Assembly: GCF_040958695.1 (NCBI RefSeq)
Contig: NZ_CP162599.1
Location: 1,212,001 to 1,276,000, forward strand
Direction of reading: 5' to 3'
DNA from: Ornithinibacillus sp. 4-3
GTDB taxonomy: Bacteria; Bacillota; Bacilli; Bacillales; Amphibacillaceae
Length of the DNA stretch: 64,000 nucleotides
The first letter of the stretch is position 1, and every line of letters starts with the position of its first letter. Below are positions 1-64,000 of the stretch, in pieces. The notes under the pieces are model-generated. The model did not search any database and had not been told where the DNA came from. It saw only the letters and a program-made list of their open reading frames with translations. A program made the translations under genes and the position numbers.

Positions 1-635
1 TCAGACATGATCCACTGTACCATATGAAGTGCTTCATAATTATTAGCTACGTAATCCCAGAAGCGATCATGAGCACCAGAAGCTGTTGGTATATCATCCG
101 ATTGTTTAGATTGATATGCATGCATTGCATCTGGAAATTTCATTGCATCTTGATTAATTAATACGGGCATTGCAATTGTGGTCAAATCGACGTTTCCTTC
201 TTCGGTATACAGTTTTACACCTTTACAACGTAAATCCCTTGCTGTATCATATGAACCTTTAGCACCCTGAACAGTAGAAAAACGGACAGTAACTGGCGTC
301 TTTTTCCCCGCTTCCTGTAAGAATCCCGCTTTTGTTACATGTCTCATGGACTGATAACATTCAAACTCTCCATATGCACTGTAGCCTCTTGCATGAACTA
401 CTCTCTCTGGTATCTCTTCATGGACAAAATGGGACATTTTTTCAAGAAACTCATAGTCTTGACGTAATGAAGGTCCCCGCACTCCAGCTTTTAATTGATC
501 CTGATCTTGAGATCTCTTTTTTCCTTCTTGTGTTGTCATTGGCTTGCCTGTGCTTTGTACACGGAATTTATCTAATTGCTCTTGTTTTGCATTGTTATTG
601 GCAGAATTTTGATTTCTTGATGATTTATCATCCAT
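1..635 (-). CDS. Catalase-like protein (KatE/HPII clade), N-terminal part, cut by window edge
   Basis: About 211 codons are visible, read leftwards and still open at base 1. The start ATG at 635 follows AGGTGGTG. A hydrophilic Asn/Gln/Lys-rich N-terminus precedes a catalase core with the distal-histidine motif VVHARG, then VRFSTVQG, DTARD, YTEEG, NQDAMKFPD and HDRFWDYV, colinear with large-subunit heme catalases. Two heme-pocket stretches are abnormal. The canonical RGFA(V/T)KF reads RCKGVKL. The segment that normally carries the catalytic Asn (DLVGNNTP in E. coli HPII) reads DLTTIAMP, so the Asn is absent. Family membership is clear; whether it is an active catalase is doubtful. The heme-ligand Tyr region lies outside the window. 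Confidence 0.85.
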   Translation of the reverse strand, partial: MDDKSSRNQNSANNNAKQEQLDKFRVQSTGKPMTTQEGKKRSQDQDQLKAGVRGPSLRQDYEFLEKMSHFVHEEIPERVVHARGYSAYGEFECYQSMRHVTKAGFLQEAGKKTPVTVRFSTVQGAKGSYDTARDLRCKGVKLYTEEGNVDLTTIAMPVLINQDAMKFPDAMHAYQSKQSDDIPTASGAHDRFWDYVANNYEALHMVQWIMS

Positions 636-770
636 GTAATCACCACCTAAATTTAATTTTTTAACGCTATTTATATGTCTATGTAGTTTTTCAGCGCCTA
701 GAACAGTCGAACTACATCTACATACATTCTTAATATTCCGTCAAGTATTTATGTCTACAAAGGAGATAAT

Positions 771-908
771 TTGGATGATAAATATAATATCTATCTAGGA
801 CAAGTACAGGATAGTTACATATTTTGTACTCTATTCCTAATAATAAAGAAGAATCAGAGCAATTATTTGCATGTATTGCATTTGGATGATATTCCAAACA
901 AAATATGA
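771..908 (+). CDS. Possible small ORF, 45 aa, TTG start
   Basis: A strong AAAGGAG stands 6 nt before a TTG that opens a 45-codon frame ending at TGA 906-908, just before the ribosome-binding site of the metallo-hydrolase gene. The peptide has a hydrophobic middle (IFCTLFLIIKK) after a polar start (DDKYNIYLGQ). I recognise no family. It could be a small membrane peptide, a leader ORF or chance; the only support is the ribosome-binding site and its position. Confidence 0.3.
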   Translation: MDDKYNIYLGQVQDSYIFCTLFLIIKKNQSNYLHVLHLDDIPNKI

Positions 909-924
909 AAAGTGGTGAAAACCA

Positions 925-1794
925 ATGGAAAAAAACAGACATGATGGTATGAATGATGCTATGGAAGGCAAGTTTTTGCCATTGTTCTCTTTTACAAGTG
1001 GAATGGTGCACGAGATACTAACTGACCTATACTGTTACACAAATCAAATTGTAAATCTGTGCTGTGTAAGAAATCTTGAAAATACAGAGGAATGGGTTTT
1101 AGTTGATACTGGTATGCCTGAATCCGCTAACCGTATTGTTGAAGTGGTGGAAAAACTATTTGGGGAAAATACAAAACCAAAAGCAATTATATTAACACAT
1201 GGTCATTTTGATCATGTTGGTGCTGTGGTAGATTTAGTAGAGAAATGGAGAGTAAAGGTTTATGCGCATGAAGCAGAATTACCTTTTTTAACCGGAGAAA
1301 AAAGTTATCCAGAGCCTGATGGTTCAGTTGAAGGAGGATTGGTGGCTAAGATGTCCCCAATATTTCCAAATGAGCCAGTTGATTTAGGAAATAATGTGGA
1401 GGCATTGCCTTCTGATGGAAGTGTTCCTCATATGCCTGGTTGGCGCTGGGTATTTACCCCAGGGCATGCTCCTGGGCATATTTCATTATTTAGGGATAAA
1501 GATAGGGTTCTTATTGCGGGTGACGCCTTTGTCACCGTAAAGCAAGAATCACTTTATAAGGTGATAACCCAAGACAAGGAAATCAATGGACCGCCAAGAT
1601 ACTTGACTACTGATTGGGATGCAGCAAGGGAGTCTGTTGAAAAATTAGAAGCTTTAAAGCCGACAATTGCAATAACTGGACATGGCCGCCCAATGAGTGG
1701 AAAAGAGCTTGTAGATGGTTTGGCTAGGTTAGTAAAAGATTTTGACCAAATAGCAATTCCAGATTATGGACGCTTTGTGAATCGAAAACATTAA
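925..1794 (+). CDS. Metallo-beta-lactamase-fold hydrolase
   Basis: 289 aa, cytoplasmic. The metal-binding signature HGHFDH (about residues 92-97) is followed by a second histidine in TPGHAPGH (about 185), GDAF (about 202) and GHGRP near the C-terminus, giving the complete ligand set for a dinuclear centre. It belongs to the broad YqjP-like/glyoxalase-II-like hydrolases of Bacillaceae. The substrate cannot be told from the sequence. ATG 925 has AGTGGTGA upstream. A hairpin terminator follows at about 1816-1863, so it is probably monocistronic. Confidence 0.85.
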   Translation: MEKNRHDGMNDAMEGKFLPLFSFTSGMVHEILTDLYCYTNQIVNLCCVRNLENTEEWVLVDTGMPESANRIVEVVEKLFGENTKPKAIILTHGHFDHVGAVVDLVEKWRVKVYAHEAELPFLTGEKSYPEPDGSVEGGLVAKMSPIFPNEPVDLGNNVEALPSDGSVPHMPGWRWVFTPGHAPGHISLFRDKDRVLIAGDAFVTVKQESLYKVITQDKEINGPPRYLTTDWDAARESVEKLEALKPTIAITGHGRPMSGKELVDGLARLVKDFDQIAIPDYGRFVNRKH

Positions 1795-1815
1795 ATTTGC
1801 CCTTTAAAAGGTTTT

Positions 1816-1863
1816 AAAACAAAAGAAGGAGTGCCAATTTAGGAACTTCTTCTTTTGTTTTGT
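1816..1863. terminator. Intrinsic terminator after the MBL hydrolase
   Basis: Arms AAAACAAAAGAAG and CTTCTTTTGTTTT flank a loop of about 18 nt. The T-rich right side suits plus-strand termination and the mirror-image A/T content could serve the opposite strand. Confidence 0.6.
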
Positions 1864-1999
1864 ATTAAGATTAAGAAATTATCATTGTGTGTTTAAATCA
1901 ATTCTTGGGCAAGAACTTCTAGAAGTAACGCTCATAGAGACGAAAGGTCGTAGAAGTGAAAGACTCCGACTTCAAGCGTAACTAAATGGTCACAAATTA

Positions 2000-2512
2000 T
2001 TAACAATCTTCTGCCTTATAATGGTGTAGTGGTGGAGGAACTAGCCACCCTTTATCTTTATTTAACTGTAGTGCTTTAGCTCCAAGTGCTGCTTTTTGAA
2101 CATGAAACTGACCAAACATCATAGCAATGTCTTCTCTAATGGATTTTCCCATAATTGAACTACAAGCTACCAATCCTGCTGCAATATTCATCGAAATCAT
2201 AGCAGCTATCTCAGGGTCAGTAAAACGTGCTCCGGCTGGAATGTCTTCTAAGCGGGCATTGGGACGCTCAGGAGGAGTTGGGGGTAATTCTACTCCGTTT
2301 TCTTTTAATAATGATTGAATTTGTTTAACTTCTTGCTGTCCACTTTGAATAGCTTCTTCGAGTAATTTTTTTAAATCTTCGTCACCAGCATGATTTAGAT
2401 GAGTTTGATAACCAGCAATTACTCCTTTAGCTGTTATGAGAAACGACCATGTACTAAACACTTCCCCATAGTGCATTGGTTCATTTTTTGGATTTCCACT
2501 TAAAATTCCCAT
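2000..2512 (-). CDS. DUF3231 family protein (single-copy domain)
   Basis: 170 aa from ATG 2512, which has AGGAGG 7 nt upstream; an 18-codon longer frame lacks such a site. The protein is helix-rich and soluble, with the pattern of DUF3231 proteins of spore formers: N-terminal PMHYGEVFSTW, a central DLKKLLEEAI helix, a proline-rich linker PPTPPERP, and C-terminal GKSIREDIAMMFGQFH. Full DUF3231 proteins often have two such repeats; this one has one. The function is unknown and I assign none. Confidence 0.75.
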   Translation of the reverse strand: MGILSGNPKNEPMHYGEVFSTWSFLITAKGVIAGYQTHLNHAGDEDLKKLLEEAIQSGQQEVKQIQSLLKENGVELPPTPPERPNARLEDIPAGARFTDPEIAAMISMNIAAGLVACSSIMGKSIREDIAMMFGQFHVQKAALGAKALQLNKDKGWLVPPPLHHYKAEDC

Positions 2513-2566
2513 TATAATCCTCCTAATTAAATTCATCATTAGTGCTATCTTGAAAGCACTTATCAC

Positions 2567-3049
2567 TTAGACTGCTCAATCTATTGATATTTAATTCACT
2601 ATTTGTAAGTGTTTGGAGAAACTATAATTTTGAATCATGAAATTACTAAGAAGAAAATGTTAGAAAACCTTTTATTAATTTGATTAGGGGTTGGTTTATC
2701 ATTTCATTAGTCTTTAATTATAAGGTCTGTATCATATTTTTCTTATAAATTATATAAAATGATCAGAGGTAAAATATTTGTTCCAAGATTCAATTCTCAG
2801 TTGCGTATTGTTTATTTCGCTATTTACAAGATCACGATAACAACAGGGGATATTTTCTTAATCAATATGATTGTCTATTAAAGATAGAAAAGGAATTATT
2901 CCTTGCTTGATAGGAAATGAAAAATTGCTTTACCAATAAACGTTTTAATATCCAGTTTTTGGGGCATACTATGAAGAAGGGGACAGCTATTGTATTTTGA
3001 AACTTTTATAAAAAAGGTCGAAAAATCTTGAAAATGCTCTACCTTTAGC
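2567..3049. other. Intergenic region, AT-rich, no gene seen
   Basis: The stretch between the divergent DUF3231 gene and the spx promoter has no frame with a credible start and ribosome-binding site, and no clear RNA structure. Confidence 0.5.
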
Positions 3050-3078
3050 TTGACAAATATAGTATAATTATTTATATA
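3050..3078 (+). promoter_or_regulatory. Sigma-A type promoter for spx
   Basis: TTGACA (3050-3055), a 17-nt spacer, then TATATA (3073-3078), about 60 nt before the spx start. A second TATAAT-like hexamer lies inside the spacer. In B. subtilis spx has several promoters; only this one is recognisable here. Confidence 0.55.
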
Positions 3079-3141
3079 GTTACTTGGTTGAACATTTATA
3101 AGAATGACCATACACACTTTTTAGATGAGGAGTGAAGTTAC

Positions 3142-3537
3142 ATGGTAACACTTTATACCTCACCAAGTTGTACGTCTTGTAGAAAGGCGAAGGCATGGTT
3201 AGAAGAGCACGATATATCGTTCACAGAACGAAATATATTTTCTGAGCCGTTATCTTTGGATGAGATAAAGGAAATATTGCGAATGACAGAGGATGGTACA
3301 GACGAGATTATTTCAACACGCTCTAAAGTATTCCAAAAGTTAGATGTTAATATTGATTTACTTCCTTTAAAGGATCTATTCCAGCTAATCCAAAAGAATC
3401 CGGGCTTATTAAGAAGACCGATTATTTTAGATGAAAAACGTCTCCAAGTTGGATACAATGAAGATGAAATTCGTCGGTTTTTACCAAGAACGGTGCGCAC
3501 ATTCCAATTACGTGAAGCGCAGCGAATGGTTAATTAA
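3142..3537 (+). CDS. spx: Spx, ArsC-family transcriptional regulator of thiol/oxidative stress
   Basis: 131 aa, the usual family length. Spx binds the RNA polymerase alpha C-terminal domain and switches transcription under disulfide stress. The redox switch CxxC is intact (C10-T-S-C13), followed by the ArsC-like fold with [10 protein letters not shown] and [24 protein letters not shown] 3142 has GAGGAGTGA upstream. Genes for its proteolysis adaptors lie nearby: mecA directly downstream and spxH at 13.4 kb, so the window carries most of the Spx control circuit. Two hairpin terminators follow. Confidence 0.95.
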
Positions 3538-3564
3538 TATTCTATTCATTTTATATGATAATGT

Positions 3565-3600
3565 AAACGCAGAGGACTTAGGTTTTCTGCGTTTTATTAT
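3565..3600 (+). terminator. Terminator of spx
   Basis: AAACGCAGA pairs with TCTGCGTTT across a loop of about 12 nt and is followed by TTATTATTTTT. Confidence 0.7.
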
Positions 3601-3643
3601 TTTTAAAGTGCTCTTGCACATGTTATACTGTAAGAGGTATCTC

Positions 3644-3682
3644 AGCCTGTAAAAGATCAAATACTTTTCTAGGCTTTTTTTA
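3644..3682 (+). terminator. Second hairpin terminator downstream of spx
   Basis: AGCCT..AAAAG pairs with CTTTT..AGGCT and is followed by TTTTTT. A TGTTATACT extended -10-like sequence at about 3621-3629 lies between the two terminators, so a short transcript starting near 3635 is possible but unproven. Confidence 0.6.
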
Positions 3683-3993
3683 TCTGGGTAAACCTCCACT
3701 TCCATGTGTAATTTATATGTAAAACGGGAAAAGTCTTTATAAGAGGCAGGTATTTCCCATTTCTTTCCATAAGTAATATTGAAATTCTTTATGAAATGAC
3801 AAATCCAATGAAATCGTCTATAATCTTAATTTAATTAATTAAATTCTTTAGGCGTTTTAGCTTTTGATTAAGAGATGAATAGAATACAATATAAGTAGAA
3901 ACATATAAATCCATCCATAGATGGAAACATTTCTTTAATAAAAGAATTTCAATTGAGTAAGTACTCTTACTTTATAGAAGGGAGAGAATTGAA

Positions 3994-4683
3994 ATGGAAA
4001 TAGAAAGAATTAACGAAAATACAGTCAAATTTTATATATCGTATATAGACATTGAGGATCGTGGCTTTGAGCGCGAGGAGATTTGGTATAATCGTGAACG
4101 TGGTGAGCAACTCTTCTGGCAAATGATGGAGGAGCTTAACTACAAGGAAGATTTTTCTTTCGAGGGTCCACTTTGGATTCAAGTTCAAGCATTGGAAAAA
4201 GGGTTGGAAGTACTTGTTACAAGAGCTCAGCTTTCCGCTAATGGAGAGAATGTAGAAATACCGGTTGATGGTGAGAAGACAATTGATATTCCAATTGAAG
4301 AGAAAATTGAGAATATGTTTGAGCAAGGCTCAGCTAAACTTACAGAAGAAGCTGAACAAGATTGGAGTAATGACGATAGTGATAATGTCATGTGGATAGT
4401 TGTAAGTTTTGATGATTTCGAGGATGTTATCCAATTAAGTCATGCTTTTAAAGCAAACCATGAACATATAGAAGAATCACTATATCATTTTGAAGATAAC
4501 TACTATCTGTGCATTGAATTTACAGAGGATATTTTCAATGATGATGAACAGGAAAACATCATTTGCCAAATTCTTGAATTCGCTAATGAATCAGAAGCAT
4601 CTATTCACGTCATCGAAGAATATGGAAAAACAATATTTGAAAAAGATGCATTAACTCAAGTGAGAAAGTATTTTCCGGCATAG
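3994..4683 (+). CDS. mecA: MecA adaptor protein for ClpCP
   Basis: 229 aa, the normal MecA length. The N-terminal substrate-binding domain opens MEIERINENTVKFYISY with GFEREEIWYNRERGEQLFW; an acidic linker (about residues 110-130) leads to the C-terminal ClpC-binding domain (VSFDDFEDVIQL, then YLCIEF). In Bacillus, MecA delivers ComK and other clients to ClpCP. ATG 3994 follows GAAGGGAGAGA. It lies between spx and coiA as in B. subtilis, with its own terminator downstream. Confidence 0.93.
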   Translation: MEIERINENTVKFYISYIDIEDRGFEREEIWYNRERGEQLFWQMMEELNYKEDFSFEGPLWIQVQALEKGLEVLVTRAQLSANGENVEIPVDGEKTIDIPIEEKIENMFEQGSAKLTEEAEQDWSNDDSDNVMWIVVSFDDFEDVIQLSHAFKANHEHIEESLYHFEDNYYLCIEFTEDIFNDDEQENIICQILEFANESEASIHVIEEYGKTIFEKDALTQVRKYFPA

Positions 4684-4685
4684 CT

Positions 4686-4713
4686 AAAGACACCTGTAAG
4701 GGTGTCTTTTTTT
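4686..4713 (+). terminator. Terminator of mecA
   Basis: AAAGACACC, 6-nt loop, GGTGTCTTT followed by TTTT. It begins a few bases after the mecA stop. Confidence 0.85.
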
Positions 4714-4816
4714 AGCTGGAGATGCTGTAGAACTAATTTTCAGAAGTAATCCTCTTCCAATTTCCTCTAATTTATATTTCCCTTATAAAAAATTCTATTT
4801 GAGGTGATTTTTAATT

Positions 4817-5980
4817 ATGCTACAAGCAAAAACAAATACAGGAGAGCTCATTATGCTTACCCCTTTTTCACGAAAGGAGATTGATGTGCTACGAAGGAAA
4901 GAGTCATTTTACTGTCCAGTATGTGATGAGCAAGTGATTATTAAAGCTGGCAAGCAGGTGATTCCTCATTTTGCTCATCGACATAAGTCAAACTGTTATT
5001 TACAAGAGGGTGGAGAAGGAGCTTATCATGAGGCTGGTAAATTACAGCTTTATCATTGGTTACAGCAACAGAGATTACCAGTTAAGCTTGAACATTATTT
5101 GCCAGAAATCAATCAACGACCAGACCTATTTTTGGAGTTCAACAATCGAAGGATTGTCATAGAATTTCAATGTGCAAGAGTACCAATAGAACAAATTCAA
5201 GCGAGAAATAAAGGATATCTCCAAACAGGTATTGTCCCGATTTGGATATTAGGTGCAAATCTATTTAAACGATTATCAACAAACCATTTGAAGCTAGACC
5301 AGTTTCTACGACAGTTCATTCATAAATTCTCCATAGAACATCCCCCAAGCCTTTATTTCTTCCATCCAGAAAATCTGCAATTTGTTTCTTTTCAACATAT
5401 TTATCCCGCAACAGGTAAAAAAGCAATTGGTACATTTTTATTTCAATCTCTTTCTAAGCTCTTATTTTCAGAAATCTTTGCGGTTAAAAGCTTATCTGAG
5501 CAGTTACTTTATGAATTATGGAGTAAAGAGAAGTCTAAGTGGCGTGTCAGCAAACGCATCGGAAAATGGTATAAATGGCTATATGAAAAGGGAACGAATA
5601 TAGATTATTTACCTTCCTGTATTCACCTGCCTGTACCTGGACAAATATTGATGAAATCTCCCTTATGGGAGTGGCAAAGCAAACTCTGTCTAGAACTAAT
5701 CCGTCAGATAAAAATTGGTGACATATTTACGTTGCAAACTTGCTTTCATTTACTTAAAGACGATTATTATTCCCCAGAAAACTATCCACTTTTTTCATCC
5801 ACTATAAACCCAATCGAAGCATATCTTAAACTTCTTGAAGCTTTACAAATTATTCAGGAGGTTTCTCCAAATCAATATATAAAAATTCATCCACTTCTTT
5901 TCCATACTAATCTTTTTTCAGCAATGCATGAAGACAGGCAAGTGTGTAATATTTTAAAACAAATCAAAAAACAAGCATAA
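4817..5980 (+). CDS. coiA: CoiA-like competence protein
   Basis: 387 aa. An N-terminal zinc-ribbon-like segment (YCPVCDEQV, then HFAHRHKSNC) precedes a PD-(D/E)xK nuclease-like core with RPDLFLEF (about residue 97) and IVIEFQCARVP (about 115), the layout of CoiA. CoiA acts late in natural transformation, on incoming DNA or recombination. ATG 4817 follows GAGGTGA. The C-terminal half is more divergent and helical. It sits between mecA and pepF as in B. subtilis. Intact, but competence in this organism is not thereby shown. Confidence 0.88.
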   Translation: MLQAKTNTGELIMLTPFSRKEIDVLRRKESFYCPVCDEQVIIKAGKQVIPHFAHRHKSNCYLQEGGEGAYHEAGKLQLYHWLQQQRLPVKLEHYLPEINQRPDLFLEFNNRRIVIEFQCARVPIEQIQARNKGYLQTGIVPIWILGANLFKRLSTNHLKLDQFLRQFIHKFSIEHPPSLYFFHPENLQFVSFQHIYPATGKKAIGTFLFQSLSKLLFSEIFAVKSLSEQLLYELWSKEKSKWRVSKRIGKWYKWLYEKGTNIDYLPSCIHLPVPGQILMKSPLWEWQSKLCLELIRQIKIGDIFTLQTCFHLLKDDYYSPENYPLFSSTINPIEAYLKLLEALQIIQEVSPNQYIKIHPLLFHTNLFSAMHEDRQVCNILKQIKKQA

Positions 5981-6041
5981 AATGGAAAAAATTCGTTATA
6001 CTATAATTGGATTGAAATAGATTTAGAGGAGGAGAAGTACT

Positions 6042-7841
6042 ATGGCGAACAATGAATTAAAGCGTCGTGAGCAAATTCCAGTCGAACGTACATGGGATTT
6101 AACAGCCATTTTTGAAACAGATGAGAAATGGGAAGAAAGCTATAAGCAGCTACAAGCAGACCTTCCAAAAATTCAAGAATTTAAAGGTCAGATCGGATCC
6201 TCAGCACAAAGTCTATATGATTTATTTAAACTACAGGATAATCTTTCAGAGCGCTTAGGGAAGCTATATACATATTCGCATATGAAATATGACCAAGACA
6301 CAACTAATGCTTCTTATCAAGCGATGAATGGGCGTGCAGATCATTTGCTTACGATGTTTTCTAGCTCAATGAGTTTTATCGTTCCAGAAATTCTTGAAAT
6401 TGATGAAAAACAACTGGCAGCTTTTCTAGAGGAAAAAGAAGAACTGCGTCTATACAAGAAAGTACTAGATGAAATTAATCGACAGCGTCCTCATACTTTA
6501 AGTGAAAGCGAAGAAACGCTATTAGCAGAAGCCTCAGATTCATTACAAACAGCATCACAAGCATTCAGCATGCTAAACAATGCTGATTTAGTATTCCCTA
6601 AGATTAAAAATGAAGCTGGAGAAGAAATTGAATTAACACATGGACGCTACGTAGGCTTTTTAGAATCGAAGGATCGTCGCGTTCGTAAAGAAGCGTTTCA
6701 AGCAATGTTTGAAACGTATGGAAAATACAAAAATACATTTGCTGCAACATTAAGTGGAAATGTAAAAAAGGATAATTTTTATGCTAAAGTGCGTAATTAT
6801 GAATCTGCAAGACAATCTGCACTTGATAGCAATAATATTCCTGAATCGGTATATGATAATTTAGTGGAAGCGGTCAATGAGAAATTACCTTTATTACATC
6901 GCTATATTGAATTGCGCAAAAAGGTACTGAAAATTGACGAACTGCATATGTATGATTTGTATACGCCCCTTGTAGACACAGATATGAAAGTAACCTATGA
7001 AGAGGCTCAAGAATATGTATTAAAGAGCTTAGCGCCAATGGGTGAAGAGTATATTAATATTGTTGAAGAAGGTTATAATAATCGCTGGATTGATGTAGAG
7101 GAGAATAAAGGAAAACGAAGTGGTGCTTATTCTTCTGGAGCATATGGAACAAATCCATATATTTTATTGAATTGGCAAGATAATGTGCATGATATGTACA
7201 CATTAACACATGAATTAGGACACTCTGTTCATAGTTATTACACAAGGAAAGAACAGCCATTTCGTTATGGAAATTACTCCATTTTCGTTGCCGAGGTAGC
7301 TTCTACCTGTAATGAAGCTCTACTCACAGATTATTTAACGAAGCATTTACCAGATGAGAAGCAAAAATTATATATTTTGAATCATTTTCTAGAAGGATTC
7401 CGTGGAACAGTATTTCGTCAAACCATGTTTGCTGAATTTGAACATCAAATTCACTTAGAACAGCAAAAAGGGAATGCACTCACTGCAGATCAATTAACAG
7501 AGATGTATTATGAACTGAATAAGAAGTATTTTGGTGAAGAGATGCATATCGATGAAGAAATTGGTCTAGAATGGTCAAGAATCCCACATTTTTATTATAA
7601 TTATTATGTGTATCAATATGCGACAGGCTATTCTGCTGCAACTGCATTAGCGAAACAAATTCTTGAAGGAAAAGATGATGAAGTAGCACGTTATATTAGC
7701 TTCTTAAAAGCAGGAAGCAGTGATTTTCCAATCGAAGTATTGAAAAAAGCTGGGGTCGACATGACAACCAAACAACCAATAATCGATGCATTAAATGTTT
7801 TTGAAGAAAAATTAGCAGAAATGGAAGCTTTGCTTTCGTAG
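6042..7841 (+). CDS. pepF: Oligoendopeptidase F, M3 zinc peptidase
   Basis: 599 aa, full length for PepF. The zinc site is intact: HELGH within LTHELGHSVHSYY (about residues 389-393) and the third ligand Glu in the following FVAEVASTCNE helix. The C-terminal HFYYNYYVYQYATGYSAA segment is the M3B substrate-binding region. It is a cytoplasmic peptidase for oligopeptides. ATG 6042 follows AGAGGAGGAG. In B. subtilis spxH follows pepF closely; here a two-component insertion and repeats separate them. Confidence 0.95.
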   Translation: MANNELKRREQIPVERTWDLTAIFETDEKWEESYKQLQADLPKIQEFKGQIGSSAQSLYDLFKLQDNLSERLGKLYTYSHMKYDQDTTNASYQAMNGRADHLLTMFSSSMSFIVPEILEIDEKQLAAFLEEKEELRLYKKVLDEINRQRPHTLSESEETLLAEASDSLQTASQAFSMLNNADLVFPKIKNEAGEEIELTHGRYVGFLESKDRRVRKEAFQAMFETYGKYKNTFAATLSGNVKKDNFYAKVRNYESARQSALDSNNIPESVYDNLVEAVNEKLPLLHRYIELRKKVLKIDELHMYDLYTPLVDTDMKVTYEEAQEYVLKSLAPMGEEYINIVEEGYNNRWIDVEENKGKRSGAYSSGAYGTNPYILLNWQDNVHDMYTLTHELGHSVHSYYTRKEQPFRYGNYSIFVAEVASTCNEALLTDYLTKHLPDEKQKLYILNHFLEGFRGTVFRQTMFAEFEHQIHLEQQKGNALTADQLTEMYYELNKKYFGEEMHIDEEIGLEWSRIPHFYYNYYVYQYATGYSAATALAKQILEGKDDEVARYISFLKAGSSDFPIEVLKKAGVDMTTKQPIIDALNVFEEKLAEMEALLS

Positions 7842-7863
7842 ACTTATACAACAACTAAAATAG

Positions 7864-7925
7864 ATGCTGGATGAAAAAGGCTAATTATTTCAGAAGAAGT
7901 TAACCTTTATTATCCAGCATTTTTG
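7864..7925 (+). terminator. Terminator of pepF
   Basis: ATGCTGGAT and ATCCAGCAT enclose a further partial inner helix (AAGGCTAA/TTAACCTT) and are followed by TTTTT. Confidence 0.65.
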
Positions 7926-8839
7926 CATGCGTAGTTTCTCGATTGAAGTTAGTTGAATGAATTATTTGATTGTAGTATGTGAAATATGATATGTCCGTGG
8001 CGTAAAGTCTAATTTCATCACCGTATAACTAGATGTGATTCCGTTTCAAAATAAAAGAACATGTTATTTCGAAGTGAAGAATAGGTAGCAACAATACAAT
8101 TGGTCTAACTAACATGCAACAAGGAATGTGCTAGTAGGCTAAATTTGCGGACTAGCACATCACCAGCTTCACAACCTCTGGAATTTTTCATTTTATGTTC
8201 CTATGAAAGAGGACATTTACTTTCAAAACTTTCTAGTCATCTAACGCATGCCACGATATATATGACGGTGTGTATATGAATAGAGTGTTAAATAAATGGA
8301 GACAAAAAGCAATGGCAATATAATGATAAGAGGAATTATTTGCATAAAGGCAAGGATGGTTAAGAAAAAGAGAATTATCGTTACAATGAAAAAGGTAAGT
8401 GTTAAAAAATCTTGCAAGCTTCTTCACTCCAATCTAAATTATTGGCCTTTATAATTTTATGAAACTTATGAAAAAAAATGCCTAGCTTAGATAAAGAGAT
8501 TTTAAATTAAGAAATAGCTGAATCCAATGTGTACACAAGTCGATATTAAGCTGAAACAAAAGAAAAGCCCAATGTGTGTAAAATAGAATCATTGTCGATT
8601 TTATGTGGAAAAAGGAAGTGGAATAAGTAAAAGTTCTTGTTTAAATGATATTTTTCCGTAAAATTATTCATAAGAGCATCTTTGGTACTATCCTAACGGT
8701 GATATTGGGAGTATTTAATTAAGGTACATTTTTGTGCTTAATCATTTATAGTCTAAAGAGGCCATAAAATATGGTTGTCAAGAATAAGTTCTAGCTTCTG
8801 ATGCAGCTTTACGTAAATGATGATGAAAAGAGGTATTCC
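7926..8839. other. Long gene-poor intergenic stretch
   Basis: About 0.9 kb with dense stops on both strands. A 64-codon open frame on the minus strand (8233-8427) is Cys/His/Tyr-rich with no convincing start signal and looks like chance. This is where synteny with the B. subtilis pepF-spxH interval breaks; degraded genes may once have been here but none is recognisable. Confidence 0.5.
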
Positions 8840-9205
8840 ATGCTTAAACTTTGTATTATAGATGATGAGCATTTGGCATTACAATATTTGAATTTTATGC
8901 TGAATAAAATAGAGGGGGTACGGGTTAAAGGCATATATAGCAGCCCGAAACATTTAATTGATTACGCTGAGAACCATCACATTGATGTAGTATTTATGGA
9001 TGTACAGATGCCTGGTATTAGTGGATTTGATTTAGCTGAGCAATTATTGAAAATCCAGCCTTCCTTACATATTGTGTTTGTGACTGCCTATGAAAAGAAT
9101 GCGGTAGAAAACTTTAAAGCAAAAGCATTAGATTACATATTGAAGCCGATACAAGAGAAAAACTTAAGCTTATTAATCAACCAAATTAAAGAAAAAACAC
9201 TCTAA
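8840..9205 (+). CDS. Receiver-only response regulator, SARP/LytTR-type receiver
   Basis: 121 aa from ATG 8840, preceded by AAGAGG; a 13-codon longer frame upstream has no ribosome-binding site. The CheY fold is complete: acidic pocket IIDDE, phospho-acceptor Asp in VVFMDVQMPG, Thr/Ala switch FVTAY, and Lys in DYILKPIQ. Nothing follows the receiver, so there is no DNA-binding output. The receiver resembles that of the SARP-like regulator encoded at 53.7 kb. With the hybrid kinase downstream it probably forms a phosphorelay shuttle or a truncated relic. 345 nt separate the two genes. Confidence 0.8.
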   Translation: MLKLCIIDDEHLALQYLNFMLNKIEGVRVKGIYSSPKHLIDYAENHHIDVVFMDVQMPGISGFDLAEQLLKIQPSLHIVFVTAYEKNAVENFKAKALDYILKPIQEKNLSLLINQIKEKTL

Positions 9206-9550
9206 AGACTAATTTCTAATTCTAAGAATAAAAAGATTGATTTTTAATTCGTAAACAATTAGATAATGGAATAAACCGTGGATGAGCAAAAGGAATTTGG
9301 TCTAATAACATCACTACGCAGGTTGCAAAGGTTATATGGAGTGTAGAAACTGATTTATTTAACAATAACCTTCAAATAGTTTAAAAATCTTGGCTAGCAG
9401 AGATGGAACAGGATAGAGCTTAGTAAGAAAAATTTTTCTACATTAAGTTCGACATTAGCTGATGAATCAATGATATAGAAAGAAATGTTGATCTCTAGGT
9501 AAGTTCCACTTTTTTGCTATGAAACAGAGTAGCAAAAAAAGGAGAGGGCT
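9206..9550. other. Leader/spacer between response regulator and kinase with a hairpin at the kinase ribosome-binding site
   Basis: No gene is seen. At 9509-9541 CTTTTTTGCTA can pair with TAGCAAAAAAAG around a 10-nt loop; the kinase Shine-Dalgarno GGAGAGG (9541-9547) abuts the right arm. It could modulate kinase translation, or act as a minus-strand terminator. Confidence 0.45.
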
Positions 9551-12500
9551 ATGATTCGAAAAAAAATATTATTTACACTACTATTTATTATTTTACTTAC
9601 TAGCTTTCGTTTGATATGGCTAGCTTTTTTTGATGTGGAAAAGATTAGTTCTATTCAAGATGGACAGATCCATTTAATGAAACAGAAAACAGGAGAATTG
9701 GAAATTATAAGACTGAGTGAGGATTGGGAATTTTACCCTGACCAATTAATCACTCCTGAGGAAATAAACCATGCTGGTGCTCCTCAAGAAAATTTGTCTA
9801 TTCAGTTTCCAGATGGTTGGTTTACCTATTCACAGAATCAAGAATATTCCTATGGTACATTTCGTTTGCAGGCAACACTTGATGAAGCACTTGTTCATCA
9901 GCCTTTAGCTTTTTATATGCCCAGACTCCCTTCGGCACATAAAATATACATTGATGGAAAGTTGGTGGGGGAATCTGGTAATCCAGCAACCCAGGTGGAA
10001 GACTTTTCATTAAAAACACTCCCTTATGAGGTAATTTTTCAAGCGGAATCATCAAAACTTGATATTCTTATACAAGTTAGTCATCTTAATAGTCCAATTA
10101 ATTATAGTGCGCAACCATTACTATTTGGTACCGCAAGCGATATTTATAGTATATTACATGTGAATATGCTGGCAAAAATAATCGTGATTATTTTTACACT
10201 TTTGTTCGCTAGTATAGCTATTTTTTTGTTTTGTATGAAATATAGACCTAAGCTAATGTTTTATTTTGGGCTGTTAATGACCAGTCTTGCTCTAATGGTA
10301 TACTTTGATCCAGAGGGAGCTGTTTTGTTGCCGCAACCAATGGGAGAGATTGTTCGTGTTAAATTAAATTTTTGCTTACATGTTTTGATAATGATTTCGT
10401 TATTTAAGTTTAGACAGCATTTCTTAGCATACAATACGCCAAAAATACTCGATCGAAGTGTATTTATTCTAATTATGGCATATAGTTTGTTTGTCTTAAT
10501 AGCGCCAATTTCTATTATTTTTGCATATCAATGGCTGCTTGGTATTATAGGTATACTTAATGTGCTTTTAGTTGTTATCCAGGTTATTAAAGCGAATAAA
10601 GAAGGTTTGCCGGTGCCGGACGCTTTTCTTTTAATATTGGCGGGAATTGCTGTATTTAATAATGTGATATGGGCATTTTTAAAGCATCGAATGGATCTGG
10701 TACTTTATTTCTACCCTCTAGACCTACTAATTGCTTTATTTCTTTTTACATGTTTTTGGGTTGGTATGTTTTTGCATCATGTAAAGGATATTGAAGAAAA
10801 AAACAAAAAACTGCATCAATTCAATAAGAGCAGAGATGATTTTCTTGCGAATACCTCGCATGAAATGAGGAATCCATTGCATAGTATGATACATATTGCA
10901 CAATATGTATTAGATAATCGGGAGAATAAAATCATAAACAAAGATCGCCAGGATTTGATGTTGCTTATTCAAGTTGGAAAAAGAATGTCGATGTTGATCA
11001 ATGACTTGATTGACTTGTCTCAAATAAGAGAGCATAATTTACGACTAAATAAAAAAGTTGTATACCTTCATGGGCAGGTCAAAGTTGTGTTAGATATGTT
11101 GGCACATGTAATAGAAGGAAAGCCAGTACAAGTTCTTAATCAAGTAAGTCCATCATTTCCGCCGATAGTTGCTGATGAAAATCGCCTAAATCAAATATTA
11201 TTAAACCTAGTGCATAATGCACTTAAATTTACAGAAGAGGGTACGATTACGATACAAGCAAAAGTGGCAGGTGATATGGCAGTAATTGAAGTTATTGATA
11301 CAGGAAAGGGTATTGATAATGTCGATTTTGAAAAAATTTTTCATCCATATGAGCAAATAATGGATGAAAAGAAATCCTACCAAGAAGGAAAAGGATTAGG
11401 TCTGGTTATTACTAAAGAGCTTATCGAACTACAAGGTGGTACGATCCATGTAGAGTCGAAATTAGGAAAAGGGAGTACATTTCGCTTTACACTTGCATTA
11501 TGTAAGAATAGTGCATTAACACCTAAGAATACCAATCGAATTGAATCAAAAGGAAAGAATGTACGGGAACAGACAAATCCTATACAGAAATCGCCTGAAC
11601 AACAGTTTAGCATACTAGTTGTGGATGATGAACGAATCAATCAGACTGTGATATCCAAAATATTAGATAGAAATCGATATGAGATTACTTTTGCTGATAG
11701 CGGAGCAGAAGCACTAGCGTATCTAAATAAACAACAATTTGATTTAGTGATAAGTGATGTAATGATGCCTATGATGTCAGGTTTTGAGCTGACACGAGAA
11801 ATAAGAAAACATTATAATTTATCTGAATTACCTGTTTTGTTACTCACAGCAAGGGCCAGAACCGAGGATTTAGAGACTGGCTTTTTAGCAGGAGCAAATG
11901 ATTATGTAGTGAAGCCAATTGAACCCTTAGAATTGCGAGCAAGGGTACGTGTGCTCACTGATTTGAAAGTTGCTGTCACTGAGCGGTTGCACATGGAAGC
12001 AGCATGGATGCGAGCTCAAATTAATCCACATTTTATATTTAATACGATTAATGCGATTTTCAGTTTAATAGAGTTCGATCAAGACAAGATGCGGGAGTTA
12101 TTTGGACATTTTGCCTATTATCTACAAACGAGTTTTGATTTTCAGAATGCAGATCATCTTGTTTCGTTAGATAAGGAGCTAAATTTAGTAGATGCTTATT
12201 TGGCGATTGAACAGACACGTTTTGGAGATAGGATCCATGTTCATAAATTTATCAACGTGGATAGCACCTCTGTGCTTATCCCACCTTTGTTGCTTCAAAC
12301 TTTAGTAGAAAATGCGGTACAGCATGGAATCTTAAACCGTCAAGAAGGTGGTAATATTACTATCGAGGCGGAGGATTGTGGAGTTAACTATGAAATTAGA
12401 GTGAAGGATGATGGAGTGGGAATCCCGGAAGAAGTAAAAGAGATGTTGCGTACTAAAGTTCGAGTCGATAAATTTGGTATTGGATTATGGAATACAGAAA

Positions 12501-12592
12501 AAAGACTACAGCAGTATGCTGGTGAAGGATTATCTATCACAAGTGAAGATGGTAAAGGCACTACAATTCAATTTCAGCTACCAAAGAAATGA
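9551..12592 (+). CDS. Hybrid sensor kinase with two kinase cores: 7TMR-DISM / HisKA-HATPase / receiver / LytS-type kinase
   Basis: 1013 aa. One N-terminal membrane anchor (about 7-25) leads to an extracellular beta-rich domain with MPRLPSAHKIYIDGK (about 60-195), then seven membrane helices (about 200-410), the 7TMR-DISM layout. Inside: HisKA with phospho-His in NTSHEMRNPLHS (about H436); HATPase with NLVHNALKF and GKGLGLVI; a receiver with VVDDE (about 688), phospho-Asp in ISDVMMPMMSG (about D735) and VVKPIE; then a second, LytS-like kinase with QINPHFIFNTINAIF (about 822) and an ATPase with LVENAVQHG and FGIGLWN. Both cores keep their catalytic motifs. A partner receiver gene lies upstream. 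The extracellular ligand is unknown. Confidence 0.88.
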   Translation: MIRKKILFTLLFIILLTSFRLIWLAFFDVEKISSIQDGQIHLMKQKTGELEIIRLSEDWEFYPDQLITPEEINHAGAPQENLSIQFPDGWFTYSQNQEYSYGTFRLQATLDEALVHQPLAFYMPRLPSAHKIYIDGKLVGESGNPATQVEDFSLKTLPYEVIFQAESSKLDILIQVSHLNSPINYSAQPLLFGTASDIYSILHVNMLAKIIVIIFTLLFASIAIFLFCMKYRPKLMFYFGLLMTSLALMVYFDPEGAVLLPQPMGEIVRVKLNFCLHVLIMISLFKFRQHFLAYNTPKILDRSVFILIMAYSLFVLIAPISIIFAYQWLLGIIGILNVLLVVIQVIKANKEGLPVPDAFLLILAGIAVFNNVIWAFLKHRMDLVLYFYPLDLLIALFLFTCFWVGMFLHHVKDIEEKNKKLHQFNKSRDDFLANTSHEMRNPLHSMIHIAQYVLDNRENKIINKDRQDLMLLIQVGKRMSMLINDLIDLSQIREHNLRLNKKVVYLHGQVKVVLDMLAHVIEGKPVQVLNQVSPSFPPIVADENRLNQILLNLVHNALKFTEEGTITIQAKVAGDMAVIEVIDTGKGIDNVDFEKIFHPYEQIMDEKKSYQEGKGLGLVITKELIELQGGTIHVESKLGKGSTFRFTLALCKNSALTPKNTNRIESKGKNVREQTNPIQKSPEQQFSILVVDDERINQTVISKILDRNRYEITFADSGAEALAYLNKQQFDLVISDVMMPMMSGFELTREIRKHYNLSELPVLLLTARARTEDLETGFLAGANDYVVKPIEPLELRARVRVLTDLKVAVTERLHMEAAWMRAQINPHFIFNTINAIFSLIEFDQDKMRELFGHFAYYLQTSFDFQNADHLVSLDKELNLVDAYLAIEQTRFGDRIHVHKFINVDSTSVLIPPLLLQTLVENAVQHGILNRQEGGNITIEAEDCGVNYEIRVKDDGVGIPEEVKEMLRTKVRVDKFGIGLWNTEKRLQQYAGEGLSITSEDGKGTTIQFQLPKK

Positions 12593-12941
12593 ATATTTGA
12601 AATGTTATACCTCTAACTCCACTTGTATAGAATTTTGTATTTGTTAAAGAAATGATCATGTGATCTGACAGAGCAAGATTACATGGCTGTAAAGTATACT
12701 TTGAAGACATGAAATTTTCTAGAAATCTCAGGCAACAATACAAATAAAGATGAATAAAAGTATTGATCTAAGGGATTGCAGAGCTTAGAGATGCCACCAG
12801 AGAGACAATGCAAAACAACGCTTCATCAGGCTATAGCTAATGCCAAATATAATTACTGATGGGCGCATAAATTATAACGTTCAGTAAAATTACGTAAAGA
12901 TAATAAAATTAAGATTATCTCAGTTTTATGTTTATATAGAA

Positions 12942-13014
12942 AATAAGCAAGTGAGTTCCCTTTAGAGTATAAGTAAACTAAGAATACATCTAAGAGGGAA
13001 CTCACTTGCTTATT
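12942..13014. repeat. Perfect 20-bp inverted repeat, 33-nt loop
   Basis: The arm AATAAGCAAGTGAGTTCCCT (12942-12961) has its exact complement at 12995-13014, with a further imperfect extension (TTAGA/TCTAA) into the loop. No T-run follows on either strand, so it is not a standard terminator. Confidence 0.8.
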
Positions 13015-13096
13015 CTAATAATGTTAAAACTTTCAACTGATATTTCAGTTTTTTATAGAGTAAGAAAGTATATAAAATTTACGCAAATTAATGCTT

Positions 13097-13395
13097 ATTC
13101 AGAGATAGCGCTGTCTGGCTCCGAGCGCCAAAAACTAAGAGCTAACGCGAGCACCCTACAATAAGTCAACTTCGACTTTGTTTTATAAGGAAGCCCGACT
13201 AAAACCAGGCTAAAGCCTAACGTCGGACCCCTAAAGGGGCATGTTTCCTTTATCTCGGTTGGCCACTCCAATCTCTATGTTTTTACGACGCATAGGATGT
13301 GCTACGACGTACAAGATGTACTAGTGCGGATGTTGCCACAGGAAGTGGCGTACTTAATCCGTATTCCCCTAACGTTGCGAAACGACGTCGCGTTT
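13097..13395. repeat. GC-richer interspersed repeat region
   Basis: The composition changes sharply from its surroundings. It contains short hairpins (GCCCGAC...GTCGGAC, CCCCTAAAGGGG) and a degenerate 18-19 nt tandem duplication, ACGACGCATAGGATGTGCT then ACGACGTACAAGATGTACT. The part at 13284-13335 recurs with few changes at 27499-27549. The region reaches the stop codon of spxH. Confidence 0.7.
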
Positions 13396-14262
13396 TTAGT
13401 CTGTAAGGGCACTCTGCGTTTTTCGTTCTTCTTTAATATATTTCCAAACATCATCATAACAGTCAGGAATGCATTTCACTTTTTGCATCATTTGTAGCTT
13501 CTTTAATTGACGTAATGTGTCTGCTATAGACCAATCATAAATAATTGATAGTTCTTTGGTTCCAGCTATTTTATAATGAGCTAGGAAATCTTCGAGACTA
13601 GGTTTTTCTACAGGATCTATATCTGTATGCATCATCTCTTCTAAAATAGAAACATAAATATCATAACTATAAATACCAGAAACTTTAATACCTTGCTCAT
13701 CTACTGCTGCTTGGTTAAAGAAAACAAAGGTTGGTGTTGATTGAACTTCCATTTCTTTTATAATTGCTAAATCACATTGTAATGCTTTACTTGTTGTTGC
13801 AGAGCAGATATCATTTTTGAATTCCTGTACATCTAAATTTGCATCTTCGGCACATTGGATGATCAATTGTTTATCAATGACATCCATCTTTCTTAGAAAA
13901 TAGTATTCTTGTAATTGACGTAAAAAGTTCTTCCCTGCATTTTTTCCTTGAAGCTCCGCAGCTTTAATAGCTAATGGAATCCATGAATACATATTAGTAG
14001 GATAACTAGATTTATGATTTTGTTCTATATGGCTTTCGTTGAGTACTTTTAAATGGCAGCTTAAAATGGTGCGAAATGTAAATAAATGTCCATATTCAAG
14101 ATATAGCTTCAATAGATAAGGTTGTAAAGACCAACACTCTGAACAAAAGGGATCAATAAAAACATAAATTTCGATTGGTTTATGAACAGGGTTCGAATAT
14201 TTTTGCGGCGATGTGTTTGTATGCTGAAAGTTATTTAATGGTTTAGCATGTGTCCAACTCAC
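13396..14262 (-). CDS. spxH: SpxH (YjbH), DsbA-like adaptor for ClpXP degradation of Spx
   Basis: 288 aa. The thioredoxin/DsbA-fold motif CSECW follows IEIYVFIDPF (about residues 30-45), and STPTFVFF is the cis-Pro loop. In B. subtilis SpxH presents Spx to ClpXP and aggregates under stress; Spx itself is at 3.1 kb. It lies downstream of the globin gene on the same strand with a 14-nt gap, as in the yjbI-yjbH operon. The last residues (QSALTD) and stop fall at the edge of the 13.1-13.4 kb repeat, so the repeat may have rewritten the C-terminus. Confidence 0.9.
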   Translation of the reverse strand: MSWTHAKPLNNFQHTNTSPQKYSNPVHKPIEIYVFIDPFCSECWSLQPYLLKLYLEYGHLFTFRTILSCHLKVLNESHIEQNHKSSYPTNMYSWIPLAIKAAELQGKNAGKNFLRQLQEYYFLRKMDVIDKQLIIQCAEDANLDVQEFKNDICSATTSKALQCDLAIIKEMEVQSTPTFVFFNQAAVDEQGIKVSGIYSYDIYVSILEEMMHTDIDPVEKPSLEDFLAHYKIAGTKELSIIYDWSIADTLRQLKKLQMMQKVKCIPDCYDDVWKYIKEERKTQSALTD

Positions 14263-14276
14263 ATCGATTCTCCTTT

Positions 14277-14663
14277 CTATTGTTCTTCAGTATTTACCAT
14301 ATGTTGCCCTACCATTGTTAAACGTTCAAAAATAGCGGTTTTATATGGCTCTGCTATTTCAGCTTCTTCTAAAGCGCCGTGTAAGCAGGATAGCCATGCT
14401 TCTTTACGTTTAGGTGTTATTTCAAACTCCATATGACGACGGCGAAGCATCGGATGCCCACGCTCCTCTGAATAAAGAGCTGGCCCACCAAAAAATTGGA
14501 TAAAAAACAATCGTTGTTTTCGAGCTGATTCTTCTAAGTCTTCTGGAAAAATTTCTAATAAATCGGGATTTTTTCCAATTCTTTTATATAGACCATCTAT
14601 AATTCTTTCAATTGGTTCTATTCCACCAATCGCATCAAATATTGTTCCAGGTTTCATCGTCAT
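14277..14663 (-). CDS. yjbI: Group II truncated hemoglobin (YjbI)
   Basis: 128 aa. The pattern TIFDAIGGIEPIERIIDGLYKRI at the N-terminus, FFIQFFGGPALYSEERGHPMLRRRHMEF with the proximal His, and a Trp in the G helix fit group II truncated globins. The product binds O2/NO-type ligands in the cytoplasm; in B. subtilis YjbI has been linked to protection from peroxidised surface protein. ATG 14663 follows AAGGAG. First gene of a two-gene operon with spxH. Confidence 0.92.
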   Translation of the reverse strand: MTMKPGTIFDAIGGIEPIERIIDGLYKRIGKNPDLLEIFPEDLEESARKQRLFFIQFFGGPALYSEERGHPMLRRRHMEFEITPKRKEAWLSCLHGALEEAEIAEPYKTAIFERLTMVGQHMVNTEEQ

Positions 14664-14861
14664 GGATTACTCCTTCTCCAAAGGGTTGATTATATTTTAG
14701 CAATGCAGAAGTCATAGGGCAAATGATGTGATTTCCAATTTCTATTTTGTCAGGATTTAATAGATGTAAATGAAAAGAAAGACGAAAGAAAATTAAGAGA
14801 AATTCCGTTCTGATACCTTCTTAAAAAGATATGCTTCTACATAGAAATTATAAGACATACT

Positions 14862-15464
14862 TTATGCTTTAGGTTTTAATTTTACTTGTGTCTCTTGAGG
14901 TAATGTTTTAAAAAAGCGTTCAATCTTTGTAGGTGTATCTCGTGTGATAATTCCATGTGTAGTAAGGATTTGCTGGAATTTTTTTGAGCCGACTTGTTGA
15001 TTTGGCGCTTCTAGCTCCAATTCGTAATCTTCTTTGCCATTATAAATGCTATGATCAAGAACAAGGGTTACCTCCTGATCAGTTGTTTCATAACGAGTGG
15101 TTGTTAAACTTCCAAAGAAAATCATGTCTTTTAATGAAATACCAATTTTATTGATTTGCTTTTCCACATGCTGTGCACTAGAGGGTTCTCCTTGCATCCA
15201 TGCTTCAAAATCTTCCTCTGTCAATCTATCATGTGTTTCTAAAATGCCATCTGGGTGTGGCTGCTTTAATGTTAATTGAAATTGATTGTTTTTACTACGA
15301 ATTCGTAATGCATATCGATGTGTAGCAAGTTCGAAATTCTCTGTATCAAAATAATAATTTGTCTGTGATTCGGGTTTTTCTGGAAAAGGATATTCATGTA
15401 GTAATCGTATAAATTCTTCTTTAGTTAGTAAATTTTTATATTCAATCTCTATTTCTTGGCTCAT
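14862..15464 (-). CDS. yjbK: CYTH domain protein (YjbK)
   Basis: 200 aa from ATG 15464 with GGTGGG upstream; a 19-codon longer frame has no such site. The signature ExExK is present at the N-terminus (EIEIEYK), followed by the basic and acidic strands of the triphosphate tunnel fold (YALRIRSKNNQFQLTLKQP, LVLDHSIYN, YELELEAPN). CYTH proteins hydrolyse or bind triphosphate compounds; the real substrate is unknown. It is divergent from relQ, as yjbK and yjbM are near one another in B. subtilis. Confidence 0.9.
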   Translation of the reverse strand: MSQEIEIEYKNLLTKEEFIRLLHEYPFPEKPESQTNYYFDTENFELATHRYALRIRSKNNQFQLTLKQPHPDGILETHDRLTEEDFEAWMQGEPSSAQHVEKQINKIGISLKDMIFFGSLTTTRYETTDQEVTLVLDHSIYNGKEDYELELEAPNQQVGSKKFQQILTTHGIITRDTPTKIERFFKTLPQETQVKLKPKA

Positions 15465-15679
15465 TTCTGCCCACCATTTCAATGATATATTTTTTATATT
15501 TATGTTCAGCGTAATGAACATGGCTAGTGAGTATTATTATCCGAAAATGAAACTACATTTGCAAAAGAAAACCATTGATTATGGTATGATGAAAGGAGGA
15601 GAGAATATTAAGCTAATGATGATTCTTTAGTAAATCAAATTTTCTTGAATGAAGATGGAATGTCATATAGGTGGTGAGC

Positions 15680-16312
15680 ATGATGAATTGGGAAAAATTT
15701 CTTGCACCATATGCGCAAGCTGTGGAAGAGTTGAAAACCAAATTAAATGGGATGCGTATTCAGTTTGAAAATGAATCACAGCATTCACCAATTGAATCTG
15801 TAATAGGAAGAGTGAAACCGATACGAAGCATCTTAGAAAAAGCGAAGATGAAGAATGTCCCGCTTAATCAAGTAGAAGAAGAATTACAAGATATTGGTGG
15901 AATACGTATTGTATGTCATTTTGTGGATGATATCTATACAGTAGTAAATTTAATTTGTGCTCGTCATGATTTCACTGTTATTGAGGAAAAGGATTATATT
16001 CAAAAAAATAAAGAAAGTGGATATCGCTCTTATCATATTATCATTAATTATCCAGTTGAAACGATTCATGGGGTGAAATTAGTACAGGTAGAGATTCAAA
16101 TTCGTACATTAGCGATGAATTTTTGGGCAGTCAATGAGCATTCGCTTAATTATAAATATAAGGGAGCAATTCCGCTTGAAATCAAATCTAAATTGAAACG
16201 TGCAGCAGAAGCCGCTTTTAAATTAGATGAGGAAATGTCAATGATTAAAAATGAAATACTAGAAGCACAACAAATGTTTAATCGCTCTGAAAGGGAAGAG
16301 GGGTTATACTAA
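15680..16312 (+). CDS. relQ: Small alarmone synthetase RelQ/SasB (YjbM), GTP pyrophosphokinase
   Basis: About 210 aa. It makes (p)ppGpp from GTP/GDP and ATP. Synthetase motifs are all seen: [60 protein letters not shown]. No hydrolase or TGS/ACT domains, as expected for the SAS family. The ribosome-binding site AGGTGGTG (15669-15676) serves ATG 15680 or 15683; the next upstream codons are GTG. One residue differs from the most common form: NEHSLNY where many homologs have IEHSLNY. It heads the relQ-nadK-rluD operon. Confidence 0.93.
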
Positions 16313-16338
16313 ATATGAATGAAGGAGGGAATATTACG

Positions 16339-17142
16339 ATGAAGTTTTCCATTGTATCAAGAGGTGATGAACGTTCTCAAAACCTTACAGAATCAATTAT
16401 TGCGTATTTAGAAGGTTTTTCTTTAATATATGATGAAAAAGAACCTGAGCTTGTTATTTCTGTTGGTGGTGACGGAACTTTTCTAGAAGCTTTTCACCGT
16501 TATGTTCATCGATTATCTGAAACAGCATTTATCGGAATTCATACAGGACATCTTGGGTTTTATGCGGATTGGACTCCAGATGAATTAGAAAAGCTTGTGA
16601 TCGAAATTGCGAAAACACCATATCAAATTGTAGAATATCCATTATTGGAAGTTATTATTTGTCAACGTGGCAATGAAGAAGGAGAGCGGGTATTAGCATT
16701 AAATGAAGCAACTATTAAAACGGCAGAAGGATCGGTTGTATTCGATATTGATATCAATGGAGAGCATTTTGAAACCTTCCGTGGGGACGGGCTTTGTATT
16801 TCGACACCAACTGGTAGTACTGCATATAATAAAGCTTTGGGTGGGGCAATTATCCATCCATCCCTTGATGCAATACAGGTAACAGAAATGGCATCTATTA
16901 ATAATCGTGTTTTCCGAACAATTGGTTCTCCCTTAATTTTACCAAAACACCATACTTGTGTATTAAAGCCAGGTATTAATAGTAGCTTTTTAATTGCGAG
17001 AGATCATTCAACCGATACATATCAGGATGTAATCTCTATCCAATGTCGGGTAGCGAAAGAGAAAATTCGTTTCGCTAGATATCGTCCATTAACTTTCTGG
17101 AATCGAGTGAAGGAATCATTCGTATCAGCAAGTGATAAGTAA
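16339..17142 (+). CDS. nadF: NAD kinase
   Basis: 267 aa from ATG 16339, which has GGAGGG 8 nt upstream; an 8-codon longer frame starting at 16315 lies within that leader. It phosphorylates NAD to NADP. Motifs: GGDGTFLEA, the LNEATIK substrate loop and [22 protein letters not shown]. It lies 26 nt after relQ and 18 nt before the pseudouridine synthase gene, an operon conserved in Bacillaceae. Confidence 0.95.
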
Positions 17143-17160
17143 TCTGTATGAAGTAGGGAT

Positions 17161-18039
17161 ATGATGAGAAGAATAATTGAAGCAGCATATGATGGCATGA
17201 TGTTAAGGGATTATTTGCAGAAAGAGTTGCATTTTTCAAGAAGGATCATTAAAGGATTAACCTCAACACCTGGTAATATCTGGATTAATAATGAACCACA
17301 AACGGTCCGCTATACATTATGTGTAGGGGACCGTTTATTCATCCAGTTTCCACCAGAGGAACGCGGAAGTGTATTACAACCTGAACCAATTCCACTAACA
17401 ATGATTTATGAAGACGATGATTTAATGATTATAGATAAACCTGCTGGCATGGCAACACTACCATCATCTGTTCATCGCTCAGGAACATTAGCAAATGGAA
17501 TTCTCGCCTATTATGATAAAAAACATTTACCTTTTACTGTGCATATTGTAACAAGGTTAGATCGTGATACATCTGGTATTGTTCTGATTGCTAAGCATCA
17601 ATATAGCCATTCCTTACTAGCAAAAGCGCTGAAAGAAGGCAATGTGATGCGAAAATATTTTGCTGGTGTTGAAGGCAAGCTTTTGCCAAAACAAGGAACA
17701 ATCAATGCACCAATTGGACGAGATACTAGATCAATTATAAAACGTTTAGTGACAGAAGAAGGGAAAACGGCAATCAGTCATTATCAAGTAAAACAAGAAA
17801 TGGGCAGTTATTCACTGGTTGAAATTAAATTAGAAACAGGAAGAACACATCAAATACGGGTACATTTTTCCTATATTGGACATCCACTTGCAGGTGATGA
17901 TTTATATGGCGGAACACGTATAGATATAGCTCGTCAAGCCTTGCATTGTAGCGAAATTTCTTTTGAACATCCCATTTCAAAAAAGATAATGCATTTTCGT
18001 TCTTCCAATCCAGAAGATATAGAAAAATTGTTTATGTGA
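17161..18039 (+). CDS. RluA/RluD-family pseudouridine synthase (YjbO)
   Basis: 292 aa. A weak S4-like N-terminal part (RRIIKGLTSTPGNIWIN) precedes the synthase domain with the catalytic Asp in VTRLDRDTSGIVLIAKH (about residue 137) and the C-terminal GRTHQIRVHFSYIGHPLAGDDLYG. The target uridine in rRNA or tRNA is not deducible. Third gene of the relQ-nadK-rluD run; the ribosome-binding site GTAGGGAT is moderate. Confidence 0.92.
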   Translation: MMRRIIEAAYDGMMLRDYLQKELHFSRRIIKGLTSTPGNIWINNEPQTVRYTLCVGDRLFIQFPPEERGSVLQPEPIPLTMIYEDDDLMIIDKPAGMATLPSSVHRSGTLANGILAYYDKKHLPFTVHIVTRLDRDTSGIVLIAKHQYSHSLLAKALKEGNVMRKYFAGVEGKLLPKQGTINAPIGRDTRSIIKRLVTEEGKTAISHYQVKQEMGSYSLVEIKLETGRTHQIRVHFSYIGHPLAGDDLYGGTRIDIARQALHCSEISFEHPISKKIMHFRSSNPEDIEKLFM

Positions 18040-18125
18040 ACACTGAATAGGATATAAGTAATAAATATCATTTAATATAAGGAGCATATACTAAGAAAAT
18101 GTAAAAAGCAGAGAAGGTGAAATAC

Positions 18126-19484
18126 ATGGACAAGCATACAGACAATGAAAAAGACATTAAAAAAATCCAATTAGCATTAACTAATAAACATATGGATCAA
18201 TTTCGCCAGTTGTTTTTAGATGAACACCCATATATTCAAGCGCAATTTTTTATCAAACAAGATGAAGAAAGTCGTCAATTGATTTATGCACATTTATCAG
18301 CAGAAGAAGTTGCCTTGTTTATGGAAGATATTGACCATGAAGATACAAAAACTTTTATTATGGAAATGGATACACCATTTGCCGCCAGCGTATTAGCAGA
18401 AATGCCAGCAGATGATGCGGTAGACATTTTAAATGAATTAGATAAGGAAGTAGTTGTCAGCTTTTTAACCATTATGGATGAGCAAGCTGCAGATGAAATT
18501 AAGCAGCTTCTACATTATGAGGAGAAAACTGCTGGTAGTATCATGACTACAGAGTTTGTTTCTTTAATAAAGTCACAAACAGCCAAGCAGGCGATGGCAC
18601 GAATTAAAGAAATTGCTCCAGATGCAGAGACTATCTATTACATGTATGTTGAAGACGCTAATAAAAGATTGGTTGGCGTATTATCCTTAAGAGAATTGAT
18701 AGTTGCTAATGAGGAAACATTAATGGAAGAGATTATGGATGATAACCTTATTTCTGTTTCTGTTGGTGCTGACCAAGAAGAAGTAGCGCGGATGATGCGA
18801 GATTATGATTTCCTTGCATTACCTGTAGTCGATTTTCAAAATCATTTATTAGGGATTATTACGGTAGATGATATTTTGGACGTTATGGATGAGGAAGCTA
18901 GCGATGACTATTCAAAATTAGCAGCGATTTCTGATGTTCAAAAACCTGATGATAGTGCTATTGTAGCGGCGAAAAAACGTTTGCCCTGGTTAATTATTTT
19001 ATTATTCCTAGGAATGTTGACGGCAAGTCTTATCGGTCAATTTGAAGAAACATTAGAACAGGTTGCTTTACTAGCAATATTTATTCCACTTATTGCAGGA
19101 ATGGCTGGTAATACAGGAACACAATCATTGGCAGTTGCTGTAAGAGGACTAGCAACAGGTGATTTTGGTCAACAAGGTAAGTTGAAATTACTTTTGCGAG
19201 AAGCAACCACTGGTTTGATTACTGGTTCAGTTTGCGGACTCTTAATTGCAATCATCATTTTTGTTTGGAAGGGAGAAATCTTTTTAGGTATTCTTGTTGG
19301 TTTTGCCATTTTAACTACTTTAATTGTGGCAACATTATCAGGCTCCATTATTCCAATCATTATGGATCGACTTAAAATTGATCCAGCTGTAGCATCTGGT
19401 CCGTTTATTACTACAATTAATGATATTATTTCAATTTTAATTTATTTTGGCTTCGCAACAGCATTTATGAAATATTTAATATGA
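18126..19484 (+). CDS. mgtE: MgtE magnesium transporter
   Basis: 452 aa from ATG 18126, preceded by GAAGGTGA. An acidic cytoplasmic N domain (helical repeats with MPADDAVDILNEL), a CBS pair (about residues 135-255, starting AGSIMTTEF) and five membrane helices ending at residue 452 give the complete MgtE plan; GMAGNTGTQSLAVAVRGLA lines the pore. It imports Mg2+ and closes on intracellular Mg2+ through the N and CBS domains. No M-box riboswitch is visible in the short leader. A terminator follows. Confidence 0.95.
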   Translation: MDKHTDNEKDIKKIQLALTNKHMDQFRQLFLDEHPYIQAQFFIKQDEESRQLIYAHLSAEEVALFMEDIDHEDTKTFIMEMDTPFAASVLAEMPADDAVDILNELDKEVVVSFLTIMDEQAADEIKQLLHYEEKTAGSIMTTEFVSLIKSQTAKQAMARIKEIAPDAETIYYMYVEDANKRLVGVLSLRELIVANEETLMEEIMDDNLISVSVGADQEEVARMMRDYDFLALPVVDFQNHLLGIITVDDILDVMDEEASDDYSKLAAISDVQKPDDSAIVAAKKRLPWLIILLFLGMLTASLIGQFEETLEQVALLAIFIPLIAGMAGNTGTQSLAVAVRGLATGDFGQQGKLKLLLREATTGLITGSVCGLLIAIIIFVWKGEIFLGILVGFAILTTLIVATLSGSIIPIIMDRLKIDPAVASGPFITTINDIISILIYFGFATAFMKYLI

Positions 19485-19498
19485 AGAAATAGTAGGAG

Positions 19499-19532
19499 AA
19501 AGTCCGCACACTTAATTGGTGCGGGCTTTCCT
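19499..19532 (+). terminator. Terminator of mgtE
   Basis: AAAGTCCGCAC and GTGCGGGCTTT flank a loop of about 9 nt. Confidence 0.8.
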
Positions 19533-19614
19533 TATGAAAAATAAGTATGAGTACACGGATGAATGCCCATTATCATATATTAAGATGAATAGTTGAATAA
19601 AGGAGGAAGAGTAG

Positions 19615-19998
19615 ATGGATAAAGAAAGATACGCAAATGCACCATTGCTTTTTATTCATCAAGCACAACATATAAATCCGGAAGTACAAATGCAATATAA
19701 TTATGTATCCAATAGAAGAAGTGAGCGAAGAGGGAAAGATAAGCAAGAAGAGAATATAAAAAAGGAAAATACATCAAATACTAAATTTAAGGATCTACCT
19801 GTTAAGGAAAAAATTAATTATATTCAATCCTTGCCAGATAATGCACCGAAAATGTATTATCATGTGCTTACGAAAGAAAGGAATTACCGCGGAGAGGTTG
19901 ATGAGGTTCTTGAAAATGAGTTAATTCTTTCGTCCAGTGGAAATGAATGGAAGTTAGATATTGATAAAATTACTGACATTCAAATTATTGGCTTTTAA
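19615..19998 (+). CDS. cotO: CotO-like spore coat protein
   Basis: 127 aa. Charged middle (RRSERRGKDKQEENIKKEN) and a conserved C-terminal part (PVKEKINYIQSLP, then YRGEVDEVLENELIL) like the YjbX/CotO family, which in B. subtilis shapes the outer coat/crust. It lies convergent with a cotZ-type gene, the same neighbourhood as in B. subtilis. AAAGGAGGAAGAG precedes ATG 19615. Expression by sporulation sigma factors is expected but no promoter was resolved. Confidence 0.75.
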   Translation: MDKERYANAPLLFIHQAQHINPEVQMQYNYVSNRRSERRGKDKQEENIKKENTSNTKFKDLPVKEKINYIQSLPDNAPKMYYHVLTKERNYRGEVDEVLENELILSSSGNEWKLDIDKITDIQIIGF

Positions 19999-20022
19999 GG
20001 AGGATGAATCCTTTTAAAATGC

Positions 20023-20060
20023 AAAAAAAGAAAAGAGAGAAAAACCCTCTTTTCTTTTTT
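20023..20060. terminator. Bidirectional terminator between cotO and cotZ
   Basis: AAAAAAAGAAAAGAG pairs with CTCTTTTCTTTTTT around a short loop; it suits both convergent genes. Confidence 0.8.
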
Positions 20061-20069
20061 AAGTTGCAT

Positions 20070-20525
20070 TTACATTGCAGAAATTGCTGGTAAACATGTA
20101 ATGTGACAGAAACAATTCGCATCAACAGTAATACAGATACCAGTTGCTCTTAAATGACGTGTTTTCTGATCTGTAGGATCATTAGGATTACGATCATCAT
20201 CTTGTGGATCTCTTAATAATTCTAGAACGGCACAGCAATTTTTATCTACACTTTTCACGCGGAAATAAAAGCTGCCTACTACGTTACCGATCTGATTAGA
20301 ACGCGCACCGAATCCTTTAAATGGCTTACAGGTACCTTTACAATATAAAATTACAGGTACTGTATCTAATCCATTTCTTTCCTCGTTTTCACCAAGTAAA
20401 TCACGAATTGAACGTTCACAGCTCGTATCACAGCAGTTTTCAACGATATCTGTTTGTGCTCGTGCAATCTCTTTTAATGTATCACATACACAATTTCCAG
20501 TATGGAATTCTTTCCCACAACCCAT
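20070..20525 (-). CDS. cotZ: CotZ/CotY-type cysteine-rich spore crust protein
   Basis: 151 aa from ATG 20525 (AAAGGGG upstream); a TTG two codons earlier is less likely. Cysteine-rich (CVCDTLKEIARAQ, ENCCDTSC, CKGTCKPFKGFG, FCHITCLP), the pattern of CotY/CotZ that self-assemble into the hexameric crust lattice. It is convergent with cotO. Only one paralog is in the window, so CotY and CotZ cannot be told apart. Confidence 0.88.
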   Translation of the reverse strand: MGCGKEFHTGNCVCDTLKEIARAQTDIVENCCDTSCERSIRDLLGENEERNGLDTVPVILYCKGTCKPFKGFGARSNQIGNVVGSFYFRVKSVDKNCCAVLELLRDPQDDDRNPNDPTDQKTRHLRATGICITVDANCFCHITCLPAISAM

Positions 20526-20731
20526 AAACAATTTCCCCTTTCTTGTGATGATTGACTACTCTAGTCTGTATTAGAATATGTTTTAGGAAACTGTTCGTGT
20601 GGGCAAAAATTTAAATATAAATCTTAAATAAAATCAAATAAAAGGTTTAATTGATTCATTTTTCGGAAAATATAATAAAGAAGAATTTTATTTAGAGGAT
20701 GTATGAAAATAGCAATGTGGAGGGATATTAA

Positions 20732-20995
20732 ATGGGATATTTATTACCAATTACATTGAATAGATATAGGGATTATCATGTTCGATCAATCATGGGAAAA
20801 GAAAAAAATTATCACATAGAAAAAGCAGCTAAGGTAACTCCAACGCCATTTAATCAATTGTTAGAAGAAGAGAAACGTAAATACCAAAGATTTAATCGCA
20901 GAGATAAGAGAAAAAATCTTCACAGATATTCAGATAATCAACAAAAACCAGTAGCAGATGAGTGGGGAGGTCATCTTTTTCATAAACGTGTATAA
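20732..20995 (+). CDS. Conserved-looking small basic protein, unknown function
   Basis: 87 aa, ATG 20732 after GGAGGG. Strongly basic in the middle (EEEKRKYQRFNRRDKRKNLHR), with an N-terminus MGYLLPITLNRYRDYHVR. No signal peptide or membrane segment. I do not recognise the family with certainty; placement beside coat genes suggests, weakly, a sporulation role. Confidence 0.6.
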   Translation: MGYLLPITLNRYRDYHVRSIMGKEKNYHIEKAAKVTPTPFNQLLEEEKRKYQRFNRRDKRKNLHRYSDNQQKPVADEWGGHLFHKRV

Positions 20996-21000
20996 ATAAA

Positions 21001-21714
21001 TTATTTAGGTTTTACTTTTTTATTATATTCTTTTGTTTTAATATTTGTATAAGGTAGGATGAATAGACCTTTACCTTCTAGCCATTCCGCATAAAAAACT
21101 TCTGTGATGGACTTGTATTGTTGACGTTGTAATTCTGCTTTCACCCATTGTTCAGTCATATTTAATTCGGCAATGTTGTCTTCTATAATTTCACCATCAG
21201 AAATAATGGTTATAGCTACATGAACATCTGCAGCTGGAATTTCTAAATCTGATTTTGTAGGTAGTTGTAACGGAGCTTTTGTTAGTACAGACAATTGTCC
21301 ATTTGTTTCTAAAATAGCATATTCTACATCTTGAACAGCAAAAACATCTTTATTTCGTAGCATATGTTGAAGCTCACCAACATCAATTTTATTTTTTTTC
21401 ATTTCGTCATAATTAATGAGACCTTTATCAATGATAAAGGATGGTTTACCTTCTAAAATATAACGAGAGCCTTTAAACTTTTGAGTAATTAGTTCAATGA
21501 CATACAAAATAAGCCCAAACAAAATAACAACATATGCGATATCCAATATTCCAGCATCTGGATCAAATAAAGCATTACCTACTAATTCACCAAGTAATAC
21601 TGCTGCAATAAAATCAAATGCAGTAAGCTGAGATAATTGCCTTTTACCTAAAAAACGTGTAACCGCAAATAAGGCAATAATTCCAAACAACATTTCAAAA
21701 AACAAGCCTAACAT
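21001..21714 (-). CDS. YetF/DUF421 family membrane protein
   Basis: 237 aa from ATG 21714, which has GGGAGG 10 nt upstream; a 13-codon longer frame lacks a site and this start aligns with family N-termini. Three membrane helices (about 1-80) with RFLGKRQLSQLTAFDFIAAVLLGELVGNALFDP, the family signature, then a soluble domain with YILEGKPSFIIDKG and FAVQDVEYAILETNGQLSVL. Some YetF homologs are implicated in spore germination or envelope stability. The gene is convergent with the small basic protein gene, 5 nt apart. Confidence 0.85.
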   Translation of the reverse strand: MLGLFFEMLFGIIALFAVTRFLGKRQLSQLTAFDFIAAVLLGELVGNALFDPDAGILDIAYVVILFGLILYVIELITQKFKGSRYILEGKPSFIIDKGLINYDEMKKNKIDVGELQHMLRNKDVFAVQDVEYAILETNGQLSVLTKAPLQLPTKSDLEIPAADVHVAITIISDGEIIEDNIAELNMTEQWVKAELQRQQYKSITEVFYAEWLEGKGLFILPYTNIKTKEYNKKVKPK

Positions 21715-21837
21715 GATGTATTGACCTCCCATTTCATATACAATCCCGCTCATAACTTATAGCGTATCCAGAATATGAAATATCATGCAGAAACCACTTT
21801 TTTCTATTTTAATTAAAGTTGCTAAAAAAATAAGACC

Positions 21838-21863
21838 GAAAAAACTGTGATGACAGTTTTTTT
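21838..21863 (-). terminator. Terminator of the YjcH-YjcF group
   Basis: AAAAAACTG and CAGTTTTTT around a 6-nt loop, just downstream of the minus-strand gene ending at 21877. Confidence 0.75.
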
Positions 21864-21876
21864 CAGCCCTATAGTA

Positions 21877-22326
21877 TTAACCCCATTGATTAAAGATAAT
21901 ATGTCCAATAATTGCTGGTCTCCAATAACGAATTTCTGCTATTTCATCAGAGCTTAATGAAGATTGTTCTTCGTCAAAAGGTTGGTTTAACGTCTCTGCA
22001 TCAAGTACTTGATAGTATGGAGAGAGATATTTTTTCCACTCTAATACATCAATAAAAATAGCTTCACCATGTTGTATCTCTGATGCAAAAGCAATAAAAG
22101 GAAAATGCTGATGCAGAAGAATTAAAAAATCTTTATGATTATGTAGAGTTGTAATTTGAGCAAGATGATAATTATTCGGATATTCTGCTTCAGTCCACTG
22201 GGTAACAAGTCCACCAGTTTTTAAAATAATGTTATAGCACAGCTGTTTAAATAATTTTTTATCTACTTCAGGAAGCGCAGGTTCTCCAGCTTTATGAAAT
22301 CCAGTTATACCTCTAGGTAGTCTCAT
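21877..22326 (-). CDS. Hypothetical protein, third gene of the yjcH-yjcF group
   Basis: 149 aa from the second of two adjacent ATGs (22329 and 22326); GAGGGAG fits the second better. The start codon lies within 10 nt of the acetyltransferase stop, so translation is probably coupled. Contents: MRLPRGITGFHKAGEP, a Trp/His-rich middle (WTEAEYPNNYHLAQITTLHNH), EWKKYLSPYY, and IRYWRPAIIGHIIFNQWG. Soluble. I do not recognise a characterised family. Confidence 0.65.
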   Translation of the reverse strand: MRLPRGITGFHKAGEPALPEVDKKLFKQLCYNIILKTGGLVTQWTEAEYPNNYHLAQITTLHNHKDFLILLHQHFPFIAFASEIQHGEAIFIDVLEWKKYLSPYYQVLDAETLNQPFDEEQSSLSSDEIAEIRYWRPAIIGHIIFNQWG

Positions 22327-22335
22327 CATTCTCCC

Positions 22336-22773
22336 TCATTTAACTGATGAAGGTAATTTTTTGGTCATCGTTACATGTGGGATTCCCGCATCATAAAACT
22401 CATCAGAAACAGTCTCATAACCTAGCTTCACATAAAACTGTTCTGCATGTGATTGAGCATTTAGCTTAGCTTTTTGATAACTATGTTCTGCAATAACTTC
22501 TTCCATAGCTAAAATCATTTGCTGACCATACGACTTTCCACGATATTCCTTTAGAACACAAAGCCGCTCTAGCTTTCCGTATCCATCTACCCAACGTAAT
22601 CTTCCAGCAGCAACAGCCTTATCATCTGCATACCCTACAAAATGAATTGCTGTTTCATCAAATTCATCATGCTCGATTTCTGGATCTACTTTTTGCTCTT
22701 CGATAAATACGGTTCCACGAATTTGATAAGCATCTTTTAATTCAGCTTCAGATTTTACAATTACAATTTTCAT
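22336..22773 (-). CDS. GNAT acetyltransferase (YjcF-like)
   Basis: 145 aa from the ATG at 22773 (AAGGG upstream; another ATG two codons earlier). GNAT core: FIEEQKVDPEIEHDEFD, AAGRLRW, LERLCVLKEYRGKSYGQQMI (acetyl-CoA loop), then AKLNAQSHAEQFYVKLGYE, as in YjcF and ElaA-type members. The substrate is unknown. It follows a YjcH-like esterase gene as in the B. subtilis yjcFGH neighbourhood; a CTGTAGAGA/TCTCTACAG hairpin lies between them (22813-22839). Confidence 0.88.
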   Translation of the reverse strand: MKIVIVKSEAELKDAYQIRGTVFIEEQKVDPEIEHDEFDETAIHFVGYADDKAVAAGRLRWVDGYGKLERLCVLKEYRGKSYGQQMILAMEEVIAEHSYQKAKLNAQSHAEQFYVKLGYETVSDEFYDAGIPHVTMTKKLPSSVK

Positions 22774-22852
22774 TTTCATCCCTTACTTTCTGTATAAAAT
22801 AGTAGTGAAATGTTAGGCTGTAGAGAGGGGTATCTCTACAGTATTAGTTAAA

Positions 22853-23560
22853 TTATATAGAAAACATTAGTTTAATAACATCTGGTAATTCCTTTTGCCA
22901 GTATTTCCATGTATGATTTCCTTCAGCTATTTCTTCATACGTATATTCGTCTGTCTTACTTGCTAAAACTTCTTCAAGTTCACGGTTTGGAGCTACAAAG
23001 TCAACCGAACGATTAAAGGAAGTTTCAACAGCAGTTTCTTGTAGACCGATAGAATGATATACATTTGTTAGATCATTGGCGCTGTAGCTTACACGATTCA
23101 TCACTTCCTCATCGATGTAAGGAGACTGCATAATTACATGAGTAAAAAGGTCAGGATGAGAAATCCCAGCCATTAAAGCAATTGTTCCCGCTAAGGAATC
23201 CCCCATTAATGCATGAATAGACTCATTTGGATTATATGGAAGTAATTCATCTAAAAATGGAATAACTTCATCTGTTAGAAATTGCACATAAGCATCATAT
23301 TGATCACCATTTGGATGGTATTTACGTTTACGATCTTCTTTATCTAGATAATGAATTCCGACGAAAATCGTATTTATAAGCTCGCCACTTTCATGAAGAC
23401 GATCGCTAATAGTTGCAACACGACCGAGTTGAAAATAATCATTTCCATCTTGCATAATACAGATTGTATAAGGATCAGCAGAAGAGAGTGTTTCTGGTTC
23501 ATATATTTTTAATTCTTTTTTCTCCTGAATAAACTGGCTATCAATCTCTTTTGTATACAT
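22853..23560 (-). CDS. YjcH-like esterase, alpha/beta hydrolase
   Basis: 235 aa from ATG 23560 after AAAAGGAAC; the longer frame to 23587 lacks a site. Putative-esterase (Fes/YjcH) fold: YTICIMQDGNDYF at the N-terminus, nucleophile elbow GDSLAGTIAL (Ser about residue 120), and terminal histidine in GNHTWKYW. Cytoplasmic. The related families act on trilactone siderophores or small esters; the substrate here is unknown. First gene of the YjcH-YjcF-hypothetical group. Confidence 0.85.
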   Translation of the reverse strand: MYTKEIDSQFIQEKKELKIYEPETLSSADPYTICIMQDGNDYFQLGRVATISDRLHESGELINTIFVGIHYLDKEDRKRKYHPNGDQYDAYVQFLTDEVIPFLDELLPYNPNESIHALMGDSLAGTIALMAGISHPDLFTHVIMQSPYIDEEVMNRVSYSANDLTNVYHSIGLQETAVETSFNRSVDFVAPNRELEEVLASKTDEYTYEEIAEGNHTWKYWQKELPDVIKLMFSI

Positions 23561-23656
23561 TGTTCCTTTTCTTTTCAATAAAAGCACCTACTTGCTATCA
23601 TAGTATTATTTGATTATAGAGGTTGAACACGCACTTATAACACTTCATAATTTTTG

Positions 23657-25477
23657 CTAAGGCATTAATCTCTTTAATTGATTTTGATAAAGCTGATTGT
23701 ATTTCCCTTGTTGCTCTACTAATGCATCATGATTTCCTCTTTCAATAATTTTTCCATTTTCTAGCATGATGATTTGATCAGCTTCCTGGATTGTATTTAG
23801 ACGGTGAGCGATAACTAAACTTGTACGTCCGTTCATTAATTTCTTTAATCCTTGTTGAATTTTCATTTCTGTAATGGTATCAATATTACTTGTTGCTTCA
23901 TCTAAAACTAATAAGGAAGGTTTTGCTAGGAATGCTCGTGCAATGGTAATTAATTGTCTTTGTCCCTGGCTGATTCCTGTTCCATCCGTATTTAAGATTG
24001 TATCATACCCTTTAGGAAGTTCCATGATAAAATCATGTGCATTTGCATTTTTAGCAGCCTTTATAATTTCTTCATCTGTTGCTTTTAAATCACCATAGCG
24101 AATATTTTCACGAATCGTCCCATGAAATAAGAAGGGATCTTGTAAGACAAATGCCATATGGGAGCGTAAATCATTCCGCTTAATCTGCTTTAAAGGAATC
24201 CCATCTAATAATATTTCTCCACCTGTATAGTTATAAAACCGTGATACTAAATTAATAATTGTTGATTTTCCGGCACCAGTATGACCGACAAAAGCAATGG
24301 TTTCTCCAGGTTGTGCTGTGAAATTAATATTTTGCAAGGTTAATTCTTTTTCATAAGCAAAGGAAACATCTTTAAACTCAAGACGTCCTTGGATATGATC
24401 AAGCGTTTTTGCATCTTTCTCATCTGCTTCTTCCTGTGTTTCATCCATAATATGAAACACTCTTTCTGCTCCAGCAACAGCAGACAATAACACATTAAAT
24501 TGGTTGGAAAGCTCATTAAGTGGACGTGTAAATTGTCGTGCATATTCTGTAAAAATAACAATGACTCCGACAGTTATATATCCATTAAATGCAAGAATTC
24601 CACCAAACAATGCAATTAATCCGAAGCTTAAAAAGTTCAACATATTCATTACTTTTGGAATATAACCAGAGAATACCATAGACCAGAAGCCAGATAATTG
24701 TAGTTGATCATTTTTTTCACGAAAATCTGTATTTACTCGCTCTTCCTGTGAAAAGGTTTTGATGACATGATGACCTGAAACCATTTCTTCCACAAAGCCA
24801 TTGACCTCACCAAGACGATTTTGTTGGAGCTTAAATAAAGGACCTGTACGTTTAGTAATCCAGCGCATACAGATAAACATGACTGGAATAATAGTCATTG
24901 TAATGACAGTAAGCAGGGGACTTAAATAAAGCATTACACCTACAGTCCCGATTAATGTAAGCACACTAGCAAAAATCTGAATAACAGATTGATTCAAGGT
25001 GATATTTACATTATCAATATCATTTGTCACCCGACTCATTAATTCTCCATGTTTTCGCTTATCGAAAAAGGAAATTGGGAGCTGATGAAATTGCCGAAAC
25101 AATTCATCACGCATTTTATACACTGCATTTTGTGCAATTCCAATCATCCAATAGTTTTGTAAGAAAACAGATACCGAATGCATTAGATAAACCCCAACTA
25201 GTAGAAGCAGTAATGTGCCTAAGCCATTTACATTTTGCTGTACAATAAAGTCATCGATTGCCATACCTACCATAAATGGTCCTAATAAACTTAATGCGGA
25301 GCTTATTAGCACCATTGAAATGACAAGAGTCAATTTTCCTTTTTCTCGTGTTAAATAAGACCAAATTCGTTTAATGGTTTTCCACATGTTTTTTGGACGA
25401 TTTTTCTTATCTCGCTTAACCTTCGATAAGGGAATTCTTTCATATTGAAAAGGCTCTTTTAGTAGTTTAGTAAACAT
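23657..25477 (-). CDS. ABC multidrug exporter half-transporter (YfiC-like)
   Basis: 606 aa from ATG 25477 with GGAAAGGAG upstream; a longer frame to 25510 lies inside the preceding gene. Six membrane helices (about 50-320) and an ATPase domain: Walker A GHTGAGKSTIIN, Q-loop VLQDPFLFHG, signature ISQGQRQL, Walker B LLVLDEATS with catalytic Glu, H-loop IAHRL. The signature is ISQGQ rather than LSGGQ, typical of the asymmetric subunit in heterodimeric exporters. Overlaps the partner gene by 11 nt, so co-translation is likely. Confidence 0.92.
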   Translation of the reverse strand: MFTKLLKEPFQYERIPLSKVKRDKKNRPKNMWKTIKRIWSYLTREKGKLTLVISMVLISSALSLLGPFMVGMAIDDFIVQQNVNGLGTLLLLLVGVYLMHSVSVFLQNYWMIGIAQNAVYKMRDELFRQFHQLPISFFDKRKHGELMSRVTNDIDNVNITLNQSVIQIFASVLTLIGTVGVMLYLSPLLTVITMTIIPVMFICMRWITKRTGPLFKLQQNRLGEVNGFVEEMVSGHHVIKTFSQEERVNTDFREKNDQLQLSGFWSMVFSGYIPKVMNMLNFLSFGLIALFGGILAFNGYITVGVIVIFTEYARQFTRPLNELSNQFNVLLSAVAGAERVFHIMDETQEEADEKDAKTLDHIQGRLEFKDVSFAYEKELTLQNINFTAQPGETIAFVGHTGAGKSTIINLVSRFYNYTGGEILLDGIPLKQIKRNDLRSHMAFVLQDPFLFHGTIRENIRYGDLKATDEEIIKAAKNANAHDFIMELPKGYDTILNTDGTGISQGQRQLITIARAFLAKPSLLVLDEATSNIDTITEMKIQQGLKKLMNGRTSLVIAHRLNTIQEADQIIMLENGKIIERGNHDALVEQQGKYNQLYQNQLKRLMP

Positions 25478-27194
25478 TACGAAGCTCCTTTCCAAATTGA
25501 GATTCAACAATTTGATAATATAATTTAGAGTCCTTCATTAACTCTTCATGTGTTCCAATTGCTAATACTTTTCCTTTATCAAGCAAAATGATACGGTCTG
25601 CCCGCATAGCGGTAGCAATCTTTTGCGTGATAATTAAGGTCGTGCAATGATCACGCTCAATCGCATCAAGTAATCGGGATTCAGTGTCTATATCAAGTGC
25701 ACTAGTACTGTCATCAAGCATTAAAATTTTTGGCCGACGAATTAAAGCTCGAGCAACAGAAATACGTTGTTTTTGTCCACCAGATAAGTTTACACCTTTT
25801 TGGCTCACGACTGTCTCGTATTTTTCAGGAAGTGCCATGATTGTTTCATGGATTTGTGCATCCTCCGCCGCTTGGATAACTTCTTCTTTGGTAGCATCCT
25901 TTTTACCCCAGACAATGTTATCTGTGACAGAGCCACTAAAAAGTAAAGGGTTCTGTGGGACATAGCCAATTTGCGAACGAAGATCTTCTAAATCATAAAG
26001 CTGAATATCCTTGTCATCAATGAAAATCTCCCCAGATTTAATATCATATAGTCTAGGAATAAGCTGAAATAATGTAGATTTTCCCGAGCCTGTAGCACCT
26101 AGAACAGCTATCTTTTCACGTGCATTAATTGAAAAAGATATATCCTGCAATACTTGTTGATTCATATTTGGATAAGTAAAGGAAACGTTTTTAAAATCAA
26201 TTTTTCCATCTTTAATGATATCAGGATTAGCAGCTCGATCCTGAACCTTTTTTTCATTAATAGCTAATACCTCACTCAGACGATCAGAAGAAGCCTTGGC
26301 CCGAGCAAAAGCCATAATGATAAATGAAAACATCGAAATCGACATTGCGATTCGTAAGGCATAGTTTCCAATTGTTACGACATCACCGACAGAGGTTTCT
26401 CCCGTCATAATTTGTTTATTTCCAAACCAAAGAATGAAAATTAAACTTAGGTTCATCACAAATAACAGAATAGGTGTGGATGATTCTACAAAGCGAAAAG
26501 TAAACCGCGTAGAATCAGCAAGCTCTTCATTAGCTTTTGTAAATCTTTTTATTTCAAAAATTCTTCGTACAAACGCTTTAATTAAGCGCATACCAGCCAA
26601 GTTTTCCTGTAATAGTTGGTTGACGCCATCAACATTATTTTGTACACGATGAAAATATGTACTAGCCTTACGTAGTACCCATAACATAAATAGAACAAGT
26701 AAAGGTACTGTAACAAGAAAGATTGCTGCTAGCTTTGCATTTACAATAAATGCCATGATAACGCCACCGATTACCATTAAAGGTGCACGTGTCATAATTC
26801 TTAGTGCCATATAAATGGTATTTTGAACTTGACGAACATCATTTGTAAATCGGGTAACAAGTCCAGAGGTTGGGAAGCGTTGTAGCTGACTTAATGAGAA
26901 GGAAAGAATCTTTTCAAATAATTTCTCTCGAATGTCATATGCAAAGCGATTGCTCGCATGAGAAGCATAAAAGGAATTAATAATTCCACAAATGAAGGCC
27001 AAAAGGGTAAGGCCTAACATAATTGATCCCCACATGATAATATTGTCCATGTTTCTATTCATAATCCCATCGTTTATCATTAATCCAAGAAAGAGAGGAA
27101 GTAATAATTCAATGATTAATTCGATGAACGTTAGGGAATAAGCAATAACGATTGGAAATTTATAAGGTTTTAAAAACGCCAAAACTCTTTTCAC
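25467..27194 (-). CDS. ABC multidrug exporter half-transporter (YfiB-like)
   Basis: 575 aa. GTG 27194 is spaced properly from GGGGG; an ATG two codons earlier abuts it. Six membrane helices, then an ATPase with Walker A GATGSGKSTLFQ, Q-loop YVPQNPLLFSG, canonical signature LSGGQKQR, and Walker B ILMLDDSTSALD. The residue after the Walker B Asp is Asp instead of the catalytic Glu, and the H-loop is ITQK instead of an H. So this half carries the degenerate ATP site and its partner the catalytic one, as in BmrCD/YfiBC type heterodimers. Confidence 0.92.
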   Translation of the reverse strand: MKRVLAFLKPYKFPIVIAYSLTFIELIIELLLPLFLGLMINDGIMNRNMDNIIMWGSIMLGLTLLAFICGIINSFYASHASNRFAYDIREKLFEKILSFSLSQLQRFPTSGLVTRFTNDVRQVQNTIYMALRIMTRAPLMVIGGVIMAFIVNAKLAAIFLVTVPLLVLFMLWVLRKASTYFHRVQNNVDGVNQLLQENLAGMRLIKAFVRRIFEIKRFTKANEELADSTRFTFRFVESSTPILLFVMNLSLIFILWFGNKQIMTGETSVGDVVTIGNYALRIAMSISMFSFIIMAFARAKASSDRLSEVLAINEKKVQDRAANPDIIKDGKIDFKNVSFTYPNMNQQVLQDISFSINAREKIAVLGATGSGKSTLFQLIPRLYDIKSGEIFIDDKDIQLYDLEDLRSQIGYVPQNPLLFSGSVTDNIVWGKKDATKEEVIQAAEDAQIHETIMALPEKYETVVSQKGVNLSGGQKQRISVARALIRRPKILMLDDSTSALDIDTESRLLDAIERDHCTTLIITQKIATAMRADRIILLDKGKVLAIGTHEELMKDSKLYYQIVESQFGKELRNVY

Positions 27195-27359
27195 AAGCAT
27201 CCCCCATAATCGTATTTTAAATTTTCTTTTTATTAATTATAGAACAAATAAAAAGTGGATTCCACGAATCACGCTTAAAGTAGGAAATTTGCTTTGAATA
27301 GATTCTTCCAATACACTTAAAGTTATGTGAAAAGAAGAAGATTTATCTGGAAAATAAAA

Positions 27360-27588
27360 GAGGATGTTCAAAAAGTCCAACAGAAATGATAGGGCGAATA
27401 GGGGAACTTCGACTAAGTTCCAACACGTCCTGTGTTGAACGTCGAAGTCATCACATCCTATGAAAGTCCGTTCGTAAAATGATATCGCCTTGAACTTTCG
27501 ACGCACAGGATGCGCTACGACGCACAGGATGTACTAGTGCAGATGTTGCGAACTTAACCGATGATGGTCCTTTTTGAACACGCACTAA
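27360..27588. repeat. MITE-like repeat with terminal inverted repeats
   Basis: Left end TGTTCAAAAAGTCC (27365-27378) and right end GGTCCTTTTTGAACA (27566-27580) are imperfect inverted copies. Inside are a hairpin (GGAACTTCGAC...GTCGAAGT) and the ACGCACAGGATG tandem motif shared with 13.3 kb. The left 25 nt recur at 42999. It encodes no protein of note. Confidence 0.7.
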
Positions 27589-27643
27589 AAAGAAATCTTT
27601 TTAAGTATCTGGATAGATAATTTGAGAAAGGAGAATCATCTAA

Positions 27644-29155
27644 ATGGAAAACTTACAAGAAAAAGTAAAAAAAGTACAAGCACAATTACAAGAGAAACAA
27701 AATATGTATATTGATGGTGAATGGGTAGACAGTGCATCAGGAGCAACAAGAGAAATGATTAACCCAGCAACGGAAGAGGTTATTGCAACAGTCGCAGATG
27801 GAAATGAATCAGATGCTGCGCAAGCAGTAGAAGCTGCTTATCGTAGCTTTTATCAGGATGGTTGGTCAGAAAGCTATGCGCGCGATCGGGCAGATAAGCT
27901 ATTTGCCTTAGCTAATTTATTAGAAGAACGAGTAGAGGAATTTGCGATTATTGAAACATTGAATGCTGGAAAAGTGTTGGATGATGCTATTTATGATATT
28001 CACGATGCAGTAAATCAATTGCGCTATTATGGAGGACTAGCTACAAAGCCAAACGGACAAACCTTTGATGTTCCTGATAATGTTCAAACATTGGTTATTG
28101 CTGAACCCGTTGGCGTAGTTGGGGCGATTGTTCCATGGAATTACCCATTATTAATGGCAATGCAAAAACTCGCTCCTGCTATAGCCGCTGGATGCTCTAT
28201 CGTAATAAAGCCTGCGGAGACAACACCACTAACTTTAATTAAATTTTTTGAACTGATTGATGAAGTTGGTTTTCCAAAGGGAACAGTGAATTTAATACTT
28301 GGAGACGGAGCTTCAGTTGGAGCAGAGATTACAAGACATCCTAAAGTAGATAAGGTTACGTTTACAGGTGGAAATGCAACTGGAAAGAAAATCATTCAGG
28401 CTTCAGCAGATACGATTAAGAAAGTAAGCTTAGAATTGGGTGGAAAATCACCATTAATCATATTCGATGATGCTGATTTTGAAGCGGCAGTGGATCATGC
28501 ATCTTTTGCTATTTTCTCAAACCAAGGTCAAGTATGTTCAGCTGGATCAAGACTCATTTTACACGAGTCCCTGCACGATAGATTTATGGAAGCCCTTGTT
28601 GCATTAACAAAGAAAATTAAAGTAGGCAATGGATTAGCTAAAGAAACAGATATGGGGCCGCTGATTTCTAAAGAACATTTTGAACGAGTGCTTAACTATA
28701 TTGCAATAGGTAAAAACGAAGGTGCAGAACTAGCTTGTGGAGGAAATCCTATTGATGGAAAAGGCCATTATTTAGAACCGACCATTTTTACGAATACTAC
28801 TCCAGATATGCGAATTGTGAAAGAAGAAATCTTCGGACCAGTCTTAGTTGTACAAACATTTAAGACAGAAGAAGAAGCTATTGCACTTGCCAATGATAGC
28901 ATTTATGGATTAGCTGGTGGTGTATTCACAAATGATTCAGCAAAAGCAATGCGTGTTATTAAAAAAGTACGTGCTGGAATTACCTGGATTAATACGTACC
29001 ATAATACGTATAATGAAGCGCCATGGGGCGGATATAAGCAGAGTGGAATAGGTAGAGACCTAGGAACCTATGGCTTAGACCAGTACCTGGAATATAAACA
29101 AATTAATATGAGCCTAAATGTAGCTCCATCTAATTGGATTAAAAATAGAGATTAA
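27644..29155 (+). CDS. NAD(P)-dependent aldehyde dehydrogenase, betaine-aldehyde dehydrogenase-like
   Basis: 503 aa. Cofactor region VPWNYPLLMAMQKLAPAIAAG and FTGGNATGKKI, catalytic Glu in LELGGKSPLIIFDDAD (about 268), catalytic Cys in FSNQGQVCSAGSR (about 302), and EEIFGPVL. These are all intact. Closest in pattern to GbsA/BADH-type enzymes that oxidise betaine aldehyde to glycine betaine, which would suit an osmotolerant Bacillaceae, but no gbsB-like alcohol dehydrogenase or transporter gene is adjacent. GAAAGGAGAA precedes ATG 27644. Confidence 0.88.
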   Translation: MENLQEKVKKVQAQLQEKQNMYIDGEWVDSASGATREMINPATEEVIATVADGNESDAAQAVEAAYRSFYQDGWSESYARDRADKLFALANLLEERVEEFAIIETLNAGKVLDDAIYDIHDAVNQLRYYGGLATKPNGQTFDVPDNVQTLVIAEPVGVVGAIVPWNYPLLMAMQKLAPAIAAGCSIVIKPAETTPLTLIKFFELIDEVGFPKGTVNLILGDGASVGAEITRHPKVDKVTFTGGNATGKKIIQASADTIKKVSLELGGKSPLIIFDDADFEAAVDHASFAIFSNQGQVCSAGSRLILHESLHDRFMEALVALTKKIKVGNGLAKETDMGPLISKEHFERVLNYIAIGKNEGAELACGGNPIDGKGHYLEPTIFTNTTPDMRIVKEEIFGPVLVVQTFKTEEEAIALANDSIYGLAGGVFTNDSAKAMRVIKKVRAGITWINTYHNTYNEAPWGGYKQSGIGRDLGTYGLDQYLEYKQINMSLNVAPSNWIKNRD

Positions 29156-29157
29156 AA

Positions 29158-29196
29158 TAAGCGAGATTCCTAGATATGATAGGAATCTCGCTTTAT
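29158..29196 (+). terminator. Terminator of the aldehyde dehydrogenase gene
   Basis: AGCGAGATTCCTA and TAGGAATCTCGCT around a 7-nt loop, followed by TT. Confidence 0.85.
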
Positions 29197-29258
29197 AGCT
29201 GTAGTTGACTTTAAATAAAGAATCACCTATAATAAATTCTGCATCTTCAAATATATCT

Positions 29259-29295
29259 GATTCCGTAGCTCAGCTGGGAGAGCGCCACCTTGACA
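29259..29295 (+). pseudogene. 5' half of a tRNA-Val(GAC), broken in the anticodon loop
   Basis: 37 nt read as acceptor strand GATTCCG, TA, D-arm GCTC...GAGC, G, anticodon 5' strand CCACC and loop TTGACA with anticodon GAC. Then the tRNA stops and AATAATTATTA-like sequence follows. No 3' strand, variable loop, T-arm or acceptor partner is present, so it cannot be a functional tRNA. Confidence 0.8.
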
Positions 29296-29309
29296 ATAAT
29301 AATTATTAC

Positions 29310-29381
29310 GAGCCGTTAGTTCAGCGGGAGAATACTTCCTTGACAGGGAAGGGGTCACAGGTTCAAATCCTGTACGGCTCA
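29310..29381 (+). tRNA. tRNA-Val(GAC)
   Basis: 72 nt with a full cloverleaf: acceptor GAGCCGT/ACGGCTC, D-arm GTTC/GAAT, anticodon stem CTTCC/GGAAG with loop TTGACAG (anticodon GAC), T-arm ACAGG/CCTGT with TTCAAAT, discriminator A. CCA is not encoded. It starts 14 nt after the broken half tRNA that carries the same anticodon. Confidence 0.9.
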
Positions 29382-29388
29382 TAGATTT

Positions 29389-29427
29389 AAGCCACTTCAT
29401 ATTCTTGTGAAGATGGCTTTTTATTTG
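29389..29427 (+). terminator. Terminator after tRNA-Val
   Basis: AAGCCA-CTTCA pairs with TGAAG-TGGCTT, followed by TTTATTT. Confidence 0.75.
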
Positions 29428-29673
29428 CTTTCAAAAATGTGTAGAAATTTAGAGGAATGCAGTCGGAATCATATAAATTATAAAAAAGGTTGATAGCAAA
29501 TCAAGTTTTTTTATGGAGATAGATAAATTAAAAGAAAAATCCGTAATGAATAAGCTGTAGATAGGTAAGAAATGAATAGAATAGAGAATTCTTATTTGGA
29601 ACAGCGATTTTTAAAAGATAAATAGAATTGAAATAAGTACATCCTGAGATAACTGTTGTCTGTTTCAAGGCTA

Positions 29674-29701
29674 TTGACTTGGCATTTGTGTTTGTTAGAA
29701 T
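29674..29701 (+). promoter_or_regulatory. Sigma-A type promoter for the 29.7 kb lipoprotein gene
   Basis: TTGACT (29674-29679), 16-nt spacer, TAGAAT (29696-29701), about 36 nt before the start codon. Confidence 0.55.
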
Positions 29702-29737
29702 TGATTTAATGGAGAATGACGACAAAGGGGCTCAATT

Positions 29738-30775
29738 ATGAATAAGTTTTTGAAATTAAGTGTATCGAGTATCATGGTTGGGGGACTGCTTGTTGGTTGT
29801 GGTGATTTGGCAACAATCAAAAATAAGGAAGAAGTAGAAAGTGATACAGTAGCAACTGACAAAATAGATGAAGTTGTTGCGGAACAAGAAAAAGATGAGT
29901 TGCTTCTGTGGGAAAGCAGCGAAAACTTTGGTGAATGGATTACGAAATCTATCGAAATTCTTGAAGGGGATTTGGACGATCCAAGAATTGAACAATCAGG
30001 GAATGACGAGGGATTTACGTATTATTTGAAGTCAGAAGCAATTTCGGAATTGAAGCTCGAAATGAGACCATGGGTAGAAGGTAAAACAATAGGTGAAGAC
30101 ATGAAGAATTTGGTCATGCTTCAATCGATACTTGGTCATTTGCAATTTGTTCGAACTTCACATTTAGGATATAGCGGAGAAGCGATAGAAGCGGTTGAAC
30201 TTGTAGAACAATGGGAACAAACGCCTGACGAGATGAGGGAAGCCAACAAATACATGAAGCAATTATTGCATGACCTTGACATTGCGGTCAATCACGATGG
30301 AGAAGGAGAAACATATGGCGTAACACATACGTTGGATGGCGACAAAGTTTTAGAAATGGAGAAGGCTTGGAATGGTGGCGCTATTCCTGCCTCGGATCTT
30401 GAAATTGAATTTTTCACTTATGGAGACGACTTAGACTCGAATTATGATTCACTTGAAAGTTTCGTTAATGAGCTTTCCAAAAATTGGGCGCACGATTCGC
30501 AATTCCGAGTAAATCAAATGGACTATACTGCTGAAATGCAACTTGTAGAACAAGCGCTTTATGATATAGCATACTTCGAAAATGAAATTGAAGAATTAGG
30601 ATTATCTGAACAATTTGGAGACCTGCAACAAACTGGCTTCGAAATGGTAGTCAATGATTATGATGACCGTGACACGAAAATTCACGATGAACTAGCGGTA
30701 AAATACGAAGAAATTTTAAAGGTTATAATAGAAGAATCAAATGGAGCATTTAAAGATTTCGAAAGCGGCGATTAA
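29738..30775 (+). CDS. Predicted lipoprotein, unknown function
   Basis: 345 aa. A short signal peptide with lipobox LLVGCG (Cys about residue 22) indicates membrane anchoring outside the cell. The mature part is strongly acidic and helical, with many Glu/Asp and Trp residues (LLLWESSENFGEWITKSIEIL; LVEQWEQTPDEMREANKYM), and no known enzymatic motif. Its base composition is somewhat more GC-rich than its neighbours. AAAGGGG precedes ATG 29738. It follows the tRNA-Val locus and has its own promoter and terminator. Confidence 0.8.
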   Translation: MNKFLKLSVSSIMVGGLLVGCGDLATIKNKEEVESDTVATDKIDEVVAEQEKDELLLWESSENFGEWITKSIEILEGDLDDPRIEQSGNDEGFTYYLKSEAISELKLEMRPWVEGKTIGEDMKNLVMLQSILGHLQFVRTSHLGYSGEAIEAVELVEQWEQTPDEMREANKYMKQLLHDLDIAVNHDGEGETYGVTHTLDGDKVLEMEKAWNGGAIPASDLEIEFFTYGDDLDSNYDSLESFVNELSKNWAHDSQFRVNQMDYTAEMQLVEQALYDIAYFENEIEELGLSEQFGDLQQTGFEMVVNDYDDRDTKIHDELAVKYEEILKVIIEESNGAFKDFESGD

Positions 30776-30790
30776 TTTCGCCGTTTTTTC
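30766..30790 (+). terminator. Terminator overlapping the lipoprotein stop codon
   Basis: CGGCGA and TTCGCCG with TTTTTT directly after; the left arm is inside the last codons. Confidence 0.85.
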
Positions 30791-30972
30791 TTGGTTTCAT
30801 ATCTTTCTTAGGTTATAGCCTAGATATCTAGTAAATTTTTATATTTTAATTGTTTTTAAAAACTTTAAGAGAAAAAGATGGACGAATAGTTAGATAAAAG
30901 TATCTAAATGATTTTAAAAAATATAACCTATCTCTTGCCGATTTCCAAAAAGGGGACATGCTTTGACTCCAT

Positions 30973-31314
30973 TTACCATGAAAGTAAAATTGCAACTGCA
31001 ATTAGTAACAATATGTACAAACTTTTAAACTTATGTTCTTTCCACATGCTAACTAAAATATTTACTCCTGCAATAGCCATTAGAATAATCCCTATTTTAT
31101 TTAATATAATTAAATAAAATAGGTTTCCTAACAGAATAAGCAAATATCCAATTATAAGTAAACCAACGGTAAAAAAGAAACTCTTTGATTTTAAATCTCT
31201 TTTAGCCTCGTTTTTCTCTTTTTCACTCATTGTTCTATACTCTTTAACAACAAAAAAGGTAGTAGCTCCTAAAGTAATTAACAAGAATACAAGGGTATCA
31301 ACGTTTACTGCCAA
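30973..31314 (-). CDS. Small integral membrane protein, unknown
   Basis: 113 aa: membrane helix (about 7-23), a charged cytoplasmic loop (EYRTMSEKEKNEAKRDLKSK), then helices at about 47-68, 70-87 and 97-111. I recognise no family. The upstream sequence AGGAGAG is a good ribosome-binding site. It lies in a run of minus-strand genes of accessory character. Confidence 0.65.
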   Translation of the reverse strand: MAVNVDTLVFLLITLGATTFFVVKEYRTMSEKEKNEAKRDLKSKSFFFTVGLLIIGYLLILLGNLFYLIILNKIGIILMAIAGVNILVSMWKEHKFKSLYILLLIAVAILLSW

Positions 31315-31426
31315 ATAATCTCTCCTAAACTATTAAGATGTTTCATATTACCTGATATTTACATTACTTGATGGTGTAAAAAGAATAATTAAAGGTGGAA
31401 CAAAAGAAACTATTATTTACTTATGT

Positions 31427-31762
31427 TTAGTTAACAAATGTAGTATGTTTAGCTTTCCAATCTTCCAACTTGATGAAAACCCAAAAACCATAGATACCTA
31501 GTGTAATAATAGTTAGCAACCACCATTTAATCCAATTTCCAAATAAGCCGATGGCAGAACCATTAAATTTCATCCTTTTACCTTCAATAACAGTGTGATT
31601 AATTCTCCATCCATAAATCATCGTAACTGCCCAAGGATAGCAAATTCCTAAAGTACAGATAGTTACTAAGGCACCTAATATTACCCAACCTACAAATTGT
31701 AATAATCCCCCATCAAAAAAAGATGTTCTTCCTCTGTGTACTTGAATGGTTTGTGTAGACAT
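31427..31762 (-). CDS. DUF898-like membrane protein
   Basis: 111 aa. Two membrane regions with the aromatic pattern of short YjgN/DUF898 proteins: FFDGGLLQFVGWVILGALVTICTLGICYPWAVTMIYGWRINHT, then GNWIKWWLLTIITLGIYGFWVFIKLEDWKAKHT. Function unknown. GGGGGGATAAG precedes the ATG. Confidence 0.7.
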   Translation of the reverse strand: MSTQTIQVHRGRTSFFDGGLLQFVGWVILGALVTICTLGICYPWAVTMIYGWRINHTVIEGKRMKFNGSAIGLFGNWIKWWLLTIITLGIYGFWVFIKLEDWKAKHTTFVN

Positions 31763-32154
31763 ACTTATCCCCCCAGTATTTTTTATAGTGATTGATAAAA
31801 AAATATAATTGCTACAAAAGAATTAATATATAAATTCTTTTGTAATTAAATATACCTATATAAAAGTTGAAATTTTTTTGAAGTGAGAATTAACCATAGT
31901 ATGTTAGATCTCATCTCTCACGAAATTCCCCGAACTGAGACTAGTTATTTTGTAATAGATAATATTATATTAACAGAAATAAATGAAAAAAGGTAATCTT
32001 GTTATTTTTCGAGTTAATTTCTTTCCAAAAGAGCTTTATAAGTAGGTCAATCGAGAACATCATAAATGAGATGAATCAAAGCATTAATTTGTATAACTGA
32101 AAAAAGAGCCAAAAGAATGTTGAGGTTATTTTAACAGTCGCGAGTATTTGGTGA
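31763..32154. other. Intergenic, AT-rich, no gene seen
   Basis: No credible frame or RNA. It separates the DUF898-like gene from the nos terminator. Confidence 0.5.
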
Positions 32155-32206
32155 TAAAATAAAGCAGCTCATAACAGCTTATACATGAAGGACTGTTACG
32201 AGCTGT
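32155..32206 (-). terminator. Terminator of nos
   Basis: On the minus strand CAGCTCGTAACAG pairs with CTGTTATGAGCTG, followed by CTTTATTTTAT. Confidence 0.75.
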
Positions 32207-32273
32207 ATATAGATTGCTTACTAGGGGAGAAGTTGTATCTCAAACAAACTAGAAAAACAATTTTACTCCTACT

Positions 32274-33371
32274 CTAAAAAGTGGGTTTTGATTGGTAAAA
32301 GTAATTTGGTGTTACAATATCATTCTTATATGGTTTATGGTAAATATGAGTTGTTGCAGGAGATACTGGCGGAATAAGCCATGTCCAGTTCCCTGTTATT
32401 GATCTGCCATGCTTTTCTTCGTTCTTTTCAAAGCTTTTAAATTGTTTTGCAGCGGTATGATGATCAATTAAAGTCACACCAGCTCCTCGATAAGAATGTA
32501 GTACCGCAATATTTAGCTCGACCAAGGCTTTGTCAATCCATAATGGGTTTTGTTTCGTATTTAACTTCATTATTTCTGCCATTTTAGGTAATAAATTATA
32601 GCGATCACTATCTGCTAAATTTCTAGCTCCAATTTCAGTTCCCATGTACCAGCCATTAAAAGGAGCCATAGGGTAATCAATTCCACCTATTTCCAAGCGC
32701 ATATCTGAAATAATGGGAACAGCATACCATTTAACATTTAAGTCACTAAAGTCATCGAATTCTGGATGAGTTATTGGTACCTCTTTGATAGTGTGCTCTG
32801 GTATTTCGAAAATTTTAGGTTCTTTTCCTAATTCTTGTATAACTAAAGGTAGGATATCAAAATCACTATGCTTTCCTTTCCAGCCAAGTTCTTCGCACAT
32901 CTTAGTAAGCTCTATTGATGTTGAATCGCCAATCACTTTATCCCCAATTTGATATCCAGCATAACGAATTAATTGATGATTCCATATTCTGATTGGGTCT
33001 TTTTCAGTTTTACGAGGGGCAAAGATTGTAATGGTAGATTGGATTTTTCCATCATTTGTAGCAAACTTAATATGTTCAATAAGTTTCTCATAAGCTTGCT
33101 CTGTTGTATGTACATCTCTTGCATCAAAGACATTTAAAGTATTCCAAAGTAGTCGGCCTATGCAACGATTGCTATTCCGCCAAGCCATTTTTGCGCCATG
33201 TATTAATTCAAAATCTTCATGAGTGTATGTTCCAGTAGCATTTATCTCATTTTTAATATTCGTAATTCTTTTTTGTTGTTTTTCCTTAGATATGCCAAGC
33301 TCGTCATAACAATTTTGTATGAATTTCGTAGCTTCTATAAATAAATGATTAGTTTTAGTAGATTGAATCAT
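32274..33371 (-). CDS. nos: Bacterial nitric oxide synthase oxygenase
   Basis: 365 aa from ATG 33371 (GGAG 9 nt upstream); ATG 33386 is an alternative. Oxygenase domain only, the usual bacterial size, with no reductase. Heme-thiolate Cys in [10 protein letters not shown] (C70), substrate-arginine Glu in [15 protein letters not shown], and the pterin-side [14 protein letters not shown]. It oxidises arginine to NO and citrulline with electrons from cellular flavodoxin-type reductases. Next on the same strand lies a superoxide dismutase gene, a fitting partner in oxidative stress. Confidence 0.95.
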
Positions 33372-33465
33372 CTGTATCAACTCCATTACCTTAAGTTTAT
33401 CATGTGTGTATATTTGTAATAACAATAGGTGTGGAGAATCTATGAATTTTTTGTGGAACGGTAAA

Positions 33466-33506
33466 TAAGTAGAAGAAAAATTACAATAACTTTTTCTTCT
33501 ACTTAC
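33466..33506 (-). terminator. Terminator of the superoxide dismutase gene
   Basis: Perfect 15-nt arms TAAGTAGAAGAAAAA and TTTTTCTTCTACTTA around a 10-nt loop. Confidence 0.75.
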
Positions 33507-33526
33507 ATATAAAATAGTATTGTTTT

Positions 33527-34480
33527 TTAATAGGGTTTCCAGCGGAGTTTCTCAGCTTCTCTATATCTACGGTCTACAGCATCCCAGTTAACAACATTCC
33601 ACCAATTATCTACATATTGGTCACGGTTATTTTTGTACTGTAAGTAATAGGCATGCTCCCAAACATCAAGAACGAGGAGAGGCACGACATCCCATTGACT
33701 TAGATTTTGATGTTTTTCTGCCTGTAAGATTTCTAGACGATGTGCCCTAGGAGACCAAACGAGAATTGCCCATCCGACACCTTCTACATTTTTAGCTGCT
33801 TCAGAAAAATGTTTTTTAAACTTTTCGAAACTGCCAAAAGATTCATCGATAGCTTGTTTTATTTTACCAGACGGGACTCCGCCGCCTTTAGGACTCATAA
33901 TTTCCCAAAAAATGGTGTGTAAATAATGGCCTGCCCCATTAAAAGCAGCCTCTCTTTCCCAATGTGTAATTAATTTATAATCATTCTTTTTTCTAGCCTG
34001 AAGCATTTGACGTTCTGCTTCATTTAATCCATCTACATATTTTTGATGATGCTTTAAATGATGAAGTCTCATGATCTCTTCACTTATATAAGGCTCTAAT
34101 GCATTATAGGCATAAGGAAGAGGAGGCAATTTATGTTTACCAATTCCAACCTTCGTTCCACTGTTCTCGCCCCGTAGTTGCTGATCGTCATTATCTGCAT
34201 CCGGAAGCTTTTCTTCACGTTCTTCACGACTTGGTGATGGATTTAATAGTAGCTCCCATTCATCGTATAAGTTTTGAGCGGTTTGATATAAGTCATCTAA
34301 TGTTTCATCTCTAGATTCTTCCTCAAGGGATCTTTTGAATTGTTGAATCTTATTTCCCCATTCTTGCTCCTTTTCTTCAGAAGGAAAATTTAGGCTTCCT
34401 TTAAGCTGTTGAGAGTTCTGATACACGGTATCACACCAATTAATTAAATACGATCGATAATTTTGTTGCGTTTGTTCCAC
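33527..34480 (-). CDS. sodF: Fe/Mn superoxide dismutase with long N-terminal extension (SodF-like)
   Basis: 317 aa; GTG 34480 preferred, with a TTG one codon before. About 110 residues of helical, acidic N-terminal extension precede the SOD domain that starts [17 protein letters not shown]. Metal ligands are seen in [21 protein letters not shown], and [11 protein letters not shown]. The extension is as in SodF of Bacillus (about 280 aa) and unlike SodA (about 200 aa). Residues before the metal-selecting Gln/Gly are not decisive for Fe versus Mn. Own terminator downstream. Confidence 0.9.
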
Positions 34481-34640
34481 CAACGAACACCCACTTTCTG
34501 CTGTTTGTCATTAATATATTAATGAACTAGGTGAATGGTTCATATGGAATAAAAATAGGAACAATTTGCTTGTCGATAATTATTTAGATGGATAAAAATG
34601 AGTCGATGAAACAAGAGAGAGCATTAGAATTTGGAACATT

Positions 34641-34686
34641 AAACAAGCTATAAACCCATTGTAGATAAGGTTTATAGCTTGTTTTT
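34641..34686. terminator. Bidirectional terminator
   Basis: Perfect 16-nt arms AAACAAGCTATAAACC and GGTTTATAGCTTGTTT around a 12-nt loop, next to the CoxG-like gene's stop. Confidence 0.85.
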
Positions 34687-35136
34687 CTAAACTGTTTGCA
34701 TATGATGAATCTTATTTGCGACTGCTTTTGTTAACTCTTGTGCTGTTTTAGGTACGAAGTTTTTTAAAATAGGATTAATGAGTGGGCCCATCATGCCTTT
34801 CGCAGTAATATCAAGATTACCGGTCATTTTTGTTGTGGAGTCTAAATTTGCTTCCGCTTCAAAGTATCCATTACCCTTAAAGTTTTCGTTTAATCCAGTT
34901 AAGTTAAAGGATATACGATTGGGCTCTTTCCATTCTGTAATATCAATTTGTAGCTTAACGGTTTTCTGTATGATTCCAATATCACCCTTAAACACCCATG
35001 TAGACTGCTTATCATTTATAATTTCATGTGCAATATACCCTGGGACTAATGGAGCCCATTTGTCCATATCACTTACGAAATCCCAAATTTCATTTATTGG
35101 TGCCTCTAATTCTGTCACGTAAGTTCCTGTTGACAA
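34687..35136 (-). CDS. SRPBCC/CoxG-like protein
   Basis: 149 aa from TTG 35136, chosen because AGGGAGG is 9 nt upstream and the following STGTYVTELEAPINEIWDFVSDMDKWAPLVPG is the CoxG-type N-terminus. A START-like fold with a hydrophobic cavity: YFEAEANL, GNLDITAKGMMGPLINPILKN. CoxG proteins help assemble or anchor CO dehydrogenase in some bacteria; Bacillaceae copies are usually solitary, as here. The real ligand is unknown. Confidence 0.8.
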   Translation of the reverse strand: MSTGTYVTELEAPINEIWDFVSDMDKWAPLVPGYIAHEIINDKQSTWVFKGDIGIIQKTVKLQIDITEWKEPNRISFNLTGLNENFKGNGYFEAEANLDSTTKMTGNLDITAKGMMGPLINPILKNFVPKTAQELTKAVANKIHHMQTV

Positions 35137-35661
35137 TATTATATCCTCCCTCAAAATACAATCAAATTAACGGTTCTTCTTGTTTGTTTTCTCAACATGA
35201 AGCCCTGCTAAATAGCTATATGTTCTAATTCATTCAATTATTCCAATGTTATATGGATATCTTTTTCTTTTTTTGTTTTTTTGCTCTAGTCCTATTAAAA
35301 CAAAGCAAGATATATTTTATTCATCTTGAGCATAAAGATGATAAACAAATAAATCAATTAATGAAACAGTACGAAACACGTTAGCTGTACATGCATAAAC
35401 TAAGATAGATTTAGCAAACATTAAAGCAGCATAAAGAACAATAGATCGTATAAAACCAAATTATTTCAAACAAAAGCGAAAGTAGGGCCTGTTTTAAAAC
35501 GTTGAGATTGCATCCAATTTCGGAAGAATTCAATCCCAATTGAGCTTCCTTTAGTTGAGAGATAGAGACAAAGAGCACTCTCATATTAACTCCTCTTTTT
35601 TGGCAATCGAATTGGATAGGAGATTTACGCATTCTTATCTTTTAAGAAAGGAGATTTTACA
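35137..35661. other. Intergenic region, no gene seen
   Basis: 525 nt between the divergent CoxG-like and holin-like genes. The open frame on the minus strand at 35411-35632 has no ribosome-binding site and an unlikely composition. No RNA motif is recognised. Confidence 0.5.
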
Positions 35662-35922
35662 ATGGAAAGTATTTTAGTATTAGCGACATTGATTGCCCCA
35701 ATAGTCACTGGATTAGTACAGGCTATTAAAGTCGCATTTCCTATTAGGAAAAGCTTGTTGCCATTTGTAGCTGTTGTGGTAGGTATCATATTAGGGTTTG
35801 TGGCTTACCCATTTAGTGATGTGGAAACTGCCTCTAGATTATGGGCTGGGGGTATGGCAGGACTTGCATCAGTTGGCTTGTTTGAATTAGGAAATCAAAG
35901 GAATGGAGAAAGGAAAGAGTAG
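35662..35922 (+). CDS. Holin-like small membrane protein
   Basis: 86 aa: an N-terminal helix (LVLATLIAPIVTGLVQAIKVAF), a second (LLPFVAVVVGIILGFVAY), a third (AGGMAGLASVGLFEL) and a charged C-terminus NQRNGERKE, the plan of A118/phiLC3-type holins. It lies 158 nt before an endolysin-type amidase gene on the same strand. GAAAGGAG precedes ATG 35662. Confidence 0.75.
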   Translation: MESILVLATLIAPIVTGLVQAIKVAFPIRKSLLPFVAVVVGIILGFVAYPFSDVETASRLWAGGMAGLASVGLFELGNQRNGERKE

Positions 35923-36080
35923 CTATGTAGCTGCTCTTTTTTTAGGTGAGAGGTTATAAAGTTTTTGCCTAAATGTGTCTTATATCTAGATTTGAGCGTA
36001 ACTGCCCTTTTCTTAATAGGTAATTACAATGTACAAGTTTCATTTAACAACATACATAAAAGTAGGAGGTGTTTTTTGTG

Positions 36081-37040
36081 ATGAAAGTTTTTATCGATCC
36101 TGGACATGGTGGTGCTGATTCAGGTGCATCTGGAAATGGAATACGAGAAAAAAATATTGTATTAGATATTGGTAAGAAATTACAATCGAAATTAGAAAAA
36201 TATCCAGATATTCAAGTGCGTTTAAGTCGTACAACGGATCAGTATGTGACATTAACTCAGCGTGCTAATAATGCGAATGCTTGGAATGCAGATCTATTTA
36301 TATCCATTCACATAAATGCTGGGGGAGGAACAGGGTTTGAGTCCTATATTTTTAATGGTAATGTATCTTCTAGAACAAAAGATGCCCAAACTATGATACA
36401 TGAAGAAATTATTGAACAAATAGGTGTTGTAGATAGAGGAAAGAAGACAGCTAATTTTGCTGTGCTACGTCAGACAAATATGCCTGCAATCTTAACAGAG
36501 ATGCTATTTATTGATACAAAGGCAGATGCCGATAAACTAAGGGATAGTCAGTTTATAAATAAGGCGGTTACTGGTTATGAATTAGGTATTTTAAGATTTT
36601 TTGGTTTAGAAAGATCGTCTGCAGAAGGGGGCAGACCAAAACCTACAAAATCTGATCTGTTTATTCGTCAAGTACAGCAGTTTGTGGTTGATTATGGTTA
36701 TAACATCACTATTGATGGAATTGCTGGACCTCAGACAAAACAAGGATTAATTAAAGTGCTTCAGGCTGAGCTTAATAAACAGTTTGAAAAAGGTTTAATT
36801 ATAGATGGTATTCTAGGACCTAAGACATCTGCTGCACTTGTTACAGTAAGAAAAGGAGCAAGAGGGAATATTACCAAAGTGCTACAAGCATTGCTCTATA
36901 TAAACGGTTTTAATCCTGGTCCGTTTGATGGGATTTTTGGTGAACAGACTTATAAAGCAGTTCAAGATTATCAAAGGTCTAACAAGCTATCTGTGGATGG
37001 TATTCCAGGAAGAGTTACATGGACAGCATTGCTTAAATAG
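36081..37040 (+). CDS. N-acetylmuramoyl-L-alanine amidase with peptidoglycan-binding domains
   Basis: 319 aa from ATG 36081 after AGGAGGTG. Amidase_3 domain (about 1-175): zinc ligands in IDPGHGGADSGASG (His10), the EKNIVLDI Glu and SIHINAGGG, and catalytic Glu in ILTEMLFID. Then two PG_binding_1-like repeats (about 195-319; DGIAGPQTKQGL, DGILGPKTSAAL, DGIFGEQTYKAVQDYQ, DGIPGRVTWTAL). No signal peptide, so release would need a holin, and one is encoded just upstream. It could be a phage-derived lysis cassette or a mother-cell lysin. Confidence 0.88.
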   Translation: MKVFIDPGHGGADSGASGNGIREKNIVLDIGKKLQSKLEKYPDIQVRLSRTTDQYVTLTQRANNANAWNADLFISIHINAGGGTGFESYIFNGNVSSRTKDAQTMIHEEIIEQIGVVDRGKKTANFAVLRQTNMPAILTEMLFIDTKADADKLRDSQFINKAVTGYELGILRFFGLERSSAEGGRPKPTKSDLFIRQVQQFVVDYGYNITIDGIAGPQTKQGLIKVLQAELNKQFEKGLIIDGILGPKTSAALVTVRKGARGNITKVLQALLYINGFNPGPFDGIFGEQTYKAVQDYQRSNKLSVDGIPGRVTWTALLK

Positions 37041-37072
37041 GGTTACTTTATTTTAATAAAATGATTGCTAAC

Positions 37073-37104
37073 ATGCCATAGGAGTATTCACTCCCATGGC
37101 ATGA
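37073..37104 (+). terminator. Strong hairpin after the amidase gene
   Basis: CATGCCATAGGAGT pairs with ACTCCCATGGCATG around a 4-nt loop. There is no long T-run, so termination is inferred from position. Confidence 0.55.
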
Positions 37105-37320
37105 AAAATTATTTGATATTTTATGATAAAAGCATTAGATTAGACATGGTGAATTAAATTTTACTTTTTACAATAAGGTGGACTTTTTATTTGAAAATCA
37201 AACTTACATAAACACTGTTTTTCAAGAATTACGCAATCTATTTTACCATTGCGAAAATGGACAAACATAATAATTTTTTACTAAATAAGCTTATTTAAGA
37301 TTAAAAGAAGGGGAAGAAAA

Positions 37321-37914
37321 ATGAAAAAATTATTTGTGCTACTCCTATTAGGACTACTTTCATTAGTTTTAGTTGCATGTAGTCAAAAGGATATGGAATC
37401 AAACACTATTGCTACTAGTGAATTAACAGAGAGAGAAAAAGCTATACTTTCGACTACTTCAGATAAATCATTTGTATTTGATTTTAATATAGACAGCGAA
37501 TATGAGGAAATAACTGTATGGGTTGAAAAATTTGAATCAGGTATTTTGGTTGATGATGGATTAGGACATATAACAACACAGGCTGGGGAAAATGGATCTA
37601 TTATTTTTACAACTTCAAAAAATGATAATGAAAAGCAGAATATCTTTAATATTGGAATTAGTACTGATGAGAGCACGTCTTCCATAATTATTTCGGATAC
37701 AGCTTTAGAGGAAATGGCAAGTGTGTGGAACCATATTCCAGAAGAGAAGTCTTTAGCTAATGGAGAGGTAGTATTGGCAAATATTTGTTATTCGGATGAC
37801 GAAAATGGTATGCAATCACTTACAACAGATTTTTATGATGATGTTGATGGTCATATGGGTGAGCTAGCAGAATATGATGTTGTCTATTTACTTAAAGCTG
37901 AATTTCTCAAGTAA
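37321..37914 (+). CDS. Predicted lipoprotein, unknown
   Basis: 197 aa. Signal peptide with lipobox LVLVACS (Cys about 20). The mature domain is predominantly beta and acidic (EEITVWVEKFESG, TTQAGENGSIIFTT, NIFNIGISTDES). No recognised family or motif. GAAGGGGAAG precedes ATG 37321. No operon partner. Confidence 0.8.
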   Translation: MKKLFVLLLLGLLSLVLVACSQKDMESNTIATSELTEREKAILSTTSDKSFVFDFNIDSEYEEITVWVEKFESGILVDDGLGHITTQAGENGSIIFTTSKNDNEKQNIFNIGISTDESTSSIIISDTALEEMASVWNHIPEEKSLANGEVVLANICYSDDENGMQSLTTDFYDDVDGHMGELAEYDVVYLLKAEFLK

Positions 37915-37921
37915 ACATTAG

Positions 37922-38068
37922 GGAAATAGTTTAATTGAGTATTACACCACGATTTCAAATTTGCATTTATCAAAAAGGATTATTACAAAAGATATGGAGA
38001 GCTATCGTAATTTTATCATCGACTCTTTAATGAAAAATCCAGCATTTAGTAAGATGGATACATTGTAA
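37922..38068 (+). pseudogene. C-terminal fragment of an Lrp/AsnC-type regulator (azlB relic)
   Basis: A 48-codon stop-free stretch without a start reads ...HLSKRIITKDMESYRNF, then IIDSLMKNPAFSKMDTL and stop. The end resembles the final helix and strand of Lrp/AsnC effector domains (dmesyrrF...L...P.fs..dT). It stands directly before azlC, where B. subtilis has the Lrp-family repressor azlB. The N-terminal part with the DNA-binding domain is missing. Assignment rests on this short similarity plus position. Confidence 0.5.
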
Positions 38069-38126
38069 TGAGTACAGAAAAAAGAACGCTTAGTCTCCCT
38101 ATTGAAGAGGGGTAGGGGGAAGGAAG

Positions 38127-38864
38127 ATGAATAAAGTAACTATGGAAAACAGTGTGAACCAGGCAAAGGTACTTCCAGCATTTCGTGTGGCTCTGCCAGC
38201 TACTATACCTATTTTTGCAGGTTTCACATTTCTAGGGATTGCTTATGGAATATTAATGAATTCATTAGGATTTAGTGCTATCTATCCTATTTTAATGAGT
38301 TTACTGATCTTTGCGGGATCAATGGAATTTGTAGCTGCAAATCTTTTGCTAATGGCTTTTAATCCATTAAACGCATTACTACTCACCTTAATGGTCAACG
38401 CTAGGCATTTATTTTACGGTATTTCCATGCTTGAAAAATACCGTGGAGTCGGGAAGAAGAAACCATATATGATTTTTGGACTCTGTGATGAATCATTTGC
38501 GATTAATAGTACAGCAACTATTCCACCACAGATTGATAAAGGATGGTATATGTTCTTTGTCACAGTATTAAATCATTTTTATTGGGTGTTTGGTGCGGCA
38601 CTTGGGGGAATTTTTGGTTCTTATCTTACATTTAATACAGAAGGCTTAGAATTTGTAATGACAGCACTTTTTATTGTTATTTTTATCGAGCAATGGATGA
38701 AGGAAAAGGGGCATCATAGCTCGTTGATAGGGCTTGGATTATCGGTTTTATGCTTGATTTTATTTGGAGGGACAAACTTTATTATTCCTGCGATGATTGC
38801 AATATTAGGGGTACTGACATTAATGCGTTCAACTCTCCAAAAGGATGAGGTGAAGGCAGTATGA
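38127..38864 (+). CDS. azlC: AzlC, branched-chain amino acid exporter large subunit
   Basis: 245 aa, multi-spanning. AzlC signatures: [51 protein letters not shown], and [14 protein letters not shown]. With AzlD it exports branched-chain amino acids (in B. subtilis also 4-azaleucine resistance). AGGGGGAAGGAAG precedes ATG 38127. It overlaps azlD by 4 nt, and a regulator fragment lies upstream. Confidence 0.93.
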
Positions 38865-39190
38865 TGAGTACCGCGCAGCACATTATCACAATTGCAATGA
38901 TAGTACTTGGGACAATGTTAACTAGATTTATTCCTTTTATCGCTTTTCCTTCTGATAAGCCTACTCCCAAGTATATTCAATATTTAGGAAAGGTATTGCC
39001 TGCGGCTGTTATTGGATTACTTGTTGTTTATTGCTTTAAAGATGTTCGTTTAACTTCTGGAAGTCATGGGATTCCAGAATTGATCGGTGCAGTTATTGTA
39101 GTAGTTTTGCATTTTTGGAAGAAAAATATGTTTATTTCTATTGCGGCAGGAACTATTGCTTATATGTTTTTGGTACAAATGGTATTTTAA
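38861..39190 (+). CDS. azlD: AzlD, branched-chain amino acid exporter small subunit
   Basis: 109 aa, about four membrane helices, with the family signature [31 protein letters not shown]. It starts at ATG 38861 overlapping the azlC stop, the usual coupled arrangement. Confidence 0.93.
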
Positions 39191-39209
39191 AGAAAGGTGG
39201 TGTTAAATC

Positions 39210-39728
39210 ATGAAGCTTGAGACAAATTTATCAAAAAGTTTAATCGAGAAATTTGATTTATTAAAAAAGCGCTGTTTATTGGTTATAGAACAACTGAATG
39301 AAAATGAACTTGTTTGGCAACCTAATAATGAGAGTAACTCCATTGCTAATTTATCCTTACATATTCGTGAAACGGTACGATACCGGGTAGAATCTTTATA
39401 TTCAGAAATAGTAGTAGAGCGTGAGCGGAATAATGAATTTGAAACAGGATTAATACTATCGAAAACAGAAATCGTTACTCATGTAACTGAATCATTTGTT
39501 ATCTTAAAGAAATTAGTCCAAGATCTATCAGAGGAAGAACTGTTAGAAAAACCTTATCTAAATAATAATACGCTTTCGCATAGCGCCATGAATAAAGATG
39601 CAACGGTTTTAGATGTGTGCTTGCAAATGTTAGCACATCTTTCTGAACATGTGGGACAAATCTTTTATATTGTAAAATTAATCAAAAGTGATCAATATAT
39701 AACAACTACTTTTCCCAAAAAGCGATAA
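39210..39728 (+). CDS. DinB-like four-helix protein (DUF1572 type)
   Basis: 172 aa. DinB superfamily bundle: NENELVWQPNNESNSIANLSLHIRETVRYRVE contains the first His ligand, and CLQMLAHLSEHVGQIFYIVKLI the paired histidines near the C-terminus. Members are metal-dependent thiol transferases or of unknown role. AAAGGTGGTG precedes ATG 39210, 19 nt after azlD, so it may be co-transcribed. Confidence 0.82.
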   Translation: MKLETNLSKSLIEKFDLLKKRCLLVIEQLNENELVWQPNNESNSIANLSLHIRETVRYRVESLYSEIVVERERNNEFETGLILSKTEIVTHVTESFVILKKLVQDLSEEELLEKPYLNNNTLSHSAMNKDATVLDVCLQMLAHLSEHVGQIFYIVKLIKSDQYITTTFPKKR

Positions 39729-39729
39729 A

Positions 39730-39782
39730 AAAACAAACATCCAGTTATCTTCAAATTGGGAAGATGCTGGATGTTTGCTTAT
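39730..39782. terminator. Bidirectional terminator between the DinB-like gene and leuA
   Basis: AAACATCCAG...ATCTTC pairs with GAAGAT...CTGGATGTTT; A-rich on the left and T-rich on the right. Confidence 0.8.
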
Positions 39783-39785
39783 TAT

Positions 39786-41447
39786 TTATTTCGTTAATAC
39801 TTTATTAATTACGCTAAATAAACCTTTGATAGATGAGACCATGATATCTGTGTCGATTCCGCTTCCCCAGTATACCTGGCCATCCTTTGCACGGATACCG
39901 ACATAGGATATTGCTTGGGAGCTTGAACCAATTGTTAAGGCATGCTCGTTATAAGTTAAATCTGTGTATTCAAGCTGTAAATGTTCTTTTAATGCATTAC
40001 TTATCGCATCAAAACGTCCGTTACCTTTACCGCGACATGTAATCTCTTCTCCATCGACTTTAATAGTTACCGCAGCATTATATTCACCGTTTTCGGTATA
40101 TTTAAAGCTGACATATTCTACCGGAGTACTGATATTAACATATTCCTGCATAAATAAATCGTAAATTTCTTCTGGTGAAAGCTCTTTATGGCTTTGGTCA
40201 GATACATCTTTCACATGATAGCCAAATCCTTCACGCATTTCCTGCGGTAAGTCAATGCCATATGTTTGTTGCAGGATATAAGCAACTCCACCTTTACCAG
40301 ATTGACTGTTGATGCGGATGATATCTCCTTCATATTGACGTCCAATATCATGTGGATCAATTGGTAAATAAGGTACAGTCCAAAAATCACGTACTTCATT
40401 TTCACGCCATTTCATACCTTTTGCAATCGCATCCTGATGTGAACCAGAGAATGCGGTAAATACTAGCTCACCTGCATACGGTTGTCTTTCATGGACAGTC
40501 ATTCTTGTTAAACGCTCATATTTTTTGATGATTGCTGGTAGCTTTTCAAAATTTAATTTTGGATCGACGCCGTGGGAATACATATTTAAGGCTAGTGTGA
40601 CTATATCCACATTCCCAGTTCTTTCTCCGTTTCCAAAAAGAGTACCTTCTACACGGTCTGCTCCGGCAAGCAAAGCAAGTTCTGTATCTGCAACTCCAGT
40701 TCCACGATCATTATGTGGATGAACAGAAAGAATTACATTATCTCTTGCCTTTAAATGGTCGCTCATATATTCAATTTGACTTGCGTATACATGTGGCATA
40801 GACATGGAAACAGTAGCTGGTAGATTAATGATAATTTTATCGTCAGCAGTTGGATTCCAAATATCAATAACACGATTACATATTTCTAATGAAAATTCGA
40901 TTTCTGTACCCGTAAAGCTTTCAGGAGAATACTGGAATTGGAAGTTCCCAGGTGTTTCTGCTGCATATTTTTTCAGTAATTCTGCACCTTTCACAGCAAT
41001 CGCAATAATTTCTTCTTTAGATTTTCTAAATACTTGATCACGTTGAGCAACAGATGTTGAATTGTAAACGTGAACAACTGCTTTTTTTGCACCTACTAAT
41101 GACTCAAATGTGCGTTTGATAATATGTTCACGAGCTTGTGTTAATACTTGAATAGTCACATCATCAGGAATTAAATCTTCTTCAATTAATTTACGTAAGA
41201 AAGCATATTCTGTTTCTGAAGCAGCAGGGAAGCCGACTTCAATTTCTTTGAATCCAAGATCTACAAGCATTTGGAAGTATTCTAATTTTTCTTCTAACGA
41301 CATTGGAATAATTAATGCTTGGTTACCGTCACGTAAGTCAACACTACACCAAATCGGCGCCTTGGTAATATATTCTTTTTCTGTCCATTTCAAGCTTTGG
41401 ACGGGAGGCATAAAATAGCCTCTTGAGTACTTTTCTACATTTTTCAT
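39786..41447 (-). CDS. leuA: 2-isopropylmalate synthase, long clade
   Basis: 553 aa from the ATG at 41447 (MKNVEKYSRGYFMPP), with GCGAGAG upstream; a frame to 41483 adds 12 residues. First step of leucine synthesis: 2-oxoisovalerate plus acetyl-CoA. The catalytic domain has WCSVDLRDGNQALI, VGFPAASETE, HPHNDRGTGVADTELALLAGADRVEGTLFGNGERTGN (metal His pair), then a C-terminal regulatory domain (about 430-550). The clade is the longer type (SLKWTEKEYITKAPIW) seen in actinobacteria and some Bacillaceae rather than the B. subtilis short LeuA. It stands alone, with no leuBCD, behind a leucine T-box. Confidence 0.93.
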   Translation of the reverse strand: MKNVEKYSRGYFMPPVQSLKWTEKEYITKAPIWCSVDLRDGNQALIIPMSLEEKLEYFQMLVDLGFKEIEVGFPAASETEYAFLRKLIEEDLIPDDVTIQVLTQAREHIIKRTFESLVGAKKAVVHVYNSTSVAQRDQVFRKSKEEIIAIAVKGAELLKKYAAETPGNFQFQYSPESFTGTEIEFSLEICNRVIDIWNPTADDKIIINLPATVSMSMPHVYASQIEYMSDHLKARDNVILSVHPHNDRGTGVADTELALLAGADRVEGTLFGNGERTGNVDIVTLALNMYSHGVDPKLNFEKLPAIIKKYERLTRMTVHERQPYAGELVFTAFSGSHQDAIAKGMKWRENEVRDFWTVPYLPIDPHDIGRQYEGDIIRINSQSGKGGVAYILQQTYGIDLPQEMREGFGYHVKDVSDQSHKELSPEEIYDLFMQEYVNISTPVEYVSFKYTENGEYNAAVTIKVDGEEITCRGKGNGRFDAISNALKEHLQLEYTDLTYNEHALTIGSSSQAISYVGIRAKDGQVYWGSGIDTDIMVSSIKGLFSVINKVLTK

Positions 41448-41484
41448 TTTTAACTCTCGCTTTCTATATAAATTATTAGTCAAA

Positions 41485-41848
41485 TAAAAAAGTCTCGTCT
41501 CTATATAAATAATAAATAGAGACGAGACTATACTCGCGGTACCACTCTAATTGATTAATGATTAATTCATTAATCCGCTTAAAGTTCTTATTAACGGTAG
41601 AAAACCGACTACCCTTACTTCTTGTTTTTCAGGGTGGTAGCTTATGGACGAGTTCAAAGGGAATAATTACCGATTTACACCAACCATCGGCTCTCTAGAC
41701 AATTATTAAACCTTCTACTACTTCCAATCTTAGCATATAAATATTTCATCTCAGCGTTTAATCACTGAGACAATTTGGAGAAAAGAATCTCCTTTTCTAT
41801 GATTCATCCTTATTATGTGGATGAGCTTTGCTAATCAAGTTAAATTAC
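41485..41848 (-). promoter_or_regulatory. Leucine T-box leader with specifier CTC
   Basis: On the minus strand: a 5' pair of hairpins, then Stem I with AGTA, AGAGAGCC, the GGTTGGTG apical loop and TTTGAA-CTC-G, giving specifier CTC (Leu; bases 41652-41650). The T-box core AGAGTGGTACCGCG is at 41548-41535. The terminator has perfect 14-nt arms AGTCTCGTCTCTAT/ATAGAGACGAGACT followed by TTTTTT (41529-41485). Uncharged tRNA-Leu would favour the antiterminator and leuA expression. Confidence 0.92.
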
Positions 41849-41853
41849 ATACT

Positions 41854-41882
41854 ATAGTATGCATTAATAGCTGTAAAGTCAA
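41854..41882 (-). promoter_or_regulatory. Sigma-A promoter of the leuA T-box transcript
   Basis: On the minus strand TTGACT, 17-nt spacer, TACTAT. Transcription would begin at about 41847, just upstream of the leader. Confidence 0.75.
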
Positions 41883-42092
41883 TAGTTATTTAAGTTTTAA
41901 ATTAAACTTATGACAAATTGTGATAAAAATTAAGCTGATTTCCAAAGTTTTATATTGCCTTTACTCTCTATGTAGCAAGGTATATGAAATTTTCTCTATG
42001 CTATTAGGATCATGGATGGGGGAGAACATATCCAACTTTTCATTTAAATGATACAATGTCCATGAAAGTGAAAAGAATGGAAGTGATGCATC

Positions 42093-42965
42093 ATGACAAG
42101 AACTCAAGCCAATTTAATTTTAGTTACGATTACAATTAGCTGGGGTACCTCATACATATTTATGAAAATGGCTGCAGATACGATGTCTGCTTTTTCAATT
42201 GTAGCTTTACGATTTGGAATTGCATTTATCCTAATGTTTTTACTTTTTTATAAAAAAATGCTTAAAGTGGATCGACGAACTTTACAATATAGTTTTGTAT
42301 TAGGAGCACTTCTCGCAGCAACTTTTATTGTTTTCATCGCTGGAGTTAGAACAACATCAGCCTCAGTTGCTGGCTTTTTAACAAGTACAACAGTTATGTT
42401 TGTCCCATTATTCCAAATGATTATAACAAGGAAATTGCCAGTTAGAAAAATCAGGATCGCTGTTCTACTTGCTTTTATTGGATTGTTACTCTTTAGTATC
42501 AAAGGTGATTTTTCATTATCAACAGGAGCACTTCTTTGTTTAGCAGGAGCAGCAATTTATGGAGTTTACATTATCGTAACAAATAAGTTTGCTAAAGAAG
42601 TAGACGCTTTTGTCCTCGGTATTTATCAACTTGGATTTACTGGTGTGATTGCGTTAATGTTTGTCTTTATTGCTCAAACTCCATTAACACCGCCATCTAA
42701 AATGGAATGGATTGCAGTGCTGGGTTTAGCTATAATTTGTACAGCCTATGGTACAACCATGCAGCCTGTAGCGCAGAAGTATACAACAGCGGAAAATACA
42801 GGCTTTATTTTTGCACTTGAACCACTATTTGCAGCAGGATTTGCCTTTATTCTTTTAAATGAAACACTGACTGGGCAAGAATATATTGGTGCTGCTTTTA
42901 TTTTGATTAGTGTATTAATAGCAAATTATACTCCACGGGAGAAGAAGGTAGTATCAACTTCATAA
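42093..42965 (+). CDS. EamA/DMT family transporter
   Basis: 290 aa, ten membrane helices in two EamA repeats (ITISWGTSYIFMKMAAD at 10-27; LCLAGAAIYGVYIIVTNKFA at about 148; LEPLFAAGFAFILLNETLTGQEYIGAAFI near the end). Drug/metabolite efflux type; substrate unknown. AATGGAAGTGAT precedes the ATG. Confidence 0.88.
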   Translation: MTRTQANLILVTITISWGTSYIFMKMAADTMSAFSIVALRFGIAFILMFLLFYKKMLKVDRRTLQYSFVLGALLAATFIVFIAGVRTTSASVAGFLTSTTVMFVPLFQMIITRKLPVRKIRIAVLLAFIGLLLFSIKGDFSLSTGALLCLAGAAIYGVYIIVTNKFAKEVDAFVLGIYQLGFTGVIALMFVFIAQTPLTPPSKMEWIAVLGLAIICTAYGTTMQPVAQKYTTAENTGFIFALEPLFAAGFAFILLNETLTGQEYIGAAFILISVLIANYTPREKKVVSTS

Positions 42966-42992
42966 TATGTTAAAATAATAACTAAATAAAGT

Positions 42993-43090
42993 TAATAGAG
43001 GATGTTCAAAAAGTCCAACAAAAATGACACGGCGAATTTCTACGTTAACGTCCTTTTTATCGACTTTTTTGCACATGTACTAATAGAGGA
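42993..43090. repeat. Short copy of the MITE-like repeat with flanking TAATAGAGGA
   Basis: AGAGGATGTTCAAAAAGTCC (42998 on) matches the left end at 27360. The right end GACTTTTTTGCACA (43063-43076) is its imperfect inverse. TAATAGAGGA occurs on both sides, at 42993-43002 and 43081-43090. The right copy supplies the ribosome-binding site of the next gene. Confidence 0.7.
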
Positions 43091-43099
43091 GGGGCTAAA

Positions 43100-44251
43100 T
43101 TGAATGAACCCAGTAAATTTATTAAATTTTTAGGTGGAAAAAATTTAATATTTTCCTTGGTAGTATTAGTTTTATTAGGATTAGTAATCATTGTTTTTGA
43201 TAAAATATCTTTTCTTTTTGAACCAGTGTTTATTATCATGGCAACGATTACACCACCTGTAATATTAGCTTTTATTGCTTTTTATCTATTAAATCCAGTT
43301 GTAAATTTACTTGAAAAAATTAAGATTAATCGACTTTGGGGGATTATTCTCCTGATTATTGCGTTTTCTGGTATCATTACAGGTGTTTTCATGCTCACTA
43401 TACCAGTAATTCAGCATCAAATTATGGAGTTAATTACAAATTTCCCAGGCTACATAGAAACGATTAATGAGACAATTAATACACTTGTAAGTAATTCAAT
43501 TATTGAAAATTATTATAATCAAGCACGCTTATGGGTAGAGGATAATATTGGTAATATTCCATCTACAATTGGAACATATTTAGGTAGTGCAATTGATAGT
43601 ATCGCAGGGTTTGCTCAAGCATTGACAACCGTTATTGTATCACTTATTACTTTTCCATTTGTCTTATTCTTTTTATTAAAGGATGGGAAAAAATTTAGAG
43701 AATTCTTTTTAAAATTATTTCCAAAAGGTTTTAGAAAAGACGTTGATCAAATCATTAGTAATATGGACACACAAGTAGGTTCATATATTCAAGGACAGAT
43801 TTTTGTAGCCTTTTGTATTGGTCTTTTATTATTAATTGGGTATTTAATTATTGGCTTAGATTATGCGATTACATTAGCTATTATTGCTGCGGTAACTAGT
43901 GTAGTACCTTATTTGGGACCAATCATAGCAATTACACCAGCAATCATTATCGCAATTGTTACTTCACCATGGATGCTAGTGAAATTAGCTATCGTCTGGG
44001 CGGCAGTTCAGTTAGCAGAAGGAAATCTAATCTCACCAAACGTGATGGGAAAAACAATGAAGGTTCACCCATTAACGATTATGTTCGTCCTGTTAGTTGC
44101 AGGAAAGATTTTTGGATTAGTTGGGGTAATTCTTGGAATTCCAGGTTATGCGATTTTGAAGGTGCTCGTTACCTATGCATTTGGCAAATTTAAACTTCAT
44201 TACAATAAATACTATAAAGATGGATATGAAGCAGTAGAGCCAAAAGAATAA
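43100..44251 (+). CDS. AI-2E family transporter (YtvI/YueF-like permease)
   Basis: 383 aa, starting at TTG 43100 with AGAGGAGGGG 7 nt upstream; the nearby ATG is out of frame. About eight membrane helices with the family pattern: PVILAFIAFYLLNPVVNLLEK, FPFVLFFLLKDGKKFREFFLKLFP, YIQGQIFVAFCIGLLL, VPYLGPIIAITPAIII, and GNLISPNVMGKTMKVHPLTIMFVLLVAGKIFGLVGVILGIPGYA. The substrate is unknown; some relatives are Na+/H+ antiporters, so AI-2 transport should not be assumed. Confidence 0.88.
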   Translation: MNEPSKFIKFLGGKNLIFSLVVLVLLGLVIIVFDKISFLFEPVFIIMATITPPVILAFIAFYLLNPVVNLLEKIKINRLWGIILLIIAFSGIITGVFMLTIPVIQHQIMELITNFPGYIETINETINTLVSNSIIENYYNQARLWVEDNIGNIPSTIGTYLGSAIDSIAGFAQALTTVIVSLITFPFVLFFLLKDGKKFREFFLKLFPKGFRKDVDQIISNMDTQVGSYIQGQIFVAFCIGLLLLIGYLIIGLDYAITLAIIAAVTSVVPYLGPIIAITPAIIIAIVTSPWMLVKLAIVWAAVQLAEGNLISPNVMGKTMKVHPLTIMFVLLVAGKIFGLVGVILGIPGYAILKVLVTYAFGKFKLHYNKYYKDGYEAVEPKE

Positions 44252-44289
44252 TGATTTATGGATAATAATCTGAAAGGAGGTGAGTATGT

Positions 44290-44664
44290 ATGTTTTTAGA
44301 GGTACTAAGTGATTTATTTGCAAACTCACCAGTATTTTATATGTATTTTGGAATGTTTATTTTTACAGTTGGATGGAGTCAAATGCTTATCTTCCAGCAT
44401 CATCGTTTACATGTGCATATGAATGTGACCATTAATGAACTTCAGAAAGTTGAAGTTGATAATAGGATGTTTACACAACCGCTTATTCAGCATGTTTTAT
44501 TTATCAACTGGTTTATTAAGAAGTTCAAACGAGCAGATAAATCTAGTACAGATCAAGAAGACACGTCTCTCTCTTATTTTAAAAATAGATTTAAAATAAG
44601 AGGAGGACAAAAATGGAGAAAAACAACATACTTACATCCTTTGCAGGAAAAAGCATTATATTAG
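44290..44664 (+). CDS. mifM: MifM-like translation-arrest leader upstream of yidC2
   Basis: 124 aa, ATG 44290 with AAAGGAGGTGAG upstream. N-terminal membrane segment (about 13-35, YMYFGMFIFTVGWSQMLIF), a helical soluble part, then INWFIKKFKR (72-81) and DQED (88-91). B. subtilis MifM (95 aa) has TTWIRKVFRM with Trp73 and DEED at 86-89, so spacing and chemistry agree within two residues. The frame then runs through the yidC2 ribosome-binding site and ends 52 nt inside yidC2; the last 30 residues are probably not functional. Role by analogy: stalls when membrane insertion is poor and exposes the yidC2 start. Confidence 0.72.
   Translation: MFLEVLSDLFANSPVFYMYFGMFIFTVGWSQMLIFQHHRLHVHMNVTINELQKVEVDNRMFTQPLIQHVLFINWFIKKFKRADKSSTDQEDTSLSYFKNRFKIRGGQKWRKTTYLHPLQEKALY
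44566..44607 (+). promoter_or_regulatory. Hairpin sequestering the yidC2 Shine-Dalgarno
   Basis: CTCTTATTTTAAA (44571-44583) is perfectly complementary to TTTAAAATAAGAG (44590-44602) with a 6-nt loop. The right arm runs into AGGAGG (44601-44606), and the flanking TCTCT can pair on with it. The left arm begins 8 nt after codon D91 of the leader, so a ribosome stalled at DQED would cover it. Confidence 0.7.
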
Positions 44665-45404
44665 GAGCTATTCTTTTATTATTTTTGACAGGCTGTGGTG
44701 GTGGCGATTTTACACCAATTGATGCATCAACAACAGGCTTTTTTAATCAATATTTCGTCTATCCATTTTCATTGCTGATAAAGGGTGTTGCAAGCTTTGT
44801 AAATGATAGTTATGGATTATCAATTGTACTAATTACATTAGGATTAAGGCTTGTGATTATGCCTTTTATGGTAAAACAACAGAAGCAAGGTCAGCATTCT
44901 CAAGCAGTAATGAAAATAATCAAGCCTGAGATGGAACAGATACAAGAGAAGTATAAAGATAAAAAAGAAGTTGAACATCAGCTAGAAATGCAGAAAGAAT
45001 TAAGTGAACTATACAAAAAGCATGATTTTAATCCTGGAAAAATGATGTTAGGTTGCCTGCCATTAATTATCCAAATGCCATTTCTGATTGGATTTTATTA
45101 TGCGATTCGCCGCACACCAGAAATTGCAGAGCATACATTTCTTTGGTTTAATCTAGGGGAAACTGATTATATACTGATTGCAATTGCGGTATTGGTCTAC
45201 TTTCTACAAGCGCGTGTTAGTATGCTTGGTTTAGATGAAAAAAGTAGAAAAACAATGGCAATGATGGCGTATTTCTCACCAATTATGATCGGAATAATTT
45301 CCTTTGTTGTACCTTCAGCTCTAACAATGTACTGGGCTGTAGGAGGAATATTTATGATTATCCAAACTTTGTTTATCAAGAAGATTATTTTAAAACAAAT
45401 ATAG
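44613..45404 (+). CDS. yidC2: YidC/Oxa1 membrane insertase, lipoprotein type (YidC2/YqjG-like)
   Basis: 263 aa. Lipoprotein signal with LTGCGGG (Cys28), then five membrane helices. YidC core: FSLLIKGVASFVNDSYGLSIVLITLGLRLVIMP, a charged coiled-coil loop, NPGKMMLGCLPLIIQMPFLIGFYYAIR, and PSALTMYWAVGGIFMIIQTLFIKK. The conserved groove Arg is in LGLRLVIMP. It inserts membrane proteins with or without Sec. It is assigned as the second paralog because of the MifM-like leader and because no rnpA/jag neighbours are present. Confidence 0.88.
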   Translation: MEKNNILTSFAGKSIILGAILLLFLTGCGGGDFTPIDASTTGFFNQYFVYPFSLLIKGVASFVNDSYGLSIVLITLGLRLVIMPFMVKQQKQGQHSQAVMKIIKPEMEQIQEKYKDKKEVEHQLEMQKELSELYKKHDFNPGKMMLGCLPLIIQMPFLIGFYYAIRRTPEIAEHTFLWFNLGETDYILIAIAVLVYFLQARVSMLGLDEKSRKTMAMMAYFSPIMIGIISFVVPSALTMYWAVGGIFMIIQTLFIKKIILKQI

Positions 45405-45577
45405 GCTTACTAGGAAGAGACTGGGACAAAAGGAAAAACTAAGCTTGAAATCCAAACAATATTCAAGTGAAGCGTAGGAAAAAGTCTGAAATAAAGACCT
45501 CAAAGGTATCATTTAATTATAGACATGCCAAAGAAACCATCAAAAGATGATTTTTAAAAAATGGATTTGAATCAATT

Positions 45578-46829
45578 CTAGGTAGCGGTAGGTCGCTCTA
45601 GAATGCGAAATCCTTGAGATTTTGCGAATGAAATTGCTTGTTCAACCGTGATTTCACGGCTTACTGGAAGAACATCTACTGTTTGGTATAATTCCGGATT
45701 ATAAGGTTCTTTCTTCTTTAAAATATGATATATTGCAGTTAATAACATTCGTGCGATGGCGATAATCGCACGTTTGTGACCGCGTCGCTTTTTTATGTTT
45801 AAGTAGCGGTTTCGAATTTCGGGATGTTTATCGCTCTTCACTACACTAAGACAACATTGTACGAGGAGAGGTTTTAAATATACTCCTGCTCTCGAAATTC
45901 TAACAGACTTTTTCTTGCCGGCACTTTCATGATTGGTTGGTGTTAACCCTGCCCATGAACATAAATGCTTGGCTGTCGGGAACACGTCCATCTTCACACC
46001 TATTTCTGAGATAATAGTAATGGCAGAAAAGATGTTTTTAATGGACGGAACAGTCAGAAGTAAATTTATTTCTTCGGTGTAGGGTTCGGCAAGAAAAAGA
46101 ATCATTTTCTCAAGCTCTTGCTTCCGTTCTTGAATATCCTCATAATGTTGTTTTATCACTGCCATTTTTCCAGCCTGTTCAGGAGTGATAAAACCATCCA
46201 CCGCAAGCTTTAGTTCTTCGACTTTATGTTTCATTGCCCCAAAAACTAATGGTTCGATATCAAAATCAGTATGAGTTGGATGGTCTAAAAGTTTTTGAAT
46301 AATATTCATAGAACCTTTTCCAAACGTGTCACTGACAGTGTTGGCAAGTTGAATGTTAGAGACAGTTAAACTATTTTGAAAACGATTTTTTTCACTGGAA
46401 CTAAAATTAGTGAGTTTATAGCGATAACGCATTAAATCTCGAAGCTGTCTGATTCGAAATGGTGGCATAAAACTTCCAGCTACCAAGTCATGTTTGAATA
46501 AATCAGCTATCCATTTCGCATCTTTCTTATCTGTTTTTTTTCCCTCGAATCGCTTTCACATATTTAGGATGTGCTAAGGTGATATCACAGGAATCCTCCA
46601 ATATATTAAACACAGGAATCCAGTATTTTCCTGTTGATTCCATGCAGACATCTTTACAACGATGTTCATCAAGCCATTTGGACAGCTCTCTCAATCCCTT
46701 TGTATAGGTTGAAAAGCGACGGCTTTGATAGGAAGTAACTCCATTGGTTGTGGAAGCAATCACCGCCACCACAAAATTTTTGTGGACATCAATACCACAA
46801 CAAATAGGGTAGACAATTTTTAAAGCCAT
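45578..46829 (-). pseudogene. IS110-family transposase, frameshifted
   Basis: From ATG 46829 (AGAGGAG upstream) the first frame gives CGIDVHK (catalytic Asp), CMESTGKYW (Glu) and stops after KYVKAIRGKKNR. In the next frame the protein continues KTDKKDAKWIADLFKHDLVAGSF to a full C-terminal transposase_20 domain (LLTVPSIKNI, FPTAKHLCSWAGLTPTNHESAGKKKSVRISRAG). The break is an 8-A run at about 46539-46546; removing one A restores about 416 codons. The DxxD catalytic pair lies just after the break. Inactive unless slippage on A8 rescues it. Confidence 0.85.
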
Positions 46830-46862
46830 AAAAAGACTCCTCTCTAGAATATATAGAGACAA

Positions 46863-47056
46863 GCCACAGGGACTGACTACCCAGCTGTAAACGTATTTGT
46901 TTTCTCCAAAGATAAGTCTTCGTGCTCGATAGGCACACTTATTTGTGCTTAAAAAGGTAATCTACACATATATATACGCGGTCATCTCCTATTCGAGACA
47001 ATCCACTCCCTACGACGTGATTTGTAGTATGTGACACATCTCTATATTTTTAGATT
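46863..47056 (-). ncRNA. Candidate bridge-RNA region of the IS110 element
   Basis: Non-coding stretch immediately upstream of the transposase start, inside the element, with several short complementary segments. IS110/IS621-type elements transcribe a bridge RNA from this end to pair donor and target DNA. Only position supports the call; I did not resolve the two guide loops. Confidence 0.35.
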
Positions 47057-47541
47057 AATGATTCTGAGTCAGAAAGCAAATTTTATTTCCTGTCGTTTTG
47101 TGCCTCAAGCAAAGCGAGAGGCATGATTATATATACGTAGACTCCTATGGGAGGAAGGCCTAGGTGAGACCCCACAGTGCGTAGCACGAGGCAGACGAGT
47201 ACGCCACATCCTGTGGCAACGTCTGCATTAGGACGTCCTGTCCGTCGAGGCTTTCCAGCCGCCCATGGAAAGCGAAGTATATTTCCGAAGCGGTTATTTG
47301 CACAATTTATGTTTGGAATTAGCTAAGTAATAAATTCTTTTGTCCCAGTCTCTCTTAATAATTTGCGGAGAATTTCTTGTGTAGTCCTTTTGTCCTGTTT
47401 TTAATTTTAGTGATATGGATATATCTAAGTCCTTTTTTCTCAGATATACAAAGAGTTATATTTTCTTGTAATCCTATGATCTAGCTGAAACAGGTAAGAT
47501 GAATAATGTAAAGAAATAGAAGGAAATACGTAGTTTTATTT

Positions 47542-47575
47542 TAGGGTATTCATAGAAATACCCTAGTAATTTTTA
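47542..47575 (+). terminator. Hairpin in the upstream leader of the ThDP operon
   Basis: TAGGGTATT pairs with AATACCCTA around a 6-nt loop; followed by GTAATTTTTATC. Confidence 0.55.
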
Positions 47576-47597
47576 TCACATCATTTGCAAAATCTAA

Positions 47598-47650
47598 TTA
47601 CCTATGTAAGCATAATATGGTGTAGGTAAGTGTTAAAACTTACCTTTTTT
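47598..47650 (+). promoter_or_regulatory. Possible attenuator before the ThDP-enzyme operon
   Basis: AGGTAAGT (47624-47631) pairs with ACTTACCT (47638-47645) and TTTTT follows, a classical intrinsic terminator 70 nt before the gene start. An upstream TTACCT (47598-47603) could instead pair with AGGTAA of the left arm and block it. The signal is unknown. Confidence 0.5.
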
Positions 47651-47718
47651 AGATGGGTTTATAGATTTGAATATGAAAAAGAAACCATAAAAATATTCAA
47701 TTACTTAGGAGGTAGAAA

Positions 47719-49392
47719 ATGACTTATAAAGATTCAGCATATACGGTATCTGATGCAGTTGTTGAAGAATTAGTTGGAGCAGGAGTAGAAGTGATCTTTG
47801 GGATTGTAAGCATACATAATATGCCAATTTATGATGCAATCTTGCGTGATGGTCAAATTCGCATTGCTACAGCTAGATCTGAAGGTGGAGCAGTAAATAT
47901 GGCTGATGCTTACACGCGTGCTACAGGAAAATTGGGTGTTGTTATTACAAGCACAGGAGCGGGCGCAGGAAATGGTGCTGGTTCTCTAACAGAGGCTTGG
48001 AACTCAGGTACACCACTCCTACATATTACAGGAGAAGCAGATGCTAATTATATCGGAACAGATCAACGCTACATTCATGAATCAAGAGACCAACTACAAA
48101 TGATGAGTGGAGCTAATAAATCAGCTTACTTATTAAAACGACCTAAATTAATTACTCCATTTATGAAAAAAGCCATTCAAGATGCTTTAACAGTTCCTAA
48201 GGGACCAGTTACCGTGCAAATTCCAACAAACTATCAAGCACTTATTATTCCAAAAAACGAGCTAGTCTACACGAAAAAATGTGATGAAAAAGAAGAGCAA
48301 ATAAACATCCCTGATGCTATTATCAAAAAAATTGTAACTGCGAAGCGTCCAGTGATTTGGATAGGGGATGGAATTATTCATTCAGGAGCTTCTGCTGAGT
48401 TATTAACATTAGTTGATAAGCTTCAAGCAAGTGTAGTTACTAGTGAATCAGGAAAAGGTGCGATAGATGAGGCTCATCCATTATGTATCGGTAACTTTGC
48501 ATGGTTTCCAGAGGTAGAAGAACATGTAAGTAAAGCGGATTTACTGCTTAGTATAGGAGTTCGTTTCAGAGGAACAGAGACAAATAATTGGACAACACCA
48601 GTTCCAGAAAACCATATTAATATCGATGCCAACCCAGAGGCATTTAACCGTAGCTTCGATACGCAGCACTTATTAGTAGGTGATGCAAAAGCAGTTCTCC
48701 AAGAAATAAATAAACAATTAGTAGATCAATCAATCACTGTGGATTCAACATATGTCGATGAAGTGAAGCAATTACGTCTCAAGGTTAGAGAGGCTTTACG
48801 TCAAGTTATTCAGCCGTATGATGAATTTGCAGACATTATGAATAAACATTTGCCACAGGATAGTATTCTCATTACAGATGTTACAATTCCTGGATATACT
48901 TGGGCAAATAAATTAGTTGATGTTCATGAACCAAGAAATTATTTATATATGACTGGTGGAGGAATTGGACAAGGTCTTCCAATGGCAATTGGTGCTAAAG
49001 TGGGACAACCGAATAAGCCTGTTGTGCTTGTCGCTGGCGATGGAGGATTCATGGTTAATTCTAATGAAATGATCACTGCAACACATGAATCAGCACCAGT
49101 AATTACTCTGCTATTTGATGATGGTGGCTATGGAATTTTAAAATATTATCAGGAAGCAGCATATGGTAGACAAGTAGGTGTCGACCTCGTTAATCCAGAT
49201 TTTGTGATGCTAGCAAAATCAATGGGACATGAAGCAGAGAAAGTCACTTCTGCAGCAGCATTTGAGGAAAGTTTGCAGAATGCATTAGCAAGTAATAAAT
49301 CATACTGTATTGTGGTTGATGTGGAAGCAGTTGGCGTATTGGATTATGAGGATTCTCCAGAATATATTCGCTCTTTCCGTCCACATGAATAA
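47719..49392 (+). CDS. ThDP-dependent enzyme of the acetolactate synthase/2-oxoacid decarboxylase superfamily
   Basis: 557 aa. N-terminal PYR domain with the cofactor-activating Glu in TARSEGGAVNMADAYTRATG (about Glu55), a central DHBP-like domain (about 190-330), and a C-terminal PP domain with GGGIGQGLPMAIGAK and GDGGFMVNSNEMITA. The metal-binding Asn usual 25-30 residues after GDG is replaced by Asp (LLFDDGGYGIL). It is not the biosynthetic IlvB: no ilvN follows. A 2-oxoacid decarboxylase or carboligase is possible. Paired with an amino-acid dehydrogenase gene 18 nt downstream. Confidence 0.82.
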   Translation: MTYKDSAYTVSDAVVEELVGAGVEVIFGIVSIHNMPIYDAILRDGQIRIATARSEGGAVNMADAYTRATGKLGVVITSTGAGAGNGAGSLTEAWNSGTPLLHITGEADANYIGTDQRYIHESRDQLQMMSGANKSAYLLKRPKLITPFMKKAIQDALTVPKGPVTVQIPTNYQALIIPKNELVYTKKCDEKEEQINIPDAIIKKIVTAKRPVIWIGDGIIHSGASAELLTLVDKLQASVVTSESGKGAIDEAHPLCIGNFAWFPEVEEHVSKADLLLSIGVRFRGTETNNWTTPVPENHINIDANPEAFNRSFDTQHLLVGDAKAVLQEINKQLVDQSITVDSTYVDEVKQLRLKVREALRQVIQPYDEFADIMNKHLPQDSILITDVTIPGYTWANKLVDVHEPRNYLYMTGGGIGQGLPMAIGAKVGQPNKPVVLVAGDGGFMVNSNEMITATHESAPVITLLFDDGGYGILKYYQEAAYGRQVGVDLVNPDFVMLAKSMGHEAEKVTSAAAFEESLQNALASNKSYCIVVDVEAVGVLDYEDSPEYIRSFRPHE

Positions 49393-49410
49393 GAAGAAGG
49401 GGGTTATCTT

Positions 49411-50580
49411 TTGAAAAAAAACAAACCATATTTCGTTGTTGAATGGAATGATACAGAAACAGATGCACAAGGATGGCTAGTTGTTCATAATTTTGTAAAA
49501 GGATATACAGGTGGAGGTACACGTATGCACCCATCTGTTACAAAAGAAGAGGTTGAGAGACTTGCTGAAGCAATGGCATATAAATATGTAGCAAGCGAAT
49601 CGACAACAACTGGTGGATGTAAAGGTGGAATTTCATACGATTATAAAGCACCAGATGCGTATGATGTCTTAAGAAGATATATGATTGCAATGCTACCATA
49701 TATTGATCATGGAGTATCTTTAGGTAGTGATTTAGGGACAAAATATGAAGATGTTTTGCAGATATTTAAAGAGTTTGGTATCGATATTCCACTAACACAA
49801 TCCATGAAAAAGGATCCAGCTGTTTTAGAAGGAATTAAGAGATATGATAAGCTTTTACTAGAAAAAGTAGATGGTCTCTTATTAAATGATGTGGTAACAG
49901 GCTATGGAGTAGCATTTTCTGTAGATGAAGCTTGGAAGTTTAACCATGCTAGTAAAGGTGCTAAAGTAGTTATTCAAGGCTTTGGTAGCGTAGGAGCTAG
50001 CTGTGCATTAAAGCTATCTCAATTAGGCTATAGCATAGTAGGTATCTCAGATGCGAACCTACTAGTAACCTGTGAAGATGGATTAGATGTACAGAAATTG
50101 ATAGACCATAAAAATAATTATGGAGAAATGGATCCAGCTTCATTTGCAGATCATTATGAGACACGCCCCAACACAGACTGGCTTGAAGTAGATTGTGATG
50201 TACTTATCCCTTGCGCATTAGAAGATGTCATTCATGAAGGAAATGCACAGGACGTGAAAGCAAGTCTAGTTGTTGAAGCGGCAAATATTCCAGTATCTGC
50301 AGCTGGAGATGAAGTGCTAAAAGATAAGAAGATTGATATTGTCAATGATTTTGTAGCAAATTTAGGTGCAATAAGAGCTTATGATGCAGTTATTTTTGGG
50401 TTAGTAGAACCAAATACGCAAGCAGTTATCGATGATATTGAACAGCTATGTCGAAAAAATGTACAGAAGCTATTTACTGAGGCTAAAACACAAAATCGTT
50501 ATCAACGAGATGTTGCTTTTGAATTATTTAAACCAAGTAAAAGTGATTTTGTTGAATATACCGCTCAATTTAATAAATAA
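49411..50580 (+). CDS. Glu/Leu/Phe/Val dehydrogenase family enzyme
   Basis: 389 aa, TTG start at 49411 after GAAGGGGG. The dimerisation/catalytic domain has GYTGGGTRMHPSVTKEEVERLAEAMAYKYV and GGCKGGISYD with the catalytic Lys; the Rossmann domain has VVIQGFGSVGASCALKL, and AANIPVSAAGDEVL near the end. It deaminates an amino acid to a 2-oxoacid with NAD(P). The substrate specificity is open: the usual glycine-rich PYGGGKGG reads TTTGGCKGG. It is co-transcribed with the ThDP enzyme, so the 2-oxoacid product could be that enzyme's substrate. Confidence 0.85.
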   Translation: MKKNKPYFVVEWNDTETDAQGWLVVHNFVKGYTGGGTRMHPSVTKEEVERLAEAMAYKYVASESTTTGGCKGGISYDYKAPDAYDVLRRYMIAMLPYIDHGVSLGSDLGTKYEDVLQIFKEFGIDIPLTQSMKKDPAVLEGIKRYDKLLLEKVDGLLLNDVVTGYGVAFSVDEAWKFNHASKGAKVVIQGFGSVGASCALKLSQLGYSIVGISDANLLVTCEDGLDVQKLIDHKNNYGEMDPASFADHYETRPNTDWLEVDCDVLIPCALEDVIHEGNAQDVKASLVVEAANIPVSAAGDEVLKDKKIDIVNDFVANLGAIRAYDAVIFGLVEPNTQAVIDDIEQLCRKNVQKLFTEAKTQNRYQRDVAFELFKPSKSDFVEYTAQFNK

Positions 50581-50588
50581 GATTAATA

Positions 50589-50628
50589 CGGCTGACGAAT
50601 TTCAATCTATTTTCGTCAGCCGTTGTTT
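50589..50628 (+). terminator. Terminator of the ThDP/dehydrogenase operon
   Basis: CGGCTGACGAA and TTCGTCAGCCG around a 12-nt loop, then TTGTTTATTTT. Confidence 0.85.
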
Positions 50629-50684
50629 ATTTTGCTAGAATAGAAACAAGAAATAACTACTTGGTATAAGAGAGTGGTGAAACT

Positions 50685-51392
50685 GTGACGTTAATGAACG
50701 TAAATATAAATCAAGCTGGTTATGAAGAGAATGTTGCTACTGTGGAGAACATTCATTTTAACATTGAAGCCTCGCAGCTGCTTGGAATGATTGGACCAAA
50801 CGGAGCCGGGAAGAGTACAACCATTAAAACAATACTTGGACAAGTTGCTTTTTTTGAAGGGAATATTGAGCAAAAGGAAGGCACTACTTATTCCTTTATT
50901 CCTGAGCGTCCTATTTATTATGATGAATTAACCCTATGGGAGCATTTTGAATTTGTTGCTGCTGTGGAAGGATTAGGTGAAGAGAGCTTAATTTATGCCA
51001 AACAATTTTTAGAGAAGTTTAAATTAATTGACCATCTGCATGAATTTCCTCGTAGCTTTTCTAAAGGAATGCAACAAAAAGGGATGATTGCTTTGGCATT
51101 GTTTACCAAGCCAGACATATTGATTATTGATGAGCCCTTTATGGGACTTGACCCAAGCTCAACGAAGCTATTATTAAAATTAATAGATGATGAATGTAAG
51201 AAGGGCACAGGGGTTCTAATGTGTACACATATTTTAGATACAGCGCAACGTATTTGTGATTCCTTTATTATTATTGAAAAAGGATTAATGAAGGCTAATG
51301 GAAATTTACAAGAAGTGCTGAAACAATGTGATGTACATACAGGAAGCTTATATGATTGTATTGCAGATGAGGAAGATATAAATGAAGAGTAG
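50685..51392 (+). CDS. ABC transporter ATP-binding protein, EcsA-like
   Basis: 235 aa from GTG 50685 (GGTGAAA upstream); ATG 50694 is possible. Walker A GPNGAGKSTTIKT, Q-loop FIPERPIYY, signature FSKGMQQKG (Ser-Lys-Gly in place of SGG), Walker B ILIIDEPFMGLD, H-loop CTHIL. Partner gene overlaps by 11 nt. EcsAB-type transporters influence secretion, peptidase activity and competence in B. subtilis. No ecsC follows, so it may be a paralog rather than ecsA itself. Confidence 0.88.
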   Translation: MTLMNVNINQAGYEENVATVENIHFNIEASQLLGMIGPNGAGKSTTIKTILGQVAFFEGNIEQKEGTTYSFIPERPIYYDELTLWEHFEFVAAVEGLGEESLIYAKQFLEKFKLIDHLHEFPRSFSKGMQQKGMIALALFTKPDILIIDEPFMGLDPSSTKLLLKLIDDECKKGTGVLMCTHILDTAQRICDSFIIIEKGLMKANGNLQEVLKQCDVHTGSLYDCIADEEDINEE

Positions 51393-52539
51393 AAGCTTAT
51401 TTCTCACTCGCTGGATACAGGATATAAAATATCAGTTATCTGTTTATCGACTTGTCATAGATTGGACGGTTATTATTTATGCTACCATTCCAGCACTTGC
51501 TATTTTTATTTATGCGTACCACAGTTGGTGGCTGGAAATACCGAATTGGGTTCAAGATGTACCAATGTCAGGTGTCTTTCTCCTGCTCTTTCTATTTCTA
51601 TGGTATGGTGCGTTTCGTACTTATGTTAGGGAAGCAGATCTAGTATTTCTACTTCGAAAGCCTAGATTATTACTTCATTTAAAACGTTTTGGATTGGGTT
51701 ATTCTATTGTTAAACAAATTGTTCCAGCTAGTATTTTAGCTCTTGTGCTTGCACCCTTCTGGTTTAAGCATTTTCAATGGGGATTCAGCCAATTAATATC
51801 CTTCGTATTACTATGGACTGCATTAAGATGTTTTGTACTAGGTGTAAAGGGTCAATTACAACAAGAAAAACGCTTTTGGAAGAATCGTATATATTGGTTA
51901 GGGTTAATACTGGCAACAGCGCTTCTTTGGGTAATTAGCTATTATTGTATTTTCTATGGTGGTTTTTTGCTTTCTATTGGACTTTTTATTATCTTTATTG
52001 CTATAGCTTTTTATGTGATTAGAAAGCGCTTCTTAACCCTACATACACTGGAACAAGATCTATTAATAGAGAATCATCAGCGTAATAAAATAGTAAATAC
52101 CATTTTTAATTTGTCCTTTGAACTAGAGGGGATGCCTAAGCGAACATCGAGTCGCAAAACACCACTTTTATTTCGAAAATCACAACGAATTTTCTCCAAT
52201 CGTACAGCAGAAAAAGGGTTTCATGAATTATTTATGAAAGCCTCGTTAAGGGAAAGAACATATTTATATAAGTATTTACAAATTATTGGTTGGACAAATG
52301 CAGCAGTTATTCTTTTTCCAAAATGGTGGATAAAAATATTGATTCTTGTGATAGGATTATTTGTCTTAAATGTATGGTTGAAGGAGGTGTGGGATAAAGT
52401 GATCGGCTCACATCCTTACACCAAAAAATACAATGAAGAAGCGGCTTATCGTAAAGCAAGAGGTCAAATGATTGCTGTCTGTTATATCCCATATGTTTTC
52501 TTCTTACTATTTGGAATATTGTTCAGTTTAATTTTTTGA
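51382..52539 (+). CDS. ABC transporter permease, EcsB-like
   Basis: 385 aa with about six to eight membrane helices. EcsB-like features: ADLVFLLRKPRLLLHLKRFGLGYSIVKQIVP, a charged loop with EKGFHELFMKASLRERTYLYKYLQII, and EVWDKVIGSHPYTKKYNEEAAYRKAR near the C-terminus. Starts inside the end of the ATPase gene, so the two form a complex. Substrate unknown. Confidence 0.87.
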   Translation: MKSRSLFLTRWIQDIKYQLSVYRLVIDWTVIIYATIPALAIFIYAYHSWWLEIPNWVQDVPMSGVFLLLFLFLWYGAFRTYVREADLVFLLRKPRLLLHLKRFGLGYSIVKQIVPASILALVLAPFWFKHFQWGFSQLISFVLLWTALRCFVLGVKGQLQQEKRFWKNRIYWLGLILATALLWVISYYCIFYGGFLLSIGLFIIFIAIAFYVIRKRFLTLHTLEQDLLIENHQRNKIVNTIFNLSFELEGMPKRTSSRKTPLLFRKSQRIFSNRTAEKGFHELFMKASLRERTYLYKYLQIIGWTNAAVILFPKWWIKILILVIGLFVLNVWLKEVWDKVIGSHPYTKKYNEEAAYRKARGQMIAVCYIPYVFFLLFGILFSLIF

Positions 52540-52549
52540 TAAAGGAAAA

Positions 52550-52595
52550 AGCGAGCATAGATAAGATAATAAATCCTTGTCCATGCTCGTTTTTA
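52550..52595. terminator. Bidirectional terminator
   Basis: CGAGCATAGATAAG and CTTGTCCATGCTCG (near-complementary), with A's before and TTTTT after, between convergent genes. Confidence 0.8.
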
Positions 52596-52601
52596 GATCA
52601 T

Positions 52602-53654
52602 TTATAAAGTTAATGCATCCATTAATGCTTTAACACTCTGCTGTTTGGCAAGCTGTGGGTTATGCCCAGACCAGAGGGACATATAGGCTGTGTTATTTAA
52701 TAAAGCAGCTTGTTTACGAATAGATTGGGTTAAGGCATTTTGAACTGGAAAGGGAGGGAGTAGATGTTCATATTTCTCCATGTATTGCATGAAGTCATTC
52801 TGAATTCCTTGTGCCCATTTTCCAGAAAATGCACAAGTTAATTGTAAATCTGTTTTGTTTGCTTGAATAATAGCAGACTTATATATAGGGTGAGCGCCGC
52901 TTTCTTCACATGTTAGAAAAGCTGTGCCCATTTGTACAGCATCTGCTCCTAGCTCTAATACAGTTTTTATCCCATGCTCGTCCATAATGCCTCCTGAAGC
53001 AATGAGGGGGATATCTATCGCTTGATTGGTTTGGCGAATAAATTCATTTAACTCAATTCCAGCTTTTGGCGCATTTGCAGTAAAACTACCACGATGTCCA
53101 CCAGCCTCCTGCCCTTGTAAAACGACCATATCAAAGCCAACTTCTTCCACTAGTTTTGCTTCTTCTAGCGTTGTAGCAGTACCAATTAACAAAATATTTG
53201 CCCCTTTTAATTGTTCAATTATCTCCTTGGATGGAATTCCAAACGTAAAGGAGCAAATAGGTACTTTTTCAGCTATAATTATTTCAATTTGTTGCTGAAA
53301 GCTTCCTAAAATCTCTTCATAAGTAGGGATAGAAGGAACTGTAAGATTATCTAATTCTAATTGTTTGCATATAGGATCTAATAATGTCAATGCTTGATTT
53401 ATATCTTGCGTATGAACGACAAAGGATTGTGGGGTAAATAAGTTAATTCCAAACGGCTTTTCTGTCAGTTGTTTGATTTCAGCTATTTGTTTCTTAGTTT
53501 GTTCGGGTGTCAGATAGCCTGCACCAATCATTCCTAAGCCACCTGCATTTGCTACTTCTATAATCAGTGAAGTAGTTGTGATACCTCCAGCCATTGGTGC
53601 TTGAATAATAGGATAGGTAATATTCAATTGTTCTGTGATTTTGTTTGGTAACAT
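52602..53654 (-). CDS. Nitronate monooxygenase (2-nitropropane dioxygenase family)
   Basis: 350 aa FMN-dependent TIM barrel. IIQAPMAGGITT at the N-terminus, GGLGMIGAGYLTPEQ, KPFGINLF, VVLQGQEAGGHRGSF (catalytic His) and IPLIASGGIMDEHGIKTVLELGADAVQMGTAFL. It oxidises alkyl nitronates, giving protection against nitro compounds. AAAGGGGC precedes ATG 53654, 28 nt after the upstream response regulator stop, so the two may be transcribed together. Confidence 0.92.
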   Translation of the reverse strand: MLPNKITEQLNITYPIIQAPMAGGITTTSLIIEVANAGGLGMIGAGYLTPEQTKKQIAEIKQLTEKPFGINLFTPQSFVVHTQDINQALTLLDPICKQLELDNLTVPSIPTYEEILGSFQQQIEIIIAEKVPICSFTFGIPSKEIIEQLKGANILLIGTATTLEEAKLVEEVGFDMVVLQGQEAGGHRGSFTANAPKAGIELNEFIRQTNQAIDIPLIASGGIMDEHGIKTVLELGADAVQMGTAFLTCEESGAHPIYKSAIIQANKTDLQLTCAFSGKWAQGIQNDFMQYMEKYEHLLPPFPVQNALTQSIRKQAALLNNTAYMSLWSGHNPQLAKQQSVKALMDALTL

Positions 53655-53682
53655 AATCCATGCCCCTTTCGACAGGATAAAG

Positions 53683-54804
53683 CTATTTTAATTCCTTCCA
53701 ATTATTATACCAAACAAGGATTGCTTTGCTTGGCCTTTTGTTAGCTTGCTGACATGCAGCATCATAAGTGCGAAATTGATGATCTACGAGTACTCCGTAA
53801 CCTAATTTCGCATATAACTTCATTAATTTAAGATGTGCACTCATTTCTAATGGTGAACGTTTAGTGATTTCTACTAACCAATGCTCCATCGCTTCCGTAT
53901 TTTTGGTTTGATGAAAGTATTTAGTGATAGCAAAAGCCCCTTTGAGCCATTTTTGCTCTAGTTTCTTTCTCCATCCTTTTAACCATTTGTATTCAAAGCC
54001 TGGCAAGTAATTCCCTTTACACACCCTTAAAACTTCTTCATAATCTTTAATCGTTTCCCTATGTAGTGGAGGAAGGTTTAAGAATTTCTCTTCCCATTGA
54101 AAAACATCAACTTCAACTTGTTTCGTTGTTAAGCAATAACCATTTCCATGATTAAGAATTTGAAAATGGTTGGGCCATTTAGAAAGTGCTTTTCGTGCAT
54201 GATATACCGTGTTATATAACTGTGAATATACACGTTCTTCATTAAATTTAGGCCAGAATGTAGAAGCTAGGTCAGATTTGGAAATTATTTCATCCTGGTG
54301 ATGAAGCAAGTATAAGAATAGCTCTTGAGACTTACTTGTTCTCCAAGGAATATCTTCTACCATATTATTGATATGGATAGCGAATGCACCACAAAAATGA
54401 ATATGGATGGTTTGTGATAAAGGTAATGAAGGTTCCTTTTTTGTTTCTTTATCTTTTTGGATGCGATTTACAGTTGTAATTAATTTATTAAAATGAACTG
54501 GTTTTAATATATAGTCTGTTATATTTAACTCATATGCTTGTGTAACATATTGTTCATGAGCAGTAACAAAAACAAATTCAATATTAGGATTAATCGTATA
54601 GATTTTTTCTGCTAATTCTAAGCCGTTCATTTCGGGCATCTCTATATCTAAGAAGACGATATCTATTTGTTTTAATATGTCGGTTTCTTTATCTGGATCA
54701 AAAATAGTGTATGAATTCAATAGATTAACCATTTTTGTTTGATTTAGCATAATGGTTAGAGAATCAATTGCAAGAGGTTCATCATCGATTATGATAGCAT
54801 TCAT
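53683..54804 (-). CDS. SARP-like response regulator (receiver, winged helix, BTAD)
   Basis: 373 aa from ATG 54804 after GGAGGG; an 11-codon longer frame is less likely. Receiver: IIIDDEPLAI, phospho-Asp in IVFLDIEMPEMNG, FVTAHE, YILKPV (about 1-125). Then an OmpR/SARP winged helix (about 150-225; WRTSKSQELFLYLL, STFWP, LYNTVYHARKAL) and a BTAD-like TPR region (about 230-365; FQWEEKF, YLPGFEYKWL). No kinase gene is adjacent, so the partner may be the hybrid kinase at 9.6 kb, whose neighbour has a similar receiver but no output. Confidence 0.88.
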   Translation of the reverse strand: MNAIIIDDEPLAIDSLTIMLNQTKMVNLLNSYTIFDPDKETDILKQIDIVFLDIEMPEMNGLELAEKIYTINPNIEFVFVTAHEQYVTQAYELNITDYILKPVHFNKLITTVNRIQKDKETKKEPSLPLSQTIHIHFCGAFAIHINNMVEDIPWRTSKSQELFLYLLHHQDEIISKSDLASTFWPKFNEERVYSQLYNTVYHARKALSKWPNHFQILNHGNGYCLTTKQVEVDVFQWEEKFLNLPPLHRETIKDYEEVLRVCKGNYLPGFEYKWLKGWRKKLEQKWLKGAFAITKYFHQTKNTEAMEHWLVEITKRSPLEMSAHLKLMKLYAKLGYGVLVDHQFRTYDAACQQANKRPSKAILVWYNNWKELK

Positions 54805-55137
54805 AGCTACAGCCCTCCTTTGTTTGGTAAAAAACATTTTAGTTTTCTTTCTTAACCATATATCGGATATAACTTGCTGTTATTATAGGATAAAAAAATG
54901 CACAAAAAATATACATAAATTGGAAATATTTGAAAATGGGTTAAGTCAATCAATGCTGTTTAGAAAAGTGATTGAAAAATATGTCATTTTAGCTTAGAAA
55001 TAATTTGCATATTTCTAGTATTTAGAAGTCTAATGATTCAATCTGAAATCCAGCACGTACTAATTTAGCGAAACATTAAGATATGACTATTTCATGTATA
55101 AAATCTTGACGTTTTATTAACTATTTTCTTAGGAAAC

Positions 55138-55166
55138 TTGATACAATAAACATACTACGATAAAAT
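55138..55166 (+). promoter_or_regulatory. Sigma-A promoter for mvaS
   Basis: TTGATA (55138-55143), 17-nt spacer, TAAAAT (55161-55166), leaving a leader of about 190 nt. The rest of the 54805-55137 interval holds no recognisable gene. Confidence 0.6.
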
Positions 55167-55360
55167 TAATACTTCGGAACATAATACATCTTCGTTCCAC
55201 AAAGTTGTATTTAATTGTAGTTTATATTACTATTTTAAAGGGCTTTGTATTACATGTAACATTGTAATTCATTGTCTTTATTTGTAAATATGAACGAAGC
55301 TTACATTGACCTTAAATAATAATGTTTGATTTTTTTAATACGTTTCAAAGGAGAATACCA

Positions 55361-56536
55361 TTGAAAATAGGAATTGATAAAATAGGTTTTTACACCCCAC
55401 ATCTGTATGTCGATATGAACGAATTAGCTAATGCGAGAGGTGTAGAACCAGAAAAATTCACTGTCGGAATCGGACAAAGCCAGATGGCTGTTACACCAAT
55501 TACACAGGACGCTGTATCACTAGCTGCAAATGCTGCATTACACATTATTGATGAAGAAGATAAGGAAAAAATTGACTTAGTTATTTTCGGAACAGAGTCA
55601 GGTATTGATCATTCTAAATCAGCAGCAGTTTATGTACATCATTTATTAGGGATTAATCCACAAGCTCGCTGTATCGAAGCAAAACAGGCTTGTTATGGGG
55701 CTACAGCTGCTATTCAATTAGCTAAAGGTCATATTGCATTACATCCCGAGAGCAAGGTACTTGTGTTAGGTGCTGATATTGCTCGTTACGGATTAAATAC
55801 TCCTGGAGAATCTACACAGGGTGCTGGTGCAGTTGCTCTATTAATAAGTGCAGAGCCTAGAATTTTAGCATTAGAAGAGAAAAGCGCATATTTCACAGCG
55901 GATATTATGGATTTTTGGCGTCCCATTTATTCAGATATTGCTTTTGTAGATGGAAAGTTTTCAAATGAACAATACATTTGGTTTTTCAATAAGGTATGGG
56001 AGCAATACCAAGAGAAAACAGATTTAACTTTAAATGATATTAACGCAATTTGTTATCATCTACCGTATACGAAAATGGGCTTAAAAGCATTAAGAACAAT
56101 AATAGAACAAGCGTCAGAAGAGCAGAAAGAGCAATTACTTTCGAACTATCAAATTAGTACAGCATACAATAGGAATGTTGGTAATATCTATACAGGTGCG
56201 CTATACTTAAGCTTACTTTCTTTATTAGAACAAAACAAAGATTTAAAAGATGGATCACGTATTGGTCTATACAGTTATGGCTCAGGTGCTGTTGGTGAAT
56301 TTTTTACAGGGATTTTACAGCCAAACTTTAAAGAGCATTTGAACAAAGAACAGCATACAAGCTTGTTCGCCTCTAGAAAACAAATTTCGATTGAAGCATA
56401 TGAAGAGATCTTTGAAGAAGAATTGCCTACTGATGGTTCAACAACGGAACTGGACATCACACAGGATCCAGCACCAATTTGCTTAGCAGGAATCTCTGAT
56501 AATATGCGTCAGTATGTGAATAAGTTAACAAAGTAA
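55361..56536 (+). CDS. mvaS: Hydroxymethylglutaryl-CoA synthase
   Basis: 391 aa from TTG 55361, with AAAGGAGA 7 nt upstream; the longer frame to 55322 has no site and family N-termini match MKIGIDKIGFYTPHLYVDM. The catalytic triad is readable: Glu in FGTESGID (Glu79), Cys in KQACYGATAA (Cys111), His in the HLPYTKMGLKAL region. It condenses acetyl-CoA with acetoacetyl-CoA to HMG-CoA in the mevalonate pathway. No other mevalonate gene is nearby. Next gene is pncB, separated by 65 nt. Confidence 0.93.
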   Translation: MKIGIDKIGFYTPHLYVDMNELANARGVEPEKFTVGIGQSQMAVTPITQDAVSLAANAALHIIDEEDKEKIDLVIFGTESGIDHSKSAAVYVHHLLGINPQARCIEAKQACYGATAAIQLAKGHIALHPESKVLVLGADIARYGLNTPGESTQGAGAVALLISAEPRILALEEKSAYFTADIMDFWRPIYSDIAFVDGKFSNEQYIWFFNKVWEQYQEKTDLTLNDINAICYHLPYTKMGLKALRTIIEQASEEQKEQLLSNYQISTAYNRNVGNIYTGALYLSLLSLLEQNKDLKDGSRIGLYSYGSGAVGEFFTGILQPNFKEHLNKEQHTSLFASRKQISIEAYEEIFEEELPTDGSTTELDITQDPAPICLAGISDNMRQYVNKLTK

Positions 56537-56601
56537 TACGCTTTTTATATATAGAAGGAACCTTATAGCGTATCACTAAAAAAATAATTGGAGAGCAGAA
56601 A

Positions 56602-58068
56602 ATGAGTTATTTAGATGATAGTTTGTCTCTACATACAGATTTATATCAAATTAATATGACAGAAACCTATTGGAAGGATAACATGCATGAAAAACGTGCA
56701 GTCTTTGAAATTTACTTTCGAAAACTTCCATTTGAAAATGGTTTTGCGGTATTTGCAGGGATAGAAAGAATCATTAATTACTTACAAAACTTCCAATTTT
56801 CGGAATCAGATTTAGCATATTTAAAGAATGAACTTGGGTATGAAGATGATTTTATTGATTATCTAAAAACGATACGCTTTACTGGCAATATAAAAGCTGT
56901 TTGTGAGGGAGAAATCGTTTTTGCAGATGAGCCAATTATTCAAGTAGAAGCTAATTTAGCAGAAGCGCAATTAATAGAAACAGCATTGCTAAATATTGTG
57001 AATTACCAAACATTAATTGCTACAAAAGCAGCTCGCTTTAAACATATTGTAGGAGACCAAGTTTTAATGGAATTTGGTACACGTAGAGCCCATGAAATGG
57101 ATGCGGCAATCTGGGGTACACGAGCAGCATTTATTGGTGGATTCAGTGGAACAAGTAATGTGCGCGCAGGAAAGCTCTTCGGAATCCCTGTTGTTGGAAC
57201 ACATGCACATGCAATGATTCAGGCATATCGTGATGAATATACAGCATTTAAAAAGTATGCTCAAACACATAAAGATTGTGTCTTTTTAGTGGATACATAT
57301 GATACATTGCGCTCAGGAGTTCCTAATGCAATTAAAGTTGCTCAGGAACTGGGAGATCAAATTAATTTTATCGGTATTCGTTTAGATAGTGGAGACATGG
57401 CATATTTATCAAAACAAGCTCGCAGGATGCTTGATGAAGCAGGCTTTCCAAATGCAAAAATATTTGCATCCAATGATTTAGATGAAGCAACTATTGTGAG
57501 TTTACAATCACAAGGTGCTGCTATTGATGTATGGGGAGTAGGTACGAAACTGATTACTGCATATGATCAACCAGCATTAGGAGCAGTATATAAAATCGTA
57601 GCTATCGAAAAAGAAAATGGAGAAATGGTTGATACGATTAAAATCTCTGCTAATCCAGAAAAAGTAACTACTCCAGGAATTAAAAAACTTTATCGTATCA
57701 TTAATCGAATTAATAATAAATCAGAAGGAGACTACATTACTTTAAGTGATGAGGATCCTAATCAGGAAGAACGTTTGAAAATGTTCCATCCTGTACATAC
57801 GTATATTAGTAAATTTGTAACTGATTTCGACGCAGTCGATTTGCATCATGATATTTTTAAAAATGGCGAACTTGTTTATAAGCTTCCAGAGCTTAAAGAG
57901 ATACAAGCTTATGCAAAACAACAATTAGAATTATTCTGGGATGAATATAAGCGAACAATTAAACCAGAAGTATATGCAGTTGATTTGAGTCAAAAAGCTT
58001 GGGATAATAAAATGGATAAAATTCGCGAAGTACGTGAAGAAGTTATCTTAATGGCAAAGAAAAGATAG
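56602..58068 (+). CDS. pncB: Nicotinate phosphoribosyltransferase
   Basis: 488 aa. TDLYQINMTETYWKDNMHEKRAVFEIYFRKLPF at the start, LMEFGTRRAHEMDAAIWGTRAAFIGGFSGTSNVRAGKLFGIPVVGTHAHA, VDTYDTLRSGVPNAI, RLDSGDMAYLSKQARR and ASNDLDEATI make up the type II PRTase core. It turns nicotinate and PRPP into NaMN for NAD salvage; nadF at 16.3 kb then makes NADP. TTGGAGAGC precedes ATG 56602. The terminator follows directly. Confidence 0.95.
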   Translation: MSYLDDSLSLHTDLYQINMTETYWKDNMHEKRAVFEIYFRKLPFENGFAVFAGIERIINYLQNFQFSESDLAYLKNELGYEDDFIDYLKTIRFTGNIKAVCEGEIVFADEPIIQVEANLAEAQLIETALLNIVNYQTLIATKAARFKHIVGDQVLMEFGTRRAHEMDAAIWGTRAAFIGGFSGTSNVRAGKLFGIPVVGTHAHAMIQAYRDEYTAFKKYAQTHKDCVFLVDTYDTLRSGVPNAIKVAQELGDQINFIGIRLDSGDMAYLSKQARRMLDEAGFPNAKIFASNDLDEATIVSLQSQGAAIDVWGVGTKLITAYDQPALGAVYKIVAIEKENGEMVDTIKISANPEKVTTPGIKKLYRIINRINNKSEGDYITLSDEDPNQEERLKMFHPVHTYISKFVTDFDAVDLHHDIFKNGELVYKLPELKEIQAYAKQQLELFWDEYKRTIKPEVYAVDLSQKAWDNKMDKIREVREEVILMAKKR

Positions 58069-58076
58069 TTGAATGA

Positions 58077-58114
58077 GCGGGTAAAGTTATTGGGAAATAA
58101 CTTTACCCGCTTTT
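58077..58114 (+). terminator. Terminator of pncB
   Basis: Perfect 14-nt arms GCGGGTAAAGTTAT/ATAACTTTACCCGC with 6-nt loop, then TTTTCG. Confidence 0.9.
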
Positions 58115-58178
58115 CGTTCATTTATCTATAAAGTTTGTTACTATTTAATGTAAAGTAATAAGTCTGGGAAGTGATATT

Positions 58179-58649
58179 ATTAGAAAAAGGATTATCGTAT
58201 TAGGGGTATCAGTATTAGTAATTGTAGTTCTTTATTTCATTAAAAATGCTGTAGGATCCACCACATATGCAGAGCTTTTAGAGGAACTGATAGGTGAAGA
58301 CGCAGAAATAACGGAAATAAAATTATTTACTGACCAAGAGATGCTTGGTAAAGTTTTTACTACAACAATAGAAAACGAAGATATGATAGAGGAAATTCTT
58401 CAATCTCCCTCCATGAAATTAGAAAAAACTTCCGAAGATTCACCGCTAATGTTAGAAAATACAATGTATATACACTTAAAAAGAGACAGCAATGAAATAA
58501 TAGAAGGAGATAGCGTAAGATTGAGTTTTAATGACAGGTTTCTTCAACTTGGAAATGATAGATATGAGATTGTATTTGGAGAAGAAACTGAACTGAATTT
58601 ATATAATGTGATAAGAAATGCAGACATTGAGTGGACTGCTATTGAATGA
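58179..58649 (+). CDS. Membrane-anchored paralog A, apparent ATT start
   Basis: 156 aa if read from ATT 58179: RKRIIVLGVSVLVIVVLYF (membrane anchor), then TTYAELLEELIGEDAEITEIK and MKLEKTSEDSPLMLENTMYIHLKR, RFLQLGNDRYEIVFG. It aligns along its length with paralog B at 58768. B begins GGGGTATT-ATG-AGA-AGA; here the same place reads GTGATATT-ATT-AGA-AAA, so ATG has become ATT. The next in-frame ATG is 58341, which would drop the anchor and a third of the protein. Either an AUU start or a start-lost pseudogene. No known domain. Confidence 0.65.
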   Translation: MRKRIIVLGVSVLVIVVLYFIKNAVGSTTYAELLEELIGEDAEITEIKLFTDQEMLGKVFTTTIENEDMIEEILQSPSMKLEKTSEDSPLMLENTMYIHLKRDSNEIIEGDSVRLSFNDRFLQLGNDRYEIVFGEETELNLYNVIRNADIEWTAIE

Positions 58650-58767
58650 ATAGCATGCGCTGTTTAAATCTCCATCTGTAAGCCAATCAGAATGTAACAA
58701 TGTCATTGCTTGCTCCATATTTTTTGTGAGATTTATTATTATATTAATTAAAGTGGAAAGGGGTATT

Positions 58768-59289
58768 ATGAGAAGAAAAATTATAGCAATAGGAGTAATA
58801 CTAATATTATTATTGGTGTCATATTTTTCCCATAAGTTGACTTTTACAACATATAAAGACCTTATGGAAGATTTTATAGATGAAAATGCAGAGGTCATTG
58901 AAATAAAAATAGCTAGTAGATCTGATATACAACAGAGAAGCTTTTCAACTGTTATAGAAAGTGAAGAACTGATAGAAAAAATTCTTAAAGAACCTTCCAT
59001 GCAATTGAAAAAAACAAATGAACCACTACCTATATTAGAAAATAGTCTATTTATAGAATGGAAAAGGGGAACAGGAGTAGATGGAACCGAAACAACAAAA
59101 GAGAATAGTAATTCGATCTTCTTTAATCAGAACTATCTTGATATAGGAGGTAATCATTATAAGATTTTTCCTGGATTAGAAGATATAATAAATCCATTTG
59201 ATGCTGTAAAGGTTTTGTTTAGAGGAGAAGACCCAAGAAATTTATTTGATGTTGTAAGGTATGCAGAATTGGAATGGGTTGAAAATTGA
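58768..59289 (+). CDS. Membrane-anchored paralog B, unknown function
   Basis: 173 aa from ATG 58768 with AAAGGGG upstream. N-terminal anchor (about 5-22; IIAIGVILILLLVSYF), then an extracytoplasmic alpha/beta domain: TTYKDLMEDFIDENAEVIEIKIA, STVIESEELIEKIL, SMQLKKT, ENSLFIEWKR, YLDIGGNHYKIFPG. A tandem duplicate of the gene before it. No family recognised; short anchored proteins of this kind are common in Bacillaceae accessory loci. Confidence 0.75.
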   Translation: MRRKIIAIGVILILLLVSYFSHKLTFTTYKDLMEDFIDENAEVIEIKIASRSDIQQRSFSTVIESEELIEKILKEPSMQLKKTNEPLPILENSLFIEWKRGTGVDGTETTKENSNSIFFNQNYLDIGGNHYKIFPGLEDIINPFDAVKVLFRGEDPRNLFDVVRYAELEWVEN

Positions 59290-59319
59290 TTTAAGTACAA
59301 TCCTACGTTATTTGCTAAT

Positions 59320-59361
59320 CCATAAGAAATCTCCTCTTTCTAGAGAGGAGATTTCTTATGG
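59320..59361. terminator. Bidirectional terminator
   Basis: CCATAAGAAATCTCCTCT pairs with AGAGGAGATTTCTTATGG around a tight loop, between paralog B and the convergent RraA-like gene. Confidence 0.85.
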
Positions 59362-59371
59362 ATATTCATAG

Positions 59372-60046
59372 CTACTCAATAAACTGATAGCCTTTTTCCT
59401 TCAATGTTTTATCTATCCAGCTACGATCAACAGTTCCAGCTTTGATTTCTTCAATTTGTTTTTCTTCTTTTGCTTGATAAGCATCAATCTTCGGTAATAG
59501 ACCTTCTGTTTCGGCAAGTGGGACAACAACAAGACCATCTTCATCTCCAACGACAAGATCCCCAGGATTAACAATCATACTATCAATTTCAACAGGAACA
59601 TTAATTTCACCTGGTCCATCTTTATAAGGGCCCAGATGTGTTACTCCTTTAGCATAAATAGGGTAATTTGCCTCTTTGAATGCTGCAACGTCACGGATAG
59701 ATCCGTTAATGACAATACCAGCTGCTTGTTTCTCCATTGCAATGGTCATCATAATTTCGCCAAATACGGCGTTCTTTAATTCACCACCAGCATCGACCAC
59801 AAGTACATCGCCAGGTTCAAGCATATCTAATGCTTTATGAATAATTAAATTATCTCCAGGTCGTGTTTTTACTGTTAATGCTGTACCAACTAGTTTCCCG
59901 TCTCCATGAAGAGGGCGTAATTCAGCAGTTCCACCTCGAAGTCGATCCATATTATCACTAATATGAGGAGTAACGACATGCTGATATTTTTCTAATAATG
60001 CCTTGTCTGCGCGATTACGACGATAATATATTCTTTTTTCACTCAT
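59372..60046 (-). CDS. RraA-like / HMG-CHA aldolase family protein
   Basis: 224 aa. RraA fold: PHISDNMDRLRGG, GTALTVKTRPGDNLIIHKALDMLEPGDVLVVDAGGE, GIVINGSIRDVAAF (the GxxRD metal/substrate motif), NPGDLVVGDEDGLVVVP. The Arg and Asp of the aldolase site are kept, so an oxoacid aldolase (4-carboxy-4-hydroxy-2-oxoadipate type) is as likely as an RNase-E inhibitor; Bacillaceae have no canonical RNase E. It is divergent from two amidohydrolase genes and could share a catabolic pathway with them. Confidence 0.85.
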   Translation of the reverse strand: MSEKRIYYRRNRADKALLEKYQHVVTPHISDNMDRLRGGTAELRPLHGDGKLVGTALTVKTRPGDNLIIHKALDMLEPGDVLVVDAGGELKNAVFGEIMMTIAMEKQAAGIVINGSIRDVAAFKEANYPIYAKGVTHLGPYKDGPGEINVPVEIDSMIVNPGDLVVGDEDGLVVVPLAETEGLLPKIDAYQAKEEKQIEEIKAGTVDRSWIDKTLKEKGYQFIE

Positions 60047-60327
60047 AATTATCCCTCCGTTTTTTTGAAGTCTCTATTTAATATATTCTATCATAGACAC
60101 TACCTATTGTATTAAAGATATGAACTAAAATTCTGAATATGGCGTATGTTTGATTAAGAAATGTCTATATGCTATATTAGTGTTGTTTAAAGTTGAATGA
60201 AGGATGCGTTTTCTGGGCTTTAAGAAAGTAGATAAATTAGGCATGTATTTATTCTTGTTTAGGAATATTCATGTCCAACTTTCTTATACGCTAATGAAAA
60301 CGCTTTAATTAATTTTAAGGAGGGAGT

Positions 60328-61557
60328 ATGTTGACAAAGCTGCTTATAAAAAATGCAAGATTAGATGCAGGATATGAAACTGATTCGCGTGGAGTTGTAC
60401 ATACATTAACGGAGAAGAAAGATATTTTGATTGAGGAAGGAAAAATCACTCAAATTAATGACTCCATTGAAGCTAATGATGTTGAGGTGCTGAATGCGGA
60501 CGGGAAATTACTTTTACCTTCTTTACGCGAAATGCATATTCATATTGATAAAACATATTTTGGTGGACCTTGGAAAGCACCAAAGCTTCCAACCAAGTCT
60601 AGTGTGGCTTTTAGAATTGAAGAAGAATTAGAATTACTACCAAAACAATTGCCATATGCTGAGGATAGAGCAAGGTATTTTGTAGAGCATTTGATAAAAA
60701 ATGGACATACTCATATTCGAACACATTGTAATGTTGATCCTGGTATTCAATTAAAACATATGGAAAATACGTTAAAGGTACTTGAAGATTATAAAAATGA
60801 TATTTCCTATGAAATTGTGGCATTTCCCCAGCATGGTCTTCTACGTAGTGGTGTTGAAGGTCTTATTCGTGAAGCAATGAAAATGGGAGCAACCTTAGTG
60901 GGTGGGGTAGACCCTGCAACAATTGATCGTAATATTGATCGCTCTCTTGAAACAACCTTTGACATTGCTGTAGAAGCAAATGCTGGCATTGATATTCATT
61001 TACATGATCCGGATACATTAGGAATTTTCCAAATGGAGAAAATTGTAAAACTCATAAAAGAAACAAAGCTACAAAATAAAGTAACAATTAGTCATGCGAT
61101 GTCTTTAGGACATATTAAAGCAGATAAAGTGTTATTAAAGGATACTGCACAAATGCTCGCAGAGGTGGGGATTGATATTACATCGACCATTCCTATGAAT
61201 AGTGGAACTATCCCTGTTTTAGAGTTATTAGAATATGGAGTGCCGGTTAGTGTGGGACATGATAGTTTAATGGATCACTGGAGTCCATTTGGTACAGGGG
61301 ATACGATTGAAAAGTTAAGCATATTTGCTGATCGTTTCCGTTTGGTAGATGAAAAGTCTTTAAGTAATGCTTGGAGACTAGGAAGTGGTGGAATTCGTAC
61401 ATTAAATGAAAATGGGGAACAGCAATGGCCTAAAGTAGGAGACGAAGGAAATGTATTGCTTGTTGATGCATCATGCTCTGCTGAAACGGTTGCCCGCAGA
61501 AAACCTATTACACATACTATCTATCAGGGAAGAATCATTAGTAGCTTAACAAATTAA
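60328..61557 (+). CDS. Cytosine deaminase-like amidohydrolase A
   Basis: 409 aa. Amidohydrolase TIM barrel with small beta-domain. Metal motif EMHIHIDKTYFGGPW (HxH), HIRTHCNVDPG, AFPQHGLLRSG, IDIHLHDPDT, TISHAMSLG, and SVGHDSLMDHWSPFG (Asp ligand). This arrangement fits the CodA/isocytosine-creatinine deaminase branch. The substrate is not known. AAGGAGGGAG precedes ATG 60328. First of two tandem paralogs, 18 nt apart. Confidence 0.88.
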   Translation: MLTKLLIKNARLDAGYETDSRGVVHTLTEKKDILIEEGKITQINDSIEANDVEVLNADGKLLLPSLREMHIHIDKTYFGGPWKAPKLPTKSSVAFRIEEELELLPKQLPYAEDRARYFVEHLIKNGHTHIRTHCNVDPGIQLKHMENTLKVLEDYKNDISYEIVAFPQHGLLRSGVEGLIREAMKMGATLVGGVDPATIDRNIDRSLETTFDIAVEANAGIDIHLHDPDTLGIFQMEKIVKLIKETKLQNKVTISHAMSLGHIKADKVLLKDTAQMLAEVGIDITSTIPMNSGTIPVLELLEYGVPVSVGHDSLMDHWSPFGTGDTIEKLSIFADRFRLVDEKSLSNAWRLGSGGIRTLNENGEQQWPKVGDEGNVLLVDASCSAETVARRKPITHTIYQGRIISSLTN

Positions 61558-61575
61558 GGAATGGAGGTTTTGGAT

Positions 61576-62796
61576 ATGCAATCCTACTGGTTAACAAATG
61601 TTAGATTAGAAACTGGAGCATATACAGATGCAGAAGGTTATGGACATACACAAACAGATTTATTTGATTTAAAAATTGAGAACGGAAAAATCACCGAGCA
61701 AGTAAATAGTGCTCAAGCAAATCATGACGATACGTTAGAAAAAATAGATGCGAATGGGAAGTTAGCTGTTCCGGCATTTAAAGAAATGCATAATCATTTA
61801 GATAAAACATATCTTTCATTGCCTTGGAGATCTACCAAATTAACAGATAATCTAAAAGACAAGCTACATAATGAAGCTATGGAGCTTGTAGAGATTTCTC
61901 CAACAACAAAGCAAAGAGCTTCTGCCATGATTGATTTATTGCTGTCCCACGGAGCAACTCATATTCGCACACATGTAAATATTGATGATTATATTGGATT
62001 AAAGAATTTAGAAGGCGTATTAGCTGCATTGGAGGAATATAAAGGCATTGTAACTCATGAAGTTATCGCATTTCCACAGCACGGGCTATTAACTGGAAAT
62101 GTACCAAAATTAATGCGTGAGGCAATGCGTAATGGTGCTACAATGGTTGGGGGATTAGATCCAGCAGGTATAGATGGAGCAATTGAAAAATCGCTCGATC
62201 TAGTTATGGATATTGCTGCTGAATTTGATGCAGATATTGATGTACATATCCATGACCATGGTCATGTTGGTTGGTATACGATTGATAAATGGATAGATAT
62301 GATAGAGGATGCAGGCTGGAAAGGACGTTGTGCTGTCAGTCATGGATTTTCATTAGGTGGAATTCCAGAAGCCTTACAACATGAAGCAGCTAAACGATTA
62401 AAGAGTCAAGAAGTCTCCATTATGTCTAATACTGGTCTGGCACGAGTATTACCACCATTTGATATTTTAGATAGCTATGGAGTCCCTATTCATTTTGGTT
62501 TTGATGGTTTTTATGATTCTTGGAGTTCATTAGGCTCTGGAGATTTATTGGAGAAAGTACGTAATCATTGTATAATGAACCGTAAAATTGATGAGCATAG
62601 CATTCGTAAATCACTTAAATTTATTACAAAGGGAATTACACCGTTAAATGATGAAGGGAAAAAGGTTTGGCCACAAAATGGAGATGCTGCTGACTTTGTT
62701 TTCTCTGATGCTAGTTGCTCAGCAGAATTAATTGCTCGCCTGCCAAAAGAACGTACAGTTATGGTTGCTGGTAAAGTTGTTATTGGCGAACTATAA
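61576..62796 (+). CDS. Cytosine deaminase-like amidohydrolase B
   Basis: 406 aa from ATG 61576 with GGAGG 8 nt upstream; the 5-codon longer frame starts inside that leader. Same barrel and motifs as A, with changes: EMHNHLDKTYLSLPW (HxH kept), HIRTHVNIDDY, AFPQHGLLTGN, IDVHIHDHGH, AVSHGFSLG, FGFDGFYDSWSSLG in place of SVGHDSLMDHWSPFG. The different last loop suggests a different substrate from A. Co-transcribed with A; probably acts in the same catabolic route for a nitrogen heterocycle. Confidence 0.88.
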   Translation: MQSYWLTNVRLETGAYTDAEGYGHTQTDLFDLKIENGKITEQVNSAQANHDDTLEKIDANGKLAVPAFKEMHNHLDKTYLSLPWRSTKLTDNLKDKLHNEAMELVEISPTTKQRASAMIDLLLSHGATHIRTHVNIDDYIGLKNLEGVLAALEEYKGIVTHEVIAFPQHGLLTGNVPKLMREAMRNGATMVGGLDPAGIDGAIEKSLDLVMDIAAEFDADIDVHIHDHGHVGWYTIDKWIDMIEDAGWKGRCAVSHGFSLGGIPEALQHEAAKRLKSQEVSIMSNTGLARVLPPFDILDSYGVPIHFGFDGFYDSWSSLGSGDLLEKVRNHCIMNRKIDEHSIRKSLKFITKGITPLNDEGKKVWPQNGDAADFVFSDASCSAELIARLPKERTVMVAGKVVIGEL

Positions 62797-62890
62797 GCCT
62801 ATTTGTTCATAGTCATTACAAATAAACTATACGCGTCTCTTTCTCACTCATAAGATGCTATATGCATGTATGAGTGAGGAGGGGTGTTCT

Positions 62891-63154
62891 TTGTCTAGAG
62901 ATCATTATTATAATTTATGTCAAAAACATGTAGGACGTTGTGTTGAAATTAGAACAAATGATGGAAGGGTTCATAGAGGTCGAATACGTAGTGTGGATCG
63001 ACGGTATGTTTATATGGAACCACTAGGAGCTAGAGGTCGTGGATTAGGAGGCTTAGGATACGGCTATTATGGTGGCTATGGTCGTGGTGCTGGCTTTAGT
63101 ATTGCACTAGGATTTATCACAGGTCTTGTTTTATTTCCACTTTTATTTTGGTAA
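62891..63154 (+). CDS. Small protein with Sm-like N-terminal part and Gly/Tyr-rich hydrophobic tail
   Basis: 87 aa from TTG 62891 with GAGGAGGGG upstream; the longer frame from 62855 includes that site. The N-terminal CVEIRTNDGRVHRGRIRSVDRRYVYMEPL has the Sm1-Sm2 beta pattern (G...G.....D). Then comes a Gly/Tyr/Arg-rich linker (GLGYGYYGGYGRGAG) and a C-terminal membrane helix (ALGFITGLVLFPLLFW). Similar short proteins occur in spore formers. RNA binding is not shown. Confidence 0.75.
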   Translation: MSRDHYYNLCQKHVGRCVEIRTNDGRVHRGRIRSVDRRYVYMEPLGARGRGLGGLGYGYYGGYGRGAGFSIALGFITGLVLFPLLFW

Positions 63155-63360
63155 ACAAAATGAAGCTTTAGTCTGTGGGAATTTTATTCAATATAACTGG
63201 ACGCATAACTCGCTTCAAGAAACGCACATATTTCTTGAAGGGAGAGCGGACAGCTCTTCCACTGATATACTGCTTGTAATGTGCAAAAAGTGAAGCTCGC
63301 AGACGTAACAATAGTGTACAACCTATATATCGAAAACACCCACGACTTTATATTAGCAAT

Positions 63361-63397
63361 AACGCTTGAAATCATTTCAAGTGTTATTATATTTTTT
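63361..63397 (+). terminator. Terminator downstream of the Sm-like gene
   Basis: AACGCTTGAAAT and ATTTCAAGTGTT (one G-T) followed by ATTATATTTTTT. The 63155-63360 stretch before it carries no recognisable gene. Confidence 0.7.
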
Positions 63398-63404
63398 GTA
63401 AAAA

Positions 63405-63443
63405 ACAAAAAAGCAGCAAGCCTTTGGGGAAAGGGATTGCTGC
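63405..63443 (-). terminator. Terminator of the first YjcZ-type gene
   Basis: On the minus strand GGCAGCAA..CCTTT pairs with AAAGG..TTGCTGC, followed by TTTTTTGTTTTTT. Confidence 0.85.
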
Positions 63444-63457
63444 CTCTGATCAAGAGG

Positions 63458-63595
63458 TTAACAGAACCAAGCTGCACCTACAATTATTAACAAAATAAAC
63501 AACACAACGATTAACGCAAATCCACGACCAGAACCGTAGCCACAACATTCAGCTCCACCAACTGGGCCGCCATAGTCACAACCCCAAAAATTCAT
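63458..63595 (-). CDS. YjcZ-family small membrane protein, 45 aa
   Basis: ATG 63595 follows AAGGAGGG. The N-terminus is Gly/Cys-rich ([23 protein letters not shown]), then [21 protein letters not shown], the hallmark of the YjcZ sporulation miniproteins, ending right after a Cys. Too short to be found by a long-frame search. Expected in the forespore or coat region; localisation inferred from the family. Confidence 0.88.
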
Positions 63596-63624
63596 TGAAA
63601 TCCCTCCTTAATTATTAATAAGCT

Positions 63625-63726
63625 TTAGCAAAATCCTACGTAAGCTGTTCCTACAATGATTAAGAGAATGAATAGCACTACAATTAGCGCAAATCCTCCA
63701 CCATAACCGCCAACATTTTCACCCAT
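63625..63726 (-). CDS. YjcZ-family small membrane protein, 33 aa
   Basis: ATG 63726 follows GGAGGTGGA. The sequence is MGENVGGYGGGF then [21 protein letters not shown], the YjcZ signature with a shorter head. It lies 29 nt upstream of the 45-aa paralog on the same strand, so a two-gene operon is likely. Confidence 0.88.
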   Translation of the reverse strand: MGENVGGYGGGFALIVVLFILLIIVGTAYVGFC

Positions 63727-63888
63727 TCGTTATCCACCTCCATTGCTTTTGTACCCAATATATGTTTATTTCCTAATAAGGGTATGGTCATTATCCCAAT
63801 TTTTGATTATTTAACTTCGTAGCTTTACTAAAATTCCCGCTCTTATGAAGAGGAGTACAAGTGTCACTAAGTTTTGAAATAATCGCGA

Positions 63889-64000
63889 CTAAGGTTCTGT
63901 TGTAAATGGAACCAAGTCTTCTTTATCTGGAAGGAATGCTTGAGATGCTTTCATTAAGAGTTGCTGTGAATTATAATTTTTGTCATGACAATATTTTTCT
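63889..64000 (-). CDS. C-terminal part of an unidentified gene, cut by window edge
   Basis: 37 codons open to the window end and stop at TAG (complement of 63889-63891): ...EKYCHDKNYNSQQLLMKASQAFL then PDKEDLVPFTTEP. Codon use and composition look coding. Family not recognised from this fragment. Confidence 0.5.
   Translation of the reverse strand, partial: EKYCHDKNYNSQQLLMKASQAFLPDKEDLVPFTTEP

Follow-up and report, generated by a model that had tools for sequence, protein, structure and literature searches.

The window analysed comprised 64,000 nt of the genome of Ornithinibacillus sp. 4-3. On its forward strand, a gene for a membrane protein insertase (yidC2, 44613-45404; PF02096, E 4e-42) was directly preceded by a leader open reading frame of 124 codons (44290-44664, +). 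The leader began at an ATG at 44290, 9 nt past its own Shine-Dalgarno sequence (SD) AAAGGAGG (44273-44280, +), and its frame ended at 44664, 52 nt inside yidC2. The gap between the upstream gene for an AI-2E transporter (43100-44251) and the leader was 38 nt (44252-44289), and a pattern scan of 42900-45600 listed neither a promoter nor a terminator there, so the two may be cotranscribed. In the dual-frame stretch (44613-44664, +) the last leader codons ran over the first yidC2 codons in a different frame, each leader codon consisting of yidC2 codon positions 2 and 3 and position 1 of the next codon. The two ORFs just downstream of yidC2 on the minus strand (45578-46862) resemble what we take to be pieces of an IS110-type transposase. 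Elsewhere in the window, three matches to the Bacillaceae-1 RNA (RF01690; 13308-13373, -; 27397-27464, +; 47181-47244, +) and a T-box leader (RF00230; 41515-41740, -) were found.

A protein search with the 124 leader residues returned one match, the leader itself; the Pfam and NCBIfam searches gave 0 families, and a search of solved structures gave chance hits only (E 2.1 and above). Hydropathy predicted a single N-terminal membrane segment, with the 19 most hydrophobic residues (9-27) encoded at 44314-44370 (+) and a top 17-residue mean hydropathy of 1.41. The sequence INWFIKKFKR occupied residues 72-81 and included W74 (44509-44511, +). It was followed by DQED at residues 88-91 (44551-44562, +), the presumed stall site, as judged from its position and from the conservation of an acidic cluster in relatives. 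MifM leaders are small ORFs that lie immediately upstream of yidC on the same strand and have an N-terminal localization signal (here judged by hydropathy only), and both features were present. A further criterion, from excerpts of PMC10987492, is a local charge lower than -0.3 over five consecutive residues between positions 70 and 100; the leader reached -0.6. A stem hiding the yidC SD and a second YidC elsewhere in the genome (3692585-3693139) belong to the same set of features and were likewise found. The second YidC was preceded by an ORF that presumably corresponds to RnpA, and SpoIIIJ of B. subtilis also stands behind RnpA.

RNA folding predicted a hairpin of -19.3 kcal/mol (z -4.23), and none of 200 shuffled sequences was equally stable. 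Its main stem paired 44570-44583 with 44590-44603 in 14 pairs, 13 of them Watson-Crick, and a second helix of 4 pairs joined 44565-44568 to 44605-44608. The right arm (44590-44608, +) contained the yidC2 SD AGGAGG (44601-44606), and the left, anti-SD arm (44565-44583, +) lay within leader codons and thus serves both as coding sequence and as the pairing partner of the SD. Counted from D91, the main stem began at the eighth nucleotide. The initial annotation, made from the sequence of the window, had described an ORF with one N-terminal membrane helix directly before yidC2, the positions of INWFIKKFKR and DQED, a 13-bp hairpin starting 8 nt after D91 with AGGAGG in its right arm, and a reading frame that passes through the yidC2 SD and start; each of these observations was borne out, and the RNA folding that it had proposed as a check gave the energies above. 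Its claim of a striking match in spacing to B. subtilis MifM stood as a close match but not as an identical one: the Trp and the last acidic residue were 17 positions apart in the window (W74 and D91) and 16 in B. subtilis (W73 and D89, numbered as in the excerpted text of PMC4423224). Compared by eye, the B. subtilis arrest residues R69, I70, I74, M80 and N81 were not clearly kept in the window leader; only the Trp and the acidic cluster, which is DEED in B. subtilis, were.

Relatives of the leader were found by six-frame whole-genome searches. The single leader sequence had a match in 14 of 61 genomes, its own included, and a search for related loci with YidC2 gave 3. Profile A1, built from 10 leaders of which nine overlapped yidC2 and one was short, had matches in 98 of the 159 genomes of the window's family and in 13 of 398 genomes drawn from the class. 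A stop lay within 3 of the 98 family matches, and the set was not chosen for openness, because the profile search reads through stops. After removal of copies, 95 family loci were retained and 92 scored, with L029, L049 and L083 left out. In L029 (genome G099) and L049 (G094) the yidC2 frame was interrupted and the leader frame was open. The stretch 135078-135386 of contig C1 in genome G000 is locus L227.

In the family, the long leader and a second YidC nearly always occurred together: among the same 159 genomes (E 1e-10), two or more YidCs were present in 97 of the 98 with an A1 match (G112 showed one), whereas 57 of the 61 without a match had one YidC and four had two (G026, G152, G034, G006). 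G034 and G006 carried a short leader (end -22) before a YidC2 of the other lineage (L213, L214). A mifM-yidC2 pair from another family (L051 and L129; G216, family f60) fell inside the YidC2 clade of the window's family, beside L105 on a starred branch, a placement that suggests horizontal transfer.

The initial annotation had named absence of W74 and DQED from relatives as grounds for giving up a MifM-type assignment. This was not what the relatives showed: a Trp lay 11-15 residues ahead of the acidic centre in 90 of the 92 family loci, and the acidic cluster recurred, although the exact letters DQED were peculiar to the window's own genome. No Trp was found in the searched range in 2/92 family, 9/33 other long and 16/42 short loci. 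The median distance from the membrane segment to the acidic cluster was 53.5 residues in the long family loci, 50 in other long loci and 53 in short loci; the published MifM median, as given in the excerpts seen, is 54. With the testable features present in the window and recurring in relatives, the sequence comparisons support a MifM-type reading of this leader.

Pairing of the SD also recurred. When the stretch between the acidic cluster and AUG+12 was folded for each locus, the SD was on average more than half paired in 92/92 long family, 33/33 other long and 40/41 short loci, but shuffles that kept the SD also paired it often (means 0.69, 0.65 and 0.72, respectively), and 56/92, 18/33 and 16/41 loci exceeded these shuffles at 0.05. 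The anti-SD arm started at a median of 6 nt past the acidic window and in many leaders consisted of Ser-Phe-Ser codons after the acidic cluster. Pair types at SD-1 to SD-4 varied on both sides, in counts that were made locus by locus from each predicted fold and therefore lean towards pairs. No consensus structure emerged when 56 loci, aligned with MAFFT, were folded together by RNAalifold (energy 0.0).

The overlap with yidC2 set the window leader apart from the MifM of B. subtilis, which stops ahead of the yidC2 start. Within the excerpts consulted, we found no published family criterion that asks for such a stop, and its absence was treated as the mark of a variant. All 92 scored family loci stopped inside yidC2, at +28 to +109 nt, 90 of them in one frame; L013 and L113 used the other frame and still had overlaps of 95 and 32 nt. 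In other families, 28 long loci shared the main frame (seven family codes, with 18 of the 28 from f37) and 5 were long in another; the long, short and other sets of the codon tests were all sampled unevenly. The 42 short loci outside the family, included when their net acidic count was at least 3, came from 23 family groups and ended 9-42 nt before yidC2. Long loci in another phase (L013 and L113 in the family; L055, L154, L168, L174 and L203 elsewhere) were counted as long and left out of the codon tests. When 10 loci without a called uORF were inspected, MifM-like short frames were seen in L197, L200, L226, L156, L159 and L162 (stops -27 to -52); the class without a called leader in the base +4, codon and tree comparisons below therefore includes missed short forms. 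The B. subtilis-like loci L200 and L226 carried RITTWIRKVIRMN and NDDED and stopped at -33, in agreement with the stop a few codons after the stall in B. subtilis MifM (PMC6037786, in the text available).

On a tree of 110 YidC proteins with the N-terminal regions removed, the distribution of long and short leaders required 4 changes. One branch (SH-aLRT 93) comprised 33 short rows and 17 rows with no called leader, 50 in all and none of them long, and the clade containing the family's long loci was long throughout. Exceptions were L203 (long), which adjoined the short L204 and L221; the short L056 and L225 near the root; L177, ending at +7, beside the short L173; and L168, with a long frame, whose genus-mate L161 was short. 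Because the two designs clustered on the tree although a single mutation could interconvert them, the pattern suggests that each is held in place. The distance from the acidic cluster to the AUG was alike in both classes (47-65 nt in the long family loci, 42-66 nt in short loci), which points to an ON geometry common to both and a difference in the exit. The exit design that the initial annotation had singled out as odd was thus real and recurrent, and by these comparisons the long overlapping leader is a conserved class of its own. A literature search of titles and abstracts returned no description of a MifM overlapping yidC2. The known MifM set, 572 sequences from 592 Firmicutes genomes according to the excerpts of PMC10987492, may well include long forms.

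We consider it reasonably probable that the window leader is a monitoring leader of the MifM type, of a long, overlapping class, with arrest and release as follows. When YidC capacity ran short, the leader would fail to insert and its ribosome would stall near D91. If D91 (44560-44562) occupied the P site, the leading edge of the ribosome would reach about 44575, as estimated from the general size of a ribosome footprint. The stalled ribosome would unpair 44565-44575 of the anti-SD arm and free the SD, and a second ribosome could start yidC2, for which there should be enough room, as 53 nt separate the stalled P site from the AUG. Successful insertion would release the stall. The released ribosome would then elongate past the SD and AUG and end beyond the initiation footprint, with no termination before the hairpin, whereas a ribosome escaping from a short form would terminate before the AUG. 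Long-form ribosomes that escape would thus pass the hairpin without pausing to terminate and would sweep over the start of yidC2. A stall, by contrast, would both open the hairpin and shield the start from later leader ribosomes. Such an exit would be expected to lower leak and speed shut-off.

A MifM-type arrest could also operate with an overlap that merely moves the leader stop off the yidC2 start, avoiding cover of the SD and re-initiation, with no active sweep. The positions of the stops fit this account: few lay near the AUG, and most long overlaps were 46 nt or more. In the scored sets no long leader ended before +25 and no short one after -9; L177, at +7, belonged to neither set. Short leaders, however, work with stops 9-42 nt before the AUG, which indicates that a near position is tolerated. 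Sequence hardly tells displacement of the stop and a sweep apart, and we regard displacement as rather unlikely.

Ordinary translational coupling, in which the passage of leader ribosomes opens the hairpin with no nascent-chain arrest, has one argument in the ribosome. Residue 90 of uL22 was Gln in the window's genome, versus Met in B. subtilis. According to the excerpts of PMC4423224, this residue alters the efficiency of MifM stalling, and Gln is among the residue-90 variants of other lineages considered unlikely to promote it. A residue that permitted stalling in the B. subtilis tests (Met or a hydrophobic residue) was thus not found here; this is a trait of the ribosome and no published criterion for the leader family. 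Among the matched family genomes, 85 had Gln and 10 Met (95 of 98 readable). These residues speak against assuming B. subtilis-like stalling, and the leaders would be either tuned to Gln90 ribosomes or stalling more weakly. Coupling would further agree with the passage of long-form ribosomes through the hairpin, and the stall in the window leader is a presumed one. Against coupling, in leaders of divergent sequence the Trp and the acidic cluster stood at conserved distances from one another as well as from the membrane segment and the hairpin, the presence of the leader tracked the second YidC, and in B. subtilis itself the arrest of MifM is established (PMC6037786 and PMC4423224, in the portions available). 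On balance, coupling without arrest appears improbable.

Two further relations of uL22 to the leader were considered and rejected. In a comparison of 80 genomes, Gln90 showed no tie to the long form. Outside the family, long loci had 12 Met and 1 Gln (1 of 14 without a match) and short loci 23 Met and 7 Gln; family genomes lacking the leader had 2 Met and 6 Gln, and the two family genomes that carried a short leader had 1 Met and 1 Gln. The eighth residue after the leader Trp was Lys or Arg in 9 of 10 Met90 loci versus 16 of 76 Gln90 loci (Fisher 3.6e-5). Co-variation of uL22 residue 90 and the leader was dropped, as uL22 changed only twice on the tree and the starred branches provided 1 independent pair, with no signal.

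If the overlap were neutral, the leader would have lost its stop and run on to the next chance stop, which falls inside yidC2. The window taken alone is compatible with such an origin, much of the leader tail RGGQ.W being dictated by the SD and AUG. The family loci spoke against it. No stop lay between the acidic cluster and the AUG in 92/92 loci, versus 31.8 expected when the sequence ahead of the SD was shuffled, and the distance between the two was 2 mod 3 in 90 of 92, so that the spacing ran in steps of three; in 41 short loci it was 0, 1 and 2 mod 3 in 21, 12 and 8. In the codon test, the YidC2 protein was fixed, synonymous codons were randomized and the leader frame was read over its first 14 codons beyond the AUG. 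The frame was open in 88 of 90 family loci versus 61.5 expected, and in thinned sets in 47/48 and 32/33 versus 32.1 and 21.0; corresponding values were 1/42 versus 1.3 for short loci and 3/26 versus 2.6 for loci without a called leader. For long loci outside the family the test was not significant (26/28 versus 23.6; thinned 9/11 versus 7.5), which leaves the neutral account some room there. Codons for Leu, Ile or Val that put a stop into the leader frame were used 3 times in 61 in yidC2 codons 2-14 of the family, versus 1202 in 3145 from codon 40 on (Fisher 3.6e-9), and in short loci 37/97 and 512/1347, respectively. Base +4 was A in 0/118 long, 36/42 short and 21/26 loci without a leader, which for the long loci follows in part from their definition, as an A there reads as TGA. 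By four tests the overlap appears to be under selection in the family, placing the first yidC2 codons under a dual-coding constraint, and a neutral origin is very improbable. A -1 frameshift fusing leader and YidC2, for which the frame phase would be right, is hardly credible, as no shared slippery heptamer was seen by eye and yidC2 comes with an SD, an AUG and a lipoprotein-type signal of its own.

Beyond the MifM-type assignment, we tentatively propose that two arrest-leader designs are kept separately, that the long overlap itself regulates by sweep and shield, and that it works on ribosomes with Gln90 in uL22, which are thought unfit for efficient MifM stalling. The long class would then have a second OFF state, testable by simple reporters, and the Gln90 ribosomes with long leaders would form a natural set for the known question of species specificity. 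MifM is a proven nascent-chain sensor, and the proof found in the literature excerpts comes from the short B. subtilis form.

Several known systems share this logic. SecM and VemP are, like the proposed window leader, arrest leaders that free the SD of the export gene under their monitoring (excerpts of the literature on MifM and arrest leaders, which included PMC7897499), but they monitor Sec and not YidC, and their arrest sequences differ. CliM of Clostridia, shown to monitor YidC (PMC13183943, in the text available), has an arrest motif of the KYxIW type that was absent by eye from the 124 residues of the window leader, and the two sequences are unrelated; it resembles the leader in that it precedes a yidC and that a stem covers the start of yidC2, its arrest being known and that in the window presumed. 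B. subtilis MifM, with 95 codons and a ribosome with Met90, differs from the 124-codon window leader, which runs through the yidC2 SD and AUG on a Gln90 ribosome. In its position before YidC2 (YqjG), its N-terminal membrane segment, its SD-hiding stem, the presence of a second YidC, and a Trp and an acidic cluster at similar spacing, MifM and the window leader are alike.
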